Origin: Aromatoleum evansii
GTDB lineage: Bacteria > Pseudomonadota > Gammaproteobacteria > Burkholderiales > Rhodocyclaceae
Direction: 5' to 3'
Assembly (NCBI RefSeq): GCF_012910805.1
Contig: NZ_WTVK01000011.1
Coordinates: 1 to 64,000, forward strand
Length of the DNA: 64,000 nt
The translations under genes were made by a program, and so were the position numbers. This document shows, piece after piece, positions 1 to 64,000 of the stretch. The notes under the pieces were generated by a model. That model did not search any database and was not told the DNA's origin. It saw nothing but the letters and a program-made list of their open reading frames with translations. Position 1 is the stretch's first letter. Every line of letters begins with the position of its first letter.

Positions 1-1
1 G

Positions 2-103
2 GGCATTGGCGCGTCGGCGGGACGGGGGGATGTCCTGCCGATGGGCCTGCTCATCCTCGCGGTTGTGCGGTGGAAGGACCTGCGGGACAGGATGTCCGGG
101 TGA
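2..103 (+). CDS. C-terminal end of a membrane protein (5' truncated)
   Basis: An open frame runs in from the left edge and stops with TGA at 101-103, giving 33 residues. The tail contains a hydrophobic stretch (MGLLILAVV) followed by a charged end (RWKDLRDRMSG), which is typical of the cytoplasmic tail of an inner-membrane protein. The family cannot be recognised from so little sequence. A competing frame starting at base 6 reads through into the next gene and looks spurious. Confidence 0.4.
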   Translation, partial: GIGASAGRGDVLPMGLLILAVVRWKDLRDRMSG

Positions 104-159
104 CGCGGCAATGATGTGCGGTTATCATCGCGAAAGCCCGGAACCGGAGAACAACTGCG

Positions 160-1521
160 ATGGCAATGCACTTCTACTACAACGGACACACCTACGAGAT
201 CGAGCCGGCCCCGCTGAGCTGGGATGATGCCTCGTCGAATGCGCTGGGGCTCGCGTGGAACGACGGCGGACGCCTGACAGGGGTGGAGGACGCTCCCTTT
301 GTCGTGTCGTCGTATCTGTCGACCATCGGGGCCGCCGGGGAGAACGCCGCGATCCTGAAGAACATCAAGGCTTCCGTCGCCAAGGGCGCAAGCACGGCCG
401 CGGACGGTGGAGGCGCGAGCTATCTCTGGCTCGGTGCCTCGGACGTGCAAAGCGAAGGCAGCTGGCAATGGCTGGATGGCACGTTGGTCGGCTCGGGCTA
501 CCAGAACTGGGGCTCGGGCAGCCTCGGCAGCGAGCCGGACGATTTCCTCGGCATGCAGGACTTCCTCGCCATTGCCACGGGCAAGTGGCCGGCGCCCGCC
601 GGCGGCATCGGCGTGCCCGGGCAGTGGAACGATCTGGACGGCGCGAACCTGCTGTGGTCGGTCGTCGAGTGGGACGGGCTGATCGGCACTCTGGGCAACG
701 ACAAGCTGGTCGGCACCGCGGACGACGACGTGATCGACGGCAATGCCGGCAACGACACGGTCAAGGCGGGTGAAGGGCATGACCTCATCTACATGGGCAA
801 GGGCAACGACAACGTCCATGCGGGTAATGGCGACAACATCGTGTTCGCCGAGGTCGGCCTTGTCGACGATGACGACGGCAACGACCGTGTCACCGCTGGC
901 GGCGGCGACGATTTCATCGCTTCGGGAACGGGCAACGACATCGTGAAGGCCGGCGACGGCAACAACGTCGTGATCGGCGGTGAAGGAAATGACATCATCA
1001 CCACCGGCGCCGGGAATGACATCATCGATCCGGACGGTTACTACGTCGAGGATGGCGTTGAATCCTCTGGCAACGACACGATCCGGACCGGCGCCGGCGA
1101 CGACCTGATCTTCCTCGGCGAGGGTGAGGACAAGGTGTGGGGCGGCACGGGCAGCGACACCTTCGTGTTCGACAAGCTGTTCACGCCGCCAAGCGAGACC
1201 GTGTTCAAGCAGGACGGCACGCAGGTCGTCAAGACGTCCGTGCATCGCATCAACGACTTCGATGCCACGGTGGATAAGCTGGGCTTCGATGTCGAGGAGT
1301 TCGAGTCCCTTGCCGGCTTCACCGCGGCCAACTTCTTCAAGGGCGCCGGAGCCAGCCCGAACCAGACCGGCGCGGACGATTTCCTGATTTACGACACGAC
1401 CTCGGGAAAACTCTATTACGACGCGGACGGCAACGGGCAGGAATCGTCCGCCGTGCTGCTGGCCATTGTGAAGGGACGCATGGCCGACCTGGATGGGTCG
1501 GATATCGTGATCTTCGAGTGA
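160..1521 (+). CDS. Secreted C-type lectin / RTX calcium-binding protein
   Basis: Protein of 453 residues with no N-terminal signal peptide. Residues ~1-172 resemble a C-type lectin domain: YLWLGASD near 88, a W-rich core, and QWNDL at 155-159, which fits the WND calcium-site motif. From ~177 to ~335 there are glycine/aspartate-rich RTX nonapeptides of the GGxGxDxxx type (GNDIVKAGDGNN, GNDIITTGAGND). The C-terminal ~120 residues (GSDTFVF, then RINDF and DDFLIYD) match the folding domain that follows RTX repeats in serralysin-like proteins. RTX proteins are exported by type I secretion and fold on binding extracellular calcium, so a surface or secreted adhesin is inferred. No type I exporter lies next to it. 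GGAGA precedes the ATG; an in-frame ATG six bases downstream is an alternative start. Confidence 0.8.
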   Translation: MAMHFYYNGHTYEIEPAPLSWDDASSNALGLAWNDGGRLTGVEDAPFVVSSYLSTIGAAGENAAILKNIKASVAKGASTAADGGGASYLWLGASDVQSEGSWQWLDGTLVGSGYQNWGSGSLGSEPDDFLGMQDFLAIATGKWPAPAGGIGVPGQWNDLDGANLLWSVVEWDGLIGTLGNDKLVGTADDDVIDGNAGNDTVKAGEGHDLIYMGKGNDNVHAGNGDNIVFAEVGLVDDDDGNDRVTAGGGDDFIASGTGNDIVKAGDGNNVVIGGEGNDIITTGAGNDIIDPDGYYVEDGVESSGNDTIRTGAGDDLIFLGEGEDKVWGGTGSDTFVFDKLFTPPSETVFKQDGTQVVKTSVHRINDFDATVDKLGFDVEEFESLAGFTAANFFKGAGASPNQTGADDFLIYDTTSGKLYYDADGNGQESSAVLLAIVKGRMADLDGSDIVIFE

Positions 1522-1529
1522 ATAGGGTT

Positions 1530-1558
1530 CGCGGCGCCCCCCCGATCGGGGCGCCGCG
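1530..1558 (+). terminator. GC hairpin downstream of the RTX gene
   Basis: A perfect 11-bp stem (1530-1540 with 1548-1558) and a 7-base loop begin nine bases after the stop codon. No T-run follows, so termination efficiency is uncertain. Confidence 0.5.
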
Positions 1559-1789
1559 AGCGAAATTGCTCGCGCGGCAATGTGAAAGTCGGCCGCGATC
1601 ATGCGGAGCCTCTGCAACGGAAGGCTCGGCGAGCACCAGAACTGCTGCAAGGCCCCTTCTTCCCCGCCTTCGTCCTGAACCGGCGTATCAGTTTTCCCCT
1701 TACTTGATTCGCCTCCGCTCCTGTTCATGGCCGAGGCTCTCAGCCACGCCCGTCTGGAGAAAGATCGTTCCCCACGGCGTATCGATCGC

Positions 1790-1836
1790 TGCGATGTTGT
1801 GGTGCAGCATCCGCTTGAATGCACCGGCATGGTGCC
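1790..1836 (+). promoter_or_regulatory. Two candidate NtrC binding sites
   Basis: TGCACCGGCATGGTGCC at 1820-1836 contains a perfect GCACC-N5-GGTGC dyad, the classical NtrC enhancer site. A weaker copy, TGCGATGTTGTGGTGCA (1790-1806), lies exactly 30 bp upstream, about three helical turns, so paired NtrC dimers would sit on the same DNA face. The better site is ~95 bp upstream of the -24 element at 1915-1930, a normal enhancer distance. NtrC binding is inferred from sequence. The rest of the 1559-1914 gap shows nothing else recognisable. Confidence 0.65.
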
Positions 1837-1914
1837 TTCCCGTTCAACCGGATGATTCGGCGGTTTTAAGGTAAACATAAATAAATTCAGTGTGTTGGCG
1901 TGATTTTTGGGGGC

Positions 1915-1930
1915 TGGCACCCATTTTGCG
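1915..1930 (+). promoter_or_regulatory. Sigma-54 (RpoN) promoter of the nas operon
   Basis: TGGCACCCATTTTGCG has the invariant GG (-24) and GC (-12) dinucleotides separated by exactly ten bases and matches the TGGCAC-N5-TTGC consensus closely. The start site is expected near 1940, just before the ANTAR hairpins. The promoter fits the NtrC-like sites upstream and the nitrogen-assimilation genes downstream. Confidence 0.85.
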
Positions 1931-1945
1931 ATAGGTGAACCGCAA

Positions 1946-2056
1946 GCCGGGGCAATGAGGCTCCGGCGAAGTGCTTGGTGCAGAGCATGCGGACAACGGC
2001 GTCCGTCGTTTCTTCGGGAAATCAGTTCCCGGGGGCGACGTGGCGCCGTTTTTTTT
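1946..2056 (+). promoter_or_regulatory. ANTAR-type (NasT) antitermination leader with intrinsic terminator
   Basis: Hairpin P1 has an 8-bp stem (1946-1953/1960-1967) and the hexaloop AATGAG. Hairpin P2 has a 5-bp stem (1990-1994/2001-2005) and the hexaloop AACGGC. Both loops carry A at position 1 and G at position 4, the hallmark of RNA bound by ANTAR proteins. The bases of P2 are re-used in a terminator: 1996-2008 pairs with 2036-2049 with one bulged T (13 bp), a nested 6-bp stem forms at 2015-2020/2026-2031, and eight Ts follow (2049-2056). P2 and the terminator are mutually exclusive, so binding of a NasT/NasR-type regulator to P1/P2 should release transcription into cobA-nirB. No ANTAR gene is encoded in this window. 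Confidence 0.85.
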
Positions 2057-2080
2057 CGCCTTTCGGAGTGGAGAACGATC

Positions 2081-2839
2081 ATGGCCAAGGTGTTTCTCGT
2101 CGGTGCCGGCCCCGGAGCTGCAGACCTGCTGACGCTGCGCGCGGCCCGCGCCATCGGGCAGGCCGACGTGCTGCTGGCCGATGCGCTGGTGACGGACGAG
2201 GTGTTGGCGCTGGCGAAGCCGACGGCGCGCGTGCTGCGGGTCGGCAAGCGCGCGGGGATGAAGTCGGCGGCACAGGAGTTCATCCACCGCGCGATGGCGC
2301 GTTATGCGCGGCGCGGGCTGACGGTCGCGCGGGTGAAGGGGGGTGACCCTTTCGTGTTCGGGCGCGGCGGCGAGGAGATGGACTACCTGCGCGCGCTGGG
2401 CATCGAGGTCGAGGTGATCCACGGCCTCACCGCCGGCGTTGCCGTGGCGGGTGCCGCGGGGATTCCGGTCACGCATCGCGCGCATTGCTTCGGCGTGACG
2501 ATGGTGACCGGCCACACGGAGGACGGAACCGAGCCCGACTGGTCCGCGCTGGCGAAAAGCGGCACGACACTGGTGATCTACATGGGGCTGGGCGCGCTGC
2601 CGCGCATCGCCGAGCGGCTCGCCGCGGGCGGCCTGTCCTGTTCGACCCCCGCCGCGGTGATCGCCCACGGCACGCTGCCGACGCAGCAGCAGGTGGTCGG
2701 CACGCTCGCCGACATCGCCGAACGCGCCCGCGAAGTCGCGCTGCCCGCGCCCGCGCTGGTCGTCATCGGCGAGGTCGCGGCCTACGCCGAAGCCCGCCTT
2801 GCTCTCCCCAACACTGAATTCGCATCCCGCGCTGCTTGA
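2081..2839 (+). CDS. cobA: Uroporphyrinogen-III C-methyltransferase (SUMT)
   Basis: Protein of 252 residues that methylates uroporphyrinogen III with SAM to give precorrin-2, the precursor of siroheme. It has the N-terminal FLVGAGPG motif (residues ~4-11), VKGGDPFVFGRGGEE at 85-99, and a MGL motif in the second half, all typical of the tetrapyrrole methylase fold. The length fits stand-alone CobA without the CysG dehydrogenase/chelatase half. ATG at 2081 is preceded by GGAG, whereas the longer open frame back to 1907 would run through the leader hairpins. It is the first gene of the nas operon and probably makes siroheme precursor for NirB next door. Confidence 0.92.
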   Translation: MAKVFLVGAGPGAADLLTLRAARAIGQADVLLADALVTDEVLALAKPTARVLRVGKRAGMKSAAQEFIHRAMARYARRGLTVARVKGGDPFVFGRGGEEMDYLRALGIEVEVIHGLTAGVAVAGAAGIPVTHRAHCFGVTMVTGHTEDGTEPDWSALAKSGTTLVIYMGLGALPRIAERLAAGGLSCSTPAAVIAHGTLPTQQQVVGTLADIAERAREVALPAPALVVIGEVAAYAEARLALPNTEFASRAA

Positions 2840-2850
2840 AGGAGCCCGCC

Positions 2851-5307
2851 ATGAAAAAAATGAAACTCGTGATGATCGGCAACGGCATGGCCGGCTGTCG
2901 CACGCTCGAAGAACTGCTGAAGCTCGCCCCGGACCTGTACGACATCACGGTGTTCGGCGCCGAGCCGCACGGCAACTACAACCGCATCCTGCTCTCGCCG
3001 GTGCTCGCCGGCGAGATGACGCTGCCGGAGATCATGCTCAACGATCTCGACTGGTACCGCGACAACGCCATCACGCTGCACGCCGGCAAGATGGTGACGA
3101 AGATCGACCGCATCAAGCGCAGGGTCATCGCCGCCGACGGTACCGAAGCCGAGTACGACCGCCTGCTGATCGCGACCGGCTCGACCCCCTTCATCCCGCC
3201 TATCCCGGGTGCGGACCTGCCGGGCGTGCTCGCCTACCGCGACATCGGCGACACCGAGGCGATGATCGAGGCTTCGACCAAGTACAAGCACGCGGTCGTG
3301 ATCGGCGCGGGCCTGCTGGGCCTGGAGGCCGCGAACGGCCTGATGCTGCGCGGCATGAGCGTCACCGTCGTGCATCTGGCAGACTGGATCATGGAGCGCC
3401 AACTCGACAAGCCGGCCGCCGACATGCTGCAGGCTTCGCTCGAAGCGAAGGGCATGAACTTCCTGCTGTCGAAGCAGACCGAAGGGCTGGTCCGCGGCGA
3501 GAGTGGGCGCGTCGGTGCGGTGCGCTTCAAGGACGGCATGGAGATCCCGGCCGACCTCGTCGTCGTCGCCGCCGGCATCCGCCCGAACTTCGCGCTGGCG
3601 GAATCGGCGGGCATCTACTGCGGCACGGGACGTGCGCGCGGCATCGCGGTGTCCGACACGCTGCAGACCGTGACCGACCCGCGCGTGTATGCGGTCGGCG
3701 AATGCGTCGCGCACCGCGGCATCGCCTACGGGCTGGTCGCGCCGCTCTTCGAGCAGGGCAAGGTGTGCGCGAACCATCTCGCGAACTTCGGTATCGGCCG
3801 CTACGAAGGCTCGGTGACCTCGACCAAGCTCAAGGTGACCGGCATCGACGTCTTCTCGGCGGGCGACTTCTCGGGCGGGCCGGACACCGAGGACATCGTG
3901 CTGCACGACAAGCAGGGCGGCGTCTACAAACGCATCGTGATCAGGAACAACCGCATCGTCGGCTCGGTGCTGTACGGCGACACCGCGGACGGCTCGTGGT
4001 ACTTCCAGCTGATGAAGGATGGCCAGGACATCCACGAGATCCGCGACCACCTGATGTTCGGCCAGAACCATCTGGGCGACGCGGGCCACAAGGGCGAGAA
4101 CAAGGCCGCTGCGATGGCCGACACGGCCGAAGTGTGCGGCTGCAACGGCGTGTGCAAGGGCACCATCGTCAAGGCGATCAAGGAGAAGGGGCTCTTCACT
4201 CTGGACGAGGTGAAGAAGCACACCAAGGCCGCGTCCTCCTGCGGCTCCTGCACGGGCCTGGTCGAGCAGATCCTCGCCTCGACGGTCGGAGGCGCCTATC
4301 AGGCGGTGTCGGCGCACGACAAGCCGGTGTGCGGCTGCACCGAGCTGTCCCACGGCGACGTGCGCAAGGCGATCCGCGACCACAAGCTGTTGAACATCCC
4401 CGATGCGATGGAGACGCTGTCGTGGAAGACGCCCAACGGCTGCTCGACCTGCCGGCCGGCGCTCAACTACTACCTGATCTCGACCTGGCCGCACGAGGCG
4501 AAGGACGACCCGCAGAGCCGCTTCATCAACGAGCGCGCGCACGCCAACATCCAGAAGGACGGCACCTATTCGGTCGTGCCGCAGATGCTGGGGGGCGTGA
4601 CGACGCCGGCGGAGCTGAAGCGCATCGCCGAGGTCGCCGAGAAGTACAAGGTGCCGACGGTGAAGGTCACCGGCGGCCAGCGCATCGACCTCCTCGGAAT
4701 CAGGAAGGAAGATCTGCCGCATGTGTGGAAGGACCTGGGCATGCCCTCGGGCCACGCCTACGGCAAGAGCATCCGCACGGTGAAGACCTGCGTCGGCGCC
4801 GAGCACTGCCGCTTCGGCACGCAGCGTTCGATGGCGATGGGCATCGACCTCGAGAAGATGCTGTTCGGCATGTGGAGCCCGCACAAGGTGAAGCTCGCGG
4901 TGAGCGGGTGTCCCAGGAATTGCGCCGAGGCCGGCATCAAGGACGTCGGCGTGATCGGCGTCGATTCGGGCTGGGAGCTCTACGTCGCGGGTAACGGTGG
5001 CATCAAGACGGAAGTGGCGCAGTTCCTGTGCAAGGTGCAGACGCGCGAGGAGGTGATGGAGTACTCGGGCGCCTTCCTGCAGCTCTACCGCGAAGAGGGC
5101 TTCTACCTCGAGCGCACGGTGCATTACGTCGAGCGCGTGGGGCTGGAGCATGTGAAGAAGCACGTGCTGGAGAACGCCGAGAGCCGGAAGGCCCTGTTCG
5201 AGCGACTGCTCTACGCGCTGCAGGACGCGAAGGACCCGTGGGCCGAGCGCTACGCCGCCGATGCCGTGCCCGCCGTGCGCCGCGAATTCGAAATCCTTGA
5301 AGCCTGA
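2851..5307 (+). CDS. nirB: Assimilatory nitrite reductase [NAD(P)H], large subunit
   Basis: Protein of 818 residues reducing nitrite to ammonium in the cytoplasm. Order of domains: FAD/NAD(P)H pyridine-nucleotide oxidoreductase (~1-290, GNGMAG near the start), a first BFD-like [2Fe-2S] domain (Cys 429, 431 and 435 visible, then CGSC), a second BFD-like segment (VCGC then CSTC), the ferredoxin-like half, and the siroheme/4Fe-4S core with C647-x5-C653 and C687-x3-C691. The length is normal for NirB. The start chosen is ATG 2851, with AAGGAG just upstream; the TTG 15 bases earlier overlaps that ribosome-binding site. The gene follows cobA by 11 bases and precedes nirD by 15. Confidence 0.96.
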   Translation: MKKMKLVMIGNGMAGCRTLEELLKLAPDLYDITVFGAEPHGNYNRILLSPVLAGEMTLPEIMLNDLDWYRDNAITLHAGKMVTKIDRIKRRVIAADGTEAEYDRLLIATGSTPFIPPIPGADLPGVLAYRDIGDTEAMIEASTKYKHAVVIGAGLLGLEAANGLMLRGMSVTVVHLADWIMERQLDKPAADMLQASLEAKGMNFLLSKQTEGLVRGESGRVGAVRFKDGMEIPADLVVVAAGIRPNFALAESAGIYCGTGRARGIAVSDTLQTVTDPRVYAVGECVAHRGIAYGLVAPLFEQGKVCANHLANFGIGRYEGSVTSTKLKVTGIDVFSAGDFSGGPDTEDIVLHDKQGGVYKRIVIRNNRIVGSVLYGDTADGSWYFQLMKDGQDIHEIRDHLMFGQNHLGDAGHKGENKAAAMADTAEVCGCNGVCKGTIVKAIKEKGLFTLDEVKKHTKAASSCGSCTGLVEQILASTVGGAYQAVSAHDKPVCGCTELSHGDVRKAIRDHKLLNIPDAMETLSWKTPNGCSTCRPALNYYLISTWPHEAKDDPQSRFINERAHANIQKDGTYSVVPQMLGGVTTPAELKRIAEVAEKYKVPTVKVTGGQRIDLLGIRKEDLPHVWKDLGMPSGHAYGKSIRTVKTCVGAEHCRFGTQRSMAMGIDLEKMLFGMWSPHKVKLAVSGCPRNCAEAGIKDVGVIGVDSGWELYVAGNGGIKTEVAQFLCKVQTREEVMEYSGAFLQLYREEGFYLERTVHYVERVGLEHVKKHVLENAESRKALFERLLYALQDAKDPWAERYAADAVPAVRREFEILEA

Positions 5308-5322
5308 GAGCGGAGCGAATCG

Positions 5323-5658
5323 ATGAACACCTTTGAAATCAGCGCCGAAGCCGGCTGGAAGGACATCTGCGCCGTCGAGGACATCCCCGTGCTCGGTTCG
5401 CGCGTCGTGAAGGCGGCGCGCGGCGGCGACATCGCGATCTTCCGCAACGCGGACAACGAGGTCTTCGCGCTGCACGACAAGTGCCCGCACAAGCAGGGCC
5501 CGCTGTCGCAGGGCATCGTGCATGGGCGCCAGGTCACCTGCCCGCTGCACAGCTGGAAGATCGAGCTCGACTCGGGCAACGCGGTTGCGCCGGATGTGGG
5601 TTGCACGAAGCCCTTCGCGGTGAAGGTCGAGGGCGGCCGGGTGCTGCTGAAGGTTTGA
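5323..5658 (+). CDS. nirD: Nitrite reductase [NAD(P)H], small subunit (Rieske-type)
   Basis: Protein of 111 residues with a Rieske fold. Both ligand pairs are present: C54-P-H56 and C73-P-L-H76, so a [2Fe-2S] cluster is expected, unlike enterobacterial NirD, which lacks the ligands. It partners NirB in the cytoplasm. GGAG precedes the ATG. Seventy-three bases separate it from the transporter gene. Confidence 0.93.
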   Translation: MNTFEISAEAGWKDICAVEDIPVLGSRVVKAARGGDIAIFRNADNEVFALHDKCPHKQGPLSQGIVHGRQVTCPLHSWKIELDSGNAVAPDVGCTKPFAVKVEGGRVLLKV

Positions 5659-5731
5659 TCACGCCGCTCTCGGCGCATCACGGCGAGCGCCCGATGCGCC
5701 CTTGGTCGAATTCAAGATTCTGGAGCTGTAA

Positions 5732-6946
5732 ATGGACAAGCAATCCTTCCTCAAGGCCGGCCACCCGCCGACGCTGCTGGCCTCCTTCCTGTACTTCGAC
5801 CTCGCCTTCATGGTGTGGGTCATCCTCGGGCCGCTGGGCGTGCAGATCGCCAAGGACCTGGGCCTGGACCACGCGCAGAAGGGCCTGATGGTCGCGGTGC
5901 CGGTGCTGGCCGGCGCGATCCTGCGCATCCTGATGGGCGTGCTGGTCGATCACCTGAAGCCGAAGATGGCCGGGGCGATCGGTCAGGTCATCGTGATCGG
6001 CGCACTCTTCGTCGCGTGGCAGTTCGGCATCCACAGCTACGAACAGACACTGCTGCTGGGCGTGTTCCTAGGCTTTGCCGGTGCAGCCTTCGCAGTCGCG
6101 CTGCCGCTTGCCTCGCGCTGGTATCCGCCGGAGCATCAGGGCACGGCGCTCGGCATCGCCGGCGCCGGCAACTCGGGCACCGCGCTCGCGGCGCTGTTCG
6201 CGCCGGGGCTGGCGATGGCCTATGGCTGGACCAACGTCTTCGGCCTCGCGCTGATCCCGCTGGTGCTGGTGTTCGCGTTCTACCTCGTCGTCGCGAAGGA
6301 CGCGCCCGAATGCCCGCCCGCGAAGCCGCTGACCGAGTACTTCAAGGTGCTGAAGGACAAGGACGCGTGGTGGTTCATGTTCTTCTACTCGGTGACCTTC
6401 GGCGGCTTCGTCGGCCTGGCGTCCTCGCTGACGATCTACTTCAATACCCAGTACGGGCTCGATGCGAAGATGGCCGGTTACTTCACCGCCGCCTGCGTGT
6501 TTGCGGGCTCCCTGGTGCGCCCGATCGGCGGTCGCGTCGCGGACCGTGTCGGCGGCATCAAGAGCCTGTCGGTGATGTACGTGTTCGCGGCGCTCTTCCT
6601 AGCCATCGTCGGGCTGGGCCTGCCGGAGGCGTGGATGGCGCTCGCGGTGTTCGTGGCGGCGATGCTGGCCCTGGGCATGGGCAACGGTGCGGTGTTCCAG
6701 CTCGTGCCGCAGCGTTTCCGCAAGGAGATCGGCGTGATGACGGGCCTCGTGGGCATGGCGGGCGGTGTGGGCGGCTTCTACCTGGCGTCCTCGCTGGGCT
6801 ACGCCAAGCAGGCGACCGGCAGCTACCAGATGGGCTTCATGATCTTCGCCGGGCTCGCGCTGGCTGCGCTGATCGGGCTCACGTCGGTGAAGACGCGCTG
6901 GCGCACGACCTGGGGTGCGGCGCACCTCACGTCGGCGCGGATCTGA
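5732..6946 (+). CDS. nasA: MFS nitrate/nitrite transporter
   Basis: Protein of 404 residues with about twelve hydrophobic segments. The NarK/NasA signature is visible: FYFDLAFMVWVILGPLG in TM1, GFAGAAFAVALP and a nitrate-signature-like AGAGNSGTA segment, and a second glycine-rich stretch (GMAGGVGGFYL) in the C-terminal half. It should import nitrate or nitrite across the inner membrane for the reductases in the same operon. ATG is preceded by GGAG. The gene name follows common proteobacterial usage; narK/nrtP-type names are also applied to this family. Confidence 0.88.
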   Translation: MDKQSFLKAGHPPTLLASFLYFDLAFMVWVILGPLGVQIAKDLGLDHAQKGLMVAVPVLAGAILRILMGVLVDHLKPKMAGAIGQVIVIGALFVAWQFGIHSYEQTLLLGVFLGFAGAAFAVALPLASRWYPPEHQGTALGIAGAGNSGTALAALFAPGLAMAYGWTNVFGLALIPLVLVFAFYLVVAKDAPECPPAKPLTEYFKVLKDKDAWWFMFFYSVTFGGFVGLASSLTIYFNTQYGLDAKMAGYFTAACVFAGSLVRPIGGRVADRVGGIKSLSVMYVFAALFLAIVGLGLPEAWMALAVFVAAMLALGMGNGAVFQLVPQRFRKEIGVMTGLVGMAGGVGGFYLASSLGYAKQATGSYQMGFMIFAGLALAALIGLTSVKTRWRTTWGAAHLTSARI

Positions 6947-6981
6947 GTCCGGGTTTCGGCTCATAGGCGGAGAGCGCAGGC

Positions 6982-8745
<1,764 letters not shown>

Positions 8746-8775
8746 AAGAACATGACGACCCCCGGAGAGATCACG

Positions 8776-11520
8776 ATGGAAACGAAAGCCACCTGCCCCT
8801 ACTGCGGCGTCGGCTGCGGCGTCCTCATCGAGCATGACGGCGCGCGCATCACCGGCGTGCGCGGCGACCCCGAGCACCCGGCGAACTTCGGCCGGCTGTG
8901 CACCAAGGGCGCGACGCTGCACTTCACCGCGCGCCCCGAGACCCGCCTGCTGCATCCGGAACTACGCCCCACAAAAGGCGAGCCGCGCCACCGCGTCGGC
9001 TGGGACGAGGCGCTCGACTCGGCCGCACAGCGCTTCGCCGACGTGATCAAGGAACACGGCCCGGACGCCGTCGCCTTCTACATCTCCGGCCAGCTCCTGA
9101 CCGAGGACTACTACGTCTTCAACAAGCTGATGAAGGGCCTGATCGGCTCGAACAACGTCGACACCAACTCGCGCCTGTGCATGTCCAGCGCGGTCGCGGC
9201 CTACAAGCAGACGCTGGGGGCCGATGCGCCGCCCTGTTCCTACGAGGACTTCGCCGAGACCGACTGCCTGCTGATCGCCGGCGGCAACCCATCCTACGCG
9301 CACCCCATCGCCTTCCGCCGCATCGAGGACGCGAAGGCCGCGCGCCCGGACATGAAGCTCATCGTCGTCGACCCGCGCCGCACCGACACCGCGGCCACCG
9401 CCGACCTGCACCTGCCCATTCTGCCCGGCACCGACATCTGGCTCTTCAACGCGATGCTCAACGTGCTGCTGTGGGAGGGGCTCGCCGACAACGCCTTCAT
9501 CCGCGAACACACGGCGGGCTTCGATGCGTTGCGCGAGCACGTGCGCGAGATCACGCCGGCGGTCGCGGCGGAGGTGTGCGGGGTGAAAGCGGACGACATC
9601 CGCACCGCCGCGCTGTGGTGGGGGCAGGCGCCGCGCGCGATGTCGCTGTGGTGCCAGGGTCTGAACCAGTCCACTCACGGCACGCACAACGGCGCCGCGC
9701 TGATCGCGCTGTCGCTCGCCACCGGCAAGATCGGCAAGCCCGGCTGCGGGCCGTTCTCGATGACCGGCCAGCCCAACGCGATGGGTGGCCGCGAGGTTGG
9801 CGGCCTCGCGAACCTGCTCTCGGCCCACCGCGACCTCGCGAACCCCGAGCACCGCGCCGAAGTCGCCCGCCTGTGGGGCGTGCCGGACGTGCCCGAGAAG
9901 CCGGGATTGACTGCTGTCGAGCTCTTCGACGCGATGCACGAAGGCCGCATCAAGGCGCTGTGGATCGCCTGCACCAACCCCGCGCAGTCGTTGCCCGAAC
10001 TGGAACGCGTGCGTGAGGCGCTGGCGCGCTGCGACTTCGTCGTGCTGCAGGAAGCCTACGGCAACACCGAGACCGCGCTCTTCGCCGACCTGCTGCTGCC
10101 GGCCGCGACCTGGGGCGAGAAGGAGGGCACGGTCACGAACTCCGAGCGCCGCATCACGCATGTCAATCGCGCCATCCCCGCGCCGGGCGAAGCGCGTGCC
10201 GACTGGGACATCGTGTGCGACTTCGCGCGCCGTCTCGGGCCCCTGATCGGCAAGCCGGAGGCCGCACGCATGTTCGGCTACGCCGGCCCCGAAGCGATCT
10301 TCGCCGAACATGCGCAGACGACGCGCGGGCGCGACCTCGACATCACCGGCCTGTCCTACGCCGTGCTCGACGGCAAGGGGCCGCAGCAGTGGCCCTTCCC
10401 GGAAGGCGCGAGCGAAGGCCGTGCGCGGCTCTATGCCGACGGCCGCTTTCCGACCGCCGACGGCAAAGCGCGCTTCGTCGTGCCGACCGCAAAACTCACC
10501 GCCGAGCGCGCCGACGCGCGCTACCCGCTGCGCCTGACCACCGGCCGGCTGCGCGACCAGTGGCACGGCATGAGCCGCACCGGCAAGGTCGCGCGCCTCT
10601 ACAACCACGTCGACGAGGCACGCATCGAGCTCAACGCCGACGACATGCACCTGCGCGGCCTCAAGGACGGCGATCTCGTGCGCGTGAAGAGCCGGCGCGG
10701 CGAGATCGTGCTGCGCGCCGCCGCGTCGAACGAGATCCGCTCCGGCCAGGCCTTCGTCGCGATGCACTGGGGCGCCAACGCGCTCAACTCGGCCGGCATC
10801 AACGTGCTGACGCTGCGCGAGTTCGACCCGTACTCGAAGCAGCCGGAACTGAAACACGCGACCGTGCAGGTCGAGAAAGCGAATCTGCCGCACCAGGCGC
10901 TGATCATGCGCGGCGAGCCGGGCGAGGCGACGACGGGAGAGGGAGAAGAGGAGAGGGATCCCGCCGGCGTCACGCTCGAGCGCGCCGCGCGCCTCATCCC
11001 GTGGCTGGAGCGCTTCGCCTACGCGTCGCTCGCGCTCGCCGGCCGCGACCATCCCGCCGTCGTGCTGCGCATTGCGCACGACCAGCCGATCCCGCCGGTG
11101 TGGCTCGCCGAGCTCGACGCGCTGCTGGGCCTCGACGACGAGCACTGCCTCGCCTATAGCGACGCGCGGCGCGGGATCACCAAGCGCGCGCGCATCGAGG
11201 ACGGCCTTCTGGTCGGCCTGCGCCTCACCGGCGAGACCGCCGCTGCCGGCTGGTTGCGCGACGTGCTGGTCGAGCGCCAGCCGACCGCCGAGCTGCGTCG
11301 CTGGATCCTCGCGCCGCTCGCGAGCCCGCCGGCCGCCGCGAAGAGCCGCGGGCGCATCGTGTGCAACTGCCTCAACGTCTCGGAGAGCGACATCGTCGCC
11401 GCCATCGCCGGCGGTGACGGCTTCGATGCGCTGCAGGACAAGCTCAAGTGCGGCACCAGCTGCGGCTCCTGTGTACCGGAGATCCGGCGGATGCTTGCCG
11501 CGGGGCGGACCGCCGCCTGA
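8776..11520 (+). CDS. nasC: Assimilatory nitrate reductase catalytic subunit (bis-MGD molybdenum, 4Fe-4S)
   Basis: Protein of 914 residues that reduces nitrate to nitrite in the cytoplasm. The N-terminal [4Fe-4S] ligands are C7, C10, C14 and C42. The central part is a molybdopterin oxidoreductase (GGNPSYAHP; the WCQGLNQSTHG and GQPNAMGGREVGG region), followed by a dinucleotide-binding domain (LTTGRLRDQWHGMSRTG). A C-terminal BFD-like [2Fe-2S] domain carries C863, C865, C896 and C899. There is no Tat signal, as expected for an assimilatory enzyme. GGAG supports ATG 8776 over an ATG 24 bases earlier. It is the last gene of the operon; nasA is used as the symbol in some species. Confidence 0.93.
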   Translation: METKATCPYCGVGCGVLIEHDGARITGVRGDPEHPANFGRLCTKGATLHFTARPETRLLHPELRPTKGEPRHRVGWDEALDSAAQRFADVIKEHGPDAVAFYISGQLLTEDYYVFNKLMKGLIGSNNVDTNSRLCMSSAVAAYKQTLGADAPPCSYEDFAETDCLLIAGGNPSYAHPIAFRRIEDAKAARPDMKLIVVDPRRTDTAATADLHLPILPGTDIWLFNAMLNVLLWEGLADNAFIREHTAGFDALREHVREITPAVAAEVCGVKADDIRTAALWWGQAPRAMSLWCQGLNQSTHGTHNGAALIALSLATGKIGKPGCGPFSMTGQPNAMGGREVGGLANLLSAHRDLANPEHRAEVARLWGVPDVPEKPGLTAVELFDAMHEGRIKALWIACTNPAQSLPELERVREALARCDFVVLQEAYGNTETALFADLLLPAATWGEKEGTVTNSERRITHVNRAIPAPGEARADWDIVCDFARRLGPLIGKPEAARMFGYAGPEAIFAEHAQTTRGRDLDITGLSYAVLDGKGPQQWPFPEGASEGRARLYADGRFPTADGKARFVVPTAKLTAERADARYPLRLTTGRLRDQWHGMSRTGKVARLYNHVDEARIELNADDMHLRGLKDGDLVRVKSRRGEIVLRAAASNEIRSGQAFVAMHWGANALNSAGINVLTLREFDPYSKQPELKHATVQVEKANLPHQALIMRGEPGEATTGEGEEERDPAGVTLERAARLIPWLERFAYASLALAGRDHPAVVLRIAHDQPIPPVWLAELDALLGLDDEHCLAYSDARRGITKRARIEDGLLVGLRLTGETAAAGWLRDVLVERQPTAELRRWILAPLASPPAAAKSRGRIVCNCLNVSESDIVAAIAGGDGFDALQDKLKCGTSCGSCVPEIRRMLAAGRTAA

Positions 11521-11536
11521 AAGACGGCATCGTGCC

Positions 11537-11577
11537 GCCGGCCCGATGAGGCGAGACGGATCGCCCGTCGGGCCGGC
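11537..11577 (+). terminator. Inverted repeat closing the nas operon
   Basis: A perfect 10-bp GC-rich stem (11537-11546/11568-11577) begins 16 bases after the nasC stop. No T-tract follows. The remaining gap up to 11810 holds no feature I could support. Confidence 0.45.
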
Positions 11578-11809
11578 TGCCCAAGGGGGATATCTCGCTC
11601 CAGGGCTCCCTGCCCGCGGCGACCGCATTTCCGCATGACGCGGATTTGACGAATTCTTGACACCCTGCTCGCTAGAGTCGCGCCTTGCCTGCGGGTGGCC
11701 CTTGCGCCGCCTCGTGGCGACCCCGAGGTCCATGACCGTCGCAGCGCACGCCTGCCAGGATTGTTCCTGATTGGTCTCGTGCCGGGTGGCGGCTCGAATC
11801 GAGAAAGGC

Positions 11810-13387
11810 ATGCGCGACGACACCCAAGTTTCGGTCCTCGGTCCGGCTCCATTCCGGCGCCCCTTTGTATTCACGTTAAACCATCCGCTCGCCGAACTGA
11901 TCGCGCTGATGCTGCTGGCGCTGCTGCTGATCGGCGCCGGTATCGGCTTGCGCGAACCGGCCAATGTCGACGAGGAGCGCTTCCTCGGCATCGCGCTCGA
12001 AATGCTGCAGCACGGCTCGTGGATCATTCCGCACCGGGCCGGTCAGATCTACCCGGACAAGCCCCCGCTCTTCATGTGGGTCGTCGCGTTCCTCGTCCGC
12101 GCCACCGGCTCGCCGAAGGTCGCCCTGTTCCTGCCGGCCCTGGTCGCCGGGGCGGTCACCACCGGCTGTCTGTACGACCTTGGGCGGCGCCTGTGGAACC
12201 GCCGCACAGGCGTTGCAGCGGCGCTGCTGTTCCTCGCCTGCTTCCAGACTTACAACGTGCTGCGCGCGGGCCAGCTCGACGGGCTGCTATGCCTGTGGAT
12301 CGCGCTCGGCATGTACGGCCTCGTGCGCCACCTGATGGCCGGCCCGGCCTGGGGCTGGTACTACGTTGCGTGTGCTGCGATGGGTTTCGGCGTCATCACC
12401 AAGGTCATCGGCTTCCTGCCGCTCTTCATGCTGCTGCCCTACGCGTGGGCCGTGCGCAAGGACTGGCATGGCCTCGCCCCGGTGCCGCGCGACCCATGGC
12501 GCTGGGCGCTGGGCCTCGCCGTGATGCTGGGGGCGGTGGCCGTGTGGGCGGTGCCGCTCGCGACCACGGTGCTGCTGCAAGGTGACGCCGAAAGCCTCGC
12601 CTACGTGCGGGACGTGACCCTGCACCAGACCGCCGAGCGTTATACCAATGCATGGATGCACCGCGAACCGGCATGGTACTTCGTCGCGAACGTGATCCCC
12701 GAGGTCTGGCTGCCGCTCGTCCTCGGCCTGCCGTGGCTGGTGCCGGCGTGGCGACAGCAACTCGCCCGGCGCGATGGCCGCCTGCTGGTGCTGCTCGGCT
12801 GGGCCCTGCTGATCGTGCTGTTCTTTTCCCTGAGCACCGGCAAGCGCAAGCTCTACATCTTCCCCGCGCTCCTGGGCGCCGTGCTGGCGGTCGCGCCGCT
12901 CATGCCCTGGCTGCTGCGGCGCTGGTTCTCCGGCCGTCCGCGTGCGTTGCGCATCTTCCGCTGGATCGCCGCGAGCTGGTTCGTCGCCTGGTTCGTCGCC
13001 GGCTTCGTCGAGCCGCTTCGGGAAGGTCCGAATCCCCATCAGGACGTGATGCGCTCGGCCGCCGACCTGACCGGCGGCGCAGAGCTCCTCCTCGTTGACT
13101 GGCGCGAGGGGCACTGGCTGTTTGCGCGCCAGCCCATCGTGCATTTCGGCTTCCAGTCCCGCGCCGGCCTCGGCGAGGCCGCCCGCTGGCTGCGCAGCCA
13201 TCCGGATGCCTATGCCCTCGTGCCGGAGCGCGAACTCGCACGTTGCTTCATCCTGGGCAAGGCTCGCAGGGCGGGGAGCACCTCGCGCGCGGAGTGGTAC
13301 GTCGTCGCTGCCGATGCCGATAACGGACAGTGCCGCAGCGATCTCAAGCCGCGCGAATTCCGCTTCGCGTGGCAGTCGCCGCTCTGA
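11810..13387 (+). CDS. ArnT/PMT-like membrane glycosyltransferase (GT-C fold)
   Basis: Protein of ~525 residues with a first hydrophobic segment near residue 30 and about ten more. After the first helix comes an EPANVDEERFLGIALEML segment, the acidic loop typical of GT83 enzymes that move sugars from polyprenyl phosphate in the periplasm, followed by DKPPLFMW. The acceptor (lipid A, another glycan or protein) cannot be told from sequence. ATG 11810 is the first convincing start, with an AAAGG stretch very close to it; a TTG at 11771 is the alternative. Confidence 0.72.
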   Translation: MRDDTQVSVLGPAPFRRPFVFTLNHPLAELIALMLLALLLIGAGIGLREPANVDEERFLGIALEMLQHGSWIIPHRAGQIYPDKPPLFMWVVAFLVRATGSPKVALFLPALVAGAVTTGCLYDLGRRLWNRRTGVAAALLFLACFQTYNVLRAGQLDGLLCLWIALGMYGLVRHLMAGPAWGWYYVACAAMGFGVITKVIGFLPLFMLLPYAWAVRKDWHGLAPVPRDPWRWALGLAVMLGAVAVWAVPLATTVLLQGDAESLAYVRDVTLHQTAERYTNAWMHREPAWYFVANVIPEVWLPLVLGLPWLVPAWRQQLARRDGRLLVLLGWALLIVLFFSLSTGKRKLYIFPALLGAVLAVAPLMPWLLRRWFSGRPRALRIFRWIAASWFVAWFVAGFVEPLREGPNPHQDVMRSAADLTGGAELLLVDWREGHWLFARQPIVHFGFQSRAGLGEAARWLRSHPDAYALVPERELARCFILGKARRAGSTSRAEWYVVAADADNGQCRSDLKPREFRFAWQSPL

Positions 13388-13417
13388 CACACGAACGACT
13401 AGGAGGAGGAGACCACC

Positions 13418-14344
13418 ATGGCCGGAGCCGCCCGTGCAGCACGCAACACCCGCAGGAGCCTGTATGGGCTCGCGCTGATCACCGCCCTTGCGATCATCGG
13501 CATCGCGAACCACAGGCTGCACTGGGGCCGGACGATCTCGCCGCATGCTGCGACAGCGCTGCACGCGGCGACCCCGGCGCTCTCGCTGCAGGACTACGAA
13601 GTCGTCATCGATGCGAAGCCGATCCCCGGTGCCGCCGAGCTGTCCGGGATCACCTACGACTTCGATCGCGACCGCCTGCTCGCAGTGAGCAACGACGGAC
13701 CCGCCGAGGTCGTCGCGTTGAGCCGCACGGGCGAGGTGCTCGAGCGCTACCGCCTGGAAGGCTTCGACGACACCGAAGCGATCGCCTACATGGGCAACGG
13801 CCGGGTCGCGATCGCCAACGAAACCCTGCAGCGCCTCAATTTTGTCGACCTCCCGCCGCAGTCGGGCACGATCGACGCGAAGGGGGCCCCCTTCCTCACC
13901 CTCGGCCTCGACATGCATCGCGGCAACAAGGGCTTCGAGGGGCTCGCCTACGATGTGGCCGGCGATCGCGTCTTCATCGCCAAGGAGCGCGATCCGCGCC
14001 AGCTCTTCGAAGTGCGCGGCGTCGCCGCCTCGCTCGGCGGCCGGCTGCAACTGGCCCTGCAGGATCACACCGACTGGATCGACCGCGATGTGTCCACGGG
14101 CGACCTCGCGGACGTGTCCTTCGATCCGAAGACGGGGCACCTCGTGCTGCTGAGCGAGGAGTCGAAGGAACTTGTCGAGCTGGATGCCGAAGGCCACTTC
14201 GTGAGCTCGCGCCCGCTGGCGGGCCGGAGTTCGGGCCTCGCGAACGACGCGCCCTCGCCCGAAGGCGTCACGATGGACGCGGACGGCAACCTCTACGTCG
14301 TCAGCGAGCCCAACCTCTTCTACGTGCTCCGCAGGAAGCCATAG
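13418..14344 (+). CDS. SdiA-regulated (YjiK-like) beta-propeller protein
   Basis: Protein of 308 residues. One N-terminal membrane helix or uncleaved signal (~14-30) is followed by a periplasmic domain with repeated strands: ELSGITYDFDRDRLLAVSND, GFDDTEAIAYMGNGRVAI, KGFEGLAYD and SPEGVTMDADGNLYVVSEPN. These match the SdiA-regulated/esterase-like beta-propeller family. The function is unknown. The ribosome-binding site is strong (AGGAGGAG). The gene starts 30 bases after the glycosyltransferase and is probably co-transcribed with it. Confidence 0.75.
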   Translation: MAGAARAARNTRRSLYGLALITALAIIGIANHRLHWGRTISPHAATALHAATPALSLQDYEVVIDAKPIPGAAELSGITYDFDRDRLLAVSNDGPAEVVALSRTGEVLERYRLEGFDDTEAIAYMGNGRVAIANETLQRLNFVDLPPQSGTIDAKGAPFLTLGLDMHRGNKGFEGLAYDVAGDRVFIAKERDPRQLFEVRGVAASLGGRLQLALQDHTDWIDRDVSTGDLADVSFDPKTGHLVLLSEESKELVELDAEGHFVSSRPLAGRSSGLANDAPSPEGVTMDADGNLYVVSEPNLFYVLRRKP

Positions 14345-14494
14345 GGACGCCCTGAATCGGCGCGCGCGCGGCGCGAGCAGGGCCGGTGACCGGTCGGGAA
14401 GGGGGCGATCGTCGCTTCGGGGGGGATGCTGCTAAGCTCCGCAGCCGGAGCATCGAACCCATCGCATCCCCAGCACCCACAAGGTGACGAAACC

Positions 14495-15551
14495 ATGACC
14501 GAGACCGCATCCCCGACCCACGGCTACAGACTGCAGTTCGCCAGCGACAACACCGCCGGCACATGTCCCGAGGCGCTCGCCGCCTTCAACGAGGCCAATC
14601 GCGGCTTCGCCTCCTCCTACGGCAACGACGAGGCCACCGCGGCCGTTTGCGATCGCCTGCGCATGCTCTTCGAGCGCGACGCCGAGATCTTCTTCGCCTT
14701 CAACGGCACCGCCGCGAACTCGCTCGCGCTCGCGTCCATGTGCCAGTCCTACCAGGGCGTTGTCTGCGCCGATACGGCCCACGTCGCCACCGACGAATGC
14801 GGCGCCCCGGAATTCTTCTCCAACGGCGCGAAGCTGCTCCTCGCGCCACACCGCCACGGCAAGCTCACGGCCGCCGGCGTGCGCGAAGTCATCACGCGGC
14901 GCAACGACATCCACTATCCGCGCCCCAAGGTCGTCACGCTCACCCAGGCGACCGAACTCGGCACCTTGTACCAGCAGGGCGAGATTGCCGGCATTGCGCG
15001 GGTCGCACGCGAACACGGCCTGAAGGTGCATATGGACGGCGCGCGCTTCGCCAACGCCGTCGCATCGCTGGGCCTCGCCCCCGCCGACATCACCTGGCGG
15101 GCAGGTGTGGATGTGCTGTGCTTCGGCGGCACGAAGATGGGCCTGCCGGTCGGCGAGGCGATCGTGTTCTTCGACAAGGCGATGGGCGAGGAATTCGCCT
15201 ACCGCTGCAAGCAGGCCGGCCAGCTCGCATCCAAGATGCGCTTCCTGTCCGCGCCCTGGCTTGCGATGCTGGAAAACGGCGTCTGGTTGCGGCACGCCGC
15301 GCACGCCAACGCGATGGCGCAACGCCTGCGCGACCGCATCGCACCGCTCGCCGGCGCCGAGATGCTGTTGCCGACCGAGGCCAACGGCGTGTTCATCAAC
15401 CTGCCGCAGGCTGCGATCGAACGCCTGCGCCGTCGGCTGGGTGTTCTACACCTTCATCGGCGGGGGCGCCCGCTTCATGTGCTCGTGGGCGACGACCGAG
15501 GCGGCGGTGGACCACCTCGCGCGCGACCTCGCGGAAGCGCTGGAGGGCTAG
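14495..15551 (+). pseudogene. ltaE: Low-specificity L-threonine aldolase, frameshifted near its 3' end
   Basis: PLP enzyme that would cleave threonine/allo-threonine to glycine and acetaldehyde. The first frame gives FASDNTAGTCPEAL, a GTAANSLAL turn, HMDGARFANAV, and the PLP lysine K214 in FGGTKMG. After ERLR (about 15430) that frame runs into unrelated residues, while the next frame continues with the family's C-terminal end (GWVFYTFIGGGARFMCSW) and stops at 15551. Joining the frames gives ~351 residues, the normal length. The shift equals one extra base, or two missing, in the GC-rich run around 15428-15436. Either a sequencing error or a recent mutation could cause it. The first 312 residues, including all visible active-site features, are intact. 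Confidence 0.8.
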
Positions 15552-15637
15552 GAGGCGCCGCGGAGCGGGCTCCCGGATGGGGACGCCCCGCGCGCGGGAC
15601 TTGCGGCGCCGGCCCGCGCAGACTCCTGCTCCCGCTC

Positions 15638-16198
15638 TCAGGCGCCCTTCAGCGCATAGATCCCGGCCGCGTTGCGCCAGTAGCCCTTGTAGTCCATGCC
15701 GCAGCCGAAGAGGAAGCGGTCGGGGATGTCCAGGCCGTGGAAGTCCGGCTTCATGTCCGGGCGGGCCTTGCGCCCGTGCTGCTTGTCGACGAGCACCGCG
15801 GTGAGCACCTCGGCCGCGCCTTCCTCGCGGCAGTGCGCGACGATCGCATCCAGCGTGTGGCCCTCGTCGAGGATGTCGTCGATGACCAGCACCGTGCGCC
15901 CCTTCAGGTCCTGCGTCGGGCGCACGCGCCAGTCGAGCATCGTCTGGCCGTTGAGCGCGTGGCCGTAGCGCGTCGCGTGCAGGTAGGCCACTTCCAGCGG
16001 GAAATTCAGCCGCGACAGCAGGCGTCCGGCGATCACCAGACCGCCGTTCATCACGCAATAGCACACCGGGTTGCTGTCCGCGAGGCGCGCGGTGATCGCG
16101 CTCGCCATGCGGTCGAGCGCGGCGCTGACTTCGGCGGGCGTGGCGAGGCAGTCCGCCTCGGCCATCGCCAGTTTGATTTCGTTGAGATCGACGCTCAT
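15638..16198 (-). CDS. hpt: Hypoxanthine-guanine phosphoribosyltransferase
   Basis: Protein of 186 residues salvaging hypoxanthine and guanine with PRPP. The PRPP-binding signature VLVIDDILDEGHT lies at 103-115; CVMNGGLVIAGRL (48-60) and the DFHGLDIPDRFLFGCGMDYKG end are typical of proteobacterial Hpt. The chosen start is the ATG at 16198; an upstream in-frame extension to 16249 has no support. It is the third gene of a permease-apt-hpt purine salvage operon, with apt ending five bases before this start. It converges with the threonine aldolase gene; the 15552-15637 gap contains only a weak 8-bp inverted repeat (15554-15561/15603-15610). Confidence 0.92.
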   Translation of the reverse strand: MSVDLNEIKLAMAEADCLATPAEVSAALDRMASAITARLADSNPVCYCVMNGGLVIAGRLLSRLNFPLEVAYLHATRYGHALNGQTMLDWRVRPTQDLKGRTVLVIDDILDEGHTLDAIVAHCREEGAAEVLTAVLVDKQHGRKARPDMKPDFHGLDIPDRFLFGCGMDYKGYWRNAAGIYALKGA

Positions 16199-16202
16199 TG
16201 GT

Positions 16203-16751
16203 TCAGTGTCCGGAAAAATCGCAAACGGTAAAGATTTCGAGCCCCGCATCGCGCAGCAGCTTCGAGCCCCCGAGCTCGGGCAGGTCGACGATCGCCGCCG
16301 CCTCGACGACCTCGGCGCCGAGACGTGCGAGCAGGCGCGCAGCGGCCATCATCGTGCCGCCGGTCGCGATCAGGTCGTCGATCAGCAGCACGCGGTCGCC
16401 CTTGCGTGCGGCATCGGTGTGCATCTCGACGGTCGCGTTGCCGTACTCGAGTTCGTAGTCCTCGGCGATCGTCGTGAAGGGCAGCTTGCCCTTCTTGCGC
16501 ACCGGCACGAAGCCCACGTTGAGCTGGTGCGCGACCACGCTGCCGAGGATGAAGCCGCGCGCATCGATGCCGGCGACGACGTCGATGGCGCGGTCCATGT
16601 AGCGCAGCACGAACACATCGACCAGCAGGCGGAAGGCCTTCGGGTCCTGCAGCAGCGGCGTGATGTCGCGGAACATCACGCCCGGCTGCGGCCAGTCCGG
16701 CACGGTGCGGATCGCGTTCTTCAGGAAGGCGGTGTCGAGCTGTATGGTCAT
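16203..16751 (-). CDS. apt: Adenine phosphoribosyltransferase
   Basis: Protein of 182 residues converting adenine plus PRPP to AMP. It has [12 protein letters not shown] at 23-34, a [10 protein letters not shown] loop (61-70), and the PRPP motif [13 protein letters not shown] at 121-133. The length is typical for Apt. Its start codon overlaps the permease stop by four bases (ATGA), indicating translational coupling, and hpt follows directly. Confidence 0.94.
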
Positions 16752-18040
16752 GACAGGAAGGCGAACTTGAGGACGAATACGATGGCGATGCCGACCACCA
16801 TCGGCGAGAGGTCGCGACTGCGGCCGGCGAGGACCTTGAGCGCAGCATAGGACACGAAACCGAAGGCGATGCCGTGCGCGATCGAGAACGTGAACGGCAT
16901 CGTGATCGCCGTCACCACCGCCGGGGTCGCCTCGGTGAGGTCGTCCCAGTCGATCTCGGCGAGACCCCGGATCATCAGCACCGCCACGTAGCACAGCGCC
17001 GGCGCGGTCGCGAAGGCGGGCACCGTGCCGGCGAGCGGCGCCAGCACCAGCGCGGCGAGGAACAGCACCGCGACGGTGACGGCAGTGAGCCCCGTACGTC
17101 CGCCGACCGACGTTCCCGCCGCCGATTCGATGTAGGCGGTCGTGGACGAAGTCCCCAGTCCCGCGCCGGCGACGATCGCGGCGGAATCCGCGAGCAGGGC
17201 GTTCCTCAGCCGCGGCAGCTTGCCATCCTTGTCCAGCAGCCCCGCCCGGTGCGCGACGCCGATCAGCGTGCCCGAGGCGTCGAACAGCTCGACCAGGAAG
17301 AAGGTCAGGATCACCGTCAGCAGGCCCGCATTCAGCGCCCCGGCGATGTCCATCTGCATGAAGGTCGGCGCGATCGAGGGCGGTGCGGCGACGATGCCGT
17401 TGAACGGCGTCAGTCCCAGCGCGATCGCGATCACCGTGATCGCGAGGATGCCGATGATGATCCCGCCGTGGATGCGCCGCTGCTCCAGCGCGACGATCAG
17501 GATGAAGCCCAGCACCGCGAGCAGCGGCCCCGGCTGGTGCAGGTCGCCCAGCGTCAGCAGCGTCGCCGGATGGCCGGTGATGATCCCCGCGTTCTTGAGG
17601 CCGATAATCGCGAGGAACAGCCCCACGCCGGCCGAGATCGCGAACTTCATCGAGCGCGGGATCGAATTCACGATCGCCTCGCGCAGCCGGAACAGGCTCA
17701 CGAGGACGAACAGGCAACCGGAGATGAACACCGCCCCGAGCGCCGCCTGCCACGTGAAGCCCATGCCCTTCACCACCGCGAACGCGAAGTAGGCGTTGAG
17801 GCCCATGCCCGGCGCCAGCGCGATCGGGTAGTTCGCATACAGGCCCATGATCGCCGAACCCAGCGCGGCCGCGATGCAGGTCGCGACGAAGACCGACTCC
17901 CTTGGCATCCCCGCAGCGGACAGGATGTCGGGATTGACGAAGATGATGTAGGCCATCGTGAGGAAGGTCGTCAGACCGGCCAGCAGCTCCGTCCTGACGT
18001 TGGTGCCGTGCGCGGAGAGCTGGAAGAAGCGTTCCAACAT
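16748..18040 (-). CDS. NCS2-family purine permease (AzgA/PbuG type)
   Basis: Protein of 430 residues with multiple membrane segments. The N-terminal [21 protein letters not shown], followed by [16 protein letters not shown], is diagnostic of the AzgA-like branch that imports hypoxanthine, guanine or adenine by proton symport. [15 protein letters not shown] motif lies in the C-terminal half. ATG 18040 is preceded by GGGGAAC; a TTG four codons upstream would overlap it. It heads the salvage operon with apt and hpt, so imported bases would be converted at once to nucleotides. Confidence 0.88.
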
Positions 18041-18237
18041 CTTGTTCCCCAAGCGAAAAAGCGGCGGAGTCTACCCCTCGCGCCGGCCCCGGACAATTGT
18101 TGTTACACACAATGCCGGCTGGCCGGGGCTCGCTTCCGGCGTGGATGCCGGGCGTCGCGCGCACCGTCGGCGGCTGCTCCCGCTGTCCCGCGCGCGGATG
18201 GTCAAAATGGGCAGGCCGGAGGCGAACGATGGTTGCA

Positions 18238-18256
18238 TGACGTTTACGTCAACGTC
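18238..18256 (+). promoter_or_regulatory. ACGT-rich palindrome, possible LiuR/FadR-type operator
   Basis: TGACG-TTTA-CGTCA (18238-18251) is a perfect 5-bp dyad, with a further ACGTCAA overlapping its right side. The core (TTTACGT..ACGTCAA) resembles sites of the MerR-family regulator LiuR, which controls acyl-CoA and branched-chain catabolism in proteobacteria. It lies ~165 bp upstream of the acyl-CoA ligase. Regulator identity is only inferred. The rest of the 18041-18414 gap shows no other clear signal. Confidence 0.3.
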
Positions 18257-18414
18257 AAAATACCGCCCGGCGTTCCATCGGGGCGTCGCAATCCAATCAA
18301 AGTCGCCTGCGGCACGCGACCCCGGGTGTACGGCCGGGGGCCCCGGGGCAAGCGGGCGTACATCGGGCGTGACGGATATGCATCCGCTACGCCGCTTCTG
18401 GGAAAGGAGAGGAA

Positions 18415-20103
18415 ATGACTGCTGTTGCCGAGTTTCTGAAAGCGCGCGACTTCCTGCTGGCCAACCGCACCGACTACGCGACCGCGTACGCCGGGTTCCA
18501 GTGGCCGCAGCTCACCGAGTTCAACTGGGCGCTCGATTACTTCGACTCCATGGCGCAGGGTAACGACAAGCCCGCGCTGTGGATCGTCGAGGAAGACGGC
18601 CGCGAATCGAAGCTCTCCTTCGCCGAGATGTCGGCGCGTTCGAACCGCGTCGCCAACTGGCTGCGCGACCAGGGCGTGGCGCGCGGCGACCGCATCCTGA
18701 TCATGCTCGGCAACGAAGTGCCGCTGTGGGAAACCATGCTCGCCGCGATCAAGCTCGGCGCCGTCGTGATCCCCGCGACCACGCTGCTGACTCCGGACGA
18801 CCTCGCTGATCGCCTCGAGCGCGGCCAGGTCAAGCACGTCGTGATCGGCAAGGCCCACACCGACAAGTTCGCCGATCTCGCCGGCGCCTACACCCGCGTC
18901 AGCGTCGGCGGCGCGACCGCCGGCTGGCTGTCCTTCGAGGACGCCTACCAGGCCTCGCCCGAGTTCAAGGCCGAAGGCGTCACCAAGGTCACCGACCCGC
19001 TGCTGCTGTACTTCACCTCCGGCACCACGTCCAAGCCCAAGCTCGTGCAGCACAGCCACCAGTCCTACCCCGTCGGCCACCTGTCGACGATGTACTGGAT
19101 CGGCCTGCAGCCCAACGACCGCCACATGAACATCAGCTCACCGGGCTGGGCCAAGCACGCCTGGAGCTGCTTCTTCGCCCCGTGGAACGCCGGTGCCTGC
19201 GTGTTCCTGTACAACTACAATCGCTTCAACGCCAAGGCCCTGCTCGACGTGTTGGTGAAGTACGAGATCACGACCATGTGCGCGCCCCCGACCGTGTGGC
19301 GCATGCTGATCCAGCAGGATCTCGCCTCGGTGAAGACCAACCTGCGCGAACTCATCGGCGCCGGCGAGCCGCTCAACCCCGAAGTCATCGAGCAGGTGAA
19401 GAAGGCCTGGGGCATCACCATCCGCGACGGCTTCGGCCAGACCGAGACCACCGCCCAGATCGGCAACACGCCCGGCCAGAAGCTCAAGCCCGGCTCCATG
19501 GGCCGCCCGCTGCCCGGCTACACCATCGCGCTGCTCGACGCCGACAGCAAGCCGGTCGACGAAGGCGAGATCAGCCTCGTGCTCGCCAAACGCCCGCTCG
19601 GCCTGATGCTCGGCTATGCCGGCGACGAAGCGAAAACTGCCGAAGTCATGCGTGACGGCCACTACCGCACCGGCGACGTCGCGAGCATCGACGAGGAAGG
19701 CTACATCACCTACGTCGGGCGCGCCGACGACGTGTTCAAGGCCTCCGACTACCGCATCAGCCCGTTCGAGCTCGAATCGGTGCTGATCGAGCACCCGGCC
19801 GTCGCCGAAGCCGCCGTCGTCCCGAGCCCGGACCCGGTGCGTCTCGCCGTGCCCAAGGCCTACGTGATCCTCGCCGCCGGCCACGAGCCGTCGAAGGAAC
19901 TCGCGAAGGACATCTTCGCCTTCACGCGCGATAAGCTCGCCCCGTACAAGCGCATCCGCCGCCTCGAGTTCTCGGATCTGCCCAAGACCATCTCGGGCAA
20001 GATCCGCCGCGTCGAACTGCGCAAGAGCGAAGAGGGCAAGGACGCCAGCGTGCGCGGCGCGCTCGAGTTCTTCGAGGAGGACTTCCCCGAGCTCAAGGGC
20101 TGA
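18415..20103 (+). CDS. AMP-forming acyl-CoA synthetase
   Basis: Protein of 562 residues of the ANL superfamily, activating a carboxylic acid to its CoA thioester with ATP. Motifs: the P-loop-like YFTSGTTSKPKLV starting at Tyr199, the GFGQTE motif, YRTGDVASIDEEGYITYVGR (hinge Asp), and the adenylation lysine K529 in TISGKIRR. Overall features resemble medium-chain/aromatic acyl-CoA ligases, but the substrate cannot be assigned from motifs. GGAAAGGAGAGG gives a strong ribosome-binding site. The gene stands alone; the 4.5S RNA gene follows. Confidence 0.85.
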   Translation: MTAVAEFLKARDFLLANRTDYATAYAGFQWPQLTEFNWALDYFDSMAQGNDKPALWIVEEDGRESKLSFAEMSARSNRVANWLRDQGVARGDRILIMLGNEVPLWETMLAAIKLGAVVIPATTLLTPDDLADRLERGQVKHVVIGKAHTDKFADLAGAYTRVSVGGATAGWLSFEDAYQASPEFKAEGVTKVTDPLLLYFTSGTTSKPKLVQHSHQSYPVGHLSTMYWIGLQPNDRHMNISSPGWAKHAWSCFFAPWNAGACVFLYNYNRFNAKALLDVLVKYEITTMCAPPTVWRMLIQQDLASVKTNLRELIGAGEPLNPEVIEQVKKAWGITIRDGFGQTETTAQIGNTPGQKLKPGSMGRPLPGYTIALLDADSKPVDEGEISLVLAKRPLGLMLGYAGDEAKTAEVMRDGHYRTGDVASIDEEGYITYVGRADDVFKASDYRISPFELESVLIEHPAVAEAAVVPSPDPVRLAVPKAYVILAAGHEPSKELAKDIFAFTRDKLAPYKRIRRLEFSDLPKTISGKIRRVELRKSEEGKDASVRGALEFFEEDFPELKG

Positions 20104-20157
20104 GTCGCGGCGCATTGCGCATTGCATCAAGGGGCGCGTGCAGCGGCCATTAGCTGC

Positions 20158-20163
20158 TACAAT
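20158..20163 (+). promoter_or_regulatory. -10 element of the 4.5S RNA gene
   Basis: TACAAT sits seven bases before the predicted RNA 5' end. The matching -35 region (about 20135-20140) is poor. Confidence 0.5.
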
Positions 20164-20169
20164 GCGCCC

Positions 20170-20271
<102 letters not shown>

Positions 20272-20281
20272 CTCATTCGCG

Positions 20282-20318
20282 AACGGGCGCCTCCGGAAAC
20301 GGGGCGCCCGTTTCATTT
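20282..20318 (+). terminator. Intrinsic terminator after ffs
   Basis: A perfect 10-bp stem (20282-20291/20303-20312) is followed by TTTCATTTT. Confidence 0.8.
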
Positions 20319-20400
20319 TGTGCTTCCTTGGCGGACTTCCGTTACGTACACGCTACGGTCGATACGGTATCGTCGGTCCATTCCTTCGCCGAGCACGCGC

Positions 20401-22611
20401 TTGAACCTGCGTCCCCTAGTCCTGTCCCTGCTGTGTCTGGCCGGCCTCGCCGCCGCGCCCGCGTGCGCCGAAGCAAGCAAATCGCCGCAGGGCGTCGCGC
20501 TGGTGCTCTCGGGTGGCGGCGCGCGCGGCATCGCCCACGTCGGCGTGCTCAAGGTGCTCGAGGACATGCGCATTCCCGTCGACTGCATCGTCGGCACCTC
20601 CATGGGTGCCATCGTCGGCGGGGCCTACGCGGCGGGGATGGAGCTGGGCGACATGGTGCGCGAGATCCACGCCGTCGACTGGGTGAACATGTTCGCCAGC
20701 AGCGTGCCGCGCGAGGACCAGCCCTTCCGCGACAAGCAGGACGCCGCGCGCAACCGTTCGGCGATCACGCTGGGCTATGGCGATGGCGCCCTCCTGCTGC
20801 CGCAGAGCGCTATCTCGGGCCAGGCGATGGACCGCTTCCTCACCCGGCTCGCTGGCGACGCCGAAGTGCTCGACACCTTCGACAGCCTCGCGCTCCCCTA
20901 CCGCGCGGTTGCCACCGACCTCGAGACCGGCGAACTGGTGCTGCTCGACAAGGGGCCGCTGTGGCGCGCGATGCGCGCGAGCATGGCCGTGCCCGGCGTG
21001 TTCCTGCCGATCGAGCAGGACAGGCGCCTGCTCGTCGACGGCGGCCTCGTGATGAACCTGCCCGTCGACATCGGTCGCGAGTTGTGCGGCGGGCGCGTGA
21101 TCGCCGTGAACCTCGGCACGCCTCCGCACGCGCGCGAACGCCTGCGCTCGGCGACCGACATCGCGCTGCAGGCGATCAACCTCGCGCTCGAACAGAACGT
21201 GCGCCAACAGCTAGCACGCCTCGGCCCCGAGGACGCACTGATCCAGGTCGAGCTGCCCGGCATCACCTCGCGTGATTTCGAGCGCGTGCTCGAGACCATT
21301 CCCTACGGCACCGAGGCCGCGTTGCGCCAGTCCGCGTCGCTTGCCCGCTTCAGCGTCGATGAGGACAGTTACGCGAAGTGGCAGACGCTGCGCCAGTTCC
21401 GTTGGCACAAGCGCGCGCCCGTCGTCGCCGACGTCAAGGTCGAAGGCCTCAAGTTCGTGCCCGAGCGCCTTTTCGGCGCCACGCTCACGCAGAGGGCCGG
21501 CGAGCCGCTCGATCCCCAGAAGCTCGAGCAGGACATCGCCCGCATCTACGAGCGCGGCGACTTCGACCGCCTGCGCTACAGCGTGCTGCACGACGGGCCG
21601 CGCGCCACGGTGCAGCTCGACGCCGACGAGAAGGCCTCCGGCCCCAATCTGCTGCGCTTCGGCGGCGGCCTCGCGGCCGACTTCGAGGGCGGCTCCCAGG
21701 TCGGTCTCTACGCCGGCTTCTCGCGCCGCTGGCTCAACACCCGCGGCGGGCGCTGGGACACCGACCTGCAGCTCGGCACCACGAACCGCATCCGCAGCGA
21801 GCTGTTCCAGCCGCTCGACCTCGACAGCGGCTGGTTCGTGGCGCCGTCCGTGGAGTTGTTCAATCGCGTGCTGCCGGTCTTCGTCGACGGGCGCAAGCTG
21901 TCGGAGAACAAGGAGAAGGGCGGCGTCGTCGGCCTCGACGCGGGCTACGAGATGGGCATGTGGGGCGAGCTGCGCGCCGGCTGGCGGCGCGGGCGGCGCA
22001 ACTCGGAGGTGATCTCCGGACCCGAACTCTATCCCGAGCGCCTCATCGAGGACGGCTGGGTGCATGGCACCGCCACCATAGACCGCCTCGACAGTCCCTT
22101 CTTCCCGCGCCGCGGTTACGCCGCGCGCCTGCGTGCGGAGCTGCACTCGCCGGCCTTCGGTGCCGATCAGCGCTACTTCTTCACCGAGCTCGACGGCGAC
22201 ACCGCGACCTCCTTCGGACCCAACGTGTGGCGCCTGCGCGGGCTGTTCGCCGGCAGTCCCGACCGCGACCTCCCCGAGGTCGGCCGCACCCTGCTGGGCG
22301 GGCCCTTCCGCCTGTCCGGCTACCGCTATGGCGAGCTGGCCGCCGACCAGGTCGCGCTCGTCAGCGCCGCCTACTATCGCCAGATCACCCGCCTGCCCGA
22401 CACGCTCGGCCGCGGCGTGTATGCCGGTGCGACCGCCGAATGGGCAGAGCTGCGCAACTACGGCACCTCGCTCACGCCCGACCCCGGTCGGCACCGCGCA
22501 TACTCGATCTTCCTCGGGGCCGACACCGCGCTCGGCCCCATCTACGTCGGCGCGAGCTACTCGCCCGAAGTCGGCGACGTGCGCTACTACCTGCAGGTGG
22601 GGCAGCCCTGA
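20401..22611 (+). CDS. Patatin-like phospholipase fused to POTRA and Omp85 beta-barrel (PlpD type, T5dSS)
   Basis: Protein of ~736 residues from the TTG at 20401, which gives a clear signal peptide (LRPLVLSLLCLAGLAAAPACA). The patatin domain has the oxyanion GGGARG near 37, nucleophile Ser67 in GTSMG, and Asp213 in DGG, so the Ser-Asp dyad is complete. A POTRA-like segment follows (ADVKVEGLKFVPERLF, then DPQKLEQDIARIYERGDFD). The C-terminal ~350 residues form a 16-strand-type Omp85 barrel. This order and length match PlpD of Pseudomonas aeruginosa, a type Vd autotransported lipase. The start is uncertain because no strong ribosome-binding site is visible; the frame stays open back to 20248, but that overlaps the 4.5S RNA and its terminator. 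Confidence 0.85.
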   Translation: MNLRPLVLSLLCLAGLAAAPACAEASKSPQGVALVLSGGGARGIAHVGVLKVLEDMRIPVDCIVGTSMGAIVGGAYAAGMELGDMVREIHAVDWVNMFASSVPREDQPFRDKQDAARNRSAITLGYGDGALLLPQSAISGQAMDRFLTRLAGDAEVLDTFDSLALPYRAVATDLETGELVLLDKGPLWRAMRASMAVPGVFLPIEQDRRLLVDGGLVMNLPVDIGRELCGGRVIAVNLGTPPHARERLRSATDIALQAINLALEQNVRQQLARLGPEDALIQVELPGITSRDFERVLETIPYGTEAALRQSASLARFSVDEDSYAKWQTLRQFRWHKRAPVVADVKVEGLKFVPERLFGATLTQRAGEPLDPQKLEQDIARIYERGDFDRLRYSVLHDGPRATVQLDADEKASGPNLLRFGGGLAADFEGGSQVGLYAGFSRRWLNTRGGRWDTDLQLGTTNRIRSELFQPLDLDSGWFVAPSVELFNRVLPVFVDGRKLSENKEKGGVVGLDAGYEMGMWGELRAGWRRGRRNSEVISGPELYPERLIEDGWVHGTATIDRLDSPFFPRRGYAARLRAELHSPAFGADQRYFFTELDGDTATSFGPNVWRLRGLFAGSPDRDLPEVGRTLLGGPFRLSGYRYGELAADQVALVSAAYYRQITRLPDTLGRGVYAGATAEWAELRNYGTSLTPDPGRHRAYSIFLGADTALGPIYVGASYSPEVGDVRYYLQVGQP

Positions 22612-22661
22612 CGTCGCAGCACGTGCAGCGAATCGCCCCGGAGGCGTGCCCGGCGCTCTGT

Positions 22662-22667
22662 TAGAAT
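22662..22667 (+). promoter_or_regulatory. Possible -10 box just upstream of dnaX
   Basis: TAGAAT, within TTAGAATCC, lies nine bases before the dnaX ATG. If used, it would give an almost leaderless transcript. No good -35 is visible. Confidence 0.3.
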
Positions 22668-22675
22668 CCTGCGCC

Positions 22676-24694
22676 ATGAGCTATCAAGTTCTCGCCCGCA
22701 AGTGGCGGCCGAAATCCTTTGCGACGCTGGTCGGCCAGGAGCATGTCGTGCGCGCGCTCAGCCATGCCTTGGCGACCGGCCGGCTGCACCACGCCTGGCT
22801 GTTCACCGGCACCCGCGGCGTCGGCAAGACCACGATCTCGCGCATCCTCGCCAAGGCGCTGAACTGCGAGACCGGCGTCACGGCCGAGCCCTGCAACCAG
22901 TGCGCCGCCTGCCAGGCGATCGACGCCGACCGCTTCCCCGACTATGTCGAGATGGACGCTGCATCGAACCGCGGCGTGGAGGACATGGCCGCGCTGCTCG
23001 ACAAGGCCGTCTATGCGCCAGTGCAGGGGCGTTACAAGGTCTACATGATCGACGAAGTGCACATGCTCACCGGGCATGCGTTCAACGCGATGCTGAAGAC
23101 CCTCGAGGAGCCGCCCGAGCACGTCAAGTTCATCCTCGCGACCACCGATCCGCAGAAGATTCCGGTCACGGTGCTGTCGCGCTGCCTGCAGTTCAACCTC
23201 AAGCAGATGCCGCCGGGCCACATCGTCGAGCACCTGTCGCGCATCCTCGAGGCCGAGGCCGTCCCGTTCGAGGCCCCGGCGCTGCGTCACCTCGCCAAGG
23301 CCGCCAACGGCTCGATGCGCGACGCCCTGTCGCTGCTCGACCAGGCGATCGCGCACGGCACCGGCAAGGTCGAGGAAGAGCAGGTCACTCACATGCTCGG
23401 CACGGTCGGCGACGACCACCTGTATGCCGTGCTCGACGCGCTCGCCGCCGGCGACGTCACGGCGCTGCTTGCCGTCGCCGATCGCATGGAAGCGCGCAGC
23501 CTCTCGTTCGACGCCGCGCTGCAGGCCCTCGCGTCCATCCTGCACCGTGTCGCCCTCGCGCAGTTCGCCCCCGCGGCGATCGCCGACGAGGCCGAGCGCC
23601 AGCGCCTGCAGCCCTATACCGAGGCCTTCGACGCGGAGTTCCTCCAGCTCGCATACCAGATCGCGATCCACGGTCGCGACGAGCTGCCGCTCGCACCCGA
23701 CGACTATGCCGGCTTCACGATGACGCTGCTGCGCCTGCACGCCTTCCGCCCCGACCAGCCGGCGGCCCTCGGCAGCGCCGCGGCCGAAGGCGGGGGAGGG
23801 GGTGTCGCGCGCAGCCTGCCGCCCGCGCCGCCGCGGCCCGCGGCAGCCGCGCGACCCGCTTCCGCGAACGCCGGCGCCCCGTCCATGCAGGCCGCCCCGT
23901 CGGCTGCCGCGACTCCGGCGCCATCCGTTGCGCCTGCGTCGTCCCCTGTGTCCGCGGCCGTGTCGGTGCCGCCAGCCCCGGCACTGGTGGCCGAATCCGC
24001 GCCGCGCCAGGCACCGGTCTTGAAAAGCGCCCCGGCGGAAAGTCGTCCCGAGCCCTCCAACTCGGTGCCTCCCTGGGAGGATCTCCCGCCGGAAGCCTTC
24101 GTCGGCCAGAGCGCCGAGCTAGCGGTCCTTCGAACTGAACCGCCGGCCGAAGCAGCTCCGCCCCCGGTTGAAACGCCGCCTGCGGCGGCTGCGCAGCCGG
24201 AGAAGGCCGCGCAGCCCGCTCCGCAGCCCGAAGCCCCCCCCGTGTCGCCGGCATCTGCGGTCGCGGCGGCGGTGCCTGTGCCCGTCGACGGCGACGCCGC
24301 GGGGGACTTCGCGGCCGGCAACTGGCACGGGCTCATCCGCCGTCTCGGCCTCGGGGGGCTCGTGCGCGAGTTCGCCCAGCATTGCGAGTGGCTGGGCCTC
24401 GTCGACGGCGTGATTGACCTGCGCCTGTCTAACGCCCACCGCCACCTCCTCGACATGAATCCGGGCGTGGTGGAGCGTATCCAGGACCAGCTCGTCTCCC
24501 TTTACGGGGCGCCGCTCAAGCTGCGCGCCACGGTCGGCGCGATCGCCGGCGAGACGCCGGCGCAGCGCGACGAGGCCGACCGGCGTGCGCGCCACGCCGA
24601 GGCCGTGGCGGCGCTCGAAAGCGATCCTTTCGTACGCGAACTGATCGAACGATTCGACGCAACCCTCGTGGAAGCGTCGGTAAAACCTCTTTGA
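22676..24694 (+). CDS. dnaX: DNA polymerase III subunits gamma/tau
   Basis: Protein of 672 residues, the clamp-loader ATPase of the replisome. Walker A GTRGVGKT is at 45-52, zinc ligands are C64, C73, C76 and C79, Walker B is MIDEVHML, and a sensor-1 TTDPQKIP and SRC motif follow. Domain III ends at ~370. A long Ala/Pro-rich linker (~372-545) leads to the tau C-terminal domain that contacts DnaB and the polymerase ([20 protein letters not shown] onward). No A-rich slippery heptamer for programmed frameshifting was seen, so gamma may not be made that way here. It heads dnaX-ybaB-recR. Confidence 0.96.
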
Positions 24695-24719
24695 ATCCCT
24701 AATTGCGGAGAATCGCACC

Positions 24720-25043
24720 ATGATGAAAGGCGGAATCGCCGGCCTGATGAAGCAGGCCCAGCAGATGCAGGAAAACATGAAGAAGATGCAGGACCAGCTC
24801 GCCCTCGTCGAAGTCGAGGGGCAGGCGGGGGCCGGCATGGTGAAGATCCTCATGACCTGCAAGCATGACGTCCGTCGCGTCACGATCGATCCCTCGGTCA
24901 TGGACGACAAGGAAATGCTGGAGGATCTCGTCGCCGCGGCGATGAACGACGCGGTTCGCCGCGCCGAGGCCACCACGCAGGAGAAGATGGCGGGCTTCAC
25001 GTCCGGTCTCAACCTGCCGCCCGGGATGAAGCTCCCGTTCTAA
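24720..25043 (+). CDS. ybaB: YbaB/EbfC family nucleoid-associated protein
   Basis: Protein of 107 residues. The family start [20 protein letters not shown] and the [12 protein letters not shown] core are present. YbaB binds DNA as a dimer and is almost always placed between dnaX and recR, as here. ATG 24720 or the next ATG codon at 24723 could be the start. GGAG lies upstream. Confidence 0.95.
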
Positions 25044-25639
25044 TGAGCTCCCCCTCGAGTCTCGACGAACTGATCGAAGCCCTGCGCGCGCTGCCCAGCG
25101 TCGGCCCCAAGTCGGCGCAGCGCATGGCCTACCACCTGTTGCAGCGGGACCAACGCGGCGCCGGCCGGCTCGCGCGGGCGCTCGCGCACGCCCTCGAAGT
25201 GCTGCGTCACTGCGAGCGCTGCAACACCTTCTCCGAGACCGACGTCTGCCAGCGCTGCGCCAACCCGCAGCGCGACCACTCGCTGCTGTGCGTCGTCGAG
25301 ATGCCGGCCGACCTTGCAATGATGGAGCAGACCCAGCTCTACAACGGCCTGTACTACGTCCTGATGGGGCGCCTGTCGCCGCTGGACGGTATCGGGCCGC
25401 GCGAGCTGCGCCTCGACAAGCTCCTCGCGCGTGCCGCGGACGGCGACGTGAAGGAAGTGATCCTCGCGACCAACTTCACCAACGAAGGCGAAGCCACCGC
25501 GCACGTCATCGCCGAGTTGCTTGCGGCACGCGGCGTGAAGGTGAGCCGCCTGTCGCGCGGCGTGCCTGTCGGCGGCGAGCTCGAGCACACCGATACGGGC
25601 ACGATTGCGCAAGCCCTGGTCGAGCGTCGCGCGCTCTGA
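25043..25639 (+). CDS. recR: Recombination protein RecR
   Basis: Protein of 198 residues acting with RecFO in gap repair. A helix-hairpin-helix ([20 protein letters not shown], 10-30) is followed by a C4 zinc finger (CERC...CQRC, ~55-70), a Toprim domain ([15 protein letters not shown]) and the Walker-B-like C-terminal end. Its ATG overlaps the ybaB stop (TAATG), showing translational coupling. Confidence 0.96.
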
Positions 25640-25781
25640 CAAAGAGGTTTGCTGCGCTGCGAAAGCTGCGCTGCAGCAATCGGTTTCCATCGAATCCGCG
25701 CTGTCATGCGGGGGTGCGTCCGGAGTCGATGTCAATGGCATGGATTCGGCATGCCCTCTTTTTATGTATCAGGCTTTTTGC

Positions 25782-25787
25782 TAAAAT
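25782..25787 (+). promoter_or_regulatory. -10 box of the petABC promoter
   Basis: TAAAAT lies 50 bases upstream of the petA start in the AT-richer stretch 25755-25812. The -35 position (25759-25764, TTTTTA) is a weak match. Confidence 0.45.
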
Positions 25788-25837
25788 CCCGCAGTTTTTT
25801 TGTATCCGGAAACGGGTTTCTTTTCAGGGATGAGGTC

Positions 25838-26431
25838 ATGAGCGTGGATCAGAAGATGGACAGTGGCCGCCGGCAACTGCTTGTCGCGACGTCGGCCGCC
25901 GGTGGCGTGGCTGCGGTGGCGACGGCTGTGCCGTTCGTCGCCAGTCTGACGCCGTCGGAGCGTGCGAAGGCTGCGGGTGCGCCGGTCGAGGCGGATATCA
26001 GCAAGCTGGCGCCGGGCGAGATGATGACGGTTGAGTGGCGTGGCAAGCCGGTATGGATCCTGCGCCGGACCCCGGAAATGCTGGCTTCGCTCGACAAGAC
26101 CGATGCCGCCGTCAGCGATCCGGAATCCGCCAAGGAGATGCAGCCGGAGTACGCTAAGAACAAGAGCCGCTCGATCAAGCCCGAATACCTCGTCACCGTC
26201 GGCATCTGCACCCACCTCGGCTGCTCGCCCAGCGACAAGTTCAAGGTCGGCGCCGACAGCGGCATGGGCGACGACTGGCACGGCGGCTTCCTGTGTCCCT
26301 GTCACGGTTCGAAATTCGATCTTTCCGGTCGCGTGTACAAGAGCATGCCGGCGCCGGACAACCTCGAAGTGCCGCCGCACAAGTACCTTTCCGATACCAC
26401 GATCCTCATCGGTGACGACTCCAAGGCCTAA
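25838..26431 (+). CDS. petA: Ubiquinol-cytochrome c reductase, Rieske iron-sulfur subunit
   Basis: Protein of 197 residues of the bc1 complex. The N-terminus has a Tat-type signal/anchor (SGRRQLLVATSAAGG, then a hydrophobic helix), as bacterial Rieske proteins are Tat-exported and remain anchored. Cluster ligands lie in C124-T-H126-LGC129 and C153-PC155-H156-G; C129 and C155 form the conserved disulfide. ATG 25838 is preceded by GAGG; the open frame to 25649 is an upstream extension without support. It is the first gene of petABC. Confidence 0.96.
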   Translation: MSVDQKMDSGRRQLLVATSAAGGVAAVATAVPFVASLTPSERAKAAGAPVEADISKLAPGEMMTVEWRGKPVWILRRTPEMLASLDKTDAAVSDPESAKEMQPEYAKNKSRSIKPEYLVTVGICTHLGCSPSDKFKVGADSGMGDDWHGGFLCPCHGSKFDLSGRVYKSMPAPDNLEVPPHKYLSDTTILIGDDSKA

Positions 26432-26434
26432 GCG

Positions 26435-27703
26435 ATGACCACAAAATCACAACAACTGCTCAACTGGGTCGATGAGCGTTTCCCGCTGACGTCGACCTGG
26501 AAGGCGCACCTGTCCGAGTACTACGCGCCGAAGAACTTCAATTTCTGGTACTTCTTCGGTTCGCTGGCGCTGCTGGTGCTGGTGATCCAGATCCTGACCG
26601 GCATCTTCCTGGTCATGCACTACAAGCCGGACGCCTCGCTCAACGCCTCGGGCATCCCCGTCGCGTTCGCCAGCGTCGAGTACATCATGCGCGAAGTCCC
26701 CGGTGGCTGGCTGATCCGCTACCTGCACTCGACCGGTGCCTCGGCCTTCTTCATCGTCGTCTACCTGCACATGTTCCGCGGCCTGCTCTACGGTTCCTAC
26801 CGCAAGCCGCGCGAGCTGATCTGGATCTTCGGCACGCTGATCTTCCTCGCGCTGATGGCTGAAGCCTTCATGGGCTATCTGCTGCCGTGGGGTCAGATGT
26901 CCTTCTGGGGCGCGCAGGTCATCGTGAACCTGTTCTCGGCGATCCCGGTCATCGGTCCCGACCTGTCCGTCGTCATTCGCGGCGACTTCGTCGTCTCCGA
27001 CGCCACGCTGAACCGCTTCTTCTCCTTCCACGTCATCGCCGTGCCGCTGGTGCTGATCGGCCTCGTCGTCGCGCACATCGTCGCGCTGCACGAAGTCGGC
27101 TCGAACAACCCCGACGGTGTCGAGATCAAGAAGAAGAAGGACGCGAACGGCATTCCGCTCGACGGCATCCCCTTCCATCCGTACTACACGGTGAAGGACA
27201 TCGTCGGCGTGGTCGGCTTCCTGATCTTCTTCTCGGCGATCGTGTTCTTCGCCCCCGAAGGCGGCGGCTACTTCCTCGAGTACAACAACTTCATCCCGGC
27301 CGACCCGCTGAAGACCCCGCCGCACATCGCTCCGGTGTGGTACTTCACCCCCTTCTACTCGATCCTGCGCGCGGTGACCTACCCGCTGTTCGGCATCGAC
27401 GCAAAGTTCTGGGGCGTGGTCGCGATGGGCGCCGCAGTCGTCATCATCGCCTTCCTGCCGTGGCTCGACCGTAGCCCGGTGAAGTCGATCCGCTACAAGG
27501 GCGGCCTCTTCAAGGGCATCCTCGCGGTCTTCATCGTTTCCTTCTTCATCCTCGGCTACCTCGGCGTTCTGCCGCCGACCCCGGGTCGTACCTTGGTGGC
27601 GCAGATCTGCTCGGTGATCTATTTCGCCTTCTTCCTGGCGATGCCCTGGTACAGCAAAATCGACAAGTGCCAACCCGAACCGGATAGGGTGACTTTCAAA
27701 TGA
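26435..27703 (+). CDS. petB: Cytochrome b of the bc1 complex
   Basis: Protein of 422 residues with about nine membrane helices. Haem-ligand histidines are in helices B (RYLHSTGASAFFIVVYLHMF) and D (FFSFHVIAVPLVLIGLVVAHI). A QMSFWGAQV segment and the Qo-site PEWWF-like motif (here PVWYFTPFYSILRA) are present. It carries quinol oxidation at Qo and reduction at Qi. It starts four bases after petA and overlaps petC by four. Confidence 0.96.
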   Translation: MTTKSQQLLNWVDERFPLTSTWKAHLSEYYAPKNFNFWYFFGSLALLVLVIQILTGIFLVMHYKPDASLNASGIPVAFASVEYIMREVPGGWLIRYLHSTGASAFFIVVYLHMFRGLLYGSYRKPRELIWIFGTLIFLALMAEAFMGYLLPWGQMSFWGAQVIVNLFSAIPVIGPDLSVVIRGDFVVSDATLNRFFSFHVIAVPLVLIGLVVAHIVALHEVGSNNPDGVEIKKKKDANGIPLDGIPFHPYYTVKDIVGVVGFLIFFSAIVFFAPEGGGYFLEYNNFIPADPLKTPPHIAPVWYFTPFYSILRAVTYPLFGIDAKFWGVVAMGAAVVIIAFLPWLDRSPVKSIRYKGGLFKGILAVFIVSFFILGYLGVLPPTPGRTLVAQICSVIYFAFFLAMPWYSKIDKCQPEPDRVTFK

Positions 27704-28452
27704 CAATCAACGTGATCAAGACCCTGAAGCGCCTTGCCGCTGCGGCGCTGTTCGCGCCGACGCTGGCGCTGGCCGCCGGTGCGGTGCTGCACCTCGACAA
27801 GGCCCCGGTGAGCAAGGATCCGGCCGCCCTGCAGGCGGGTGCGAAGACCTTCGTCAACTACTGCATGAACTGCCACAGCGCGAGCTTCGTCCGCTACAAC
27901 ACGCTGACGCAGATCGGCCTGACCGAGCAGGAAATCCGCGACAACCTGATGTTCACGGGTGAGCGCGTGGGCGACCTGATGAAGATCTCGGCCAGCCCGA
28001 AGGAGCAGAAGGCGTGGTTCGGTGCGACCCCGCCGGACCTGACCCTGATCGCGCGCCAGCGCGCCTCGGAGTTCGGCAGCGGCGCCGACTGGCTGTACAC
28101 CTACCTGCGCCAGTTCTACCGCGACCCGAACCGTCCGACGGGCTGGAACAACAAGGTGTTCGAGAACGTCGGCATGCCGCATGTGCTGTGGGAACTGCAG
28201 GGCGAGCAGATCGCCAAGGTGACCGAGCATGACGGTGCGAAGTCGATCGAGCTCGAACTCGCCAAGCCCGGCAAGCTGTCGGCGCAGGAATACGACAAGA
28301 CCGTCGCCGATCTCGTCTCCTTCCTCGTGTGGATGGGCGAGCCCGTCGCCGAGAAGCGCAAGACCATCGGCGTTGTCGTGCTGATCTTCCTGGCCGGCCT
28401 GTTCGCGCTCAGCTTCGCGCTGAAGAAGAACTACTGGAAGGACATTCATTGA
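27700..28452 (+). CDS. petC: Cytochrome c1 of the bc1 complex
   Basis: Protein of 250 residues. A signal peptide (RLAAAALFAPTLALAAG) is followed by the haem c motif C55-MN-C58-H59 and a C-terminal membrane anchor (~224-241) with a positive tail (KKNYWKDIH). It passes electrons to soluble cytochrome c in the periplasm. ATGA overlap with petB. Confidence 0.95.
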   Translation: MTINVIKTLKRLAAAALFAPTLALAAGAVLHLDKAPVSKDPAALQAGAKTFVNYCMNCHSASFVRYNTLTQIGLTEQEIRDNLMFTGERVGDLMKISASPKEQKAWFGATPPDLTLIARQRASEFGSGADWLYTYLRQFYRDPNRPTGWNNKVFENVGMPHVLWELQGEQIAKVTEHDGAKSIELELAKPGKLSAQEYDKTVADLVSFLVWMGEPVAEKRKTIGVVVLIFLAGLFALSFALKKNYWKDIH

Positions 28453-28490
28453 ACGTCCGCGCGAACTGATTCGGCGCCTTGAAGTCTGAC

Positions 28491-28527
28491 GCACCACGCG
28501 AGCCTCGCGTGGTGCGCTTTGTTTTTG
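28491..28527 (+). terminator. Intrinsic terminator of petABC
   Basis: A perfect 10-bp stem (28491-28500/28506-28515) with a 5-base loop, followed by a T-rich tract (CTTTGTTTTTG). Confidence 0.85.
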
Positions 28528-28546
28528 TATCGGGAGCTGTAACACC

Positions 28547-29146
28547 ATGATGAACCTCTATTCCGGCACCACCGATCCGTTCAGCCATCGCTGCCGGATC
28601 GTGCTGTTCGAGAAGGGGATGGACTTCGAAGTCATCGACGTCGATCTCTACAACAAACCGGAAGATATTGCTGTCATCAATCCGTACAACCGCGTGCCGG
28701 TTCTGGTCGATCGCGACCTCATCCTGTACGAGTCGAACATCATCAACGAGTACATCGACGAGCGCTTCCCGCATCCGCAGCTGATGCCGCCCGACCCGAT
28801 CATGCGTGCCCGTGCGCGGCAGCTGCTGCACACCTTCGAGCACGAGCTGTTCTCGCACATCGAGGCGCTCGAGAAGAACCAGAAAGGCACGGTCGAGAAG
28901 AGCCGGGCGCACGTTCGGGACCAGCTCGTCCAGCTCGCACCCATCTTCACGAAGCAGAAGTTCATGCTCGGCGACGAATTCTCGATGCTCGACGTCGCGA
29001 TCGCGCCGCTGCTGTGGCGCCTCGAGCACTACGGCATCGAGCTGCCGAAGGCCGCCGCCAACCTTCAGAAGTACGCCGAGCGCATCTTCAGCCGCCAGGG
29101 CTTCATCGACGCCCTGACGCCGTCCGAAAAGGTAATGCGTCGTTGA
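28547..29146 (+). CDS. sspA: Stringent starvation protein A homologue (GST fold)
   Basis: Protein of 199 residues with an N-terminal thioredoxin-like GST domain (YSGTTDPFSHRCRIVLFEKG) and an all-helical C-terminal domain. In E. coli SspA binds RNA polymerase and lacks GST activity. Placement between petABC and sspB is the usual proteobacterial order. GGGAGC precedes the ATG. Confidence 0.93.
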   Translation: MMNLYSGTTDPFSHRCRIVLFEKGMDFEVIDVDLYNKPEDIAVINPYNRVPVLVDRDLILYESNIINEYIDERFPHPQLMPPDPIMRARARQLLHTFEHELFSHIEALEKNQKGTVEKSRAHVRDQLVQLAPIFTKQKFMLGDEFSMLDVAIAPLLWRLEHYGIELPKAAANLQKYAERIFSRQGFIDALTPSEKVMRR

Positions 29147-29189
29147 CGCGCAGGTGGCCCCGCCAGCCGGGGCCCCACGGATCCCATCC

Positions 29190-29636
29190 ATGAGCAAGGT
29201 ATCGACCAAACCCTACCTGGTGCGCGCCATCTACGACTGGTGCCTGGACCAGGGCTTCACGCCCTACATCGCGGTTGCCGTCGACGAGCGCACGGTCGTT
29301 CCGCCCGGCTATGCACGTGACGGCCAGATCGTGCTCAACCTCGCGCCGGACGCGACCAACCATCTGGTGATGGGCAACGACCTGATCACCTTCCAGGCCC
29401 GTTTCGGCGGCGTCGCGCATGCCTTGTCCCTGCCCGTGGCCAATGTCCTGGCCATCTACGCCCGCGAGAACGGGCATGGCATGGCGTTCGAGCAGGAGAT
29501 CGCCGGTGGCGAGGCTCAGTCGGACGAGGAGGTGAGGGAGGAGGCCGATTCCGGTGCGGGTGACGGCGATGGGCCGGATACGCCGTCGGCGGCGGGCCGC
29601 AGCGCCGGTCGCAATCACCTCAAGGTCATCAAGTAG
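29190..29636 (+). CDS. sspB: ClpXP protease specificity-enhancing factor
   Basis: Protein of 148 residues that delivers ssrA-tagged proteins to ClpXP. The folded domain (KPYLVRAIYDWCLDQGFTPYI to AIYARENGHGMAFE) is followed by an acidic flexible linker and a short C-terminal tail (RNHLKVIK) that matches the ClpX-binding XB motif. The chosen ATG starts MSKVSTKPYL; upstream codons in the same frame lack a ribosome-binding site. Confidence 0.92.
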   Translation: MSKVSTKPYLVRAIYDWCLDQGFTPYIAVAVDERTVVPPGYARDGQIVLNLAPDATNHLVMGNDLITFQARFGGVAHALSLPVANVLAIYARENGHGMAFEQEIAGGEAQSDEEVREEADSGAGDGDGPDTPSAAGRSAGRNHLKVIK

Positions 29637-29643
29637 CAGGCAG

Positions 29644-29672
29644 CGGGACGGCCGTCCGGCCGACCCGTCCCG
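29644..29672. terminator. Bidirectional hairpin between sspB and dadA
   Basis: An 8-bp stem (29644-29651/29665-29672) lies between two convergent stop codons. No clear T-tract. Confidence 0.4.
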
Positions 29673-29690
29673 ATGCGCGGCGACGGGCGC

Positions 29691-30956
29691 TCAGCGGCGC
29701 CCGTCGAGGAAGGGAAAATGCTCGACCGGCGGGCGCTGGCCGCGGATGAGATCGGTGATCGCGCTCGCCGATCCGCAGGCAAGCGTCCAGCCCAGCGTGC
29801 CGTGGCCGGTGTTGTACCACAGACGGGAGATGCGGCTGCGTCCGATCAGCGGGATGTTGCCCGGGGTCGCCGGACGCAGGCCGGTCCAGCGCTCCGCCCG
29901 GTCGAGGTCCACTGCGCCGGGAAAGCGCGCCTCGATCCAGTCCAGGATCGCCTGGCAGCGTGCTGCGTTGATGGTGGTGTCGAAGCCGTTGAGCTCCGCG
30001 GTGCCCGCCACGCGCAGGCGTTCGCCGAGGCGCGAGCAGACGATGCGGCGCGATTCGTCGGTGAGGCTGACGCTGGGTGCGCGCGCGGCATCGACGATGG
30101 GGGCGGTGATCGAATAGCCCTTCACCGGGTAGATCGGCAGCGTCTCGCCCAGCGGGGCGACGAGCGCGCGGCCGTAGCTTCCCAGGCAGACCACGTAGGC
30201 GTCGGCGGTCAGCGCGCCCGCGCGGCCCTGCGCATCCCGCACTTCGACCGCCTCGATGGCACCGATCGAGCGTGACAGGCCGGTGATCGTCGTGTCGTAG
30301 TGGAAACGCACGCCCGCTTCGGCGGCGAGCTGCGCCAGCCCCTGGGTGAAGCGACAGGCGTCGCCGGATTCGTCGTCGGGGGCGTACAGGCCACCGGCGA
30401 GCTGGGTACGCACGGCGCCGAGGGCCGGTTCGAGCGCCACGCACTCATCGGACTCGCAGGCGCGTGCGGCAATGCCGTAGGCGGCCAGCTCGGTGACCCG
30501 TCCGCGCGCGTGCGCGAACTCCGCCGGCGTGAAGAACAGGTGCAGGATGCCGCGCTCGAGGTGGTCGTAGGCAAGGCCCGTCTCGGCCCGCAGCTGCCGC
30601 AGTTTCTGCCCGCTATGCACGGCCAGGCTGGCGATCGCGGCCGTGTTGCGGCGGGTGCGCCCGGGCAGGCATTCGCGCAGGAAGGACATGGCCCAGCGCC
30701 ATTGCGCGCTGTCGGCATGGGGGCGGAACAGCAGCGGAGCGTCCTCGCGCCCGAGCCAGCGCAGTGCGGTGAGCGGTGCGCCGGGGTTGGCCCAGGGTTC
30801 CGGGTGGCTGATGGAGACCTGGCCGCCGTTGGCGCGGCTGGTTTCGAGTGCCGCTGCGGGCTCGCGATCGACGACGCTGACTTCGAATCCGGCCCTGGCG
30901 AGAAACCAGGCCGTCGTGACGCCGGTGACGCCGGCGCCGAGAACCAGAACGTGCAT
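29691..30956 (-). CDS. dadA: D-amino acid dehydrogenase (FAD) small-subunit type
   Basis: Protein of 421 residues of the DAO superfamily. The FAD-binding [17 protein letters not shown] starts at residue 7. Internal segments typical of DadA are [28 protein letters not shown] and the C-terminal [16 protein letters not shown] and [16 protein letters not shown]. It deaminates D-alanine and other D-amino acids and passes electrons to the respiratory chain. ATG 30956 gives the normal N-terminus; the frame extends to 31082 without support. It is divergent from fbp. Confidence 0.9.
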
Positions 30957-31161
30957 AGTGAGTGATCGGGTCTTGCGGTCGCCGGAAGGGGCGTCGCCGC
31001 CACTGCGCGGGGAAGCCCGCGGAGTGACGATCATAACCTCTTCGAGCGTTGCGGGTGCGCGGATCTTGATGCGTTCTGCCACGGTACGCGGGATAATCCG
31101 CTTTTTTCAGTTTGCGCCACTATCTGCATCCGGCCCGGCCGGATCCACAAGGAGTCATTTC

Positions 31162-32163
31162 ATGCGACGCGTCACGCTAACCCAGTTTCTGATCGAGCAG
31201 CAGCGCGCGGGCCGGACCACGCCCGAGCTGCGCCTGCTGATCGAGGTCGTCGCCCGTGCCGTGAAGGCGATCAGCGTCAATGTGTCGAAGGGTGCGCTTG
31301 CCGGCGTGCTCGGCGAGGCGGGCACGGACAACGTGCAGGGCGAGGCCCAGAAGAAGCTGGACGTGATCGCAAACGAGATCCTGCTGCAGGCGAACGAGTG
31401 GGGCGGTCATCTGGCGGCGATGGCCTCGGAGGAGGTGGAGGAGGTGCACCAGATTCCCTTCGATTATCCGAAGGGCGGTTTCCTGCTGCTGTTCGATCCG
31501 CTCGACGGTTCGTCGAACATCGACGTGAACATCTCGGTCGGCACGATCTTCTCGGTGCTGCGCAACCCTGAGGGCGTGGGCGAGCCGACCGAGCAGAACT
31601 TCCTGCAACCGGGCCGTGAGCAGGTTGCCGCGGGCTATGCGCTGTACGGGCCGTCGACGCAGCTGATCCTGACCGTGGGTAACGGCGTGCATGGTTTCAC
31701 GCTGGACCGCGAGATGGGCAGTTTCATCTACACCCACCCGTTCATGACGGTGCCGGAGGAGACGCAGGAGTTCGCGATCAACGCCTCGAACGCGCGTTAC
31801 TGGGAGCCGCCGGTGCAGCGCTACATCGCGGAGCTGCAGGCGGGCAAGACCGGCCCGCGCGGCAAGGACTTCAACATGCGCTGGGTGGCGTCCATGGTCG
31901 CGGACGTGCACCGCATCCTGACGCGTGGCGGCATTTTCATGTATCCGCTGGACGAGAAGTGCCGCGACAAGGGTGGCAAGCTGCGCCTGATGTACGAGGC
32001 GAATCCGATGGCGATGATCATCGAGCAGGCGGGCGGCGCGGCGACGACGGGCCGCGAGCGCATCATGGACGTGCAGCCGACCAAGCTGCACCAGCGTGTG
32101 CCGGTGGTGCTGGGCTCGGCGGCTGAAGTCGAGCGCGTGACGCAGTATCACTTGGAAGCTTGA
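31162..32163 (+). CDS. fbp: Fructose-1,6-bisphosphatase class I
   Basis: Protein of 333 residues that dephosphorylates fructose 1,6-bisphosphate in gluconeogenesis. The metal-binding signature [13 protein letters not shown] and the upstream acidic MASEEVEEV segment are present, as is [14 protein letters not shown] with the catalytic-site region near the C-terminus. AAGGAG precedes the ATG by a normal distance. A possible -10 (GATAAT, 31092-31097) lies in the divergent dadA-fbp gap without a good -35. Confidence 0.95.
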
Positions 32164-32172
32164 GGCTGAGAA

Positions 32173-32191
32173 GGCGCCCCCTCGGGGCGCC
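32173..32191 (+). terminator. Hairpin after fbp
   Basis: An 8-bp stem (32173-32180/32184-32191) with a 3-base loop lies nine bases after the fbp stop. No T-run. Confidence 0.5.
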
Positions 32192-32390
32192 CGCCCGAGC
32201 GCGGTCCGGGTTCTGGCCCGGGCAGGCGCTCGTGGCCTTCGGCTTCCCGGAGCTGCGTGCATTGCGGGAGAGGCGACGCAAACTCGCCGGCTGCGCCGGC
32301 TCAGACATGCGTCGCCTTTTTTCTCCCGCAATGCACGCAGCTCCGGCACTCGCGGACAGCCCGGGCCAGAACCCGGACCGCACTCGGGCG
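32192..32390. repeat. Long structured inverted-repeat element, copy A
   Basis: A 199-base quasi-palindrome. The outer stem 32192-32222/32360-32390 matches at 30 of 31 positions. The inner stem 32247-32270/32323-32346 is a perfect 24 bp. A third stem, 32271-32280/32308-32317, is a perfect 10 bp (AGGCGACGCA), and the apical stem is 6 bp (32286-32291/32295-32300). Unpaired segments sit between stems: 24 bases on the left (CAGGCGCTCG...CGGCTTC), 13 on the right (CACTCGCGGACAG), and a TTTTT bulge at 32318-32322. Copy B, 133 bases away and inverted, has the same architecture and the same unpaired segments but different stem sequences. Short reading frames cross it but show no coding signal. The function is unknown. 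Confidence 0.85.
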
Positions 32391-32457
32391 GAAAGTCGTC
32401 CATCTCCCAGCCTACCAAGGCAGCTCGAACATCTCAGGGCTTCGATAAGCTCGACTC

Positions 32458-32483
32458 GATCGGTTTTTTGCGTTTAACCGATC
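32458..32483. other. Hairpin between the two structured repeats
   Basis: An 8-bp inverted repeat (GATCGGTT 32458-32465 with AACCGATC 32476-32483) contains a T6 run. It lies in the AT-richer spacer 32391-32522 between copies A and B; nothing else is recognised there. Confidence 0.5.
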
Positions 32484-32522
32484 ACTTAACCCTTACGCAA
32501 CGACATATCGCTCACATTTCAG

Positions 32523-32705
32523 GCGGTCCGGTGTCCTCTGCCGGGCTGTCCGTAAGCGCCGGTCCGATGCGGTCTGCGGGGGAAACGAGGCGACGCATGT
32601 TTGAGGGCGCAACGCGCCCGAGTTTGCGTCGCCGCCCCCGCAGACCGCATCGGACCGGGAAGCCGAAGGCCGCGAGCGCCTGCCCGGCAGAGGACACCGG
32701 ACCGC
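32523..32705. repeat. Long structured inverted-repeat element, copy B (inverted)
   Basis: A 183-base quasi-palindrome. The outer stem 32523-32546/32682-32705 is a perfect 24 bp, the inner stem 32559-32582/32635-32658 is a perfect 24 bp, the third stem 32589-32597/32625-32633 is a perfect 9 bp, and the apical stem is 6 bp (32605-32610/32614-32619). A 5-base AAACG bulge sits at 32583-32587. Read on the minus strand, its unpaired segments (AGGCGCTCGCGGCCTTCGGC, ending CTTC; CGCTTACGGACA; AACTC) nearly equal those of copy A. The middle of the outer stem, the inner stem and the apical stem differ from copy A while remaining self-complementary. Confidence 0.85.
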
Positions 32706-32759
32706 GGGCTCGTTCAAGTAGGCACCGACCGGACGCTTGTTGATCGGGAACGACGCCCC

Positions 32760-33239
32760 TCACCCCGGCCGTCGCCCCTCGCCGGTCCGGATCTCTATCG
32801 TCTTCTCGTCCTTCACGACTTCCATGACGACGTAGGTGTGCGTCTGCTTGACGCACGGCAGCTCGGAGATCTTCTCGCCCAGCACGCTGCGGTAGGTCTG
32901 GATGTCGCGCGTGCGCACCGTCAGCAGGTAGTCGAAATCGCCCGCGATCATCTGGCAGGTCTGTATCTCGGGGATGCGCTGCACCGCCTCGTTGAAGAGC
33001 TTCAGTTCGTGTGCGGTCGTCCCGCTCAACAGCACCTGCACGATCACGACGTGCGAGCGGTCCATCGCGACCGGATCCAGGTCGGCGTGGTAGCCACGGA
33101 TCACGCCGCTTTCCTCCAGCTTGCGCACCCGCTCGGCGCACGGCGTCTTGCTCAGGCCGACGCGGCGCGCGAGCTCGACGAATGACAGGCGGGCATCCTT
33201 CTGGAGTTCGGCGAGAATCTTGAGATCTATGCGGTCCAT
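32760..33239 (-). CDS. Lrp/AsnC-family regulator, probably of putA
   Basis: Protein of 159 residues: an N-terminal winged HTH (MDRIDLKILAELQKDARLSF, VELARRVGLSKTPCAERVRKLE) and a C-terminal RAM/AsnC effector domain (MIAGDFDYLLTVRTRDIQTY). It is divergently transcribed from putA with a ~185-base shared control region. This PutA lacks the DNA-binding domain that autoregulates it in enterobacteria, so a proline-responsive activator (PutR-like) is the likely role. That role is inferred from position. Confidence 0.85.
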   Translation of the reverse strand: MDRIDLKILAELQKDARLSFVELARRVGLSKTPCAERVRKLEESGVIRGYHADLDPVAMDRSHVVIVQVLLSGTTAHELKLFNEAVQRIPEIQTCQMIAGDFDYLLTVRTRDIQTYRSVLGEKISELPCVKQTHTYVVMEVVKDEKTIEIRTGEGRRPG

Positions 33240-33280
33240 TCCCTTCGCTGCCAGTCTCTTCGTCTAAAAATGATGATTTC

Positions 33281-33295
33281 GTCAGGAATTATGAC
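33281..33295. promoter_or_regulatory. Candidate Lrp-type operator between regulator and putA
   Basis: GTCAGGAATTATGAC is a 15-bp imperfect dyad (GTCA...TGAC) with an AT-rich centre, close to the Lrp consensus form. It lies ~45 bp before the regulator start and ~130 bp before putA. A separate 8-bp hairpin, 33355-33362/33367-33374, lies in the putA leader. Confidence 0.35.
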
Positions 33296-33425
33296 TTATT
33301 GGAAGCGAATTTCGGAGCCATAAACTACGATTCCGGGTGAAGAATCGGGTTTTCGACGGGCGGGTTCGCCCGTCCGGGCCGGCGGCTGGAGACCCCGCCG
33401 GGAATCCTTTGCGGAGTTTTCGCCC

Positions 33426-36400
33426 ATGAGCACCCACAACAATCCTGACCTCCTCGCCGCCATCCCCGCCCAGCCGCGTTCCGAACTGCGCCGACGCATC
33501 TTCGACGCCTATCGCAGCCCCGAGCCGCAATGCGTGCCGCCGCTCGTCGACGCCGCCCGCGTTGACGCGACGCTGCAGCGGCGCATCCACGATCTCGCGC
33601 GCCAGCTCGTCGTCGGCCTGCGCTCGAAGCGCGCCCGTTCCAGTGGCGTCGATGCGCTGATGAAGGAGTTCTCGCTGTCGAGCCAGGAGGGGGTGGCGCT
33701 GATGTGCCTCGCCGAAGCGCTGCTGCGGGTGCCCGACAAGGCCACGGCGGACCGCCTGATCCGCGACAAGCTGTCGCGTGGCGACTGGCGTGCCCACCTC
33801 GGGCAGAGCCCCTCGCTGTTCGTGAATGCGGCAACCTGGGGTCTGCTGATCACCGGGCGGCTGGTCGCGACGCGCAGCGAGGAAGGGCTCGCGAGCGCAC
33901 TCTCCAAGCTGTTGACGCGCGGCGGCGAGCCGCTGATCCGCAAGGGCATGGATCTCGCGATGCGGCTGCTGGGCGAGCAGTTCGTGACCGGGCGCACGAT
34001 CGAGGAGGCCCTCGAGCGCGGCGCCGAACGCGAGACGCGCGGCTACCGCTATTCCTTCGACATGCTCGGTGAGGCGGCGATGACCGCGGCCGATGCCGAA
34101 CGCTATTACAAGGACTACGAGCACGCGATCCACGCGATCGGAAACTCCTCGGCGAAGCGCGGCGTGGTCCAGGGCAACGGCATCTCGGTGAAGCTCTCGG
34201 CGCTGCATCCGCGCTACAACTGGGCGCAACGCGACCGTGTGCTCGGCGAGCTGCTGCCGAAACTCAAGCAACTGTGCGTACTGGCGCGCGGCTACGACAT
34301 CGGTCTCAACATCGACGCCGAAGAGGCCGACCGCCTCGACATTTCCCTCGATCTCCTCGAAGCACTGGTCGAGGACCCGGATCTCGGCGGCTGGGACGGC
34401 ATCGGCTTCGTCGTGCAGGCCTACCAGAAGCGCGCTCCCTTCGCGATCGACTGGATCGTCGATCTCGCCCGCCGCAACGCGCGGCGCCTGATGGTGCGCC
34501 TAGTGAAGGGCGCCTACTGGGACGCCGAGATCAAGCGTGCGCAGATCGACGGCCTGGAGGGCTATCCCGTCTATACGCGCAAGGTGTACTCGGACGTGTC
34601 CTATCTTGCGTGCGCGAAGCAGCTGCTGGCCGCGCGCGACGTGATCTACCCGCAGTTCGCCACCCACAACGCGCACTCGATGGCTTCGGTCATGCACATG
34701 GCCGAAGGCGACTACCGCGACGGCGACTACGAGTTCCAGTGCCTGCACGGCATGGGCGAGCCCCTGTACGACCAGATCGTCGGCGATCCGGCGCTGCGCC
34801 GCATGGTGCGCATCTATGCGCCGGTGGGCAGCCACGAGACCCTGCTCGCCTACCTGGTCCGTCGCCTGCTTGAGAATGGCGCCAACACCAGCTTCGTGAA
34901 CCTGATCGTGGACGAGAACGTGCCGGTCGAGGAGCTCGTGCGCGACCCGGTGGCGCTGGCCGAGCCGCTCGCCGGTTCGCCGCATCCGCGCATTCCGCTG
35001 CCCAAGGACCTGTACGGACAGGGGCGGCGCAATTCGCAGGGCTTCGACCTGTCGAGCGAACCGGTGCGTTCCTCCATCGCCGCCGCGCTGGCGCACAGCC
35101 GCAGGCAGCGTCACTCGGCCGGGCCGCTGGTGGCCGGTGTGGTGATCCAGGGTTCGCCGCAGCCGGTGCGCAATCCGGCCGACCTGGAGGATGTGGTCGG
35201 GGAGGTCATCGAGGCGGACCTGGCCGAGGTCGAGGCGGCGCTGCGCGCCGCCGAGGCGGCCGCCCACGACTGGGCGGCGCGCCTGCCGGTGCAGCGGGCC
35301 GAGTGTCTCGAACGCACCGCGGACCTGCTCGAACGCGACGGGCCGGCACTGATCGCGCTCGCGGTGCGCGAGGCGGGCAAGTCGTGGTCGAACGCCATCG
35401 CCGAGCTGCGCGAGGCGGTGGATTTCTGCCGCTACTACGCACAGCAGGCGCGTGAGCTCGACAATGCCCAGCACCTGCCGCTCGGGCCGGTGCTGTGCAT
35501 CAGCCCGTGGAACTTCCCGCTGGCGATCTTCGCCGGGCAGGTCGCCGCGGCGCTGGTGGCGGGCAACCCGGTGCTGGCGAAGCCGGCGGAGCAGACGCCG
35601 CTGATCGCCGCCTGGGCGGTGCGCCTGTTCCGCGAGGCGGGGGTGCCGGACGCGGTCGTGCAGCTGCTGCCCGGCCGCGGCGAGGTCGTCGGCGCTGCGC
35701 TGGTGCGCGATGCGCGCGTGCGCGGCGTGATGTTCACCGGCTCGACCGAGGTCGCGATGATCATCAACCGCACGCTCGCCGAGCGCGGCGGCGATGTGCC
35801 GCTGATCGCCGAGACCGGCGGCCAGAACGCGATGATCGTCGATTCGACGGCGCTGCCCGAGCAGGTCGTCGGCGACGTGATCGCGTCGAGCTTCGATTCG
35901 GCCGGCCAGCGCTGCTCGGCGCTGCGCGTGCTGTGCCTGCAGGAGGACATCGCGGACCGCGTGATCGAGATGATCGAAGGGGCGGTGCGCGAGCTGACGG
36001 TGGGCAACACCGCCGACGTGCGTGCGGACATCGGTCCGGTGATCGACGCCGAGGCGCAGGCCGGGCTGCTCGCGCACATCGAGGCGATGCGCAAGGCCGG
36101 CGCGAGGGTGTTCCAGCTGCCCGTGCCCGCGGACTGCGCGAAGGGGACCTACGTGCCGCCGACGATGATCGAGATCCGCTCGCTGTCGCAGCTGCAGCGC
36201 GAGGTCTTCGGCCCCGTGCTGCACGTGCTGCGCTTCCCGGCGCAGGAGCTGATGCGCGTCGTGGACGAGGTGAACGCCACCGGCTACGGCCTGACGCTGG
36301 GCATCCATTCGCGCATCGACGAGACCATCAACGACGTCGTCGCGCGCGCCCATGTCGGCAACATCTACGTCAATCGCAACATGATCGGCGCGGTCGTCGG

Positions 36401-37085
36401 CGTGCAGCCCTTCGGCGGCGAGGGACGCTCGGGCACCGGACCGAAAGCGGGCGGCCCGCTGTACCTGCACCGCCTGCTGCGCCGCAGCCCGGGCGCGGAA
36501 TTCCCGACGGCGAGCGCGGTGCCGGAACGTTTCGAACGCTTTGCCGCGTGGGTCGACGAGGCCGGGCGCGCGCTCGTGGAGGGCGACGACACCATGGCGC
36601 TGCGCCTGCGCGCGGAAGCCTACCGCAGTCATCACCTCGCCAACTTGCGGCTCGCTCTCCCCGGGCCGACCGGCGAGGACAACAGCCTGAGCTTTCGGCC
36701 GCGCGGCACCGTTGCGGCGGTTGCGGCTTCCATGGCGGGCTACTTCCACCAGCTGATGGCGGCGCTCGCGACCGGCAACGGCCTCGTGCTGGGCGACGAC
36801 GCGCTCGCGCGCCGGTTCGTCGCCGCGCTGCCGGCGGAGATCGGACAATGCGTGCGCGTCGACGCGAAATGGTTCGACGGCGAATTCGGGGCGCTGCTGT
36901 GCGACGGCGACGAGGGCTCTGCGGACGAATGGCGCGTGCGTCTCGCGCGCCGCGACGGGCCGATCCTGCCGCTGGTGCGTCCGTTGCCCGAGTACGACCT
37001 CGGCCGGCTGGTGGCCGAGCGCACGCTCAGCATCAACACCGCGGCGGCCGGTGGCAATGCGAGCCTGATGGCAATGGGCAACTGA
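33426..37085 (+). CDS. putA: Bifunctional proline dehydrogenase / delta-1-pyrroline-5-carboxylate dehydrogenase
   Basis: Protein of 1219 residues oxidising proline to glutamate. The FAD-dependent PRODH half (~50-500) has VKGAYWDAEIKRAQ and ATHNAHSMA. The NAD-dependent aldehyde dehydrogenase half (~560-1010) has ISPWNFPLAIFAGQ, FTGSTEV, AETGGQNAMIVD and the catalytic Cys830 in GQRCSALR. Around 200 further residues at the C-terminus correspond to the extra ALDH-fold domain found in long PutAs. The N-terminus begins directly in the alpha domain with no ribbon-helix-helix, so this is the non-DNA-binding class. Substrate tunnelling between the two sites is known for the family. Confidence 0.95.
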   Translation: MSTHNNPDLLAAIPAQPRSELRRRIFDAYRSPEPQCVPPLVDAARVDATLQRRIHDLARQLVVGLRSKRARSSGVDALMKEFSLSSQEGVALMCLAEALLRVPDKATADRLIRDKLSRGDWRAHLGQSPSLFVNAATWGLLITGRLVATRSEEGLASALSKLLTRGGEPLIRKGMDLAMRLLGEQFVTGRTIEEALERGAERETRGYRYSFDMLGEAAMTAADAERYYKDYEHAIHAIGNSSAKRGVVQGNGISVKLSALHPRYNWAQRDRVLGELLPKLKQLCVLARGYDIGLNIDAEEADRLDISLDLLEALVEDPDLGGWDGIGFVVQAYQKRAPFAIDWIVDLARRNARRLMVRLVKGAYWDAEIKRAQIDGLEGYPVYTRKVYSDVSYLACAKQLLAARDVIYPQFATHNAHSMASVMHMAEGDYRDGDYEFQCLHGMGEPLYDQIVGDPALRRMVRIYAPVGSHETLLAYLVRRLLENGANTSFVNLIVDENVPVEELVRDPVALAEPLAGSPHPRIPLPKDLYGQGRRNSQGFDLSSEPVRSSIAAALAHSRRQRHSAGPLVAGVVIQGSPQPVRNPADLEDVVGEVIEADLAEVEAALRAAEAAAHDWAARLPVQRAECLERTADLLERDGPALIALAVREAGKSWSNAIAELREAVDFCRYYAQQARELDNAQHLPLGPVLCISPWNFPLAIFAGQVAAALVAGNPVLAKPAEQTPLIAAWAVRLFREAGVPDAVVQLLPGRGEVVGAALVRDARVRGVMFTGSTEVAMIINRTLAERGGDVPLIAETGGQNAMIVDSTALPEQVVGDVIASSFDSAGQRCSALRVLCLQEDIADRVIEMIEGAVRELTVGNTADVRADIGPVIDAEAQAGLLAHIEAMRKAGARVFQLPVPADCAKGTYVPPTMIEIRSLSQLQREVFGPVLHVLRFPAQELMRVVDEVNATGYGLTLGIHSRIDETINDVVARAHVGNIYVNRNMIGAVVGVQPFGGEGRSGTGPKAGGPLYLHRLLRRSPGAEFPTASAVPERFERFAAWVDEAGRALVEGDDTMALRLRAEAYRSHHLANLRLALPGPTGEDNSLSFRPRGTVAAVAASMAGYFHQLMAALATGNGLVLGDDALARRFVAALPAEIGQCVRVDAKWFDGEFGALLCDGDEGSADEWRVRLARRDGPILPLVRPLPEYDLGRLVAERTLSINTAAAGGNASLMAMGN

Positions 37086-37173
37086 GGGGGAACTGAGGGC
37101 AACGCAAGGTAACGGCCCGCAACGGCGCTCGCCGGCACGCCCGGGGCGTGGCCATGGCCGGTACAATCCGGCC

Positions 37174-38940
37174 ATGACCGTCCGTCGTGTCCGAGCGTCC
37201 GGCGCGCGCGTGCTTGCCGCGCTGTGCCTTGCCGTGCTGCCGCCCCTCGCCGCGGCGCAGCAGCCGCTGCGCGTGCAGCTCGCGGCGCCCGAGAGCGTGC
37301 GTCCGCTGCTCGAGCGGCACCTGCGCATCCTTCGCAGCGACCAGACCCTACCCGCCGAGCGTGCCGATCGCGTGGCGCTCGCCCGCCGGGCGCGGCGCGA
37401 AGCAACCGAGCTGCTTGCGACCGAGGGCTATTTCTCACCCGAGGTGAAGCTGGAGCGCGAGGACGAGGGCGACTGGAAGCTCACCGTCGTGCCCGGCACA
37501 CCGGCGAAGGTCGTCGCGGTCGACGTGCAGTTCGAGGGGGCGCTGGCGGGCGAGGGGGAGGCGCTCGTGGCGCGGCGCGCGCAGCTGCGCAATGCCTGGG
37601 CGCTCGCCGCCGGGCAGGTGTTTCGCCAGTCGGCCTGGGACGACGCCAAGCGGCGCCTGCTCGATGACGTCTCCTCGCGCGACTACGCGGCGGCGCGGAT
37701 CGCCGACAGCCGCGCGGAGGTCGATCCGGATGCGGCGACCGTGCGCCTGGCGGTGACGGTCGATTCCGGGCCACCTTTCTTCCTCGGCCCCATCGAGGTG
37801 TCGGGTCTGAAGCATCTCCCGCCCGATCTGGTCGCGCGCTTCAGCCGGCTGCAAGCCGGCCGCCCCTTCAACCAGGACGAGCTGCTGGCGCTGCAGGGGA
37901 CGCTGCAGAACGTCCCGCAGTTCGCATCCGTGGTGGTCGACATCGAGCGCGACCCCGCGCTTGCCGCAGCAGTGCCGGTGCGCGTGCAGGTCTCCGAGGC
38001 GCGTTCGCGCCAGCTCGGCTTCGGCGCCGGCTATTCGAGCAATACCGGCTTTCGTGGCGAGATCAGCTGGCGCGACGTAAACCTCTTCGGTCGCGGCTGG
38101 GAGCTTGCCAGCGCGCTGCGCCTGGAGCAGCTGCGCCAGTCGCTGTTTGCCGACGTGTTCCTGCCGCCGGCGCCGGAGGGCCATCGCGACAGCGTCGGCG
38201 CGGCGGCCGAGCGCAGTACCGTGGAGGGGCTCACGCTGACCACCCAGGCGGTGGGTGTGGCGCGCACGAACACCCGCGCGCTGGCCGGCGGCACCATGGA
38301 CACGCGGGTCGCGTTGCGCCTGCAGCAGGAGGAGCGCAAGCTCGACGGCGGCGATACGACCCGGCGGAAGGCGCTGACGCTGAACTGGGCGTGGACACGG
38401 CGCATGGTCGATGATGCGCTCGATCCGCGCCGCGGCGACGTGCTGCAGTTCGAGATCGGCGGCGGTTCGCGTGCCCTGCTGTCGGATCAGAACTTCGTGC
38501 GCCTGTACGGCCGTTATGTGCGCTACGTGCCGGTGGCCGCGCGCGACGTGCTGATCCTGCGTGCGGAGGGCGGCGCGACGCTGGCCAAGAGCCGCGACGG
38601 CGTGCCGCAGGATTTCCTCTTCCGCACCGGCGGCACGCAGACGGTGCGCGGCTATACCTACCAGAGCCTCGGCGTGCAGGAGGCGGACGCGATCGTCGGC
38701 GGGCGCTACCTCGCGGCAGCGAGCGCCGAGTACGTGCACTGGTTCCGGCCGCAATGGGGTGTGGCGGCCTTCGTCGATGCGGGCGATGCGGCGGATGATC
38801 GCGACATCTTCGAGCTGAAGAAGGGCTACGGCGTCGGTGCGCGCTGGAAGAGTCCGGCCGGCCCGCTCGCGCTCGACCTCGCCTGGGGGCAGGCCGAGCA
38901 GCGTCTGCGCCTGCACTTCGGCATCGCGATTGCGTTCTGA
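37174..38940 (+). CDS. tamA: TamA-like Omp85 outer-membrane assembly protein
   Basis: Protein of 588 residues with a signal peptide (VLAALCLAVLPPLAAAQ), about three POTRA domains (~25-265), and a C-terminal 16-strand barrel with the FRTGGTQTVRGYTYQSLG motif, the VRGY/F signature of the lid-lock loop. TamA inserts autotransporters and other barrels together with TamB. Here no tamB follows: the next gene is on the opposite strand. Confidence 0.88.
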   Translation: MTVRRVRASGARVLAALCLAVLPPLAAAQQPLRVQLAAPESVRPLLERHLRILRSDQTLPAERADRVALARRARREATELLATEGYFSPEVKLEREDEGDWKLTVVPGTPAKVVAVDVQFEGALAGEGEALVARRAQLRNAWALAAGQVFRQSAWDDAKRRLLDDVSSRDYAAARIADSRAEVDPDAATVRLAVTVDSGPPFFLGPIEVSGLKHLPPDLVARFSRLQAGRPFNQDELLALQGTLQNVPQFASVVVDIERDPALAAAVPVRVQVSEARSRQLGFGAGYSSNTGFRGEISWRDVNLFGRGWELASALRLEQLRQSLFADVFLPPAPEGHRDSVGAAAERSTVEGLTLTTQAVGVARTNTRALAGGTMDTRVALRLQQEERKLDGGDTTRRKALTLNWAWTRRMVDDALDPRRGDVLQFEIGGGSRALLSDQNFVRLYGRYVRYVPVAARDVLILRAEGGATLAKSRDGVPQDFLFRTGGTQTVRGYTYQSLGVQEADAIVGGRYLAAASAEYVHWFRPQWGVAAFVDAGDAADDRDIFELKKGYGVGARWKSPAGPLALDLAWGQAEQRLRLHFGIAIAF

Positions 38941-38959
38941 CGGCGGACGCTGCGCGGCC

Positions 38960-40657
38960 TCACTCCCCGTTGCGCGCCTTCACCCAGGGTGTGAAATCCG
39001 ACGCCGGCATCGCGCGGGCGTACAGGAAACCCTGCGCGAGGTCGCAGCCCATGCGCTGGAGTTCGTCGGCGGTCGATTGGTCCTCGACCCCTTCGGCCAC
39101 CACGCGCATCCCGAAACCGTGCGCGAGCGCCTGCACCGTCGCGACGATCGCGTGGTCGCGGCTCGAGTTAAGCATGTCGCGCACGAAGAGCTGGTCGATC
39201 TTGAGCTCGCTGACCGGCAGGTCGCGCATGTAGGCGAAGGAGGAAAACCCCGTCCCGAAGTCGTCCAGCGACACGCCGCAGCCGAGCGCACGCAGTCCCT
39301 GGATCACGCGCGCGGCGCTGTCGCGGTCCGAGATGAGTGCGCCCTCGGTCACCTCGAGGACCAGGTTGGGCGCGGGCACGCGCCAGGTTGCCAGGGCCTG
39401 GGCGACCAGGTGGGGTAGATCCTCGTCGTGCAGGTCTTCGGCGACGAGGTTGAGCGCCACGGGGATGTCGATGCCCTGCGCATCGAGTTCCGACAGGATG
39501 CGCACCGTCTGGCCGAGGATCCAGCGCGACAGGTCGGGCATCAGCCCCAGGCGGCAGGCGATGTCGATGATCTTCGGCGGGGATACCCATTCGCCGTCCT
39601 CGCGCTGCCAGCGCAGCAGCGCCTCGGCGCCCGCGCAGCGGCCGGTGGCGAGATGGATCTGCGGCTGCAGCCAGACCTGGAACGGCGGATGCGCGATGGT
39701 GCGCGCGATGTCGCGCTCGAGGTCGAGCTCGTGTTCCATGCGCGCGATCATGTCGGCGTGGAAGCACACGACCGGCATGTCGGCGCGGATCGCGCGCAGC
39801 AGTGCGGCGCGGGCGGCGTGCTCCAGATCGTGGGCCGTATCGCCGTCTTCGGGGGCGCATGCGGTGCCCGCATGGATCGCGCCGCGCAGATGCGGGATGC
39901 CGTGTTCGGGCGAGCGCTCGCAGATCTCGATCAGCTTGCGCGCGGCCAGCTGCACCTGGCCGGTGCTGCGCAGCTCGGGCATGATCAGCGCCCATTCCTG
40001 GTCCGCGATCGAGCACAGCATGTCGACCGGGCGCAGCGCGCTGCTCATCGCATCGCTGAGCTGCCTGCGCAGCCGGTCGCGTTGGGCACTGAGCTGTTGC
40101 GGGCTTCCCGCGCCCCAGGTGACGTGCAGCAGCAGCAGCCCGACCGGTTTCCGCTCCGCCTGATTCATCCAGCGCTCGAGCGTGTGCACGAACTGCGTGC
40201 GCGTGGGCAGGCCGGTGAGCAGGTCGACGCCCTCGCCGGCCGCCAGGCGCTGGTCCACGCGTGCCAGCGCGGCCGTCGCCAGCGTTGCGTGCACCGCCTG
40301 CGCGAGCTTCGCGGCGGCGACGATGATGTCGCAGTCCGCACTCCCCGGGGGCTTGCCGTCGACACGCAGCGAGGCGCGTACCGCTTCGATCAGGCAGGCG
40401 CAGGCGGTGGCCGGCAGGGTCGGCGGGCTGCCGTGCTGCTGACAGTCGAGCCAGGTCGCGGTGAGCGCGTCGAGCCATTCGTGCGTACCCCACTGCGGCC
40501 GGTCCAGGAGTCGCGCATACAGCACGGTATCGGCGGGCGCAGGCGGATGGACGTTGCTGTGCGCGAGGCTCGCGGCAAACGCGGTGTCGAGCGCGCCGGC
40601 AGGGACGGTGAGCGCGAACGCCCGCAGGGCCGCTGCATCGGCCGCGGAATAGGCCAC
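38960..40657 (-). CDS. Degenerate GGDEF - EAL protein (c-di-GMP phosphodiesterase)
   Basis: About 565 residues. A helical N-terminal region (~1-140) precedes a GGDEF-like domain (DLLTGLPTRTQF) whose active-site motif reads ADQEW (218-222), so cyclase activity is not expected. The EAL domain keeps the catalytic residues: EALLRW at 345-350, LNLVAEDL, LEVTEGA, LDDFGTGFSS, ELKIDQLFV, AEGVEDQ and QGFLYARAM. Phosphodiesterase activity is therefore likely. The start is uncertain: GTG 40657 is the first ordinary start downstream of the HD-GYP gene, while a CTG at 40711 would overlap that gene's TGA (CTGA) and allow coupling. Longer frames run antisense through conserved HD-GYP codons. Confidence 0.82.
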   Translation of the reverse strand: MAYSAADAAALRAFALTVPAGALDTAFAASLAHSNVHPPAPADTVLYARLLDRPQWGTHEWLDALTATWLDCQQHGSPPTLPATACACLIEAVRASLRVDGKPPGSADCDIIVAAAKLAQAVHATLATAALARVDQRLAAGEGVDLLTGLPTRTQFVHTLERWMNQAERKPVGLLLLHVTWGAGSPQQLSAQRDRLRRQLSDAMSSALRPVDMLCSIADQEWALIMPELRSTGQVQLAARKLIEICERSPEHGIPHLRGAIHAGTACAPEDGDTAHDLEHAARAALLRAIRADMPVVCFHADMIARMEHELDLERDIARTIAHPPFQVWLQPQIHLATGRCAGAEALLRWQREDGEWVSPPKIIDIACRLGLMPDLSRWILGQTVRILSELDAQGIDIPVALNLVAEDLHDEDLPHLVAQALATWRVPAPNLVLEVTEGALISDRDSAARVIQGLRALGCGVSLDDFGTGFSSFAYMRDLPVSELKIDQLFVRDMLNSSRDHAIVATVQALAHGFGMRVVAEGVEDQSTADELQRMGCDLAQGFLYARAMPASDFTPWVKARNGE

Positions 40658-40707
40658 CGCCGTGAGTGCATCGGCGGCTCGGCTCTGGGGGGCGGGCTGG
40701 GTCGCGT

Positions 40708-42099
40708 TCAGGATAGGTAGAACTCCGACGAGTTGATGCCGTAGGCGCCGCTGGGCAGTGCGCGCAGGATGCGGTAGGGCTCGCCGGCCGGGGTCAGCGG
40801 CGAATAGAGCAGGTCCAGTGTCGGTGGGTGGCGGTTGGGCGTCTTGTCGGCGCACAGCAGCACCAGCACTCGCGGCTGCATGCGCCGCACGCGGTTCTGT
40901 GCGATGACGACGGCCACTTCGCCGGAATTGAGTTCGACCAGCGTGCCGGCCGGATAGAGGCCGATGCACTGGATGAAGCCATCGACGACGTTGCCCGAGA
41001 AGCGCGTCTCGCGCAGCCGCACCAGCGCTTCGAGCGCGCGCTGGGTGCTCAGCGGTTCGTCGTAGGCACGTTTGCTCGTCATCGCGCAGAAGGTATCGAC
41101 GAGGCCGGCCATCTCGGCGCGCAGGCCGATGGCCGCGCCGCGCAGCCCGTCGGGATAGCCCGAGCCGTCGATGCGTTCGTGGTGGCGGCTGACGATCTCG
41201 ATCAGGCCGGGCATGGGGTTCGGATCCTGGCGGATGATCTCGATCGAGAAGTCGACGTGCGACTTGGCGATCTCCATCTCGAGCCGGCTCAGGCGCCCGG
41301 CCTTCTGCAGCACGCGCTCGGGCAGGCGGATCTTGCCGATGTCCTGCATCATGCCGGCCACGCCCAGCACGGTCGCGCCGTCTTCGGAAAAGCCCATGCA
41401 GTGGGCGAACACCAGCAGGTGCACGGTCACGTCGAGCGCGTGGTGGTAGCTGTAGCGGTCGTACTGCTTGAGCCGGATAAGCCACAGCAGGGCGTCGGGG
41501 TTGCGCTTGACGCTCTGCAGCATGTCATCGACGCTCTCCGTCACCTGGATGATGTCCGGCTTGCGGTTCTCGCGCACGTCCGCGATGACCTGCTCGAACA
41601 CCGCTTCGGCCTCGGCCATCACGGGAGATGCGCGGACCAGCTCGCGTTCGACGGATTGGGTTTCGGGCCGGTCGGCGATCGCTTCGCCGGCGAGCCGGCG
41701 TGCGGCGGCTGCGTCGAGGCCGCCCTTGCGTACGATCGCAAGCGCTTCCATGAAGCCCAGCTGGTTTCCGCCGGCACCGGCATCGCTCACCGCCCGGCCT
41801 GCGGCAGCGTGGCGGGGTTGCGGCATGCCTGCATCTTCCTGCGGCGGGGCATAGTGCTCCCCGACCGAGCGGCTGCGGTCGATGTAGATGAAGCGGCAGC
41901 ATTCGCCCAGCTGCTCGAGCGTCCTGGCGTCGTCGATCAGGAAACCCTGCATCAGGAATGGCGTGCCGATCCACGGGCGGTCGAGCTCGACGACGAACAT
42001 GCCCAGGCGCGCGTCGGTCGCCGCGATCAGCTCCCTCCGCCCGCCCGGTTTGCCCTCTGCTTCCGGTCTACCCGATCCCGTTGCGCCGCCCTTGCCCAT
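40708..42099 (-). CDS. DUF3391 / HD-GYP domain protein with altered HD dyad
   Basis: Protein of 463 residues. An N-terminal DUF3391-like region (LGMFVVELDRPWIGTPF) is followed by HD-GYP (~205-400). The HD-GYP hallmark HHERIDGSGYP is at 306-316 and the first histidines (HH, 219-220) are present, but the HD dyad reads Gln252-Asp253 (MQDIGKI). Loss of this metal-binding histidine may change or abolish c-di-GMP hydrolysis. GAGAGGAC precedes the ATG. It follows the GGDEF-EAL gene by six bases in one operon. Confidence 0.88.
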   Translation of the reverse strand: MGKGGATGSGRPEAEGKPGGRRELIAATDARLGMFVVELDRPWIGTPFLMQGFLIDDARTLEQLGECCRFIYIDRSRSVGEHYAPPQEDAGMPQPRHAAAGRAVSDAGAGGNQLGFMEALAIVRKGGLDAAAARRLAGEAIADRPETQSVERELVRASPVMAEAEAVFEQVIADVRENRKPDIIQVTESVDDMLQSVKRNPDALLWLIRLKQYDRYSYHHALDVTVHLLVFAHCMGFSEDGATVLGVAGMMQDIGKIRLPERVLQKAGRLSRLEMEIAKSHVDFSIEIIRQDPNPMPGLIEIVSRHHERIDGSGYPDGLRGAAIGLRAEMAGLVDTFCAMTSKRAYDEPLSTQRALEALVRLRETRFSGNVVDGFIQCIGLYPAGTLVELNSGEVAVVIAQNRVRRMQPRVLVLLCADKTPNRHPPTLDLLYSPLTPAGEPYRILRALPSGAYGINSSEFYLS

Positions 42100-42105
42100 G
42101 TCCTC

Positions 42106-44700
42106 TCATGATTTCGATGCTCGACGGATAGGATTGTGCACCCAATCTGCAACAAAATCTTCAGGCGGGATGGGTGGGCCGAAAAGATATCCCTGCAGCA
42201 CGTCCGATTCCTGATGGGCGAGGAAACGGGACTGCACCTCGGTTTCGACCCCCTCCGCGACCACGCGCAGGCCCAGCGCGCGTGCCATGCGGATCGCCGC
42301 GACCACCAGTGCGCAGTCCTCGGCGTCTTCGGAGAGGTCGCGGATGAAGCTGCGGTCGATCTTGATCGTATGGAAGGGGAAGGCGCGCAGGGAGCTCAGC
42401 GACGAGTAGCCGGTGCCGAAGTCGTCGAGGGCGACGGTGACGCCGATCTTCTCGAGTGCGAGCATCGCCTCGCGCACCTCGGCCGGGTTGCGGATCAGCA
42501 GGCCCTCGGTGACCTCGATCTCGAGCTGGTTGCGCGGAATCGCGTGGCGATCGACGCAGGCCCGGATGGTGTCCACGAGGCCGGGGGCGGCGAACTGGCG
42601 CGGCGAGACGTTCACCGCGATCACGAACTCGCCGTCGCAGGCCTCGCGCCAGCGTGCCGCGTGGGCACAGGCCTCGTCCAGCACCCAGTTGCCGATGGTG
42701 ACGATCAGGCCGCTCTGTTCGGCGATGGGGATGAAGCGATCCGGCGGCACGCGCCCGAGCACCGGATGATTCCAGCGCAGCAGCGCCTCCGCGCCGACCA
42801 GGCGACAGTCGCGCGCGGCCACCAGCGGCTGGAAATGCACCTGCAGTTCCCCGCGCTCCAGCGCGCCGCGCAGCTCGCGCTCCATCTCCATGCGCGCGAC
42901 CGAGTCGTCGTGGATCTTCTGGTTGAAGAAGCGGAAGGTGTTGCGGCCCGCATCCTTGGCTTCGTACATCGCTAGGTCGGCATTGCGTAGCAGCACGGAC
43001 GGGTCGTTGCCGTCGTCGGGGAAGAGCGAGACGCCGATGCTGGGCGAGGCCGCGAACTCGCGCCCCTCGATCTCGAAGGGCGGTGTGAAGGCCTGGATGA
43101 TCTTGGCGGCGACCGCATCGGCGTCGCTCGCCTGCGCGATGCCCAGGATGATCAGGAATTCGTCGCCGCCCAGGCGCGCGACGGTGTCCTCGGCGCGGAT
43201 CACCGAGCGCAGGCGCACGGACGCCTGGCACAGCAGCTCGTCGCCGGCGACGTGGCCGAGCGTGTCGTTGATCTGCTTGAAGTTGTCGAGGTCGATGAAC
43301 ATCACGGCGCACATCGTGCCTTCGCGCGCCGCGCGCCCGGTCGCCTGTTGCAGTCGGTCGAGCGCCAGCGTGCGGTTCGGCAGCGCGGTGAGGCTGTCGT
43401 AGTACGCCTGGTAGGCGACCTTCTCTTCCTGCGTGCGCCGTTCGGTGATGTCCTCGCGCATCAGCAGGAGGTGCTCGGGCCGCCCCTGCTCGGTGCGCAT
43501 CGTGACCAGGCGCAGGTGCTCCCAGTATTCGCTGCCGTCTGGGCGGCGGCTGCGCCGTTCGCCGTCCCAGTCCCGGGCGGCCAGCAGGGCGGCGCGGAAT
43601 TCGGCGTCGACTTCCCGGCTGCGTTCGGGGTCGGCCGCCTCAGGCAGCGCGCTTGCCAGTTGCGTGTCCGCCGGACGGCCGGTGACCCGTACATAGGCCG
43701 CATTGGCGTACTCCACGCGCCGGTCCGCGCTCGCGATCAGCACCCCGATGGGGTTCTGTTCGACCGCCTGCGACAACATCCACAGCCGCGCATTGGCGGT
43801 CGCCAGCGCCTGTGTGCGCTGCGCCACGCGATCCTCGAGTTCCTCCTGGGCGGCGCGCAGGCTCCGTTCGCGCGACACGACGATCTCCTGCATCGCATTG
43901 AACGCCTGGCCCAGGTCGCTGATCTCGTCGTCACCGGAGATCGCGATCGGCGTGCGGTGTTCGCCCGCTGCAAGTCGGCTCGCGGCATCGCGCACCGTGC
44001 GCAGCCGCCGCGAGAGCGAGCGCGCGAACACGACCAGGCCGGCCGCGAGGAACAGGAAACCGCCCAGCGACAGCATGAGGAAGAAGCGTTGCTGCCGCTG
44101 CTGCTCTTCACGCGCCTGCCGGTAGGCTTCGGTTGCGGCCTGCTCGGTCGTGCTCACGAGTTCACGCAGGATCGACGAGATCGCCGCGTGCGCGGTGCGC
44201 GTGCGCGTGCTGGTGATCGCTTCGGCCGCTGCAAGATCCATCTTGCCCGCGAGATGGATGACTTCCTGCAAGTCGCCGCGGTAGTTCGCCCAGTGCCTTT
44301 CCAGCCGGCGCGCGTCGTCCGGACGGGTGGAGGCGAGCACGGCGAGGAAGGGCGCCAGCTCTGCCGTCATCGCCTCGATTTCCACCTGCATGCGTTCGGC
44401 GTACTGTGGGAGCGCAAACACGTCGCGCACCGTGGGCAGTTCGAGTTCCAGCGTGCGCAGTTCGTGGCTGCGCGTCTGCAGGCGATGGGTCGCGGCGAGC
44501 GGCTGCACTTGGCGGATGACGGTGTTCTCGAGCCTCTGCTTCGCATCCTCGAGCACGCGGTTGCCGATGACCAGGATGGCGGCCACGAGCAGCCCGCCCA
44601 GCGCGAACATGATGGAAAGGCGTACCAGCAGGGACTGGCGGAAGGGGCTCCGGCGGACTGGTGCAGCGGCGGCGGGGGAGGGGGCGTGCGGCAGACTCAT
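42106..44700 (-). CDS. Membrane GGDEF-EAL sensor (HAMP, PAS)
   Basis: Protein of 864 residues. TM1 (~28-48) and TM2 (~203-223) enclose a ~155-residue helical periplasmic sensor. Then come HAMP (RRLRTVRDAASRLAAGEH...), PAS (~300-420), GGDEF with intact RLGGDEF, and EAL with EALLRW, LDDFGTGYSS and AEGVETE. Both the cyclase and phosphodiesterase sites look complete. Its ATG overlaps the stop of the upstream periplasmic binding-protein gene by four bases, which suggests that protein feeds ligand information to this sensor. Confidence 0.9.
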   Translation of the reverse strand: MSLPHAPSPAAAAPVRRSPFRQSLLVRLSIMFALGGLLVAAILVIGNRVLEDAKQRLENTVIRQVQPLAATHRLQTRSHELRTLELELPTVRDVFALPQYAERMQVEIEAMTAELAPFLAVLASTRPDDARRLERHWANYRGDLQEVIHLAGKMDLAAAEAITSTRTRTAHAAISSILRELVSTTEQAATEAYRQAREEQQRQQRFFLMLSLGGFLFLAAGLVVFARSLSRRLRTVRDAASRLAAGEHRTPIAISGDDEISDLGQAFNAMQEIVVSRERSLRAAQEELEDRVAQRTQALATANARLWMLSQAVEQNPIGVLIASADRRVEYANAAYVRVTGRPADTQLASALPEAADPERSREVDAEFRAALLAARDWDGERRSRRPDGSEYWEHLRLVTMRTEQGRPEHLLLMREDITERRTQEEKVAYQAYYDSLTALPNRTLALDRLQQATGRAAREGTMCAVMFIDLDNFKQINDTLGHVAGDELLCQASVRLRSVIRAEDTVARLGGDEFLIILGIAQASDADAVAAKIIQAFTPPFEIEGREFAASPSIGVSLFPDDGNDPSVLLRNADLAMYEAKDAGRNTFRFFNQKIHDDSVARMEMERELRGALERGELQVHFQPLVAARDCRLVGAEALLRWNHPVLGRVPPDRFIPIAEQSGLIVTIGNWVLDEACAHAARWREACDGEFVIAVNVSPRQFAAPGLVDTIRACVDRHAIPRNQLEIEVTEGLLIRNPAEVREAMLALEKIGVTVALDDFGTGYSSLSSLRAFPFHTIKIDRSFIRDLSEDAEDCALVVAAIRMARALGLRVVAEGVETEVQSRFLAHQESDVLQGYLFGPPIPPEDFVADWVHNPIRRASKS

Positions 44701-46169
44701 TGGCGCTTACCGAACTGGCGACGGAACTCCGCCCACTGCCGGATCTGCTCCGCGCGGCCGAGCTTCTCCGTGATCTGTTCCCACTCCGTAGCGGTGCGGC
44801 TCATCGCCTCCTGAGCGCCGATCTCGCCGCGGGCGGCGGCCGTGAGGTTGCGGTCGAGCGCAGCGAGATACAGCGCATCGCCGCGCAGCCCGGTGCCGGC
44901 CGGCTGCGTCACGGCCCATTCCGCGCTGAAGGTCTCGAGGGTCTCCGGTGTGTAGATCTTGCGGACGCGCGCGTCGCGCAGGTGGTTCCAGCGATACGGG
45001 TCGGCAAATCCGCCCGCCACGCCGATCGAGCGCGTCGATACGTCGGGGTCGGTCAGCCACATCGCGTACAGGAAGGCGAGGCGCGCATTGCGGGCCGATT
45101 TCGGAATCACAAGGTTGTTGCCGTAGATCAGTGTGTTTTGCCGCACGATGCGGTTGTCCACGCGTGTGCCGGGCAGGGAAACAGCCACGAACTTACCGCG
45201 CACCGTCGAACCTTCGGAGTTGAACATGCGTGCGCCGGCGATGGTGTTCATCGTCGCGAACGCCTTGCCCTGGGCAAACAGTGGCAAGGTGAAGTTGTAG
45301 TTGCGCCCCGGATCCGTGATGCCCGGCGGCGAGTACTTCACCAGCGCGACGTAGCTTTCGGTTGCGGCGACGGCGCCGGGGGTGGTCAGGCGCGGCCGCA
45401 TCTGCTCGTCGAACAGTTCCGCGTGCGGCGCGGCCGAAGACAGGAAGCGCGGCATCCAGTTCATCCACGCCCCTTCCTCGTCGCGCTCCTCGGCCACGCC
45501 GTAAAGGCCCTGCGCCGGGCGGTGGAAGAAGCGCACCAGCTCCTCGTACTCGGCCCAGGTCTTCGGTACCGCGAGCGGACGCCCATATGCCTTGCGGAAA
45601 GCGGCCTGCTCCTGCGCGTCGTCCATCAGGTCGCGCCGCAGGTAGAGCACCACCACGTCCCCGTCGGCCGGAATGGCGACGGTGCGCTCGCCCACCCGCG
45701 ACTGCAGTTCCGGTCGGATGTAGCCGTCGTTGGCGTTGTCGTCGAAGCGATAGCCGTATTCGGCCATGAACGGCCCGACTTCCGTGATCAGCCCGTCGGC
45801 CAGCAGGTCCGGGTACTCGTGGTTGCGCGCCACAGCGATGTCGATGTCGGGCGTGCTGCGCAGCGTCTCGCGGATCGGCTGCTGCGGCACGATGAGCACG
45901 TCGAGCACGATGCCGGTCAGGCTTTCCCATTCCTTCTGCAAGGCCAGGTCGTTGCCGAGGAAGGCGTTCATGTTGCCCTGCTTGAATCCCAGGGTGAGCC
46001 GCGAACCCGCCGGCACCTCGCCCGACGCGATCAGCTTGCGCACCGCGGCGACGGCCTTGAAAGCCTGCTCGCCGGCCGATGCAGCGGGCGCGACGAGCAC
46101 TGCGCTCGCGCACAGGGCGGCGGCGAACAGCGGAACAAGGATTTTTCTCGATGGCATCGCTGGTTGCAT
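44697..46169 (-). CDS. Periplasmic extracellular solute-binding protein (family 1)
   Basis: About 490 residues with a signal peptide (ILVPLFAAALCASAVLVAPAASA). The body fits carbohydrate-type ABC binding proteins (GLYGVAEERDEEGAWMNWMP, QGKAFATMN, AFLYAMWLTDPDVS). No permease or ATPase genes are adjacent; instead it starts a c-di-GMP operon and overlaps the GGDEF-EAL gene. A role as sensor input rather than transport is inferred. ATG 46169 or ATG 46157 may be the start. Confidence 0.85.
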   Translation of the reverse strand: MQPAMPSRKILVPLFAAALCASAVLVAPAASAGEQAFKAVAAVRKLIASGEVPAGSRLTLGFKQGNMNAFLGNDLALQKEWESLTGIVLDVLIVPQQPIRETLRSTPDIDIAVARNHEYPDLLADGLITEVGPFMAEYGYRFDDNANDGYIRPELQSRVGERTVAIPADGDVVVLYLRRDLMDDAQEQAAFRKAYGRPLAVPKTWAEYEELVRFFHRPAQGLYGVAEERDEEGAWMNWMPRFLSSAAPHAELFDEQMRPRLTTPGAVAATESYVALVKYSPPGITDPGRNYNFTLPLFAQGKAFATMNTIAGARMFNSEGSTVRGKFVAVSLPGTRVDNRIVRQNTLIYGNNLVIPKSARNARLAFLYAMWLTDPDVSTRSIGVAGGFADPYRWNHLRDARVRKIYTPETLETFSAEWAVTQPAGTGLRGDALYLAALDRNLTAAARGEIGAQEAMSRTATEWEQITEKLGRAEQIRQWAEFRRQFGKRQ

Positions 46170-46341
46170 CCGTTCGTTTGGCTATCACCTAAGGCGTACT
46201 CGCGCTATTGTCACACAAAGTTACGGATTTCATGTCGTAGGGATGTTTGCAGGCGCCGTGGCGGCTCCCGGTGGCGTGCGCTATCGTGAGTGGAATGCCC
46301 TCTTGACGGGCATCGCGGAGCCCGATGCTGGAGAGCCTTGC

Positions 46342-46974
46342 ATGAGCGGAACGACATTCACCGGAGACCATGCTGCAGATCCGTCCTCGGCTTGGGTATT
46401 GCGCGACGAGTCCTTTCTCGCCGCGCTGCGCGGCCAGATGTTGCGCTTCGCCTCCTTGCAGCTGTCTGACTCGCAACTCGCCGAGGATGCGGTGCAGGAG
46501 GCGCTGATCGGCGCGCTGCGCAACGCGGAATCGTTTTCCGGTCAGGCTGCGTTGAAGACCTGGGTGTTCGCCATTCTCAGGCACAAGATCGCGGACATCC
46601 TGCGCCAGCGCATGCGGCTCGTGGACGCTTCCAGCCTGCTGCGCGAGGAAGAGGAGGACGAGGATTTTTCCGTGCTGTTCGACCGCAGTGGTCACTGGCA
46701 GGTCGATGAACGTCCCGCCGCGTGGGGGAATCCGCACGAATCCCTGCGCGAACGCGAGTTCTGGCAGGTGTTCGAGGTCTGCCTGGAGAACCTCCCGGCC
46801 AATCAGGCGCGGGTGTTCATGATGCGCGAGTTTGTCGAACTCGAATCGGACGAGATCTGCGCGGCGGTCGGGGTGAGCGTGAGCAATCTCAACGTGATGT
46901 TGTACCGTGCCCGCGTGCGCCTGCGCGAATGCCTCGAAAACCGCTGGTTCCTCGACGGAGAGCGAGCATGCTGA
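46342..46974 (+). CDS. ECF RNA polymerase sigma factor
   Basis: Protein of 210 residues. Region 2 is visible at ~40-92 (SQLAEDAVQEALIGALRN, LKTWVFAILRHKIADILRQ). A linker follows, then region 4 at ~145-200 (CLENLPANQARVFMMREF, ICAAVGVSVSNLNVMLYRAR). GGAGAG precedes the ATG; the frame extends upstream to 45766 antisense to the binding-protein gene and is not credible. It overlaps the next gene by seven bases and converges with the buf operon, its probable target by analogy with other species. Confidence 0.9.
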   Translation: MSGTTFTGDHAADPSSAWVLRDESFLAALRGQMLRFASLQLSDSQLAEDAVQEALIGALRNAESFSGQAALKTWVFAILRHKIADILRQRMRLVDASSLLREEEEDEDFSVLFDRSGHWQVDERPAAWGNPHESLREREFWQVFEVCLENLPANQARVFMMREFVELESDEICAAVGVSVSNLNVMLYRARVRLRECLENRWFLDGERAC

Positions 46975-47159
46975 ACTGCAGAGAAGCAACGCGCCTGTAT
47001 TCCGAGGCACGGGAGCGCGAGCTGACCTTCAAGGAGCGGGCGCTGCTGCGCATGCACATCGCGATGTGCTCGGGCTGCCGCAATTTCGGCGAGCAGATGG
47101 CGTTCCTGCGCGACGCGATGCGCGCCTACGCGAAAGGGCGCGACGAGAAAGACAAGTAG
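46968..47159 (+). CDS. Small zinc-finger anti-sigma (ZAS/zf-HC2) protein
   Basis: Protein of 63 residues: an MLNCREATRLYSEARE start and the zinc motif HIAMCSGC (H-x3-C-x2-C), the ZAS hallmark. No membrane helix, so a soluble, possibly redox-sensitive anti-sigma factor is likely. The short form resembles MseR-type partners of neisserial sigma-E. The start overlaps the sigma gene. Confidence 0.85.
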   Translation: MLNCREATRLYSEARERELTFKERALLRMHIAMCSGCRNFGEQMAFLRDAMRAYAKGRDEKDK

Positions 47160-47178
47160 CCCTTGCGCGCGGGGTCCT

Positions 47179-47703
47179 TCAGCGACGGCTGCAGCGCTGC
47201 GCGATCCAGTGGTCGAGCGAGATTCGGCCCGGGCCATGCGCCATAAGGTACAGCAACACCGCCGCCCAAGTGCCGTGGGTGGGGTAGGCGTCCGGATAGA
47301 CGAAGAGCTGGATCGTCAGCGTCATCACGAGCAGCGCCGCGGCGCTCAGGCGCGTCGCCAGACCGACGAGAAGCAGCAGCGGAAAGACGTGCTCCGCCGT
47401 GGCGGCCAGCGGTGCGGCGATCTCCGGCGGGATCAGCGGCAGGCGGTACTCCTCGCGGAAGAGGAACAGCGCGTCGTCGGACAGGCGCGGCAGGCCGAGC
47501 CGGAATTCGCCGCTGACGAGGTCGATCGCCAGTCCCTCGATCTTCGTCTGGCCGGATTTCCAGAACACCGCGGCGATCGAGAAGCGGGCGACGAAGGCGA
47601 TCAGCGAGTCCGGAATGCGCGACAGCAGCGCGAGCGCGCGATGCAGGACTTGCGGGGCGATCCGTCCGTTCCGATGCGGAAGGGTCTCAGGTATGGAGCT
47701 CAT
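47179..47703 (-). CDS. DoxX-family membrane protein (BufD-like)
   Basis: Protein of 174 residues with about four hydrophobic segments ([65 protein letters not shown]). It is the last gene of the bufferin-type operon, overlapping the bufC-like gene by 17 bases. DoxX proteins regularly accompany DUF692/DUF2063 genes; the biochemical role is unclear. Confidence 0.85.
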
Positions 47704-48478
47704 TATCTTGTCCTCCGGGTCCGGAATCGATCGCGACGATCATCTGCCGGTGCAGCAGCGTCGCGAAGGCCAGGGCGAGGTCGAAGCCGCCGTCGACGGA
47801 CTGCCCGGCCTGCGCGGCAGCGGCCAGGTGCTCGCCCCGCTTCAGCGCAGCGATGAAGGCGGCGCCCGCGTGCGGCAGCCCTACCGTCGCGACTTCGAAG
47901 CCGCTACGCACGATCAGCACGGCCTCCGGCCGGCACGGATCCACCGCCGACGGATCGCGATCGTCCTGATGGGCTTCCCACAGCGAATGCACCGCCCACG
48001 ACGAGCGCAGGATGGCGGCCGACGGGTGGCAGCGCAGGCGCAGTCCGGGCAGGCGCCCGGGGTCGGCAAGCAGGGCCGCGATCGCCGCTGCCGGCAGCGG
48101 CTCGGCATCGGCTGCGTGGTAGGCCTCGACGCGCAGCATCTCCAGCCGCGCGAGGTCGGCCAGCCAGGGCACGCACGCGGCGGGCGCGAAAGCCGCGACG
48201 AAATCGGCGAAACCGCGGCCATGGAAGCTCAGCAGCGGCGAGCGCGGCGGGTGCGCGAAGACGAATTCGCGCGCCATCGCGCGGAAGAATGCATCTCCCA
48301 CCGTGGCGAGCGTCACCGGAAAGGTGTCCGCCAGCGCATCGACCAGCGATACGACGACGTTGTTGCGATACACCGCGAACCGTGAGGCGGGGTCGGACCC
48401 GTTCCAGGCGACGAGGCCGGCGGGGCAGGGGTGTGCCGGGTCGAGCAGCGCCGCGGCGAAGTCGGCTTGCGTGTTCAT
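47687..48478 (-). CDS. DUF2063 putative DNA-binding-domain protein (BufC-like MNIO partner)
   Basis: Protein of 263 residues. The N-terminal DUF2063 signature is present ([59 protein letters not shown]), followed by a helical C-terminal domain. Despite the family name, these proteins act as recognition partners of the MNIO enzyme, presenting the precursor peptide. ATG overlaps the bufB-like stop by four bases. Confidence 0.86.
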
Positions 48479-49371
48479 GCCGCCAACTCCGGGGGCAGCG
48501 CGGTGCGCAAGGCGCTCAACCGGCGCTCGGCCAGCTTCGCCTCGGCGAGCAGCACCGCGAAGGGCGGGATGTCGTTGTCGCGCTCGATCAGCGTCGGCTG
48601 CGCACCGACGCGTTCCAGCGCGGCGTCGTACAGCGCCCACACCGCCTGCGCCACCGGAGCCCCGTGGCTGTCGATCAGCAGTGGTGCGCCGGCTGCGTCC
48701 TGCTGCATCGCGAAACCGGCGAGGTGGATCTCGCCCACCGCGTCGAGTGGAAGCGCGTCGAGACAGGCGAGCGCGTCGCGGCCGTGGTTCACGCAGCTCA
48801 CATGGAGGTTGTTCACGTCGAGCAGCAGCCCGCAGCCCGTGCGCCGCACCACCTCGGCAATGAAGTCGCCCTCCGCCCAGCTCGACGCCGCGAACTCCAC
48901 GTAGGTCGCGGGATTCTCCAGCAGCATGCGGCGGCCGAGGTGCTCCTGCACCGCGTCGACGTGTTCGCATACGCGCCGCAGCGTCTCGCCCGTGTAGGGC
49001 AGGGGCAGCAGGTCGTAGAGGAACACGCCGCCGTGGCTCGCCCACGCCAGGTGCTCCGAGAACGACTGCGGTTCGTAGCGCCGCAGCAGCGCCGCGAGGC
49101 GCTCCAGATGGGCGTCGTCGAGCGGGCCGGTGCCGCCGATCGACAGGCCCACGCCGTGCAGCGACAGCGGATAGTGCTCGCGGATGCGCGTCAGCGCATG
49201 GTGGAAGGGGCCGCCCGGCACCATGTAGTTCTCCGCATGCACCTCGAAGAACCCGAGGTCGGGCAGCGTCGCGAGGATCTCCCCGAAGTGCGCGGGCTTC
49301 AGGCCCAGGCCCGCGCGGGCGGGCAGGGCAGTGGCCTGCACGGACGAAGGCCGTGCGTTCATGGTCGTCAT
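48475..49371 (-). CDS. DUF692 multinuclear non-haem iron oxidase (BufB-like)
   Basis: Protein of 298 residues with a TIM-barrel fold. Expected metal ligands are visible in order: [42 protein letters not shown] and [10 protein letters not shown]. Family members modify cysteines of small precursor peptides, for example to thiooxazoles in bufferins. The DUF2282 precursor gene lies 30 bases upstream and the DUF2063 partner overlaps its end. Confidence 0.9.
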
Positions 49372-49401
49372 GCCGGACGCTCCCCTGTCATGCAGCCGCG
49401 C

Positions 49402-49710
49402 TCAGCTCTTCTTTTCCTTGAAGGCCATCATCTGGCCGAAGCCGGTCGGCGAAGTCTGCGACATCGTTTTTTCGCACGTGCCCTTCGGCACCAGCGACCA
49501 CGCATTGCCCTGGTGATCCATCTTCGACGTCCCGGCGCAGCTCGTGCCGGGGCCGGCGGCGCAGTCGTTCTTGCCCTTCATCGCGACGCCGAAGCACTTC
49601 TCCTTGTCGGCCGGCGGATCGGCGGCGAGCGCGGACGACATCGACAGAGCGCTACCCAGCGCGAGAGCGAGGGCGGCGGCGGAAACCTTGTGGAGGGTTG
49701 TGGCGGACAT
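49402..49710 (-). CDS. DUF2282 bufferin-type precursor peptide (BufA-like)
   Basis: Protein of 102 residues. A signal peptide (~1-29, ending SALA) is followed by a core with four cysteines, C39, C50, C58 and C79, in the pattern [25 protein letters not shown]. This matches bufferin 1-type precursors, whose modified cysteines bind copper in the periplasm. The C-terminal tail ([17 protein letters not shown]) is longer than the core needs and may serve in recognition. AGGAG precedes the ATG at 49710. It is the first gene of the operon. Confidence 0.88.
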
Positions 49711-49771
49711 GTTCGTCTCCTTGGTTCGGTTGGGGAAACACGCGGATCGGTTGATCGTCGTGTTGCTTCCG

Positions 49772-49800
49772 TAGTCGCGCGAACCCGTCCGTTTCTTACA
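49772..49800 (-). promoter_or_regulatory. ECF-type promoter candidate of the buf operon
   Basis: On the minus strand TGTAAG (49800-49795, followed by AAAC) is separated by 17 bases from CGACTA (49777-49772), which has the form of an ECF sigma promoter. The distance to the ATG is ~60 bases. Use by the neighbouring sigma factor is inferred. I did not find the same motif in front of the sigma gene. Confidence 0.4.
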
Positions 49801-49977
49801 CCGCGCGCGAAAATATTTTTCCGGCCGACTGCGCTCGCCGTTCGACATCGCCAGGGCCTCCGACGCGCCGAGCCGATCGGATACACTCCCGTAACTGCTG
49901 CCCGCGCGCGCCGTGTCATTTCTCCGGCGCCGCCAGCGACCATACAACCCGACCGATCACCGCGGAGCTGCCTGCCC

Positions 49978-51174
49978 ATGTTCGAACACGTCGACGCCTA
50001 CCCCGGCGACCCCATCCTCACCCTCGTCGAAACCTTCATGCAGGATCCGCGCGCGCAGAAGGTCAACCTCGGCATCGGCCTGTACTACGACGAGGAAGGC
50101 CGCATCCCGCTGCTCGGCTCCGTGCGCAAGGCCGAGGTCGCGCTCGCCGCGACGCCGCTGCCGCGCTCCTACCTGCCCATGGAAGGCGCGACCGACTATC
50201 GCGCCGCCGTGCAGCGCCTGCTGTTCGGCCCGGAACACGCCGCGCTCAAGGCGGGGCGCATCGCCACGATTCAGACCATCGGCGGCTCGGGCGCGCTCAA
50301 GGTCGGCGCCGATCTCCTCAAGCGCTACTTCCCGGCGAGCGAGGTGTGGGTCAGCGATCCGACCTGGGACAACCACCGCTCGATCTTCGAGGGCGCCGGC
50401 ATCGCCGTGAATGACTACCCCTACTACGATGCGGCCACGGGCGGCGTGCGCTTCGCCGACATGCTCGCGACGCTCAAGACCCTGCCCGCGCGCAGCATCG
50501 TCCTGCTGCACCCGTGCTGCCACAACCCGACCGGCGTCGACCTGTCGCAGGAGCAGTGGCGCGAGGTCATCGTGGTGGCGAAGGAACGCAATCTCATCCC
50601 CTTCCTCGACATCGCCTACCAGGGCTTCGGCGACAGCCTCGACGACGACGCCTTCGCGATCCGCGCGTTGGCGGATGCCGGCGTGAGCTTCCTCGTCAGC
50701 AATTCCTTCTCCAAGAACCTGTCGTTCTACGGCGAACGCTGCGGCGGCCTGTCCATCGTGTGCAAGGACGCCGAGGAAGCCGCGCGCGTGCTCGGCCAGA
50801 TGAAGTTCACCGTGCGCCGCAACTACTCCAGCCCGCCCTTCCACGGCGGGCGCGTCACCGCGATGGTGATGGACGACCCCGCGCTGTATGGGGAATGGAC
50901 CGGCGAGGTGGACGCGATGCGCGACCGCATCCGTGCGATGCGCCAGAAGCTGCATGAAGTGATTAGCGCACGCGTGCCCGGGCGCGATTTCAGCTACTTC
51001 ATCAAGCAGCGCGGCATGTTCAGCTACACCGGCCTCAGCCCCGCGCAGGTCGACCGCCTGCGCGAGGAGTTCGCCGTGTACCTCGTGCGCTCGGGCCGCA
51101 TGTGCGTTGCCGGCCTCAACACGCGCAACGTCGAATACGTCGCCGAGGCGATGGCCGCGGTCCTCAAGGACTGA
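49978..51174 (+). CDS. tyrB: Aromatic-amino-acid / aspartate aminotransferase
   Basis: Protein of 398 residues, class I fold type I. The PLP lysine is K246 in [16 protein letters not shown]. Other family marks are [38 protein letters not shown] and the substrate Arg region [12 protein letters not shown]. It transaminates aromatic amino acids or aspartate with 2-oxoglutarate. Start [12 protein letters not shown] is canonical; a frame open from 48289 is not used. A GATACACT -10-like box near 49879 is unsupported by a -35. Confidence 0.92.
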
Positions 51175-51186
51175 GGCCGTAGCGCG

Positions 51187-51211
51187 CCGCCCCCCGGTCC
51201 GCCGGGGGCGG
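51187..51211. terminator. GC hairpin between convergent tyrB and CoA-transferase
   Basis: CCGCCCCCCGG (51187-51197) pairs with CCGGGGGCGG (51202-51211) with one bulged C and a 4-base loop. It can serve both converging genes. Confidence 0.5.
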
Positions 51212-51225
51212 TCCTGCGCAGACTG

Positions 51226-52449
51226 TCAGAGCACGCCGGCGGCGCGCAGACGCCCGATCTCCGCGTCCGTCAGGCCCAGCGTTCCGCCCAGGATCTCGTC
51301 GGTATGTTCGCCGAGCGCCGGCGGCGGAAGGCGGTAATCCGGCGGCGTCGCCGAAAGCTTCATCGGGTTCGCCACGAGCGGCACTGTGCCGGCGACCGGG
51401 TGCGGCATCGTCACCTTGAGTCCGCGCGCCTGCACCTGCGGGTCGGCGAACACGTCGGCGAGCGTATTGATCGGGCCGCAGGGCACGGCGAGGGATTCCA
51501 GCGCCGCGATCCAGTCGGCCGTGCTGCGCAGCACCGTGAGCTGCTTGAGCTGCGGAATCAGCGTGGCGCGGTGCCTGACGCGTTCCGCGTTGGTCGCAAA
51601 GCGCGGATCGTCGGCCAGCGCCGGCCGGCCTGCTTCCGCGCAGAAGCGCGCAAACTGCCCGTCGTTGCCGATGGCCAGGATCATGTAGCCGTCGGCGGTG
51701 GGAAAGTCCTGGTAGGGCACGATGTTCGGATGCGCATTCCCCAGCCTGCCCGGCGAGCGGCCGGTCGCGAGGTAGTTGGCGGCCTGGTTGGCAAGGCAGG
51801 CGACCTGCACGTCGAGCAATGCAAGGTCGATGTATTGCCCTTCGCCGCTGTGCTCGCGCCATGCCAGCGCAGCGAGGATCGCGTTGGAGGCATACAGTCC
51901 GGTGAGGATGTCCGTCAGTGCCACGCCGGCCTTCATCGGACCGCCCCCTTCCTCGCCGTCGGGCCGGCCGGTAACGCTCATCAGGCCGCCCAGGCCCTGG
52001 ACCAGGAAGTCGTAGCCGGCGCGCGATGCGTACGGACCCTCCTGGCCGAAACCGGTCACCGAGCAATACACGAGGCGCGGATTGACCGCCTTCAGCGATG
52101 CGTAATCGAGTCCGTACTGAGCGAGGCCACCGACCTTGAAATTCTCCAGCACCACGTCGGACTGGGCGGCGAGCCGCCTCACCAGCGCCTGTCCCTCGGC
52201 GCGCGTGATGTCGATTGCGACCGAACGTTTGTTGCGGTTTGCGCACAGGTAGTAGGCGGCGACATCGGTGTCGGCGCCATGCTCGTCCTTGAGCCACGGC
52301 GGCCCCCAGCCGCGCGTGTCGTCGCCCGTGCCGGGGCGCTCGACCTTGATCACGTCGGCGCCGAGGTCGGCCAGCATCTGGCTGCACCACGGCCCGGCCA
52401 GGATGCGCGAAAGGTCCAGTACGCGGATGTGTGAAAGTGCGCTTGCCAT
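51226..52449 (-). CDS. CaiB/BaiF (class III) CoA-transferase
   Basis: Protein of 407 residues. The N-terminal Rossmann part (VLDLSRILAGPWCSQMLADLGADVIKVERP), the RNKRSVAIDI segment, and the catalytic aspartate D147 in AGYDFLVQGLGG are present. Class III enzymes swap CoA between carboxylates (formyl-CoA, succinyl-CoA or carnitine type). The donor and acceptor cannot be told here, and no pathway genes adjoin it. The C-terminal HTDEILG motif is typical. ATG 52449 starts MASALSHIRVLDL. Confidence 0.88.
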   Translation of the reverse strand: MASALSHIRVLDLSRILAGPWCSQMLADLGADVIKVERPGTGDDTRGWGPPWLKDEHGADTDVAAYYLCANRNKRSVAIDITRAEGQALVRRLAAQSDVVLENFKVGGLAQYGLDYASLKAVNPRLVYCSVTGFGQEGPYASRAGYDFLVQGLGGLMSVTGRPDGEEGGGPMKAGVALTDILTGLYASNAILAALAWREHSGEGQYIDLALLDVQVACLANQAANYLATGRSPGRLGNAHPNIVPYQDFPTADGYMILAIGNDGQFARFCAEAGRPALADDPRFATNAERVRHRATLIPQLKQLTVLRSTADWIAALESLAVPCGPINTLADVFADPQVQARGLKVTMPHPVAGTVPLVANPMKLSATPPDYRLPPPALGEHTDEILGGTLGLTDAEIGRLRAAGVL

Positions 52450-52945
52450 GAGGCCTCGACCTGCGGAAAACCCCGTCGCCTGCGGCGGCGGTCGACGTTG
52501 TGAAAAAAGCGAACTGCTGGCGTGCAGGCGACGAGCCCCGCCGGGTATGTGCGCGGTGCGCGGCGATCCGCCGGCCCCGCTCCTGCGGCGCGCGGACATT
52601 CGGGCGCTGTGCCGGGATCATGCTAGGGAATATGACCTGGCGGAGCAAACGACATCTTCGAAGCGATTTGTGCGTCTTTGTCACTTCGCTGGCGCACACA
52701 ACTCCCCGGGCGCTGCCGCAGCGTTCGCCGGCGGTGCGACTGTCGCAGGCCCTTCCGACGCGTGTTTCCCGCGCGGTGCCGTGAGATTCGAACCACACCC
52801 GGGGGATTCGATGCTGCAGCGAATCGCAAGATATGTACATAATCGGTTCTGCCGGCTTGCCACTTCGGCGCGATGACGGGCCGGACGGTGGCGACATGTC
52901 GCTCCGGAGCGCGGCACGGTTGCCGCAGTCATGGGACCAAGCTAG
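52450..52945. other. ~500-base gap without a recognised gene
   Basis: No convincing coding frame. Two small dyads occur near the downstream gene: GATTCG/CGAATC (52805-52810/52820-52825) and the palindrome TATGTACATA (52832-52841), both 100-140 bases before the response-regulator start. Either could be an operator. No clear sigma-70 promoter was found. Confidence 0.4.
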
Positions 52946-54121
52946 ATGAAAAGCCAGCAAAACCTGAGTGCGATGGATGAGCCGACGATCCTGATCGTCG
53001 ATGACACGCCACAGAATCTGACCGTGCTTGGCGAACTGTTGCAGCCGCTGTGTCGCGTTCGCGCCGCAAATTCGGGCGAACGGGCGTTGCGCGTGGCGAA
53101 CACCGCGCCCAGGCCGGACCTGATCCTGCTCGACGTGATGATGCCGGGACTGGATGGATACGAGGTCCTCGGGCGGTTGCGGGAGGATCCTGCAACGCGC
53201 GACATTCCGGTGATCTTCGTCACCGCGATGGATGCGGCGGAAAACGAGGAGCGGGGGCTCAAGCTCGGTGCCGTCGATTACATCGTCAAACCCTTCAGTC
53301 CCGCCATCGTCCTCGCGCGGGTGGCAACTCATCTCGAACTCAAGCGCGCGCGTGACCGCCTGTCGGCCCAGAACAACTGGCTGGAACGCGAGATCTCGCG
53401 GCGCATGGCCGAGAACCTCCTCATCCAGGATCTCGGTATCCGGGCGCTTGCCTGTCTCGCCGAGGCGCGCGACAACGAGACTGGCCTGCACATCATCCGT
53501 ACGCAGTCCTACGTCGAAACGCTCGGGCGCCACCTCGGGAACCATCCGCGCTTTGCCGAGGCGCTCGCCGGAACGCAGCTCGAACTCATCGTCAAGGCGG
53601 CGCCCCTGCACGACATCGGCAAGGTCGGGATTCCCGACTCAATCCTGCTCAAGCCCGGTCCGCTCGATGCCCGCGAATGGGAGATCATGAAGACCCACCC
53701 CTTGATCGGTACGGCCGCTATCAGCAAGGCGATGGAAGAGGCGCTCGCGGACGCCAGCGACGATGTTGCCGAGCACGCCCCGGGGGCGTTTGCATTCCTG
53801 AAGGTGGCGAACGAGATTGCGGGCGGGCATCACGAGAAATGGGATGGCAGCGGTTATCCGCAGGCGCTGGAAGGCGACGCCATCCCCGTGTCGGCGCGCC
53901 TGATGGCGCTCGCCGACGTGTTCGATGCGCTGATCAGCCGTCGCGTGTACAAGCCGCCTATGCCCCTCGAACAGGCCACCGACATTATCCTGGCCGGTCG
54001 TGGCCGGCATTTCGACCCCGATGTCGTGGACGCCTTCCTCGCATGCAGAGACGAGTTCGCGAGCATCGCCACGCGCTACGCCGAGCCCGAGCCCGAACAC
54101 GAACCGGAGGCGCAGACCTGA
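52946..54121 (+). CDS. Response regulator with HD-GYP output (RpfG type)
   Basis: Protein of 391 residues. The receiver domain (~13-130) has acidic pair DD19-20, phospho-acceptor D63 in LLDVMMPG and K115 in IVKPF. The HD-GYP domain has H222-D223 in [10 protein letters not shown] and H295H296 in [11 protein letters not shown], all intact, so phosphorylation-controlled c-di-GMP hydrolysis is likely. It is the first gene of a seven-gene signalling run and lies 31 bases before a hybrid kinase that could phosphorylate it. Confidence 0.9.
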
Positions 54122-54152
54122 AGGTCGCGATCATGATCGCAGACATCGGAGT

Positions 54153-57100
54153 ATGTCGGGGGGGCCGGCCGTGAGCCCGAAGCGCGCGCGCATTCCGCCC
54201 TTGCTGTTGGCCGTGTTCCTGCCGATCGCCCTCCTGGCGCTGCTGGTCGGAGTCCTGGTGATCGCGTCCTTCACCGACCTGCGCGACGCGCATCGGGCGG
54301 CGAGGTTGGCCGAGTCCGGGCATCTGGAGCTCATCGGTCGCCTCACCGGCATCAACAAGGACATGAGCGAGGTCCAGCACCTTGTCAATCTGGCAGTCGA
54401 AGGGGCCGCGGTCGGGCGCCTCGATGGTGCCGCCGCCGCGCGCCTCGCTGAGGATGTGCAGCGCCGCCTCGTCGAGCTGGACGGGCGTGTGGCGGGTCTC
54501 GCTGAACTCGACGTTTCGCGCCACGAAGCGCGCGAGGGACGATTCCACTTTCAGGACTACCGCGCGAGCGTCATCGGGACGATGGGCTTGCTGATGTCCG
54601 ATCCGCGCGCCGCGATGAGCAGCGGCTTCGAGGCGTCGCGGCACTTCGTGGAGTTCACGACCCATACCCGGGCGCTCACCCTGCGGACAATCGAAGACGA
54701 GCGGGCCCGTGCGCACGCCGACGAGAGCGACTTCGACGCCTATATCCGTAACACCCTGATCGTCGGGGGGGCGCTCATGTCCACGTTGGTGCTGGCGTGG
54801 TTCGTTCTCAGCTCCTGGCTCAGCGAACGGCTGTTCGCCCTCGGCAGCGCCTTGCGCGCATTCGCCCGCGAAGAACAGGATCCCGAGTCCCTGCCGCTGG
54901 TGCGTGAGATCGCCAAGCAGCCGGGCAGTTTGCTCGGGGATATCGCGAGTGCGGCGCTGGCGTTCCGCGATTCGCTCATTTCGCGGGAGGATGCCGAGCG
55001 CAGGTTGCGCGAACGCCTCAAGGAGATGAGCTGCGTCTATGATGTCGCGCGCATGTGCGACCGTGCGGACATCGCGCCGGACCTGCTGGTGGACGCGGTC
55101 GTCGAGCGGCTGCGTGCCGCGATGCGTTTCCCGGCCCTTGCCGTGACAAGGGTCGAGGCGGCGGACGGCGCCAGAGCCCCGGACGGTCGGCCGCTTCTGG
55201 TGGCGGAGTTCTCCGACATGGCGGACAAGCGCTGGCGCATCTGTGTCGACCCGATTGCGCCGCCTGGCGCCGAGGAGGCGGCGCAGTTCCGGGACGAGAA
55301 GCGCCGCCTGCTCGAGTCCGCCGCCGCGCATCTGGGGGCCGCGCTGGAGCGCAGGCGGGCAGCCGCCCTGGAGGCAGCAACGCAGGCCGAGGTGCGCAAG
55401 CTCTCGCTGGTCGTGGAACAGGCCCCGATTGCCGTCCTCGTGGCCGATCTGAACGCGCGGATCGAATACGTCAATGACGCGTTCGTGCAAGTGACGGGTT
55501 ACTCGCGCGCCGAGGCCATCGGTCGCAATCCGCGCTTCCTCAAATCGGGCAAGACGCCCGCTTCGACCTACAGCGACCTGTGGGCCACGCTCAAGCGTGG
55601 CGAGTCCTGGCGCGGTGAGCTGGTCAATGTCACGCGGGACGGGCGCGAGGTGATCGAGAGCGCGACGATCATTCCGCTGCGGGAACGCGGCGGCAGCGTC
55701 ACCCATTATGTCGCGATCAAGGAGGACATCACCGAGCGCAAGCGGCTTCTGGAGGAGCTCGCGGCCCACCGCGAGAACCTCGAGCAGCTGGTGGTGGCGC
55801 GAACCGCAGAACTGAATGCGGCGAAGCTCGCGGCGGAGGCTTCGAGCCGCAGCAAGAGCGAATTCCTCGCCAACATGAGTCACGAGATCCGCACGCCGAT
55901 GAATGCGATCATCGGTCTCACTCACCTGCTCGAGCGCGACATCGGCGAGCCCGAGCAACTCGACCGGTTGCGCAAGGTCTCGTCGGCGGCCCGGCATCTG
56001 TTGCGGATCATCAACGACATCCTCGACCTCTCCAAGATCGAGGCCGGCAAGGTGCAGCTGGAGGCGGTATATTTCGAACCGCCTCACGTGCTCGCCAACG
56101 TCTTCAGCCTGCTGCGGGACCGCGCCGAGCACAAGGGCCTGCAACTGGAGGCGGACCTCGCCGCGCTGCCACGCGGGCTGCATGGCGATGCGCTGCGTCT
56201 GGAGCAGGTGCTGCTCAACCTCGTCGGCAACGCCATCAAGTTTACCGAGCGGGGGGCGGTGCGCGTGAGCGGCCAGGTCGTGGGGTTCGAACTCGAACGG
56301 CTATGGGTGCGCCTGGAGGTGAGGGATACCGGCATTGGCATTGCCTTCGACGAACAGGAGCGCATCTTCCACGCCTTCGAGCAGGCCGACAGCTCCACGA
56401 CGCGGCGCTTCGGCGGCACCGGGCTCGGGCTCGCCATCTGTCGCCGTCTGGTCGAACTGATGGGCGGGCGCATCGGCCTCACGAGTCAGCCGGGCGGGGG
56501 TTCGACCTTCTGGCTCGAGGTGCCGATGGGATATCCCCACGCCGAGGCATGCGGGGCGGCGGCGAGCCCGCCAGCAAACGATCAGGGCGAGTTGTCCGTG
56601 CAGTCCGAACTGGCGCCCGATGCGCGGGTGCTGCTCGCCGAAGACAATGCCGTCAATCGCGAAGTTGCGCTCGCGCTTCTCGCGCGTGCAGGCATCGTGC
56701 CCGACGTGGCGGAAAACGGCCGCATCGCGCTCGACAAGTCCGCATGCGAGGCCTACGACCTCATTCTCATGGACATCCAGATGCCGGTCATGGGGGGGCT
56801 CGAAGCCACTCGCGCGATACGCGCGTTGCCAGGCTACGCGACCACCCCCATCCTCGCGATGACTGCCAATGCCTTCGACGAGGATCGTGCTGCCTGCATT
56901 GAAGCGGGCATGAACGACCACATCCCCAAGCCGGTCGATCCCCGGAAGCTCTACGCCGCGCTGCGCCGCTGGCTGCCGGCGGACGGCGGTAGCCAGCGCA
57001 GGGCTCCGGTGCGCGATGAATCGCCCGGCCGGGCCCCCGCCAGCGATGCGTCTGGGCTGGGCGCAGGGCTCGAGAAGGTTCCCGATCTCGCCGCGCTGCG

Positions 57101-57302
57101 CGAGGTCGCCGATTTGCTGGAAGCCCTGTTGGCGTGCGATGACGTGTCGGCATGTCGGGTCTACCGGGAACACCGCGCGGACTTCGAAGCGGCTTTCGGC
57201 CCCCTGGCGCGCCGAATCGAGAGCGAGATCGACGCGTTCGCCTTCGCCGAGGCACGCGCCTCGCTGCGCGAGGCTCGTGAGCACCTGGAGACCGCCTCAT
57301 GA
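54153..57302 (+). CDS. Hybrid sensor histidine kinase (PAS-HisKA-HATPase-REC)
   Basis: About 1049 residues. TM1 (~14-36) and TM2 (~195-215) flank a helical periplasmic sensor. A GAF-like stretch (~290-410), PAS (~425-540), HisKA with H577 in [12 protein letters not shown], HATPase ([20 protein letters not shown]) and a receiver with D874 follow. A helical tail of ~100 residues ends the protein and has no clear phospho-histidine. The start may be ATG 54153 or GTG 54171; the frame is open further upstream inside the preceding gene. Confidence 0.88.
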
Positions 57303-60300
57303 GCGGATTCCTCTCGCTGCGGCGGCTTGTCCTGCTCGCGGCGGCCTTTCTGGCCGTTCTGCTGGCGGCCGGCGCGAGCCACGCCCAGCCCCGCGCCGAG
57401 CCGCGGGTGCTGAGAGTGGTCAGCGACTACAACTATCCGCCCTTCCTGTTCCTCGACCCGGCGGGCGCACCGACCGGTTATCTGGTGGACTACTGGCGCC
57501 TCTGGGAGCAAAAGACCGGCGTCAAGGTCGAGCTGCAGGCCATCCAGTGGTCCGAGGCGCAACGCAGTCTGCTGGAGGGTGAGGCGGATGTCATCGACAT
57601 GATTTTCCGCACGCCCGCGCGCGAACCCCTGTACGAGTTTTCTCCCCCCTACGCGAAGGTCCCGGTAGGGGTCTATGCGGACGAGTCCATCCAGGGGATC
57701 CACGACGTCGCCGGGCTGCGCGGCTTCATGGTTGGCGTGATGGCCGGAGATGCCTGCATTGAAGAGCTGGGCAGACAGGGCGTCGACAAGTTTCGCGAGT
57801 ACCCCGATTACGCCCGCCTGATCGTCGGTGCCCTGGCGGGCGAAGTGCGCCTGTTCTGCCTGGATGAATACCCGGCAAACTACTACCTCTACCGCAATGA
57901 AGCGCAGCAACTGTTCCCGAAGGTTTTCACGCTCTACGAGGGGCGGTTTCACCGGGCAGTGAAGAAGGGCAATGTCGAAGCGCTGCGGCTTGTCGAGCGC
58001 GGCATCGCCGCCATCAGCGCCGAGGAGGACGCGGCCCTGCGCGCGAAGTGGATGCCCCCCCCGGCGGTCGAATACGGTCGATATCTGCGCTACCTCGCCG
58101 CGGCGCTCATCGTCCTCGCGCTCGCGGCGCTCGGCCTCATTGTCTGGCTGCGTGCCTTGCGGCGTGCGGTGGCCCGGCGCACGGCCGAGCTGGAGGCGAG
58201 CGAGGCGCGCTTCCGGCGCTTGTTCGAGGAGACGCAACAGGGCGTTACGCTGATCGAGGACGGGCGTATCGTCGCTGCCAACAAGGCGTCGCTGAAGATG
58301 TTGCGGATGGAGCGGCTAGACCAGGTCCTCGGTCGCTCCCCGGCCGACATTTCCCCCGTGCTGCAGCCCGACGGCCAGCCCTCGGCGGCCAAGGCAGCGG
58401 AAATCATCGCGCGTACGCTTGCGGAGGGCAGCAGTCGCTTCGAGTGGCTGCACCTCAGGGCAAACGGCGAGACCTTCCCCGCCGAGGTGCTGCTCACGGT
58501 GATCCCCGAGGGCGAACGCATGCTGCTGCACGCGGCTTGGTCCGACATCAGCGCGCAGAAGGAGGCCGAGCGGGAGGTTCAGCGTTATCGCGAACGGCTC
58601 GAAACCCTGGTCGCCGAGCGGACGGCCGAGCTCGCGGCGGCCACGGATTCCCTCAAAGCTGCAATCGATGAGCAGCAGGCGATCTTCGACACGACTTCAT
58701 CGGGCATCGCCCTGATCAGGGATCGCGTGCTGGTCCGCTGCAATCGGAGGCTGCACGAGATGCTGGGGTGGCCGCCAGGCGCGATGGCGGGGCAGTCGAC
58801 CGCAATCTGGTATCCCGACGAGGCGGCCTGCGAAGCGGGCGGCGGCGAGGTGTACGAGACGATCTGGCAGGGCAGGCCGCATCGGCGCGAACAGCAGCTG
58901 ATGCGGCGCGACGGGTCGCTGTTCTGGGCCCGCCTGACCGGCATCGCGGTGGACGTGCATGACCGCAGCAAGGGTACGGTGTGGGTCATCGACGACATCA
59001 GCGCGGAGCACGCCGTCCTCGAGAACATGGAGTGCGCGCGAGCGCTGGCCGAAGAGGCGGCGAACGCCAAGTCGGCCTTCCTCGCCAATATGAGCCACGA
59101 GATGCGCACGCCGCTCAACGTCATCATCGGCATCACCCATCTGGTGCTCAAGGGCGATCTCGCAGCGCAGCAGCGCGGGCTGCTGGAGAAGGTGCAGGCC
59201 TCGAGCAAACACCTGCTCGGCATCATCAACGACGTTCTGGACCTGTCCAAGATGGAGGCCGGCAAGCTGACACCCGAACACATCGATGTCGATCTGCCGG
59301 GACTGGTTGGCGAAGTGGGGGCGCAGATCGCCGACAAGGCGAAGGGCAAGGGGCTCGACCTCGTCATCGAGTTGGCGCCCGACGTGCCGACCTTCATTCT
59401 CGGTGATCCGCTACGCATTTCGCAGGTGCTGCTCAACTACGCGAACAACGCGGTCAAGTTCACCGAGCGCGGCCGGATCGTGCTACGCACCCGCGTCCAG
59501 CATGCGCTGCGCGACGAGCTCGAGCTGCGTTTCGAGGTCAGCGACACCGGCATCGGCATCGCCGAAGAACAACGCTCGCGCCTGTTCCGCAGCTTCGAGC
59601 AGGCCGACAGCTCGATCACGCGCAAGTACGGCGGCACGGGGTTGGGGCTGGCAATCAGCAAGCGTCTGGCCGAACTCATGGGCGGTGCGGTCGGCGTCGA
59701 CAGCGCGCCGGGAGGAGGCTCGACCTTCTGGTTTACGTGCAAGGTGGGCGTTTCCCGACGTGCGTCTTCCCCCCCTGTTCCGTCCCCCGCCTTGCCTGCG
59801 TCGGGAGCGGTCGTGGCGGGCGCCCGGGTGCTGCTGGTGGAGGACAATGAGCTGAATCGCGAGGTTGTGGCGGCGCTGTTGCGCGATTCGGGCGTCGAGG
59901 TCGGCTTCGCGGAAGACGGTGCGGAGGCGCTTCGCCGCGCGCAGGAACAGGTCTGGCAGCTCGTCCTCATGGACATGCAGATGCCCGTCATGGACGGCAT
60001 CACGGCAACGCGTGAGATTCGCAAGCTGCCCGGGTTGCAGGGTTTGCCGATTGTCGCGCTGACGGCCAGTGCCATGCCCGGAGACCGCGAGCGATGTCTC
60101 GCGGCCGGGATGAACGATTACCTCACGAAGCCGGTCGACCCCTCCCGACTTCAGGAAGCCCTGCAGCGCTGGATCGGGCCGCAGACCGCTGTGCGATCGC
60201 CAACCCCGCCGTCACAACGAGTTCCCCCGGCGACGGCGGGTGTCGCGCAGACAGCAGCGGTCGACGCCGCCGCACGGGAACTCTGCCGGGCCGTCCTCGA

Positions 60301-60478
60301 TCGCCTGGCAGCCGACGATTTTGCGAGTGTGGCGCTGCTCGAAAGCAATGCCGCCGACTTGCGCGCGGCGCTCGGCGGGAGTTTCGATGCGGTGCTCCAG
60401 GCGGCCCGGAGCTTCGACTTTGCGGGCGCGCGCGACCGTCTCGAAGTGGCCATCGCCGAGGCGGGGCAGGGCGCATGA
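57299..60478 (+). CDS. Hybrid histidine kinase with periplasmic SBP_bac_3 sensor (EvgS/BvgS-like)
   Basis: Protein of 1059 residues. A signal peptide ([20 protein letters not shown]) precedes a family-3 solute-binding domain (~34-255: [31 protein letters not shown]), then TM (~263-285), two PAS domains (~300-425 and ~455-580), HisKA with H600 in [12 protein letters not shown], HATPase, and a receiver with D892. It ends with a helical tail like that of the preceding kinase. The binding domain probably detects an amino acid or similar small ligand. ATGA overlaps with both the preceding and following genes. Confidence 0.9.
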
Positions 60479-60882
60479 ACGTTCATCGCGGCGACATTCG
60501 CGCAAGCCTGGCAAGCGAATTGCCCGCAGGCACGTTCATCTGCAGGCTCGACGAGGTTCCGCCCACGGGAGGCCATGTCGTCCGATTGCTGCGGGGCGGG
60601 ATAGAAATCTCGCTCATCGTGCTGAGGCAGCACGAGACGGTCCGATGCTTTCTGAATCGCTGCCCCCATCTCGGCTCGGAACTCGCACGCCAGGACAGAC
60701 ATCTCTACTTCGAGCCCGGGGTGTCGATCGAGTGCAACGTGCATTACGCCGTGTTCCGCTGGGCCGATGGCGTCTGCGTGCGCGGGGATTGCAGGGGAGA
60801 GTCCCTGACCGGCGTGCCGGTGACGGTCGCCGGGGAGGGGATCCGGGTCGGCGAGTGGCCCCGGGATGCCAAGGATGCATGA
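60475..60882 (+). CDS. Small Rieske [2Fe-2S] protein inside a signalling operon
   Basis: Protein of 135 residues. Rieske ligands are complete: C63-P-H65 and C87-NV-H90 (CPHLGSEL and CNVHYAVF). There is no signal peptide or membrane segment, so it is cytoplasmic. It resembles NirD-type and dioxygenase-ferredoxin Rieske proteins, but no oxygenase or reductase gene adjoins it. Four-base overlaps on both sides tie it to a hybrid kinase and an HD-GYP gene. A redox-sensing or electron-transfer role in that pathway is speculation. Confidence 0.85.
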
Positions 60883-60902
60883 GTCCTGATGCGGAGCCAG
60901 TG

Positions 60903-62267
60903 ATGTCGGACACGAACACCGTTACGATGGATCAATTGCGGGTCGGGCTGTACGTCATGCTGGATCTGAGCTGGTTCCAGCATCCATTTGCCTTCAGCCA
61001 GTTCAAGATCAAGTCCGAGGACCAGATCCGGGAGATCCGGAGTCTCGGCCTGACGACGGTGCGCTACAACCCGGCCCTGAGCGACATGACGGCGCGCCAG
61101 GCCCCTTCCTCCCCGGATGCCGCGGCGGCGCCCGACCCTTCGTCACCGCCATCGCCCCCCGGCGCACCCGATGCGGGGGAGGGGACTGCGGCGCCGGCAG
61201 CGAACTCCGACGCCTCGGCCGGCGCAACAGGCGCAGCGATCCTGCCTGCACTGGCGGCGAAGCGGGCGCTGGTCGAGCGCATCCGGGCGCAGCGCGAGGC
61301 CGCAGTGAGGGTGGAGGCGGCCTTTGTGCACGCGGCGAAGGCGATCCGGGATATCGAGCGGAACCTGTACTCGAATCCCGCGGAGTCGGTGCAGCAGGCG
61401 GGGCTGCTGGTGGACCAGATCGCGGACTCGATCCTGTCTTCCCCCGACCTTGCAATTCACGTAATGGGCGATCGCACGGGCGGCGAGGAGCTCTACTTCC
61501 ACTCGCTCAACGTCGCGATGCTGTCGCTGATGATCGCCCGTGAGGTCCGGGCGCCGCAGGAAGTCTTCTCGGCGCTCGGGATGGGCGCGCTGCTGCACGA
61601 CATCGGGCGCAAGGAGATCCCGGAAAAGATCTTGCACAAGACCGAGCCGCTCACCCAGGCCGAGCGCAATCTTTATCAGATGCATTGCCAGTTCGGGGTG
61701 GACATCGGTCGCCGTCTGCAGCTGTCCAAACCTGCCCTGGAGGTCATCCGCGACCATCATGAGCTCTATGACGGTACCGGCTATCCGGCCGGCCTCAAGG
61801 GGGATGCCATCGGCCTGCTGCCGCGCATCGTCGCGGTCGCGAACTATTACGACGAACTGTGCAATCCGGCGGATATCGCCAGCGCCATGACGCCGCACGA
61901 GGCCCTTTCGCGGATGTACGCGAAGCTGCGCCCCAAATTCGATCAACGCATGCTGCAGGCGTTCATTCGCTGTCTTGGCGTCTATCCGCCGGGGACCATC
62001 GTGCAGCTCTCTAACGGCCTGGTTGCGATGGTGGCCACCGTCAATACCGCCAAGCCGATGAAGCCGGTGATCGTCATCTACGACGCAAGCATTCCCCGGG
62101 ACGACGCGATACTCGTCGACCTGGCGCGGGAGCAGGACCTGAATATCGCCAAGGCGCTCCGGCCGGCGCAAGTGCCGATCGAGATCTACAACTACCTGAG
62201 CCCGCGCAAGCGTGTCAGCTATTATTTCGACCCCGGAAAAGCCGGACAGGACGCGGTGCCCCAATGA
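60903..62267 (+). CDS. DUF3391-type HD-GYP protein
   Basis: About 454 residues. The N-terminal region (MDQLRVGLYVMLDLSWFQHPF) is DUF3391-like, followed by a Pro/Ala-rich linker (~65-110). The HD-GYP domain has H232-D233 in LHDIGRKEIP and HHELYDGTGYP, both intact. GGAG before ATG 60903 supports this start; an ATG at 60879 overlapping the Rieske stop (ATGA) is an alternative. Architecture parallels the HD-GYP protein at 40708-42099, which has lost the HD histidine. Confidence 0.88.
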   Translation: MSDTNTVTMDQLRVGLYVMLDLSWFQHPFAFSQFKIKSEDQIREIRSLGLTTVRYNPALSDMTARQAPSSPDAAAAPDPSSPPSPPGAPDAGEGTAAPAANSDASAGATGAAILPALAAKRALVERIRAQREAAVRVEAAFVHAAKAIRDIERNLYSNPAESVQQAGLLVDQIADSILSSPDLAIHVMGDRTGGEELYFHSLNVAMLSLMIAREVRAPQEVFSALGMGALLHDIGRKEIPEKILHKTEPLTQAERNLYQMHCQFGVDIGRRLQLSKPALEVIRDHHELYDGTGYPAGLKGDAIGLLPRIVAVANYYDELCNPADIASAMTPHEALSRMYAKLRPKFDQRMLQAFIRCLGVYPPGTIVQLSNGLVAMVATVNTAKPMKPVIVIYDASIPRDDAILVDLAREQDLNIAKALRPAQVPIEIYNYLSPRKRVSYYFDPGKAGQDAVPQ

Positions 62268-63940
62268 GTAGTCTCGCCGAACTGATGCTCGACCACAGCT
62301 CGCAGATGATGCTGGCGGTCGACCCCGCCTCGCTGCGGATCTTGCTGGTCAATCGGCCCGTGACCGGGACGCTCGGCTATTCGCGCGATCAGCTGGCGGA
62401 GATGTGCATCACCGACATCGAGAGTTCCCTGCAGGACGTCTTCTATTGGGAGGACGTGCACAACGGTCAGTACCAGGAGATCGAGGAGCAGGAGGGGCTC
62501 TACCGCTGCGCGGACGAGTCGATGATGTCGGTGATGAAGTCCGTCCGCGTGGTCACCCATGAAGGCGCGCCGCTCATCCTGGTATCCGCGCGCGATACCC
62601 GGAACGAGCTGCAGATGGAGGATGCACTCGAGCAGACGCTTTCCCAACTGCGCGCAACGCTCGAGTCGACGGGCAACGGCATCCTCGTCATCGACTGGCA
62701 GGGCAGAATCACCAACATGAACCGGCTGGCCAGCAACATGTGGGGAATCCCCGACGAACTGCTGCGCGAGCGCGACGATGCTGCAATCCTGGAATTCATT
62801 GCCAGCCGTGTGACGGACGGCGAGCTGTGCCGCACGCGGCTGCGAGCCACCGTCGATAGTGCGGACAGCGAAGATCTGTATCGCCTGGCCGATGGCCGCG
62901 TGTTCGAGTGCCGTTCGCATCCCCAGTACATGGGCGAGCGGATCGTCGGACGGGTTTTCGCGTACAGCGACATCACCGAGCGCACGCTCGCCGAGGAAGC
63001 GCTGCGCGAGTCGCGCGACCGCCTCGAGGACCGGGTTCGCGAGCGCACGGCCGAACTGGAAAGGGCCAATGCAACGCTGCAGGGGGAAAAGCGGCACCAG
63101 GAGACCTTGATCCGAAAGCTGGAGGCGGCCCAGAACCAGCTGCTGCAGTCGGAAAAAATGGCATCCATCGGCCAGCTCGCCGCGGGCGTCGCGCATGAGA
63201 TCAACAACCCCGTCGGTTTCGTCAATTCCAACCTGGGAACGCTGCAGCGCTATTCCGAAGACCTGTTGCGTCTGCTCGCCGCCTACGAAGGCGCCGAAGA
63301 CTCACTCAACGCCGCGCAGCAGGCTGACATCGCGCGCATGAAGGAGGACATCGACGCCGCCTACCTCCGCGAGGACATCGGCGACCTGCTGAAGGAGTCG
63401 CTCGAAGGCCTGCAGCGCGTCAGGCGCATCGTGCAGGATCTGAAGGACTTCTCGCATGTCGGCAAGGGCGAGCGCGAGCTGGCGAATCTCGAAGCGGGCC
63501 TGGAGAGCACGCTCAATGTCGTGTGGCACGAGCTCAAGTACAAGGCCGATGTCGTCAAGGAGTACAGCGGCCTTCCGGAACTCGAGTGCATTCCGTCGCA
63601 GCTCAACCAGGTGTTCATGAACCTGCTGGTGAATGCTGCGCATGCGATAGAAACGCACGGACGCATCACCTTGCGCACCGGCTTCGACGATGAAGTCGTC
63701 TGGGTCGAAGTCGAGGACACGGGCAAGGGAATCCCGCCCGAGCATCTGAGCCGCATCTTCGAGCCGTTCTTCACGACCAAGGACGTCGGCAAGGGCACCG
63801 GCCTCGGGTTGTCGCTTTCTTACGGCATCGTCAAGCGACACCAGGGGCACATCGAGGTTAGGAGCGAGCCCGGCAAGGGGGCCGTGTTTCGAGTCGTTCT
63901 GCCCAGGCATCCCGCGGCCGAGACCGAAAGCTTGGCATGA
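62264..63940 (+). CDS. PAS-domain sensor histidine kinase (soluble)
   Basis: Protein of 558 residues with no membrane segments. PAS-like domains occupy ~1-115 and ~125-245, and a coiled coil ~245-295. The H-box has H311 in [15 protein letters not shown], a variant typical of HPK4-class kinases. The catalytic domain follows with [21 protein letters not shown] and [24 protein letters not shown]. It lacks its own receiver, so it must signal to a separate regulator, for example the REC-HD-GYP protein of this operon. ATGA overlap with the preceding gene. Confidence 0.9.
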
Positions 63941-64000
63941 TCCTGGTTCGGGGGCTCGTTCACGCCATGTCGGGCGTGCCGGGCCCCGTCCTGGCATCGC
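63937..64000 (+). CDS. 5' end of a further gene in the signalling operon (truncated by window)
   Basis: An ATG overlaps the preceding TGA (ATGA), and 21 codons stay open to the right edge ([13 protein letters not shown]...). The overlap pattern matches the rest of the operon. Too short to identify. Confidence 0.4.
   Translation, partial: MILVRGLVHAMSGVPGPVLAS

Follow-up and report, generated by a model that had tools for sequence, protein, structure and literature searches.

The 596-nt gap between fbp and a convergent gene for an Lrp-type regulator contains two hairpins of one design, mutually inverted (elements A and B), which on balance appear to be copies of a dispersed chromosomal element of ~150–300 bp that is maintained as a folded RNA from one specific strand. 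Both lie in the window, that is, the whole stretch of 64,000 nucleotides that was analysed. The names of the two neighbours, fbp on the left (31150–32163, plus strand, with a start chosen by us) and the Lrp-type regulator (32760–33239, minus strand), are taken from an earlier note on this DNA. The elements belong to a family with covarying stems, loops conserved at shared sites, mismatches specific to one strand, an intergenic position in the genus, and copies gained at new sites.

Element A (32191–32391; delimited by its arms, fold, and alignment) has an outer stem P1, whose arms (32191–32223 and 32359–32391; 33 nt, 97% paired) differ between copies, and an inner stem P2 (32247–32271 and 32322–32346; 25 nt, 100% paired). 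Its constrained (RNA) strand, assigned from the mismatch skew described below, is the minus strand. On that strand, a conserved internal strand (32224–32246) can form a mini-hairpin P5 (GCC-GAA-GGC, RNA strand), and a conserved right internal strand occupies 32347–32358. P2 is followed by a one-sided bulge (32317–32321, minus strand; AAAAA here and AAACAA-type in other copies, RNA strand) and the P3 stem (left arm GGCGACGCA, 32272–32280; right arm TGCGTCGCC, 32308–32316), within which a conserved terminal internal loop (32281–32307, minus strand; UGUCUGA/GAGUU, RNA strand) surrounds the apical hairpin P4. Element B (32523–32705), delimited by its arms and fold and inverted relative to A, has the plus strand as its constrained (RNA) strand, again from the mismatch skew. 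It comprises P1 (32523–32546 and 32682–32705; 24 nt, 100% paired), P2 (32559–32582 and 32635–32658), and the P3 stem with the conserved terminal loop and apical hairpin P4 (32589–32633, plus strand); inner arms of 33 nt (within 32559–32591 and 32626–32658) are 88% paired. The RNA strands of both elements point away from the spacer between them (32392–32522).

A and inverted B are 75% identical over 147 nt. Read as RNA, A (32180–32400, plus strand) folds with −176.7 kcal/mol (z −14.4) and B (32510–32720, minus strand) with −151.4 kcal/mol (z −12.7), 0 of 200 shuffles being equally good in either case. The arms, the alignment, and these folding scores confirm the earlier reading of two copies of one architecture in inverted orientation; of its structural details, the bulge, the GGCGACGCA stem, and the 6-bp apical stem stand, whereas the arms of A reach 32191 and its inner stem is 25 bp rather than 24. 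The long internal strand forms a mini-hairpin (GCC-TTC-GGC) in the fold of A that is absent from the best minus-strand fold of B, and because of this mini-hairpin the element is probably a three-way junction, not a plain hairpin. Immediately 3′ of fbp, and touching element A, lies a further GC-rich stem-loop (32173–32191), in which a clear T-run is absent.

A nucleotide search of the own genome (G000) found eight copies, namely A, B, and six elsewhere. Their outer-stem arms differ, 94.8% of 349 stem cells pair (75.6% in shuffles), and both sides have changed in 23 of 44 pairs. The covariance model R1, searched in 61 genomes with a threshold of E ≤ 0.001, matched 16 of them, strongly in 11 of 17 genus genomes (own included) and in one of the family, and weakly in four others (G021, G028, G050, and G056). 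The strong copies number 52 in the 12 genomes of genus and family, at 11 sites as defined by neighbour genes, nine of which are occupied in at least two genomes. This set was refetched with flanks and aligned, leaving out the weak G016:C27:38435, G003:C88, and two reverse-strand echoes. Over 44 pairs, 92.6% of 2264 cells are paired (74.4% when shuffled) and 7.4% unpaired, the paired percentage being biased upward because the alignment was fitted to the model; when the partner is slid by 1–3 columns, pairing is 38–47%. Changes on both sides are seen in 27 of the 44 pairs, and for four of five covariation measures no shuffle out of 500 came as high, whereas for the fifth (further pair types) 406 did. 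The compensatory stem change read from A and B by the earlier note, which had suggested a covariance-model search of relatives, is thus borne out by many further copies with new, mostly compensated stems, and its caveat that the two might be the only copies anywhere does not apply. Compensation in homologous copies is incomplete: most cells are paired, but copy A of G012 carries changes in its inner stem without compensation, and the unpaired cells of the alignment add to these.

The fbp–lrp site was compared in 11 genomes, G010 being left out (an Lrp relative with no fbp found beside it). An intact A+B pair is present in G000, G012, G001, and G016; G003 has B plus an A without its inner part, G005 a single fused copy, and G014 one copy with an unrelated outer stem, only remnants persist in G002, G009, and G015, and G013 has no copy. 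These gaps (L159–L169) form a natural palindrome-deletion series, from the intact pair through half-deleted and fused forms to the outer stem only, and the losses look like deletions between arms. Since several species have lost or gutted their copies here, no single copy is essential. Divergence was measured on 91 ortholog pairs at eight sites; two single-copy sites were excluded, as was fbp–lrp, where A and B are confusable. The loops diverged by a mean of 0.065, compared with 0.295 for the variable P2 portion and 0.235 for four-fold sites in the neighbouring genes, so that the unpaired segments evolve ~3.6 times more slowly than four-fold sites. The loops are the slowest class at all eight sites, and the stem rate equals or exceeds the four-fold rate at seven of them.

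The stem mismatches of the 52 copies are highly asymmetric. In the direction of A they comprise 95 A·C, 10 G·T, and 73 others, 56 of these C·T; the excess of A·C and C·T corresponds to G·U wobbles and G·A on the opposite strand, where G·U outnumbers A·C at 11 of 11 sites. The constrained strand is therefore the reverse complement of the reading direction of A (minus for A, plus for B), and the family combines covariation with G·U tolerance on one strand, as structured RNAs do. The absence of G–U pairs in the eight own copies had been considered as a sign of DNA-level upkeep; this was rejected, since the non-constrained strand had been read and the mismatch skew reversed the inference. Of 127 copies from the various phyla, 115 fold better as the RNA strand than as its complement and 12 fold worse; for random fragments taken from these loci as controls, the figure is 167 of 357. 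The RNA strand is the better one in 20 of 20 AT-rich copies (G·U pairs, 96 vs 18) and in 75 of 85 GC-rich copies, in which the G·U excess is small (249 vs 214), and when the conserved loop is replaced by GAAA it is still better in 106 of 127 and worse in 21. The skew is found at 21 of 26 copies whose neighbour genes read the RNA strand and at 26 of 31 whose neighbours read the other strand; being alike for either direction, it is not caused by transcription-coupled mutation. Among mismatches in single-stranded DNA, too, G·T is comparatively stable, and the mismatch skew is thus compatible with single-stranded DNA as well.

These mismatches and the loop divergence also bear on mutational upkeep, in which quasipalindrome template switching would copy one arm to the other with no selection at all. 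Such switching would suit the middle of the outer stem of A, a block change from TTCTGGCC in G000 to GGCGGCTC in G016 with both versions compensated by the partner, and the stem rates at or above the four-fold rate at seven of eight sites. It should, however, mend A·C and G·T alike, against the 95 and 10 observed, and should erase asymmetric loops, which are instead conserved. As the asymmetric loops persist and the tolerated mismatches are mostly one-strand G·U, template switching fails as the sole cause, and we regard it in that role as very improbable; it may speed up the turnover of the stems. The earlier note had named selection on a folded DNA or RNA or, as the other option, template-switch repair: pairing and loop conservation uphold selection on a folded nucleic acid, template switching does not hold as the sole cause, and the strand asymmetry had gone unseen. 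Virtually no credence is given to a conserved short peptide encoded on the RNA strand. The loop reads ATG TTT GAG ... GAG TTT GC in many copies, but its halves are separated by 5 to 18 nt, with 13 of these 14 lengths represented and no restriction to multiples of three, and the stems vary freely; the codon-level conservation that the earlier note had named as counter-evidence is not seen, and the ORF 'MFERSEF...' on the RNA strand is presumably spurious.

With respect to the genes, whose relation to further copies had likewise been named as a check, none of the 52 genus copies lies inside a predicted gene, and in the RNA direction the upstream gene is in sense at 9 of 11 sites (commonest call per site). 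In other groups, gene calls on both sides are available for 97 copies: 26 lie between tandem genes in sense and 31 in antisense, 35 between convergent and five between divergent genes, and two further copies lie inside predicted genes; gene calls are rough in the mixed GC-rich sets, and those for Bordetella rest on a training set of just 11 genes. The downstream neighbour, where called, converges on the RNA 3′ end in 10 of 13 cases in Clostridium, 14 of 17 in Zoogloea, and 8 of 11 in Bordetella. The neighbour-gene counts thus place the copies near gene ends and away from divergent promoters, with no fixed relation to transcription outside the genus. Neither a conserved block beyond the element ends nor, after A or B on the RNA strand, the U-run of an intrinsic terminator was seen by eye. 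It is improbable that the elements are simple 3′-end hairpins stabilising or terminating mRNA without a specific partner: their adjoining of gene 3′ ends and avoidance of divergent promoters would be in keeping with this, but such hairpins need only stable stems, which leaves the slow unpaired segments (~3.6-fold below four-fold sites) unexplained, and the missing U-runs at both window elements also count against it.

The family extends far beyond the genus. When 84,980 species, represented by a single genome apiece, were scanned for exact matches to both loop halves, at least 119 stretches emerged, with about a dozen chance hits roughly estimated for the whole collection; at least four pattern hits are without a P3 stem and may be chance (L044, L059, and both Kazan loci, L084 and L112). 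Among the matches listed are Rhodocyclales, Burkholderiales, Lysobacteraceae, Clostridium and other Clostridia, Nitrospira, Saprospiraceae, Desulfobacteraceae, Patescibacteria, and others. Related hairpins are found in Clostridium, Nitrospira, Bordetella, Zoogloea, Saprospiraceae, and Patescibacteria, and those of Clostridium extend to ~300 nt. Each of twenty genomes chosen for having a hit contains 1–28 matches, and the reversed pattern has 0 in all of them. Between phyla, the search pattern dictates the loop letters and leaves the stems free: in 32 sequences from several phyla, double changes occur in 7 of 10 P3 pairs and 1 of 2 P4 pairs, a count biased upward as these were chosen from 56 mostly by dropping poor or shifted stems, the three never-varying P3 pairs being imposed by the search pattern.

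The distribution is patchy, with the element in 2 of 274 genomes of the class by the exact pattern and in 4 of 249 genomes of the phylum by model R2 (own included in both). The window copy has 0 matches in 72,556 plasmid records and 0 in 50,697 phage records, and no plasmid record matches the one Bordetella copy or the one Clostridium copy searched; a Curvibacter copy occurs in two plasmid records, and IMG/VR holds one exact loop match. Nitrospira G064 (L189–L208) has 28 loop matches, of which the 20 fetched copies are near-identical at the core and sit within larger mosaic repeats, so that their ends are not definable. In some order-level relatives (L289, L292, L293, and L296), a second strong hairpin (GGTTACTT..GGCGAAGC..AAGTGACT or similar) follows the first, and in L293, L296, and L291 the core hairpin is tandemly duplicated with units of ~66 to 113 nt. 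Tandem copies are also present in G545 and G187.

Copies have spread within a single species. Bordetella genomosp. 4 (G075) has 23 R2 matches at E ≤ 0.001, six of them weak (4e-7 to 2e-4), and of 11 relatives three have one match each (weak in G596) and eight have none; a nucleotide search adds a diverged copy missed by R2 in G592 and fragments in G589 and G590. Sixteen of the G075 copies can be aligned across ~260 nt; their flanks are unrelated, and the arms of P1 and P2 vary. At one site, genes that are 10 nt apart in G592 are separated in G075 by a ~340-nt insert containing a copy, and in G593 by ~91 nt with no matching copy; the diverged flanks make target duplication unreadable here. At the L278 site a copy is common to G592, G593, and G594, and parts are retained in G590 and G588. 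In L301 (G592) the loop is altered in both halves (AAACCCG/CCCGGACA), possibly in a coordinated manner. A Y1 transposase (PF01797) was considered as the mobiliser and rejected, G000 and G075 having no match. The domain is present in 19 of 37 genomes searched and absent from 18; it is absent from 8 of 11 element-bearing genus genomes and present in 6 of 6 genus genomes without the element. Clustering of the ORFs within 2.5 kb of the copies gave no common transposase or partner family, the largest cluster being mostly translations over the hairpin. In Curvibacter (L107:4754–6256), an inverted element pair encloses two ORFs (125 and 184 aa), like cargo between ends.

The main alternative is a single-stranded DNA hairpin in the style of REPs or attC sites, exposed during replication or in cruciforms, whose unpaired bases would be recognised by an enzyme, either a recombinase or a transposase, that places copies at new sites, with no RNA function needed. 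The 23 R2 matches against none or one in 11 relatives, the occupied and empty site, the patchy distribution, and the frequent inverted pairs, in which the RNA strands point away from the spacer, fit this reading, as does the orientation independent of neighbour genes outside the genus: placement unrelated to transcription speaks for DNA, and the missing sense preference there is, together with the missing flanking block, odd for an obligatory RNA. Against it, neither G000 nor G075 has a Y1 match, the domain being missing from most element-bearing genus genomes and present in those that lack the element, replication-strand bias is absent (in three genomes, 12 copies run with the fork and 12 run counter to it, as counted by hand from dnaA with the terminus assumed opposite and the genus copies partly orthologous), and the purifying selection on shared-site loops exceeds what a selfish copy would need. 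We consider a purely DNA-borne element rather unlikely. The G·U skew favours the RNA reading, and so do the likely three-way junction, whose GAA-capped mini-hairpin varies in length, the even distribution over both replication strands, and the missing Y1 gene.

Taken as RNA, the element would be a long stem broken by conserved unpaired segments, with a probable three-way junction, a one-sided A-rich bulge, and, at the apex, a 7×5 internal loop (UGUYUGA/GAGUU) carrying the apical hairpin. The constrained strand may act as RNA through read-through from neighbouring genes, the conserved loops may be where a protein or RNA partner binds, and the stems would hold these loops in register; copies would arise by insertion into intergenic DNA and be lost by deletion between arms. 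Tentatively, the elements might represent a class of mobile structured RNA that has not been described before and spans several phyla (Bacillota, Nitrospirota, Bacteroidota, Patescibacteria, and Betaproteobacteria) with the same fold and internal loops, that spreads without the help of a Y1 transposase, and that is retained through RNA-level selection after insertion. A loop common to such distant phyla points to a widely distributed binding partner or copying enzyme. Dispersed palindromes are often regarded as transposition debris; here, the unpaired letters of copies at shared sites are ~3.6 times better preserved than silent codon positions, paired letters are replaced over time, and one strand is constrained, so that the choice between a working RNA and passive DNA becomes directly testable.

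No Rfam family reaches its gathering score at the elements in the window or at 18 fetched loci, and matches by E-value (VA RNA, microRNAs, and others) are far below the gathering scores and were taken as chance. The sole match at gathering score in the window is the bacterial small SRP RNA (RF00169, 79.4 bits) at 20173–20271. The elements thus share covarying stems and conserved loops with the structured RNAs of Rfam, but no family reaches its gathering score here. Queries with the loop letters, the peptide, and other terms found no published description of the hairpin family in the open-access literature. The attC sites of integrons act as a folded single strand with conserved extrahelical bases and variable stems, and the single-strand fold, conserved unpaired bases, and variable stems recur here; the present elements differ in being scattered singly or as inverted pairs, and the ends of the eight own copies share no simple site like the attC boxes at the hairpin base. 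The bcr1 repeats, dispersed and ~155 bp long with a conserved fold, are alike in dispersal and fold and differ in being limited to one species group, a comparison made by description, not sequence.

REPs are 20–40 bp long with one tag tetranucleotide (GTAG or CGTC), and the same source treats TIR families with RAYT/TIRYT and counts G·T pairing in favour of transcription (Di Nocera et al. 2013, PMC3733652). According to the sections of it used here, both kinds resemble the present elements as dispersed palindromes of many phyla, located between tandem or convergent genes and often forming inverted dimers (PMC3733652). The elements are nevertheless larger (150–300 nt; 183–201 bp in the window and ~260–300 nt in Bordetella and Clostridium) and have several conserved internal loops, the outer ends of the eight own copies share no tetranucleotide, CGTC (RNA strand) occurring only inside one loop strand in part of the copies, and the Y1 gene of REP/RAYT and IS200/IS605 systems has 0 matches in G000 and G075; the TIR families are likened by description only. 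The view that no known repeat family matches is therefore upheld by Rfam and by REP size and tags, the Betaproteobacterial repeat element (BRE) having been set beside the elements by description only. Stem-loop families in Bordetella and others have been listed by Petrillo et al. (PMC2267715). BRE (Hot et al. 2011), in the part of the description drawn on here, is 75–91 bp at full length, GC-rich, chromosomal, mostly intergenic, patchy, and sometimes tandem, with occurrences reported from Bordetella, Azoarcus EbN1, and Comamonadaceae; Northern blots detected transcripts of 80 nt and ~200 nt from the bprJ locus of B. pertussis, and bcr1 of Bacillus cereus is also named (PMC3110155). Stem covariation, strand specificity, and presence outside Betaproteobacteria are not in that part of the description (PMC3110155), and the lexA-adjacent array reported for BRE was not seen in Bordetella genomosp. 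4 or in 11 relatives, a set from which the species studied there may be absent. Compared by description, not sequence, the elements share with BRE the overlapping taxa, the chromosomal intergenic position, and the tandem copies (PMC3110155), and the P2–P4 hairpin of Bordetella genomosp. 4 is, by eye, of similar length.
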